Translations under genes and position numbers: made by a program | NCBI GenBank assembly: GCA_022566355.1 | Contig: JADFJB010000111.1 | Coordinates: 1-15,363, forward strand | Length of the DNA: 15,363 nt | Source: a candidate division KSB1 bacterium | Lineage (GTDB): Bacteria; Zhuqueibacterota; JdFR-76; DREG01 | Reading direction: 5' to 3' | Notes under the pieces: model-generated | The model's input: the letters and a program-made list of their open reading frames with translations, nothing else | What the model was told of the DNA's origin: nothing | Database searches by the model: none | Shown: positions 1-15,363 of the stretch, piece after piece | How positions within the stretch are numbered: position 1 is the stretch's first letter | Layout: each line of letters starts with the position of its first letter

Positions 1-1
1 G

Positions 2-1072
2 GGGTACCTGGCCCGAGCGGCGTTCATCATGGACCGGCTGATGAGCAAGGTCGGCCTTCACGGCAAGAGTTTCATTCCACTGCTATCGAGCTTCGCATGC
101 GCGATACCCGGGAACATGGCCACGCGAACGATCGAGAACCGACAGGATCGGTTCGCGACAATTCTGGTGGCGCCGTTGATGAGTTGCTCGGCGCGGCTGC
201 CCATCTACACGCTGTTCATCGCAGCGTTTCTTCCCACAGGGACCCTACTGGGCCTCTTTTCTTATCAGGGAATTGCCATGTTCTCCATGTATCTCCTGGG
301 AACGGTGCTGTCCTTTTTCGCTGCATGGGTATTGTCCCGATTCGTGTTCAAGGGGGATTCATCCTTCTTCGCCATGGAATTGCCTCCCTACCGGCTGCCC
401 AGGCTCCGCCAGATATTGTGGCGCATGATCGATCGCAGCAAGGCTTTCTTTGTCCGCGCGGGAAAAATCATTTTCTGGATGAGCATCCTTCTCTGGCTGA
501 TGGCCCGGTACCCAAGCGTCGAGTTGGACCCTTCTTTCGAAGTCCGGCGGATCGCTGTTCAAGAGACCTATGACGCGTCTGTGGCCGCTGGCGACGATGG
601 CGAGGCGGCAGCGCTGATTTTCGGGGCCTCCATTCAACAACTTGATATCGACGCGGCGGGATACCGCATCGAGCGCAGTTTCATAGGCATGATGGGTCAT
701 GCACTCGAACCCGTAATGCGCCCCCTGGGATTTGACTGGAAGATCAGCGCCGGGATTATTTCTGCGTTTGTGGCGCGGGAGGTGATCATTTCGGCCCTGG
801 CAACCATCTACAGCGTTGGGGATTCGGATGAAAACAGCCCGATCCTGCGCGAGAAACTGAAGGCTGATAGGTATCCCGATGGAAGTCCCGTCTACACTCC
901 ACTGGTCGCGGCGAGCCTGCTCGTATTTTTTGTACTGGCTCTTCAGTGCATGAGTACGCTGGCCATAGCCCGCCGGGAAACCAATACCTGGAAATGGCCA
1001 TTAAGTCAATTATTTGGAATGACAGCAATTGCTTATATTGTAGCTTTAATAGCTTTTCAGTTGTTGAAATAA
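2..1072 (+). CDS. feoB: Ferrous iron transport protein B, C-terminal membrane part (5' cut by window edge)
   Basis: C-terminal half of FeoB, the inner-membrane Fe(II) importer. The reading frame is open from base 2 (first residues GYLARAAF), so the ATG at 29 is internal and the N-terminal GTPase domain lies outside the window. Visible FeoB signatures are the conserved helix GYLARAAFIMDRLM, the Cys-containing pore motif CAIPG followed by MATRTIE, the ILVAPLMSCSARLP segment, the MELPPYRLP loop, and the terminal CMSTLAIARRETNTWKWP motif. Several hydrophobic membrane segments alternate with these. A soluble, acidic, alanine-rich insertion sits between membrane segments at roughly bases 520-660. 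Oddity: bases 2 to about 1000 are GC-rich, but the last 24 codons are strongly AT-rich and resemble Bacteroidota FeoB tails, so the gene is a mosaic or an assembly chimera. The family call is secure; the integrity of the gene is not. Confidence 0.93.
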   Translation, partial: GYLARAAFIMDRLMSKVGLHGKSFIPLLSSFACAIPGNMATRTIENRQDRFATILVAPLMSCSARLPIYTLFIAAFLPTGTLLGLFSYQGIAMFSMYLLGTVLSFFAAWVLSRFVFKGDSSFFAMELPPYRLPRLRQILWRMIDRSKAFFVRAGKIIFWMSILLWLMARYPSVELDPSFEVRRIAVQETYDASVAAGDDGEAAALIFGASIQQLDIDAAGYRIERSFIGMMGHALEPVMRPLGFDWKISAGIISAFVAREVIISALATIYSVGDSDENSPILREKLKADRYPDGSPVYTPLVAASLLVFFVLALQCMSTLAIARRETNTWKWPLSQLFGMTAIAYIVALIAFQLLK

Positions 1073-1109
1073 AAAGATATGTTTAAACGGATAAAACGAC
1101 TAATAAATA

Positions 1110-1247
1110 ATGAATAGTACCCTACAAACTATATTTGTGATTATTACAGTGAGCTTTGCTGTTTTGTTTTTAGTGAAAAAATTCTTGTGGAAGCCAAAGA
1201 AAAGCGGTAGCAACTCTTGTGGAGAAGATGATTGCGGTTGTCATTAA
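1110..1247 (+). CDS. FeoB-associated Cys-rich membrane protein (45 aa)
   Basis: A 45-residue protein starting at ATG 1110, 37 bases after the feoB stop on the same strand. It has a single N-terminal membrane helix (about residues 7-22, IFVIITVSFAVLFLV), a basic stretch WKPKKS, and a Cys-rich tail with the pattern NSCGEDDCGCH at the C-terminus. Small proteins with one membrane helix, a Lys-rich linker and a CG..CGC-type tail directly downstream of feoB are the known FeoB-associated Cys-rich family of Bacteroidota and Firmicutes. Family members are thought to assist Fe(II) uptake, but their exact role is not established. No Shine-Dalgarno site is visible, as is common in Bacteroidota. The gene lies wholly in the AT-rich DNA, in keeping with the feoB tail just before it but not with the GC-rich feoB body. 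Confidence 0.82.
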   Translation: MNSTLQTIFVIITVSFAVLFLVKKFLWKPKKSGSNSCGEDDCGCH

Positions 1248-1289
1248 ACAAATTTAGTTTATTGTTGAAAGCAGTTAATTTTCTTATTA

Positions 1290-2708
1290 TTAAAACAATC
1301 TCCAAACTTGTGCCACTAAAAATGTAATCACAAATCCCATAATTACAGGCAAAATTGAGGCAACCGTTGTCCATTTTACACTGTTGGTTTCCTTGTAAAT
1401 GGTATAAATGGTTGTACTGCAAGGATTATGTAACAAACTGAATAACATTAAATTAACTGCTGTTAGTAAGGTCCAGCCACCTGCTTTTAAAATATCTCCC
1501 GTTGCATTTGCCGAATCCAATTCAAACATTACTCCTACACCCTCACCTCCAGGAATCCCACTTGCCATAACTGTTAACATTAAAATAGTTGGAATCACAA
1601 TTTCATTTGCTGGAATAGCAACAATGTATGCCAGTAAAATAACACCGTTCATTCCTAAAAGAAAACCAAAACCATCCAAAGAATTAATCGTTAGAGTAGC
1701 TATGCTTTCGTTCCCTATATAAATATTTGAAATCAACCAAATAACAGCTCCTGCCGGTGCTGCAAAAAGTATAGCCCGCCATAAAACAATTATAGTTCTA
1801 TCGATTAAAGAGGTATAAACAGTTTTCCAAAACCGTGGTGGACGATATGGTGGTAACTCTAAATTAAACGTGGAAACTTCTCCTTTTAAAACTGTTTTTG
1901 TTAATGCCCAAGACGTAAAAAACATGAAAAATATTCCTAAAATTGCAATACCAATAACTGCCGATAACGATGCAATTGCAGAAAAAGAAGCTGGAACTAC
2001 AGCTCCAATAAAAATGGTAGCAATTAAAATTTGCGTTGGCCAACGACCATTACATAAAGAAAAATTATTAGTGATAATTGCGATTAATCGTTCTCTTGGG
2101 CTGTCAATTATTCGAGTTGCTACCACTCCAGCGGCATTACACCCGAAACCCATACTCATAGTTAACGCTTGTTTACCATGTGCTCCGGATTTTTTAAACA
2201 TATAATCCAAATTAAATGCAACTCTAGGCAAATAACCAAAATCTTCGAGAAGTGTAAACATTGGAAAGAATATTGCCATTGGTGGTAACATTACAGCAAT
2301 TACCCAGGCTACTGCAAGATAAACGCCATCAATTAAAAACCCATCTAACCACCAAGGCATTCCAATGCTTGAAGCTAAACCTTTTAGTGCTGGATGCATA
2401 TTATCTAACAATAAATTCGCCAACATTGCCGAAGGATAATTAGCTCCAATAATAGTAAGCCAAAGAATCACACCCAAAATCATAAACATGATTGGGAAAC
2501 CCCAAGTTTTACTGGTTACAATTTTATCTATTTTAGTATCTAAACGAAACCGTTTTTTTTCATTATCAATACTTACAGACCCATTTGCAATTTCAGAAGC
2601 ATCAGCATAGATTCCTTCAGCAAGACCATCATGAAAATCGTCACCAATTTTCCAGCGTAAATCGCTTGATAAAGCTATTATATTGTCTATAGTATTTTTA
2701 TTAACCAT
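1290..2708 (-). CDS. FeoB-type ferrous iron transporter membrane domain lacking the GTPase domain
   Basis: A 472-residue membrane protein matching FeoB from the end of the GTPase/helical region onward. Residues 1-60 resemble the FeoB linker ([18 protein letters not shown]). Two gate/core regions follow, with the motif GFGCNAAGV around C190, then [24 protein letters not shown] and LELPPYRPP. The C-terminus carries [20 protein letters not shown]. The GFGCNAAG motif marks a FeoB subtype different from the plus-strand feoB at the left edge. The N-terminal G domain (about 200 residues with G1-G5 motifs) is absent: an in-frame stop (2715-2717) lies only two codons upstream of the ATG at 2708, and the overlapping upstream frame shows no GTP-binding motif. 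It is either a split FeoB whose GTPase is encoded elsewhere or a truncated gene. No Shine-Dalgarno site is visible. Confidence 0.85.
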
Positions 2709-2836
2709 TTTGCTTTACTGTTATTTATCCTAATTTTATTTTTTATAATTTCTAAAGGTTTAGAATTAAAGTGAAAAATTATACCTTCTTTTTTTAGTTT
2801 TTCTAAAAGTAAGTTTGCAATTTCATTAAAACTCAT
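2687..2836 (-). pseudogene. Possible remnant of a truncated gene upstream of the minus-strand FeoB
   Basis: The frame from an ATG at 2836 gives 49 residues ending at 2687 and overlapping the next gene's start by 22 bases. It includes NEIANLLLEKLKKEGI and a following F.FNSKPLEI stretch. The pattern (helix, then short strands around a Gly-Ile) faintly recalls the NAD-binding part of FAD-dependent disulfide oxidoreductases, but this is too weak to assign. It contains no GTPase motif, so it does not supply the missing FeoB G domain. The frame stays open upstream to 2956, but that extension lies under the plus-strand membrane ORF and looks unrelated. It may be the 3' end of a gene cut off at a junction near 2840, or chance coding. 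Confidence 0.25.
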
Positions 2837-2879
2837 TTCCTGGATTGCACACCGTGAGTATAAAATTGAGTTAGTAGCT

Positions 2880-3281
2880 TTGCTTGATATAATTATAAGC
2901 GCCCTACTGACCATATTACTGCATGCTTGCCTAAAAACGATCGAATCGGGAAACATAAGTGCAATTTTTATTCAGGTTATAGATTCAACCAATTTTTTTA
3001 TTAAAATTATAACATTAAATATTTCAAACGTAAACCAATATTATCCTATGATACCCATTCTTCTAACGACGTTCATACCCGTAGTATTTTATATGGGAAT
3101 ATTCATCGTACTAGGTTTAATAGTAAAACCTATAACCCGATTTACAGGTTACGTATGCAAATTAATTTTCGAAAAAGAAAAATCACCATTTTTTCAACTT
3201 TCATTAATTTTGTCATTTCTTATTACCTTTATAAAAGCGTTATCACAATGGGAATGGTTTGTATATATTCTTAAAAATTAA
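2880..3281 (+). CDS. Hypothetical membrane protein, start uncertain
   Basis: No family recognised. From a TTG at 2880 the frame encodes 133 residues with three hydrophobic segments: about residues 3-18, 57-83 (ending GIFIVLGLIV) and 103-120 (FFQLSLILSFLITFIKAL). Short charged stretches such as FEKEKS separate them. The frame is open upstream to 2775 with no ATG or GTG, and the first internal ATG (residue 57) would remove the first membrane segment. The true 5' end is therefore either TTG-initiated or lost at a junction near 2840. The DNA is AT-rich. A plus-strand membrane protein of this kind is plausible, but nothing in the neighbourhood points to a function. Confidence 0.45.
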   Translation: MLDIIISALLTILLHACLKTIESGNISAIFIQVIDSTNFFIKIITLNISNVNQYYPMIPILLTTFIPVVFYMGIFIVLGLIVKPITRFTGYVCKLIFEKEKSPFFQLSLILSFLITFIKALSQWEWFVYILKN

Positions 3282-3386
3282 AAGATTGTTGTCAAAATAT
3301 ATAATGCTCTGAAGTACATCCAATTGCATTAGGAAAATACTTAATTAGTGAAATCCAAAACGGATTAATTTATAACCAGATCTGAT

Positions 3387-3392
3387 GAAGGG
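3387..3392 (+). promoter_or_regulatory. Shine-Dalgarno site for the CTG-initiated pentapeptide-TIR gene
   Basis: GAAGGG lies six bases before CTG at 3399. An in-frame TAA (3393-3395) sits between them, so translation in this frame cannot begin further upstream. The only other candidate start using this site, ATG at 3385, overlaps the site itself and runs into a stop after 11 codons. This supports the CTG at 3399 as the initiator. Confidence 0.6.
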
Positions 3393-3398
3393 TAAAAA

Positions 3399-4517
3399 CT
3401 GGCCAACTCCGAACATCTAAAAATTCTTAAACAAGGTGTAGAGGCCTGGAATAAGTGGCGGAAAGAAAATCCGGACATTATACCTGACCTAACAGGCGTA
3501 GACCTCATAGGAGCAAACCTCAATGATGCCAACCTAAGTAGAGCAAACCTTATACAAGTAGACCTCAAACAAGCAAACCTCTTTAGAGCAGACCTAACAT
3601 ATGCAAACCTCACAGAAGCAAAGCTCAACGAAGCAAACCTCAGACAGGCAAACCTCTTTAAAGCAGATCTCACACAAGCAAACCTCATTGGAGCAGTCCT
3701 CAATGGAGCAGACCTCAAAGGAGCAAACCTTAACGGAGCAAACCTCGAAGAAGCAAGTCTTTATGGAGCAAAACTCATAGGAGCGACCCTCATAGGATCA
3801 ATCCTCGCAAAAACAATCCTCTTAGAAGCAGACCTCACAGAAGCGAACTTAAAACAAGCATGGCTATTCGAGACTATTTTTTCAAATGTCAATTTATCGA
3901 ATGCAATAAATACAGATTCGTGTAAACATTTTGGCCCTAGCACTATAGATCATCGTACGTTAATAAAATCAGGCAATCTCCCGGTAAAATTCCTCCGTGG
4001 CTGCGGCTTGCCGGATTTCATCATTAAGAATATCAGCGTCTTGCGGGAAGACCCCATACAGTATTACTCCTGCTTTATCAGCTACTCAAGCAAAGACCAG
4101 GAGTTTGCGGAAAGACTCCATGCCGACCTACAGAATAAAGGGGTGAGGTGTTGGTATGCCCCGCATGATTTAAAAGGCGGTAAAAAGATTTATGACCAGA
4201 TTAACCAGGCAATAAGAACTTACGACAAGCTTTTACTGATCCTTTCTAAAAACAGTATGAACAGCGATTGGGTTGCCCAAGAAATTAAAACAGCAAGAAA
4301 GCGGGAAAAGAAAGAAGACCGCAAGATGTTTTTTCCTATTACATTAGTTAATCATACTGCACTGGAAAAATGGGATTTATTCGATGCGGCAACCGTTACC
4401 AATCTCGCCGATGAAGTTCGCGAATATTATATTCCGGATTTCTCAAATTGGAAAGACCATGATTCCTACAAAAAATCATTTGAACGGCTTCTCCGGGATC
4501 TGAAAGGAGAATCTTGA
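3399..4517 (+). CDS. Pentapeptide-repeat protein with C-terminal TIR domain, apparent CTG start
   Basis: The frame is open from a stop at 3393 to 4517 and gives 372 residues if read from CTG at 3399. No in-frame ATG, GTG or TTG occurs before 4008. The N-terminus (M)ANSEHLKILKQGVEAWN followed by ENPDIIPDL is the familiar leader of pentapeptide-repeat proteins, supporting 3399. Residues about 34-168 are roughly 27 tandem A(N/D)LxX pentapeptides, expected to form a right-handed quadrilateral beta-helix. A linker follows, then a TIR_2-type domain from about residue 222. It starts YYSCFISYSSKDQEFAERLH, continues with GVRCWYAPHDLKGG and LLLILSKNS, and ends near 355. E295 in SDWVAQEIKTA fits the conserved Glu that is catalytic in NAD-cleaving TIR domains. 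There is no signal peptide. Bacterial TIR proteins are often NADase effectors or scaffolds in defence or signalling; the role here is inferred. No partner gene is adjacent. Confidence 0.85.
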   Translation: MANSEHLKILKQGVEAWNKWRKENPDIIPDLTGVDLIGANLNDANLSRANLIQVDLKQANLFRADLTYANLTEAKLNEANLRQANLFKADLTQANLIGAVLNGADLKGANLNGANLEEASLYGAKLIGATLIGSILAKTILLEADLTEANLKQAWLFETIFSNVNLSNAINTDSCKHFGPSTIDHRTLIKSGNLPVKFLRGCGLPDFIIKNISVLREDPIQYYSCFISYSSKDQEFAERLHADLQNKGVRCWYAPHDLKGGKKIYDQINQAIRTYDKLLLILSKNSMNSDWVAQEIKTARKREKKEDRKMFFPITLVNHTALEKWDLFDAATVTNLADEVREYYIPDFSNWKDHDSYKKSFERLLRDLKGES

Positions 4518-4564
4518 TCCACTCCCAGGATAAGCACGGAGAGACATAGTTGGAGTTTGAAAAA

Positions 4565-4609
4565 GTGGGTAGAGCCTGCCATACCATTATGTCCCACGTA
4601 CCATGTGGG
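4565..4609 (+). other. Possible alternative stem-loops upstream of the DUF2442 gene
   Basis: GTGGG at 4565-4569, CCCAC at 4593-4597 and GTGGG at 4605-4609 allow two mutually exclusive stems. The right-hand stem (CCCACGT, loop ACC, ATGTGGG) has seven pairs if one G-U is counted. It lies 45 bases before the DUF2442 start. It could be a terminator remnant of the preceding gene, a small repeat, or chance; no U-run follows directly. Confidence 0.25.
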
Positions 4610-4654
4610 TGGAGAACATTTGAAAAAAATTAAGCCTTTAGTGTAGGAGAAATT

Positions 4655-4912
4655 ATGTTTCTAAATGTAAAAAGTGTTTCTTATTTAGGGGGATACAAAA
4701 TCAAATTAGAATTCAACGATGGTGTAATCAAAGATATTGATTTAAAAGATGAGTTATTTGGTGAAGTTTTTGAACCGTTGAAGGATGTTAATGTTTTTAA
4801 ACAAGTGAAAGTGAATTCAGAAATCAATACAATCGAGTGGCCTAATGGAGCTGATTTTTCACCGGAATATTTGTATGAAATTGGAGAAGAAATAATAAGA
4901 ACTGCTTACTAA
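4655..4912 (+). CDS. DUF2442 family protein
   Basis: An 85-residue protein with the full-length DUF2442 pattern: an N-terminal VKSV..LGGYKIKLEFNDG strand pair, DLKDELFGEVFEPLKD in the middle, and IEWPNGADFSPEYLYE near the C-terminus. The function is unknown. Family members are often encoded next to DUF4160 proteins in toxin-antitoxin-like pairs, but no DUF4160 gene is visible here, so it stands alone. A clear AGGAG lies five bases before the ATG. It follows the TIR gene by 137 bases, is probably expressed separately, and is followed by the palindromic repeat element. Confidence 0.85.
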   Translation: MFLNVKSVSYLGGYKIKLEFNDGVIKDIDLKDELFGEVFEPLKDVNVFKQVKVNSEINTIEWPNGADFSPEYLYEIGEEIIRTAY

Positions 4913-4975
4913 GTCGTCTGTTTCATAACTTTGGTGACGTAATTTTGAAATGGGTTATAGAGGGGTAGTATCCAA

Positions 4976-5046
4976 TAACCCCTCCTAACCTCTCCTTATC
5001 AAGGGGAGGAATTTCCCCTCCTTAACAAGGAGGGGTCAGGGGTGGT
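4976..5046. repeat. Palindromic CCCCTCC/GGAGGGG dispersed repeat element (MITE- or REP-like)
   Basis: A block of about 70 bases made of nested inverted repeats: CCTTATCAAGG-type and CCTTAACAAGG-type hairpins with G-rich and C-rich arms. The left end (AACCCCTCCTAACC) is approximately the inverted complement of the right end (GGGGTCAGGGGTGG), so the whole unit is one imperfect palindrome. Similar CCCCTCCTT...AAGGAGGGG elements occur many times in genomes of several environmental phyla. It has no coding capacity and only one copy is present here. It sits between DUF2442 and paaZ and could fold in RNA as a terminator or 3' end stabiliser. Confidence 0.7.
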
Positions 5047-5175
5047 CAAATTATGACTTTTTTGATGTTGATAAGTGCAATTTTTATATGTTACTGTAGT
5101 TATGTTTTATATACTTAAATAGTGAATCATTAAAAATTATTAAACTAATTTTAGACAATAAACAATAGGCAACCC

Positions 5176-7218
5176 ATGAAAATAAAAAGCTTTGCAGAAG
5201 GGAAATGGCATACCAGCGGTGAAAATGGCACCGAAGTATTTAATGCCGTTAATGGCGATAAAGTCGGGGAAGTGTCGAGCCAGGGATTGGATTTTAAATC
5301 GATGCTGGAGTATGCCCGTTCTGTTGGAGGGCCTAAATTACAGAAGATGACTTTTCATGAACGCGCCATCATGCTCAAAGAAATGGCAAAATATCTAATG
5401 GAAAGAAAGACTGAATTTTACGCCGTTTCAGCAGCTACAGGCGCAACAAAATTAGATTCATGGATCGACATCGAGGGCGGAATTGCGACTTTTTTCGTCT
5501 ACTCAGGAAAAGGCCGCCGGGAACTGCCCAATGAGACATTCTATGTCGAAGGGGATTTGGAGCCGCTCTCGAAAAATGGCACATTTGTTGGCCGGCATAT
5601 TTGTGTACCATTAAACGGTACTGCCGTCCATATCAACGCCTTCAATTTCCCATGTTGGGGCATGCTGGAAAAATTGGCGCCGACATTTTTGGCCGGAATG
5701 CCTGCGATTATTAAACCCGCCAGTCTCACCTGTTATCTGACCGAAAAGATGGTGCAGGCCATGATCGAATCGAAGATATTGCCTGAAGGAGCGCTGCAAT
5801 TGATCTGCGGCAGCGTGGGTGATTTATTCGATCATTTAACCAGTCAGGATGTGGTTACCTTTACCGGCTCCGCAGTGACCGGTAGAAAGCTAAAGGCCCA
5901 TACCTCGATCATCGAAGAATCGATCCGGTTTAATATGGAAGCGGATTCATTGAATTGCTCGATACTTGCGCCGGATGCCAATCCGGACACGGAAGAATTC
6001 AAACTGTTTATCAAAGAAGTTGCCAATGAAATGACCGTTAAAGCGGGACAGAAATGTACTGCCATCCGCCGGACAATTGTTCCTGATAACATGACTGAAG
6101 ATGTGATCAAAGCATTGCAAGAGCGCTTATCTAAAATCAAAATTGGCGATCCTGCTATTGAAGGAGTCCGGATGGGGCCTTTAGCTGGAAAACCACAAGT
6201 GCTGGAAGTACATGAAAGAGTGGCTGAAATCAAAGGGGATTCCGAACTGGTTTTTGGATACGATCAACAAATGGAATTCATCGGCGGAAATATTGAGTTG
6301 GGCGCCTTCTCCCCCACTACCCTGCTATATTGTGAAGATCCATTTAACAAGACAACGCCGCATGATGTCGAAGCCTTCGGCCCGGTTAGTACGGTAATGC
6401 CATATGAGTCTTTGGATGATGCCATCCAGCTCGCGGCATTGGGGAAAGGAAGCCTGGTAGGTTCCTTGTTTACAGCCGATGATTCTGTGGCAAAAGATGT
6501 CGTCATGGGCCTGGCGCCTTACCATGGCAGGATCATGGTGATCAATAAAGAATGTGCCAAAGAATCTACCGGACATGGATCTCCCATGCCTCACTTAATC
6601 CATGGCGGTCCCGGACGCGCCGGCGGCGGTGAAGAAATGGGAGGCATCCGCAGTGTTCTGCATTACATGCAGCGAACCGCTCTGCAGGGCTCTCCTACTA
6701 CTCTTACAAAAGTAAGTAATGAGTGGATGAAAGGCGCCGCTCAACCGCAAGACCGGATTCATCCATTCCGAAAATATTTTGAAGAACTGGAAATTGGTGA
6801 GACGCTGGTAACCCATCGCAGAACCATTACCGAAGGTGATATTGTCAATTTTGCCGGCATCAGCGGCGATTTCTTCTATGCCCACATGGATGCCATCGCG
6901 GCGAAGGAATCCCTGTTTAAAAAGAGAGTCGCTCATGGCTACTTTGTCCTTTCTGCTGCAGCCGGACTTTTTGTCCATCCCGCTCCCGGTCCGGTTCTGG
7001 CTAACTACGGCTTGGATAACCTGCGCTTCACTGAGCCAGTTTATATTGGCGATACGATTTATGTAAAACTGACCTGCAAGAGGAAAACAGTCAAACAAAA
7101 ACGCGAAGAAGATGATATTCCACAGGGCATTGTCGAATGGGCTGTTGAAGTGCTCAACCAGGATGAGGTTACGGTTGCGGTGTATACAATTTTGACATTG
7201 GTGCAAAAGAAGGAATAA
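5176..7218 (+). CDS. paaZ: PaaZ-like bifunctional oxepin-CoA hydrolase / semialdehyde dehydrogenase
   Basis: A 680-residue protein with an aldehyde dehydrogenase domain (about 1-520) fused to a MaoC-like hotdog domain (about 535-680), the PaaZ architecture and length. In phenylacetate catabolism PaaZ hydrolytically opens oxepin-CoA and oxidises the resulting semialdehyde to 3-oxo-5,6-dehydrosuberyl-CoA with NADP+. Visible key residues are E255 (MEADSLNC) and the nucleophile C294 (GQKCTAIRR) in the dehydrogenase domain, with N157 in INAFNFP. In the hydratase domain the D565...H570 pair lies in GDFFYAHMD, followed by RVAHGYFVLSAAAGLF. Both active sites look intact. It starts at ATG 5176 with a weak upstream AGG. 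A HicB-like gene follows after 19 bases and then an enoyl-CoA hydratase family gene, probably one transcript. No paaABCDE or paaK is in the window, so a related CoA-thioester substrate is possible. Confidence 0.9.
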   Translation: MKIKSFAEGKWHTSGENGTEVFNAVNGDKVGEVSSQGLDFKSMLEYARSVGGPKLQKMTFHERAIMLKEMAKYLMERKTEFYAVSAATGATKLDSWIDIEGGIATFFVYSGKGRRELPNETFYVEGDLEPLSKNGTFVGRHICVPLNGTAVHINAFNFPCWGMLEKLAPTFLAGMPAIIKPASLTCYLTEKMVQAMIESKILPEGALQLICGSVGDLFDHLTSQDVVTFTGSAVTGRKLKAHTSIIEESIRFNMEADSLNCSILAPDANPDTEEFKLFIKEVANEMTVKAGQKCTAIRRTIVPDNMTEDVIKALQERLSKIKIGDPAIEGVRMGPLAGKPQVLEVHERVAEIKGDSELVFGYDQQMEFIGGNIELGAFSPTTLLYCEDPFNKTTPHDVEAFGPVSTVMPYESLDDAIQLAALGKGSLVGSLFTADDSVAKDVVMGLAPYHGRIMVINKECAKESTGHGSPMPHLIHGGPGRAGGGEEMGGIRSVLHYMQRTALQGSPTTLTKVSNEWMKGAAQPQDRIHPFRKYFEELEIGETLVTHRRTITEGDIVNFAGISGDFFYAHMDAIAAKESLFKKRVAHGYFVLSAAAGLFVHPAPGPVLANYGLDNLRFTEPVYIGDTIYVKLTCKRKTVKQKREEDDIPQGIVEWAVEVLNQDEVTVAVYTILTLVQKKE

Positions 7219-7237
7219 GAGAAAAGTAAAAAGTAAA

Positions 7238-7447
7238 ATGAAATACATGGTCGTCATTGAGAAAGCGAAACGCAACTATAGTGCGTATGTCCCTGATTTG
7301 CCGGGCTGCGTTGCCGCAGCAGAAACTAAAAATGAAGTAATTGATCTTATCAAAGAAGCACTTCAATTTCATCTTGAATCTTTTACAAATGATGGCGAGC
7401 AAATTCCAGAACCGAATTCTTCAAGCACTTACATTGAAGTAACGTAA
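7238..7447 (+). CDS. HicB-like antitoxin-family protein (orphan)
   Basis: A 69-residue protein with the HicB/UPF0150 pattern: an N-terminal strand MKYMVVIEKA, then YSAYVPDLPGCVAAAET, then the helix IDLIKEALQFHLE and the dG..IPEP turn. HicB proteins normally neutralise the HicA mRNA-interferase toxin and carry a C-terminal DNA-binding domain. This is the short partial-RNase-H-fold version with no DNA-binding tail. No HicA-like gene with its conserved His is adjacent. It lies 19 bases after paaZ and 18 bases before the enoyl-CoA hydratase gene on the same strand, so it is embedded in a metabolic operon. It is either a solitary family member or the remnant of a pair. Confidence 0.8.
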   Translation: MKYMVVIEKAKRNYSAYVPDLPGCVAAAETKNEVIDLIKEALQFHLESFTNDGEQIPEPNSSSTYIEVT

Positions 7448-7465
7448 ATTTATAAAAGGAGTCTC

Positions 7466-8224
7466 ATGATTGAATCCGGATCAACTACTGTTCAAATCGA
7501 TAAAGGCATCGGCACCCTTACTTTTTACCACCCCAAGAAAAATTCTCTCCCGGGTGACCTTCTCAAAAATACAGCCAATGAAATAAATAACCTGGCGAAA
7601 AATGATGAAGTCAAAGTCGTCGTTCTGCGAAGCGGTGGAGACGGCCCTTTTTGTGCCGGCGCCTCATTCGATGAGCTGATGGCAGTCGACAGCATGGAAA
7701 ATGGCAGAGATTTTTTCATGGGTTTTGCGGGTGTTATTATGGCGATGAAGAATTGTCCAAAATTTGTGATTGCTCGCGTACACGGAAAAACAGTTGGCGG
7801 GGGTGTTGGCATTGTTGCAGCTTCAGATTATGCCATTGCAACCAATAACGCATCGATTAAACTCAGCGAATTAGCGCTTGGGATTGGCCCATTCATTATT
7901 GGACCGGCCGTTGAGAGGAAAATCGGTAAAAGCGCCTATGCCGCAATGAGCATCGATGCCGATTGGCGCGATGCCAATTGGGCAAAACAGCATGGGCTCT
8001 ATACGGATGTTGTTGAATCAGTGGAAAAATTAGATAATACCGTAGACGACCTCTGTAAAAAATTAGCTTCATTTAACCCGGAAGCAATGGCTGAATTAAA
8101 ATCCGTATTTTGGGAGGGTACGGAACATTGGGAAGAGCTTTTACCCAAAAGAGCAGAAACAAGCGGGAGGTTGGTGTTGTCTGATTTTACTTCTAAAGCA
8201 ATTCAAGCCTTTAGGAAAACATAA
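7466..8224 (+). CDS. Enoyl-CoA hydratase/isomerase family protein
   Basis: A 252-residue crotonase-fold protein, normal length for the family. The oxyanion-hole motifs are present: PFCAGASFDEL (about 61-71) and KTVGGGVGIVAASDYAIA (about 108-125). E135 in LSELALGIGPF corresponds to the second catalytic Glu of hydratases, while the position of the first Glu is G115. That pattern fits an isomerase or another crotonase reaction better than a classical two-Glu hydratase. AAGGAG (7456-7461) gives a good ribosome site four bases before the ATG. Position in the paaZ operon suggests a step in breakdown of a ring-derived or unsaturated acyl-CoA (a PaaF/PaaG-type role), but the exact reaction cannot be read from the sequence. 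Confidence 0.88.
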   Translation: MIESGSTTVQIDKGIGTLTFYHPKKNSLPGDLLKNTANEINNLAKNDEVKVVVLRSGGDGPFCAGASFDELMAVDSMENGRDFFMGFAGVIMAMKNCPKFVIARVHGKTVGGGVGIVAASDYAIATNNASIKLSELALGIGPFIIGPAVERKIGKSAYAAMSIDADWRDANWAKQHGLYTDVVESVEKLDNTVDDLCKKLASFNPEAMAELKSVFWEGTEHWEELLPKRAETSGRLVLSDFTSKAIQAFRKT

Positions 8225-8296
8225 ACCAATCAATATCATATACTATTTATAAGTTGATGCTGCTTTACTTATTATTCTGGCATCGCTAATGCTTCC

Positions 8297-9499
8297 CTAC
8301 CCCCAATTCTCCAAAACCTCAACAAATTTAGTTAGAAACGTATTGGCCTGAAATCCATCAAGAGCCCGATGGTCGATGGTAAGTGTGACATAAATCATGG
8401 GTTTGATTTGGATGCTGTCTGTTCCCTTCACTTCTGAAACCACCACTCGTTTTTCCAACTTGCCAATTCCTAGTATAGCAGATTGCGGTTGGTTAATAAT
8501 AGGCGTAGCAATCAAGCTGCCGCTAACGCCATGGTTGGTGATGGTGAATGTTCCATTATGCACTTCATGCTGCTCCAGTTTGTTGTTCCTGGCTCGATTG
8601 GTCAAATCCTGCAACTTTTCAGCGATACTATAAAGATCGAGGTTTTGAGCCTGGTGAAGAACCGGAACGATCAATCCGCCTTCCAGAGCAGTGGCAATAC
8701 CGATGTTGCAATCCGCAAATAATTCCAGGCCATCGTCATGCCAACAACTATTCACTTCAGGGACAGCATGCAATGCGTCAACTACTGCTTTCACAAAATA
8801 GGCTGTGTAGGTCAGTTTAATCCCTCTTCGTTGAAAATCTTCCTTATGATTTTCTCGATGTGCAATTACAGCCGACATGTCGGCATCAAAAATAGCCGTA
8901 ACATGTGGCGCGGTTTTAAGCATGCTGTCCACCATATGATGTGCAATGCTCAATCGCATAGGAGTGTGTGCAATTTTTCTATCAGTTAGTTTGTCAATTA
9001 CAGCTTCTTTTGGTTGATCTTTGACAGATGTTTCTAAATAATTCTCAACATCCTGAAACGAGATTCTCCCTCTTTTCCCCGATCCTTTAATTTGACTTAC
9101 ATTTATATTATGTTGTTTTACCAATCTACGTACAGAAGGACTAAGCCTTGTTTCCTGGTTGGTAAATTCGGAATCAGATAGTACTGTTTCTGTAATTTGT
9201 TGAATTTTATCTGCAGGCTGGATGGGTGCGATCTCTTTCTGTTCAGAACCCTCTTCAACCAATTGGATTCGACCTAAAATATCTCCAATCTCAATTTGCT
9301 CATTTTCATGTTTTAATATCTCAACCAATACACCATCAGCTGGAGATGATATCTCAACATTGACTTTGTCCGTACTGATTTCCAGAATCGGCTCGTAGAG
9401 TTCAATACGATCGCCAACATTCTTCAACCAACTGGCTATGACTGATTCCGTACCCTCCTGGCTGGATTCGGGAAGAATAATGTCTATTTTTTCTGCCAT
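8297..9499 (-). CDS. Dihydrolipoamide acyltransferase (E2) of a 2-oxoacid dehydrogenase complex
   Basis: A 400-residue E2 with the full domain order. The N-terminal lipoyl domain carries K45 in EISTDKVNVEIS. A peripheral subunit-binding domain lies at about 118-155 (LSPSVRRLVKQH, GSGKRGRIS). The C-terminal acyltransferase domain carries the catalytic DHRALDG motif (H377, D381). It transfers the acyl group from the lipoyl arm to CoA and forms the core that binds E1 and E3. The start lies 24 bases after the stop of the fused E1 gene on the same strand, so they are one operon. A single lipoyl domain and the sequence style suggest a branched-chain or broad 2-oxoacid complex, but pyruvate or an aromatic 2-oxoacid cannot be excluded. 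No E3 gene is nearby. It is the last gene of the leftward group. Confidence 0.93.
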   Translation of the reverse strand: MAEKIDIILPESSQEGTESVIASWLKNVGDRIELYEPILEISTDKVNVEISSPADGVLVEILKHENEQIEIGDILGRIQLVEEGSEQKEIAPIQPADKIQQITETVLSDSEFTNQETRLSPSVRRLVKQHNINVSQIKGSGKRGRISFQDVENYLETSVKDQPKEAVIDKLTDRKIAHTPMRLSIAHHMVDSMLKTAPHVTAIFDADMSAVIAHRENHKEDFQRRGIKLTYTAYFVKAVVDALHAVPEVNSCWHDDGLELFADCNIGIATALEGGLIVPVLHQAQNLDLYSIAEKLQDLTNRARNNKLEQHEVHNGTFTITNHGVSGSLIATPIINQPQSAILGIGKLEKRVVVSEVKGTDSIQIKPMIYVTLTIDHRALDGFQANTFLTKFVEVLENWG

Positions 9500-9523
9500 G
9501 AAAATTTATCGTTCTTTGATTAT

Positions 9524-11611
9524 TTAAAAGTTAATCATTTCACCAATCTTACCGGCAATGGTATCAACATTCGGTAAAATAGCATTCATCAATCCAACAT
9601 TGTAGGGAATAGGAACATCGGGTGTCGTTAATCTTTCAACAGGCGCATCCAGGTCTAAAAATAATTTTGAAGCGACGACGGCTGCGATTTCCGCACCGAA
9701 ACCTGCGGTCGAATTGTCTTCATGAACAATTAAACAACGTCTGGTTTTCTTTATTGAATTTAATACGGCATTTTTATCCCAGGGCATAATGGTTCTCAAG
9801 TCCAGGATTTCAACGGAATATCCCGCTAGTTTTACAGCCAGTTCGCACCTTTCCACCATGGCGCCCCAGGTAATCAAGCTGATTTGATTTCCATCCTGAA
9901 TGATCTTTGCTTTACCCGCTGGCAAAGCAAAATGATCACCAGGATACGGTCTGCGGGCCCAGGGGGTATCCAACATATGCCTATGTTCAAAAAAGATTGT
10001 TGGATTATTACTGCGCATAGCTGTTCGTAACAACCCGACAGCATCTTCAGCATTCGAAGGATAAAAAACCTGCCAACCGTGTCCGTGCGCCCAGATGACT
10101 TCACCACACACACTATGCCAGGGATCGCCGCATTTGAAAAATCCTCCTGGCAAACGTACTACAATTGGCGCTGCAAATCGATTAGCTGTTCGCCAACGAA
10201 TCGTGCCGCAATTATTTAGCTGCTCTGTTGCAGCATCTGCATACTTTCGAAATTGAATCTCGGCTACCGGCATTAAACCGGCAATTGCCATTCCGACCGA
10301 TCTGCCGATTATACCCTCTTCTGACAAACTGGTATCAAAAACCCGTTCCTCGCCAAACTTTTCGTGTAATCCCATGGTCACCGCATGGACACCACCCTTA
10401 ACTCCCACATCCTCACCAAAAACAAGCAGTTTTGGATTGGTCTCCAATTCGGATTCCAGAGTTCGACGAATTGCCGTTACCATATTTATTCGTGTTGGCT
10501 CAGGATTGGGGAGATCAGTTGATTCAGGAAATGTGTATCTTTCTGCAGCTAAACCGCCCTTCATTTGAAGATCTGGTGTTTCATCGTCATTATTCTCGGC
10601 AAACACATATTTTGCCACCTTCTTTTTATCCGGCTCCGGACGATTTAATGCAGCGGTTAATGCATGGTTGACCTCATCCTGAATATCACATCTGAATTTC
10701 GAAAATTCAGTTTCTGTGAAGTAAGTAGGTACCAGGTATTGAACTAATTTTTTAAGGGGATCTTGCTCTTGTTCTTCCTTTACGAATTCATCAGTTTTAT
10801 AGGCTTGCGTATCCTGGCCGGAATGGCCACTCAATCTCGGGACCGTCAAACGAATTAGGGCAGGTCCTTTATGCTGTCGAACATAGCTCACGGCATCGGA
10901 CAATTTACTGGCAGCTTCGCCAGGATTGCAGCCATCACCATCGAGGATATGCAGGTTATTAAACGAAGCTAAGTTTTGTGCGATATTAGATCCAGGTGTT
11001 TGTTTGTCTGCCTTCACTGAGATGGCGTATTCATTATCTTCTATGTAGAACAGAAGGGGTAGTTTGAGTGTGGTTGCCATGGTAAGCGATGACCAAAAGC
11101 CATTGGTGGCGACGGCGCCCTCCCCTGCTAAGACCACGGAAATTGCATCCTGGTATTCCTTTTCTTTTAGAACATTGTAGCGATAAAGTATAGCCTGGGC
11201 ATAACCTGCAGCTGGTGTGAATTGAGAACCAACATCACCTGCCATGGGTATAACTATCGCTCCATCCTTATTGGGAAAGTTAAAAACAACACCAATATCC
11301 CTTCCGTCACTAATTCCACCTGATTTCGCCATTGGACCAGCAAAAGCATCTTCGATTCCCAATCCCAACGTCAAAAGCAATGGTCGAGATCGATAATAAG
11401 CACTTGCGGCATCAACCTTATTGGTTAGCAGTGATCCAAGCAAAACCTGGCTGAGGTCATGGCCCCTGGCGGAAAATTGATAAAGGACTATTCCTTTCGG
11501 GGTGAGTGTTGTCTCCTCAATTTCATCAAGCTCTCTGGAAATTAAAATATACCTGGCAATTTTTGTCCAATCAAAATTCGGATCAATATTACTGTTAGTC
11601 ATCTTCTCCAT
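9524..11611 (-). CDS. 2-oxoacid dehydrogenase E1, fused alpha and beta subunits
   Basis: A 695-residue fusion of E1-alpha (about 15-330) and E1-beta (about 370-695), a form common in Bacteroidota and relatives. Alpha shows YYRSRP (72-77), the thiamine diphosphate/Mg motif starting GEGA at 163 and closing at N193 (EDNEYAIS), and HSG (263-265) of the phosphorylation-loop region. Beta shows MVTAIRRTLE, VFGEDVG, and DTSLSEEGIIG with the thiamine-activating Glu at about 431. It decarboxylates a 2-oxoacid and acylates the lipoyl group of E2 (next gene). The first ATG (11611) is nine bases after hisC; a second ATG three codons in, preceded by GGAG, is an alternative start. Branched-chain 2-oxoacids are the likeliest substrate; phenylpyruvate is an attractive alternative given paaZ nearby. 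Confidence 0.93.
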   Translation of the reverse strand: MEKMTNSNIDPNFDWTKIARYILISRELDEIEETTLTPKGIVLYQFSARGHDLSQVLLGSLLTNKVDAASAYYRSRPLLLTLGLGIEDAFAGPMAKSGGISDGRDIGVVFNFPNKDGAIVIPMAGDVGSQFTPAAGYAQAILYRYNVLKEKEYQDAISVVLAGEGAVATNGFWSSLTMATTLKLPLLFYIEDNEYAISVKADKQTPGSNIAQNLASFNNLHILDGDGCNPGEAASKLSDAVSYVRQHKGPALIRLTVPRLSGHSGQDTQAYKTDEFVKEEQEQDPLKKLVQYLVPTYFTETEFSKFRCDIQDEVNHALTAALNRPEPDKKKVAKYVFAENNDDETPDLQMKGGLAAERYTFPESTDLPNPEPTRINMVTAIRRTLESELETNPKLLVFGEDVGVKGGVHAVTMGLHEKFGEERVFDTSLSEEGIIGRSVGMAIAGLMPVAEIQFRKYADAATEQLNNCGTIRWRTANRFAAPIVVRLPGGFFKCGDPWHSVCGEVIWAHGHGWQVFYPSNAEDAVGLLRTAMRSNNPTIFFEHRHMLDTPWARRPYPGDHFALPAGKAKIIQDGNQISLITWGAMVERCELAVKLAGYSVEILDLRTIMPWDKNAVLNSIKKTRRCLIVHEDNSTAGFGAEIAAVVASKLFLDLDAPVERLTTPDVPIPYNVGLMNAILPNVDTIAGKIGEMINF

Positions 11612-11620
11612 TTGTAAAAA

Positions 11621-12712
11621 TCAATTGAGAATATCCTTTAACGCTTTGACGCACATCACATTTTCCCACGGTTGTCCTACCGTTATCCGCATACAATTTG
11701 GCAGACCAAAGAATTTTAATGGCCGAACGATGATGCCTCGCTGCAAAAGTGATTGATCTACTTCAGTTACTTTTGCTTCGTTTTCAAATTCAATCATTAT
11801 AAAATTAGCAAACGATTCAAAATACCGCAATCCAATTTCAGCAAATGCATTTGAGAAGTATTCCAGGCCAATTTTATTATTCTTTATGGTTTTGCTAAGA
11901 AACTCTTCATCTTCAATTGCACCAGAGCCTGCTGCTTGCGCAAGAACAGATGGTTCGAAGGTTAATTTTACTTTTGATAAAGTATCAATGACAAACGGAT
12001 CTGCGAGTCCATAACCAATTCGCATTCCGGCTAAGCCGTAAGCTTTAGAAAATGTCCTGAGTGTAATAATATTCCCAAAGTCCTTAAATGTCATTTTCGG
12101 GTAGTCCGTCGATAAATCACTGGCAAATTCATGATAAGCCTCATCCATAACCACCAAAATATTCGGGGAAACTTGCGACATAAAATGAGTAAATGCAGAT
12201 TCATTGAACATGGTACCGGTAGGATTATTCGGATTGGCTAAATAAATGACTTTTGTTTTTGAGGATATTGCTGACAGGATGGCATCCAAATCGTATTGAT
12301 ATCCTGGTTTCATCGGAGTTTTAACCAACGGAATATTATTAGCTTCGGCCATAATATAAACAGTAACAAAAGTATTGCTGGCTGTCAGAAGCTCATCACC
12401 TGGCTCAAAAAAAGCCTTACAAACATTCGTAAGGATTCCTTCAGAACCATTCCCAACTATAACATTTTCTATGGTGATATTATACTTATTAGCAATTTTA
12501 GCCTTTAAATCATAACAAGAGGGATCGGGGTACCAATTGGTTTCACCGATCACTTTTTGCATTGATGCTATTGCATTGGGGGAAGATCCTAAGGTGTTTT
12601 CATTGGAAGATAACTTAGCAATTTTCTCCTGTCGATTATCAGTAATATCGTCTGCCCTTTTTCCTGGTTGATAGGTCACTAATTCGGCAATATTTTGTGG
12701 TACTCTAATCAT
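11621..12712 (-). CDS. hisC: HisC-type aminotransferase (histidinol-phosphate/aromatic aminotransferase)
   Basis: A 363-residue fold-type I PLP enzyme, typical HisC length. Visible features are KLSSNEN near residue 33, GNGSEG (cofactor phosphate loop, 87-92), NPNNPTG (160-166), MDEAYHEF with D190 pairing the pyridine nitrogen, and the Schiff-base lysine K223 in TFSKAYGLAGMRIGYG. HisC converts imidazole-acetol phosphate to histidinol phosphate, but close homologues also transaminate aromatic amino acids. No other his gene is in the window, and it is nine bases upstream of the 2-oxoacid dehydrogenase E1 gene. A catabolic or aromatic aminotransferase role is therefore as likely as histidine synthesis. 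The gene symbol denotes the family. It appears to be the first gene of the hisC-E1-E2 transcript, unless read through from folE. Confidence 0.88.
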   Translation of the reverse strand: MIRVPQNIAELVTYQPGKRADDITDNRQEKIAKLSSNENTLGSSPNAIASMQKVIGETNWYPDPSCYDLKAKIANKYNITIENVIVGNGSEGILTNVCKAFFEPGDELLTASNTFVTVYIMAEANNIPLVKTPMKPGYQYDLDAILSAISSKTKVIYLANPNNPTGTMFNESAFTHFMSQVSPNILVVMDEAYHEFASDLSTDYPKMTFKDFGNIITLRTFSKAYGLAGMRIGYGLADPFVIDTLSKVKLTFEPSVLAQAAGSGAIEDEEFLSKTIKNNKIGLEYFSNAFAEIGLRYFESFANFIMIEFENEAKVTEVDQSLLQRGIIVRPLKFFGLPNCMRITVGQPWENVMCVKALKDILN

Positions 12713-12746
12713 AATTCAATTACAATTTTCTATAGTTGAGGAAAAT

Positions 12747-12765
12747 TAGTCGGTTATCCGATCTA
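12747..12765. terminator. Weak stem-loop between folE and hisC
   Basis: TAGTCGG and CCGATCTA pair around a TTAT loop with one bulged T, giving about seven pairs. On the minus strand it is followed by AATTTT, and on the plus strand by a T-rich stretch. It lies about 107 bases after the folE stop and 35 bases before the hisC start. It could end the folE transcript or be part of the hisC leader. The stem is weak, so confidence is low. Confidence 0.25.
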
Positions 12766-12872
12766 ATTAATTTTTGGTACGGTAGGATTTCCAAAATCAT
12801 TATGCATTTATGTTAAGAAAAATAAAATCAAAGGCATATTATTTTTTAGTAATTTTTGGTTAATTGTCTACT

Positions 12873-13421
12873 TCATTTCAACAAACTAAAAAATTCTTCC
12901 CTTGTTGATAAGTTCTCCCTGAACATACCCAGGACACACGAAGTGATCATACTCGAGTTTTGTTTTTCAACTCCCCGCATCATCATACAAAGATGTTGTG
13001 CTTCGATAACGACTGCAACTCCTGCAGCATCGACCGCATCCATTATTGTATCAGCGATTTGTTTTGTTAGTCTTTCCTGAATTTGCAATCTCCTGGCAAA
13101 CACATCCACAATCCGGGCAATTTTGGATAATCCAAGAATTTTGCCATTCGGTAAATAGCCTACATGGCATTTCCCGATAAATGGTAATAAATGATGTTCA
13201 CAAAGCGAATATAGCTCAATATTCTTTATCAATACTATTTCATCCATATCAGATTTAAAAACAGCGCCATTGATTATTTGCTCTGTATTTTCATTGTAGC
13301 CTTTGGTTAGAAAATGAAATGCTTTTGCAGCTCTTCTGGGTGTATCCCTGAGACCTTCACGATTTGGATCTTCACCAATGCCTTGAAGCAATTCATAGTA
13401 ATTTTTTTCCATATGTTCCAT
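12873..13421 (-). CDS. folE: GTP cyclohydrolase I
   Basis: A 182-residue GTP cyclohydrolase I, normal length. The enzyme opens the GTP ring to give 7,8-dihydroneopterin triphosphate, the first step to folate and pterin cofactors. Zinc and catalytic residues are visible: C74, H76 and H77 in [10 protein letters not shown], then H143 and C145 in [11 protein letters not shown]. Other family signatures are [33 protein letters not shown] and RLQIQERLT. The ATG at 13421 is followed by another at residue 4; the true start could be either. It is transcribed leftward and separated from hisC by 160 bases containing a weak stem-loop. It may serve folate alone, or also supply a pterin cofactor for aromatic amino acid hydroxylation, but no hydroxylase gene is present. 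Confidence 0.95.
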
Positions 13422-13783
13422 TTTTAAACTCTAATTCAAGCTGGATTATTTGAACGATAACTGAAATTATTTAAAGTTTGAAGTTATAAGAATCAACTAA
13501 TACTTTCAAACGAATATCAGCCACATCATTGTATAATATTATTTATCCAATGAAATCTAAGGAGTCTAATTTTATTAAATTTGATAAACACAATCTAAGT
13601 TGTTATTTTTTCTTGTATCTGGTTTTTAGTTTTGATATATTGCCTCTTAAAATATAAAATGAAATGATGTATTATTATTTTTTCTATTTTCCGCACAAGA
13701 AAACATTGTACTTCTTTTAAAATCAAGTTTATAAGTTAACCGTTGGGAATTTCAAATTCACAATTCAAGGAAGATTGATAACT
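13422..13783. other. AT-rich divergent intergenic region
   Basis: About 360 bases between folE (leftward) and the YjbQ-like gene (rightward), so it should hold both promoters. It is strongly AT-rich with several A/T runs. A TATAAT sequence occurs at 13532-13537, but no matching -35 box is evident at the right distance, so no promoter is assigned. AAGGAAG at 13767-13773 is a ribosome site for the ATG at 13784. No credible ORF, RNA gene or repeat was seen. Confidence 0.5.
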
Positions 13784-14854
13784 ATGGCACAATCTATCAA
13801 TGAAATTGCATTAGAAATAACCCCCAAACAACGTTTTGATGTTATCGATATTAAAGAATTAATACGGCAACAATTTGGCGATTTTCTGGATCAGTATAAA
13901 AAATCCTACTATTGCTCGTTTCATACCACTGCCGGATATTTCGAGCAGAGTCTTTGCTCCAGGTTAAAACACTCTAAAGAACACTTAACTCCATTCATCA
14001 GTGCTTTTCAAAATATTTTCCCTTCGGGCGCAAATTATCGTCATGACCAAATTCAACTTCGAACTGAGCTATCTGAATCCGAAAAGAGAAATGAACCGAA
14101 AAATGCCGATTCACACCTGATCTATATGAGTTCTGGTTTGAAAAATTGTGTAAAATATGAGAATAAACCGGATTTACCGGTTTATTTCGTAGATCTGGAT
14201 GGTGTAAATGGAAATGGATCTCGAGCCAGAAAAACTACAATTTTAGGATTTGACAAAGAGGAAACAGTCCACCAAACTCAAATAGCAGTTCCGGTCTCGA
14301 AACATCCGGTTGATTCGGTTAATCTCAAAACCGTTCGCAGTGGTTTTTTTGATGAGTTGAATGAAAAATTGCGTTCGTTAGACGTTAGAAAAGGTATGGT
14401 AGATATTTGTTTGGCCCCCGATGAAATGAATTCTTCGCTAATTGTAAACGAATACGAAACGCTTCTTATGCGGCATGATCTTGCGGAAGTTCTAAAAAAC
14501 CCTTTTCAATTTATGGCACAACAAGGGAAACATATGCTTCTCAATCCTGCAGCTATACCCAATAAAACCATTAACTACGCAAAGTACGATTTGGTCCAGG
14601 TTTTTAATGAGTTAATGGATGCTCTCAAGATTAGCGAATCCGTTGTGGAAAAAATTCTGGCTGCAATTTTCAGGATGCCGGCTTCCCGATTCTTCCGCAT
14701 GAAACGAAGAATCAGCCTTTTCGTTTCCGATCATGAACAGCCAGGGGTAGGCCAAATTATTCTCGGTAAATACCAAAGCCCCATCCTGGTACAATGGGCC
14801 AATGCCCGCCACCAGACCAGGCAAATCAATGTGAGAATCAGGAAATTTAAATAA
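13784..14854 (+). CDS. YjbQ/UPF0047-like domain protein with long C-terminal extension
   Basis: A 356-residue protein from ATG 13784; a TTG at 13775 is possible but falls too close behind AAGGAAG. Residues about 5-155 match the YjbQ/UPF0047 fold: SFHTTAGYFEQ (H47), NYRHDQIQL (H87), NADSHLIYMSSGL (H111), and LPVYFVDLDG ... RARKT in place of the usual lGtwQ.i...e.dg..R.R ending. YjbQ proteins are normally about 135-140 residues with weak thiamine-phosphate-synthase-like activity reported and an unclear physiological role. Here roughly 200 more residues follow. They include a helical segment (YDLVQVFNELMDALKISESV) and a final GVGQIILGKYQS ... TRQINVRI that resembles a second copy of the YjbQ C-terminal strand motif. 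It is a stand-alone gene; the function is unknown. Confidence 0.72.
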   Translation: MAQSINEIALEITPKQRFDVIDIKELIRQQFGDFLDQYKKSYYCSFHTTAGYFEQSLCSRLKHSKEHLTPFISAFQNIFPSGANYRHDQIQLRTELSESEKRNEPKNADSHLIYMSSGLKNCVKYENKPDLPVYFVDLDGVNGNGSRARKTTILGFDKEETVHQTQIAVPVSKHPVDSVNLKTVRSGFFDELNEKLRSLDVRKGMVDICLAPDEMNSSLIVNEYETLLMRHDLAEVLKNPFQFMAQQGKHMLLNPAAIPNKTINYAKYDLVQVFNELMDALKISESVVEKILAAIFRMPASRFFRMKRRISLFVSDHEQPGVGQIILGKYQSPILVQWANARHQTRQINVRIRKFK

Positions 14855-14910
14855 GCCCCGATTTTTTATTTCCTAGTTGTACTCCTTTTTCAAAATTTCG
14901 ATATCTTCAA

Positions 14911-15201
14911 TCAAACGACTAACTTCAGTAGGAAAAGTTCCTTTATAAACTCCCCGAATTCTTGTTTGGTTACTGCTTTGTATTCCGCGATTTTAAATTC
15001 ATCAGGGATTAACCCTATGTACCTTTGTAGGTCTGTTCCTCCGTCATCTAAATAATCCTTTTCAAAGTCGGCTGCACTTTCCCAAACGTCTTCATCACTG
15101 AAACGCTCGTATGAATCGGAAACGGTACAGTAAAAAGAAAACTCCTTTGGCTGCATGTCTGTTGCATACATTTGATGTCCAATGTCTATAAATCGTTTCA
15201 T
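14911..15201 (-). CDS. Hypothetical acidic small protein
   Basis: A 96-residue soluble protein with no recognised family. It is rich in Asp, Glu and aromatic residues, with a run of acidic and aromatic residues in the middle (SDEDVWESAADFEKDY) and FIDIGHQM near the N-terminus. There is no membrane segment or signal peptide. The start ATG is only two bases after the stop of the preceding small gene on the same strand, so the two are almost certainly co-transcribed and perhaps translationally coupled. It converges with the YjbQ-like gene, leaving 56 bases between them. Confidence 0.6.
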   Translation of the reverse strand: MKRFIDIGHQMYATDMQPKEFSFYCTVSDSYERFSDEDVWESAADFEKDYLDDGGTDLQRYIGLIPDEFKIAEYKAVTKQEFGEFIKELFLLKLVV

Positions 15202-15203
15202 AC

Positions 15204-15363
15204 CTAAACGCTTTTAAATGCTATATACACTTTACCTACAGTCCACAACTTCAATCCATCCTTACTGAAAATTGATTCAGCATCCTTTAGAGTTTTGGAG
15301 TCTTTTATGTGTACAAATACACTGTGCAGCTTCTGCCAATCCATTGTTAAAGCAAAGTACTCC
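15204..15363 (-). CDS. Hypothetical small protein (5' end at or beyond window edge)
   Basis: The frame is open from the right edge and gives 52 residues ending in KVYIAFKSV before a TAG at 15204-15206. An internal ATG at 15344 would make a complete 46-residue protein starting MDWQKLHSVFVHIKDSK; otherwise the gene extends out of the window. The sequence is soluble and mixed charge, with no recognised family. It directly precedes the acidic small protein gene (two-base gap), forming a pair of tiny co-transcribed genes whose joint role is unknown. Confidence 0.5.
   Translation of the reverse strand, partial: EYFALTMDWQKLHSVFVHIKDSKTLKDAESIFSKDGLKLWTVGKVYIAFKSV

Follow-up and report, generated by a model that had tools for sequence, protein, structure and literature searches.

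The window analysed here is the entire contig C111 of the host genome G000 (15,363 nt), and it begins with a feoB frame in which the base composition changes abruptly, raising the question of whether this frame is a real hybrid gene or a join made during assembly. The host assembly comprises 4.6 Mb in 213 contigs, with a completeness of 98.5% and an estimated contamination of 0.21%. Relatives were searched in samples of genomes, with scoring limited to the top candidates of each genome. The samples included 114 genomes of the order containing Roseithermus sacchariphilus (Rhodothermota; Rhodothermales), 397 Flavobacteriaceae, a subset of a larger group (the family that includes Pontimicrobium aquaticum), and 58 relatives of the host, and all three sets were used in the search for the hybrid. 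As a compositional background we used stretches sampled from the host genome and cut into pieces of the same length. The features of the window are listed in Table 1.

Table 1. Coordinates and properties of the features along the window.
Feature	Position	Strand	Properties
Rhodothermales-type feoB, 3' part	1-976	+	GC 57%; 5' end lost at contig end
Junction 23-mer	977-999	+	GAAACCAATACCTGGAAATGGCC; encodes ETNTWKWP; found in members of both groups
Flavobacteriaceae feoB C-terminal tail	977-1072	+	GC 31%
FeoB-associated Cys-rich small membrane protein	1110-1247	+	45 aa; FeoB_associated (PF12669), 26.9 bits against a cut-off of 27.0
Permease half of second, split FeoB (Flavobacteriaceae donor)	1290-2708	-	Gate and FeoB_C, without FeoB_N
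Second breakpoint, end of Flavobacteriaceae similarity	2739-2749		A/T run
AT-rich piece	2750-3300		GC 28%; 51 selected genomes searched, none with a convincing match
Host contig body	3301-15363		GC 41%; G000-typical tetranucleotides, 4899-5117 repeat, G001 matches

Composition switch and ownership of the contig

The initial annotation had given GC contents of about 63% at 541-600 and 27% at 1021-1080, in agreement with the 63.3% and 26.7% measured here. Taken as a whole, the two parts of the frame display 57.3% (1-976) and 31.3% GC (977-1072), and GC3 falls from 70% before codon 325 to 26% after it. The maximum likelihood change point in the first 1,250 bases is located at 999, with a flat optimum from 976 to 1001 and a log-likelihood gain of 29.3, compared with a maximum of 9.1 among 500 shuffles. 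The abrupt switch that had been described near base 1000, just after the conserved motif, is thus real in its abruptness and misplaced in its position, since homology puts it within the motif itself, at 976/977 or immediately beyond. The frame is preserved across the switch, as had been claimed, and is open from its very first bases to 1072. It does not encode an intact FeoB: it harbors only the Gate and FeoB_C domains, that is, the 3' part of a feoB gene truncated by the contig start, and its TIGR00437 score (255 bits) lies under the cut-off of 315.65.

The tetranucleotide distance of 1-976 to the sampled host genome is larger than that of each of 1007 equally long pieces, and the GC content of this part is above that of all 520 host pieces tested. 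The sequence that follows is extreme, though not unique for the host, with 3.4% (977-2749) and 3.7% (2750-3300) of the same-length pieces being as far or farther from the background. The GC jump between the first and second kilobase amounts to 0.235 at the window start and to at most 0.111 in 59 other contig starts of the host; therefore, the data do not indicate that such events are frequent in the assembly. A search for common end words among 59 sampled contig starts of the host, which might have revealed the word length used by the assembler, found none. Another contig of the host, C180 (locus L130), also displays a high local GC (around 0.6) over its first 500 bases, where a TPR-repeat-like gene lies on the minus strand; this start is more likely to reflect a contig break caused by repeats than foreign DNA.

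Regarding the remainder of the contig, a repeat of around 200 bases at 4899-5117 recurs on six other host contigs (74-76% identity), and parts of the region from about 10 to 15 kb match G001, a genome of the same family as the host, at 65-73%. Ownership by the host holds from about 4.9 kb on, and the sequence from 3.3 kb onward is compatible with it by composition. Misbinning of the whole contig was considered and rejected, most of it being host DNA. A search for up to 150 genomes of the host phylum returned 82, against at least 397 for the Flavobacteriaceae, which implies that the two do not share a phylum. The contig body therefore belongs, at least from about 4.9 kb, to a third bacterium from another, small phylum. 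A 16S rRNA gene was looked for in the host genome and not found, and the FeoB proteins of the phylum relatives of the host gave no close match to a named lineage.

Two further observations concern this body. A core of around 70 bases of the 4899-5117 repeat is also found in the relative G002 in both orientations, so that it is partly palindromic. The frame at 3402-4517 (+) fuses a long pentapeptide-repeat stretch, periodic over 15 bases at the DNA level, to a C-terminal TIR domain, and its TIR part is weakly similar to TIR proteins of anti-phage systems.

Relatives of the two sides

Using the comparison of tetranucleotides and best matches that the initial annotation had proposed, we found that the side lying beyond all host pieces has its best relatives in Rhodothermales and the other side in Flavobacteriaceae, two separate and distant lineages. 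A near-identical donor was not found for either side in the genomes searched (best identity 82% on the left and 96% on the right).

The frame 2-1072 as a whole has its best relatives in Rhodothermales. Its first 870 bases share 82% DNA identity with genome G558 (locus L154), the best value among the 114 genomes, and its residues 1-325 are 88% identical to the feoB fragment of that locus, 73-75% identical to the FeoB proteins of two other Rhodothermales loci (L053 and L014), and only 40-41% identical to Flavobacteriaceae FeoB. Of the Rhodothermales matches extending as far as the conserved motif, nearly all end at 999/1000, and the last 31 residues of the frame, unlike the rest, are of a non-Rhodothermales type. 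The 5' half of this feoB was not found on any host contig, the sole strong match to a FeoB G-domain in the host being its own split FeoB on contig C41. Likewise, matches to 1-1300 are absent from the family and order relatives of the host. The closest Rhodothermales feoB (L154, on G558:C264) is likewise truncated by the end of its contig, close to the 3' part of the gene and at the site corresponding to window base 870.

The initial annotation had described the tail and the following Cys-rich gene as Bacteroidota-like, and their origin can now be narrowed to Flavobacteriaceae. The tail residues are identical at 29 of 31 positions to the FeoB of locus L046 and at 28 of 31 to that of L152, versus 14 of 28 for Rhodothermales, and its first 41 bases (977-1017) match L152 exactly. 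The similarity extends well past the gene, with 95% DNA identity between 977-2749 and L046 (contig JADFSQ010000079.1) and 96% between 977-2702 and L152 (genome G378). To the left of 977 there is no close identity to either of these genomes, which run into their own intact FeoB of 698 residues, 40-41% identical over the left part of the window. The identity over 977-2749 is uneven, ranging from less than 80% to 100% per 50 bases and being 100% over several hundred bases, which suggests that the donor was a third, closely related strain.

Both Flavobacteriaceae loci display the same gene order: an intact feoB, the Cys-rich FeoB-associated gene in the same position as in the window, and, on the opposite strand, the permease half of a split FeoB adjoining a FeoB-type G-domain gene directly upstream of it (6609-7427 (-) in L046 and 3954-4772 (+) in L152). 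Compared with this ferrous-iron transport locus, the window retains three parts at 95-96% identity, namely the feoB tail, the Cys-rich gene and the convergent permease half, whereas a different FeoB body precedes the motif and the G-domain gene of the split FeoB is absent. The split second FeoB, with separate G-domain and permease genes, lies beside the classical feoB at 5078-7427 in L046 and 3954-6265 in L152. The host also has a split FeoB (C41, 8064-10204), the permease genes sharing around 65% DNA identity.

The junction word and the second breakpoint

The junction 23-mer is identical in L046, L152, several other Flavobacteriaceae loci and one Rhodothermales locus (L019), so a sharing of this word between the two groups is possible; the word of the Rhodothermales donor itself was not seen. 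The exact 23-mer occurs in one of the 114 Rhodothermales genomes and, allowing up to two mismatches, in four of them, a rarity implying that the sequences may in fact overlap by fewer than 23 bases. The exact 47-mer across the junction is absent from viral contigs, and no second copy of the hybrid was detected among the 114 Rhodothermales, the 397 Flavobacteriaceae or the 58 host relatives.

The foreign DNA runs further than the initial annotation had noticed, to 2749 and perhaps to 3300, and it also overlooked that the owner of the contig is a third bacterium. Similarity to L046 ends at 2749 and similarity to L152 at 2702, the sequence beyond being different in each, and the abrupt end at 2749 is where the G-domain partner of the split FeoB is lost. 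Within the AT-rich piece that follows, the frame 2880-3281 (+) encodes a hydrophobic protein of 133 residues for which no plasmid match and no convincing relative in the host phylum were found. The frame 2687-2956 (-) is weakly similar to pyridine nucleotide-disulphide oxidoreductases (E 0.0035, below cut-off), an identity that we rejected as it finds no support from solved structures or NCBIfam.

Origin of the hybrid and its meaning

We consider the first 2.75 kb or so of the contig (possibly 3.3 kb) to be an assembly chimera rather than a real hybrid gene, with a probability of around 0.86. The two sides have separate origins, the common word lies at the switch and is identical in members of both groups, the similarities end abruptly, and the hybrid is absent from the relatives searched. 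We infer that the join arose during assembly and not inside a cell, and that all the sources were present in one sample. The initial annotation's suggestion that an assembler joined two organisms at a common motif is well supported. In such a process, fragments of a Rhodothermales feoB and of a Flavobacteriaceae feo locus, whose owners presumably lived in the same community, would have been joined at the short identical word in their feoB genes, and the Flavobacteriaceae piece would then have been joined to the contig of the third bacterium, either directly or through the AT-rich piece. When homologous genes are joined at a common word, the frame and the position in the alignment are necessarily preserved, which explains why the frame looks intact. 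An assembly chimera is favored over recombination given the three lineages at one contig end, the join at a common word and the absence of the hybrid from the relatives. The location of the foreign part at the very end of the contig is in agreement with this origin, and a tendency of chimeric contigs to form between highly similar homologues has been described (PMC4133164). Against it count the low estimated contamination of the host bin, from which contaminating neighbours would not be suspected, the best donor identities of only 82% and 96%, and the rarity of the exact 23-mer in Rhodothermales. The contig resembles metagenome chimeras in which species are joined through a short identical word, as it shows a conserved coding motif with the frame kept, an abrupt switch of composition and taxonomy, and a position at the contig end; it differs from them in combining three lineages within 15 kb, and in being recognized here from sequence instead of reads.

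A real hybrid would require that the host or its ancestor acquired both Rhodothermales and Flavobacteriaceae feo DNA, or that the hybrid formed elsewhere through homologous recombination at the conserved motif and was then transferred. The preserved frame and a crossover at a homologous position within identical sequence are what such an origin predicts, and horizontal transfer of feo systems is on record (PMC8749426). We nevertheless regard it as improbable, since two or three independent joins between distant lineages would be needed within 3.3 kb beside a contig end, with around 23 identical bases at the crossover in genes whose proteins are elsewhere about 40% identical. Moreover, relatives of the three lineages searched do not display the hybrid, both sides are compositionally unameliorated, and the split FeoB lacks its G-domain partner. 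That a bacterium of a third phylum carries a recent, in-frame Rhodothermales/Flavobacteriaceae hybrid FeoB, formed in nature through around 23 bp of identity, is in our judgment very improbable.

More improbable still is that 977-15363 is continuous in the host, as the result of a true transfer of the Flavobacteriaceae feo fragment, the Rhodothermales end alone being misassembled. The composition of 977-3300, extreme yet within the range of the host, is compatible with this, and an insertion in vivo could truncate genes at both ends. However, an identity of 95-96% to present-day genomes would demand a very recent transfer, and the piece is bounded by a join within an A/T run, with no integrase or transposase among the frames read around it. 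Finally, a natural change of composition within a single feoB gene has the open frame as its one argument and practically no chance of being correct, as each side has separate close relatives and smooth drift is refuted by the Rhodothermales and Flavobacteriaceae genes, which each cross the motif in their own style.

If the hybrid were true, it would represent an unusual recombination between distant lineages over a very short identity. Under the assembly chimera that we favor, neither iron uptake genes nor gene transfer should be attributed to the host on the basis of the first 2.75-3.3 kb of the contig, and a bin estimated to be 98.5% complete and 0.21% contaminated can still contain a contig that combines three lineages and keeps an open frame.

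Follow-up and report, generated by a model that had tools for sequence, protein, structure and literature searches.

Where does the gene that closes with the TGA at positions 4515-4517 begin, and what would its product do? Within the window (the whole stretch of DNA analysed here, 15,363 nucleotides), an open reading frame (ORF) list that allows only ATG, GTG and TTG as starts shows for this frame just 4008-4517, that is, 169 amino acids covering the TIR part. An earlier reading, made from the letters alone (the sequence-only reading), had placed the start at the CTG at 3399, joined a tract of pentapeptide repeats to the TIR domain, and warned that gene callers restricted to the three standard codons would lose the repeats; the ORF list behaves in exactly this way.

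Structural annotation

When read from CTG 3399, the plus-strand frame runs through 372 codons without interruption, and it is stop-free already from the codon after the TAA at 3393-3395. Two Pfam matches lie within it, one to the pentapeptide repeats (PF00805; 130.9 bits, cut-off 20.2, 1e-38) and one to TIR_2 (PF13676; 84.7 bits, curated cut-off 28, 9.4e-24), and because both fall in the same frame their combination is far beyond chance. The continuity of repeats and TIR domain described in the sequence-only reading therefore stands, whereas its figure of about 27 repeats, although it described a real tract, was slightly low: there are 28 consecutive units.

These units are tandem A(D/N)LXX pentapeptides forming a beta-helix, as indicated by the PF00805 score, the unit count and a fold match, and they leave a 15-base period in the DNA. 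When the window protein is aligned with 21 homologues, the leader shows the consensus MANxEHLxILKQGVxxWNKWRKEN, and the repeat tract varies in length. Judged by its sequence, the gene is intact, and its product couples a rod of repeats with a TIR domain of the kind that cleaves NAD. The coordinates of its parts are collected in Table 1. One should also be aware of a 117-aa antisense ORF on the minus strand (3365-3718), which is made by the repeat tract, is likely spurious and could mislead gene callers.

Table 1. Parts of the pentapeptide-repeat/TIR gene and its candidate start signals, in window coordinates.
Feature	Position	Strand	Basis
Pentapeptide-repeat/TIR gene, 372 codons plus stop	3399..4517	+	Open frame, Pfam, homologues
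GAAGGG, Shine-Dalgarno-like (SD), at -12 to -7 of CTG	3387..3392	+	Sequence, genome-wide G enrichment, duplex energy
CTG, putative start on the family's start column	3399..3401	+	Homologue starts
Leader, residues 1-28, two helices	3399..3482	+	Alignment, AlphaFold2 model
28 pentapeptide repeats, residues 29-168, beta-helix	3483..3902	+	Pfam, model, fold match, unit count
Conserved linker, residues 169-221, HxGPSTI...FLRGCG(V/L)PD	3903..4061	+	Alignment
TTG, first standard in-frame start codon, encodes linker residue 204, no SD; unlikely start	4008..4010	+	ORF list, alignment, duplex energy
TIR domain core, residues 222-317	4062..4349	+	Pfam, model, fold match, PDB sequence match
GAA, Glu295, aligned with the catalytic Glu of AbTIR	4281..4283	+	Alignment
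Conserved C-terminal tail, residues 318-372, DFSNWKDHDSY...RLLRDLK	4350..4514	+	Alignment

Choice of the start codon

No in-frame ATG, GTG or TTG lies upstream of the TTG at 4008. The CTG at 3399 falls exactly on the start column of the family, a position that among leader-bearing relatives is occupied by ATG in 37 and by GTG in 2-3, and by CTG only in the window gene. Relatives that deviate from this column begin one codon off or carry other N-termini, and in several homologues the column is the sole choice because a stop lies just upstream.

Start statistics, drawn from 408 kb of the genome, point the same way. GGAG, GAGG or AGGA stands before 43% of the starts that are unambiguous and before 11% of internal ATG, GTG and TTG codons, and the genome's own starts are enriched in G at -12 to -7, which is exactly where GAAGGG stands before the CTG. 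The predicted anti-SD duplex has an energy of -5.0 kcal/mol for CTG 3399 and of -1.5 kcal/mol for TTG 4008. The earlier proposals on this point, namely the missing standard codon, the well-spaced GAAGGG and a CTG that opens the family's usual leader, have thus all held up. Within the same 408 kb we found no other plausible gene with more than 100 codons ahead of its first ATG, GTG or TTG, the sole other match being antisense to FeoB.

Two further codons were considered as starts and rejected: the TTG at 4008, which lies without an SD inside the conserved linker motif FLRGCG(V/L)PD, and an ATG at 3385, which lies out of frame 14 bases upstream of 3399, also without an SD. The family start column, the linker position of the TTG and SD usage make the full-length reading well supported, and as far as alignment and base pairing can tell, it is the right one. 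CTG 3399, with GAAGGG ahead of it, is the most likely point at which translation starts, initiation at the CTG itself being a step that we infer.

One might object that the protein is encoded in full length behind a CTG that does not work, either because a recent A-to-C change has silenced or nearly silenced the gene or because the draft consensus is in error; in another form of the same objection, the A run at 3394-3398 was miscounted, and one extra A would put ATG 3385 in frame (MKGKKLANSEHL...). Either event, a recent point mutation or an error in the consensus, would be indistinguishable from a genuine CTG start, and close orthologues cannot confirm the codon because the TIR fusion is missing from the other genomes of the class. 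The aligned relatives all have ATG or GTG in the start column, CUG initiates poorly in E. coli (PMC11497404), the assembly is a draft of 213 contigs in which 16S was not found, and an ATG does lie close upstream. However, nothing else in the gene has decayed, since the other 371 codons are undamaged and keep the residues conserved in the leader, the linker and the TIR domain, and GAAGGG is positioned for the CTG, whereas ATG 3385 has no such signal; we regard a non-working CTG as a serious contender but lean against it. It is very improbable that translation starts at TTG 4008 and yields only the TIR part, with the repeats left untranslated. This TTG is the first in-frame standard codon, and a repeat-less linker-TIR gene does exist on a Skermanella plasmid, but a start at residue 204 would cut the conserved linker in two, the codon lacks an SD, relatives can be aligned over the leader and repeats at about 50% with no stop, and the Skermanella gene looks like a copy split by IS256.

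Functional annotation of the TIR domain

Across 22 aligned full-length sequences, residues F226, S228, D233, W252, G261, S283, S289, W291, E295 and E303 are invariant. The sequence-only reading had singled out E295 as a catalytic-type glutamate, and the alignment agrees: the residue sits in SDWVAQE, following an SxxW motif as is expected of a TIR NADase, and is matched by the Glu in DWTNYE of AbTIR, which we take to be catalytic. By sequence, the TIR domain is nearest to AbTIR.

The AlphaFold2 model (mean pLDDT 89.5, pTM 0.60) consists of a beta-helix plus a TIR domain, and it matches the TIRs of SPARTA TIR-APAZ and of Cat1 (VIA-align Z 14.2 for the latter). The overall TIR fold agrees with NADase TIRs, with low confidence at pocket residues 259-273. 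The pLDDT falls below 50 at residues 259-265 and 267-273, and together with the pTM this means that the model is poor for some of the NAD pocket and for how the domains are arranged; their placement relative to each other is given no weight here. Among the PADLOC TIR models, SAVED_TIR (4e-16) and TIR-Ago (7e-10) match, as do several ThsB models and, in Pfam, ThsB_TIR (PF08937, 1.3e-7). A viral fold library returned mostly pentapeptide-only matches.

Relatives and gene neighbourhoods

A single scan of genome contigs yielded 66 relatives, some 22 of which span the full length. The pentapeptide-TIR fusion is absent from the other 6 genomes of the class (7 in all), and strong matches occur in 4 other genomes among the 82 of the phylum, with the best full-length one at 52% identity; this scattered distribution suggests that the family has spread horizontally. 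In its own genome the window protein is the only TIR_2 protein found. Nine IMG/VR contigs, from a collection selected as viral, encode relatives, and five of these are confirmed by hallmark genes of phages close by: L106 has a terminase and a major head protein, L107 the small subunit of a terminase, L108 an endolysin, L109 a tape measure, and L111 an integrase, a terminase, an SSB and a primase. Neither plasmids nor the phage record collection yielded a full-length copy (at least 80% query cover).

On one contig, two pentapeptide-TIR copies lie near each other (L019 and L021), and on the Skermanella plasmid pSR-5 (L115, 853-4609) a pentapeptide gene is separated from a linker-TIR gene by two IS256 transposase genes, which looks like the splitting of a once fused gene. 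We found no study of the pentapeptide-TIR architecture in the literature, conflict-system surveys merely mentioning pentapeptide and TIR modules. The family, which is widespread across many phyla of bacteria and occurs on phages too, is apparently unstudied.

The search for neighbouring defence genes gave a divided answer. At two bacterial loci, a relative has a type IIG restriction enzyme (L009) or a DrmD-like, DISARM-like helicase (L014) nearby; in the window there are no defence or phage genes beside the gene, and among the 106 flanking proteins of homologues every family is seen 3 times at most, so that no partner recurs. The window gene is a solitary one, flanked by a small membrane ORF upstream (2880-3281) and a DUF2442 gene downstream (4655-4912), with FeoB-like and metabolic genes beyond.

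Several features of this surrounding DNA deserve a record of their own. The ORF directly upstream is an orphan of 133 aa with three hydrophobic segments and no family match. The DUF2442 gene is a lone one, with a weak match to the antitoxin DhiA that remains below cut-off and no toxin gene seen beside it, and a small ORF at 7238-7447 resembles HicB antitoxin by eye, an adjacent HicA not being seen. The FeoB-like ORF at 1-1072 (identified by eye) has a GC content of about 57% versus about 35% just after it, and an opposite-strand FeoB-like ORF (1290-2708) faces it; the step in GC may reflect a recent transfer or a chimeric contig end.

Proposed function

The reading that we favour, and hold to be reasonably probable, is that of a soluble single-gene TIR NADase effector, started at CTG 3399 and equipped with a beta-helix sensor or scaffold, which would stop or kill the cell when triggered by phage. 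The two-helix cap and the pentapeptide beta-helix would serve as the sensor or assembly scaffold, connected by the conserved linker to the C-terminal TIR; once TIR domains are brought together with other TIRs they would cleave NAD+, and its loss would cause the cell to stop or die before phage release. The NADase step is suggested by conserved residues and fold. Phage infection would be the most likely trigger, since such TIRs serve as antiphage effectors and phages also carry the family; a phage-borne copy would presumably exclude competing phages. Because CTG initiates weakly, little protein would be made, and a low level would suit a toxic effector.

The earlier suggestion of a candidate defence or signalling effector thus has indirect support from phage carriage, from the restriction and DISARM-like neighbours and from the antiphage NADase folds, and is weakened by the lack of defence neighbours in the window. 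The protein is probably a cell-suicide immune effector, for which we infer NADase activity, oligomerisation and a phage trigger.

TIRs can also be cyclases or pure adaptors, and both roles should be weighed. The domain might be a signalling enzyme that makes cyclic ADP-ribose, as ThsB does, and switches on a separate effector rather than killing by itself; the ThsB matches in Pfam and PADLOC speak for this, but with no recurring partner gene near homologues and none in the window we think it unlikely. Somewhat less likely still is a housekeeping or developmental signalling role in which the TIR is a protein-interaction domain with no immune function. Such a role would fit a window free of defence neighbours, and many pentapeptide proteins (HetL, MfpA) do serve other roles, but it accords poorly with an invariant E295, a patchy distribution and relatives on phages.

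Within the known TIR effectors, the gene is a member of a widespread, apparently unstudied group, and it is odd mainly in having a rare CTG as its only plausible start. If the favoured function is true, the family represents a TIR immune system made compact by having a single protein, with a beta-helix as its sensor. The CTG start illustrates how the sensor half can be lost in automatic annotation, and it allows one to test whether weak initiation limits a toxic effector.

Comparison with known systems

The closest fold is that of SPARTA TIR-APAZ (VIA-align Z up to 16.1, rmsd 2.5 over 132 residues), part of an NAD+-depleting antiphage effector. SPARTA has an APAZ and a short Argonaute, whereas the window protein has neither and carries a pentapeptide beta-helix as its N-terminal module; the PADLOC TIR-Ago models match the TIR part only, the rest being leader, repeats and linker, and the window's ORF list holds no Argonaute-sized neighbour gene. 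AbTIR and similar bacterial TIR NADases (7uwg, 8g83, 7uxr) are the best TIR sequence matches in the PDB (1.5e-8, 2.7e-8) but lack the repeats. Thoeris ThsB, which in one known case is triggered by phage capsid (PMC11312562), has a related TIR in a different architecture. A Thoeris operon was rejected, as no ThsA-type partner is seen in the window; a STALD search of the genome came back empty, but so did its controls, and it therefore carries little weight.

On the N-terminal side, NP275-NP276, HetL, Qnr and MfpA share the beta-helix of the repeats (Z about 20-27), and the window protein does not reach the curated cut-offs of the HetL, Qnr, MfpA and PipB models. Those proteins stand alone, whereas the beta-helix described here carries a TIR.

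The same WNKWRKEN leader and repeats also occur on ion-channel proteins, with Ion_trans_2 pores (L046, L048) or an Ion_trans match (L041) and, in all three, a GFGD filter-like motif. Because the leader was one search word of the scan for relatives, the count of such fusions is biased, though their existence is not. It is a tentative and rather doubtful idea that leader and beta-helix form a general sensor module to which different killing domains can be attached, either a TIR NADase or a pore like that of a potassium channel. This would be a one-gene immune family not yet described and found also on phages, with the CTG throttling translation in this genome. These channel proteins share leader and repeats with the window protein and place a potassium-channel-like membrane pore where it has its TIR domain.
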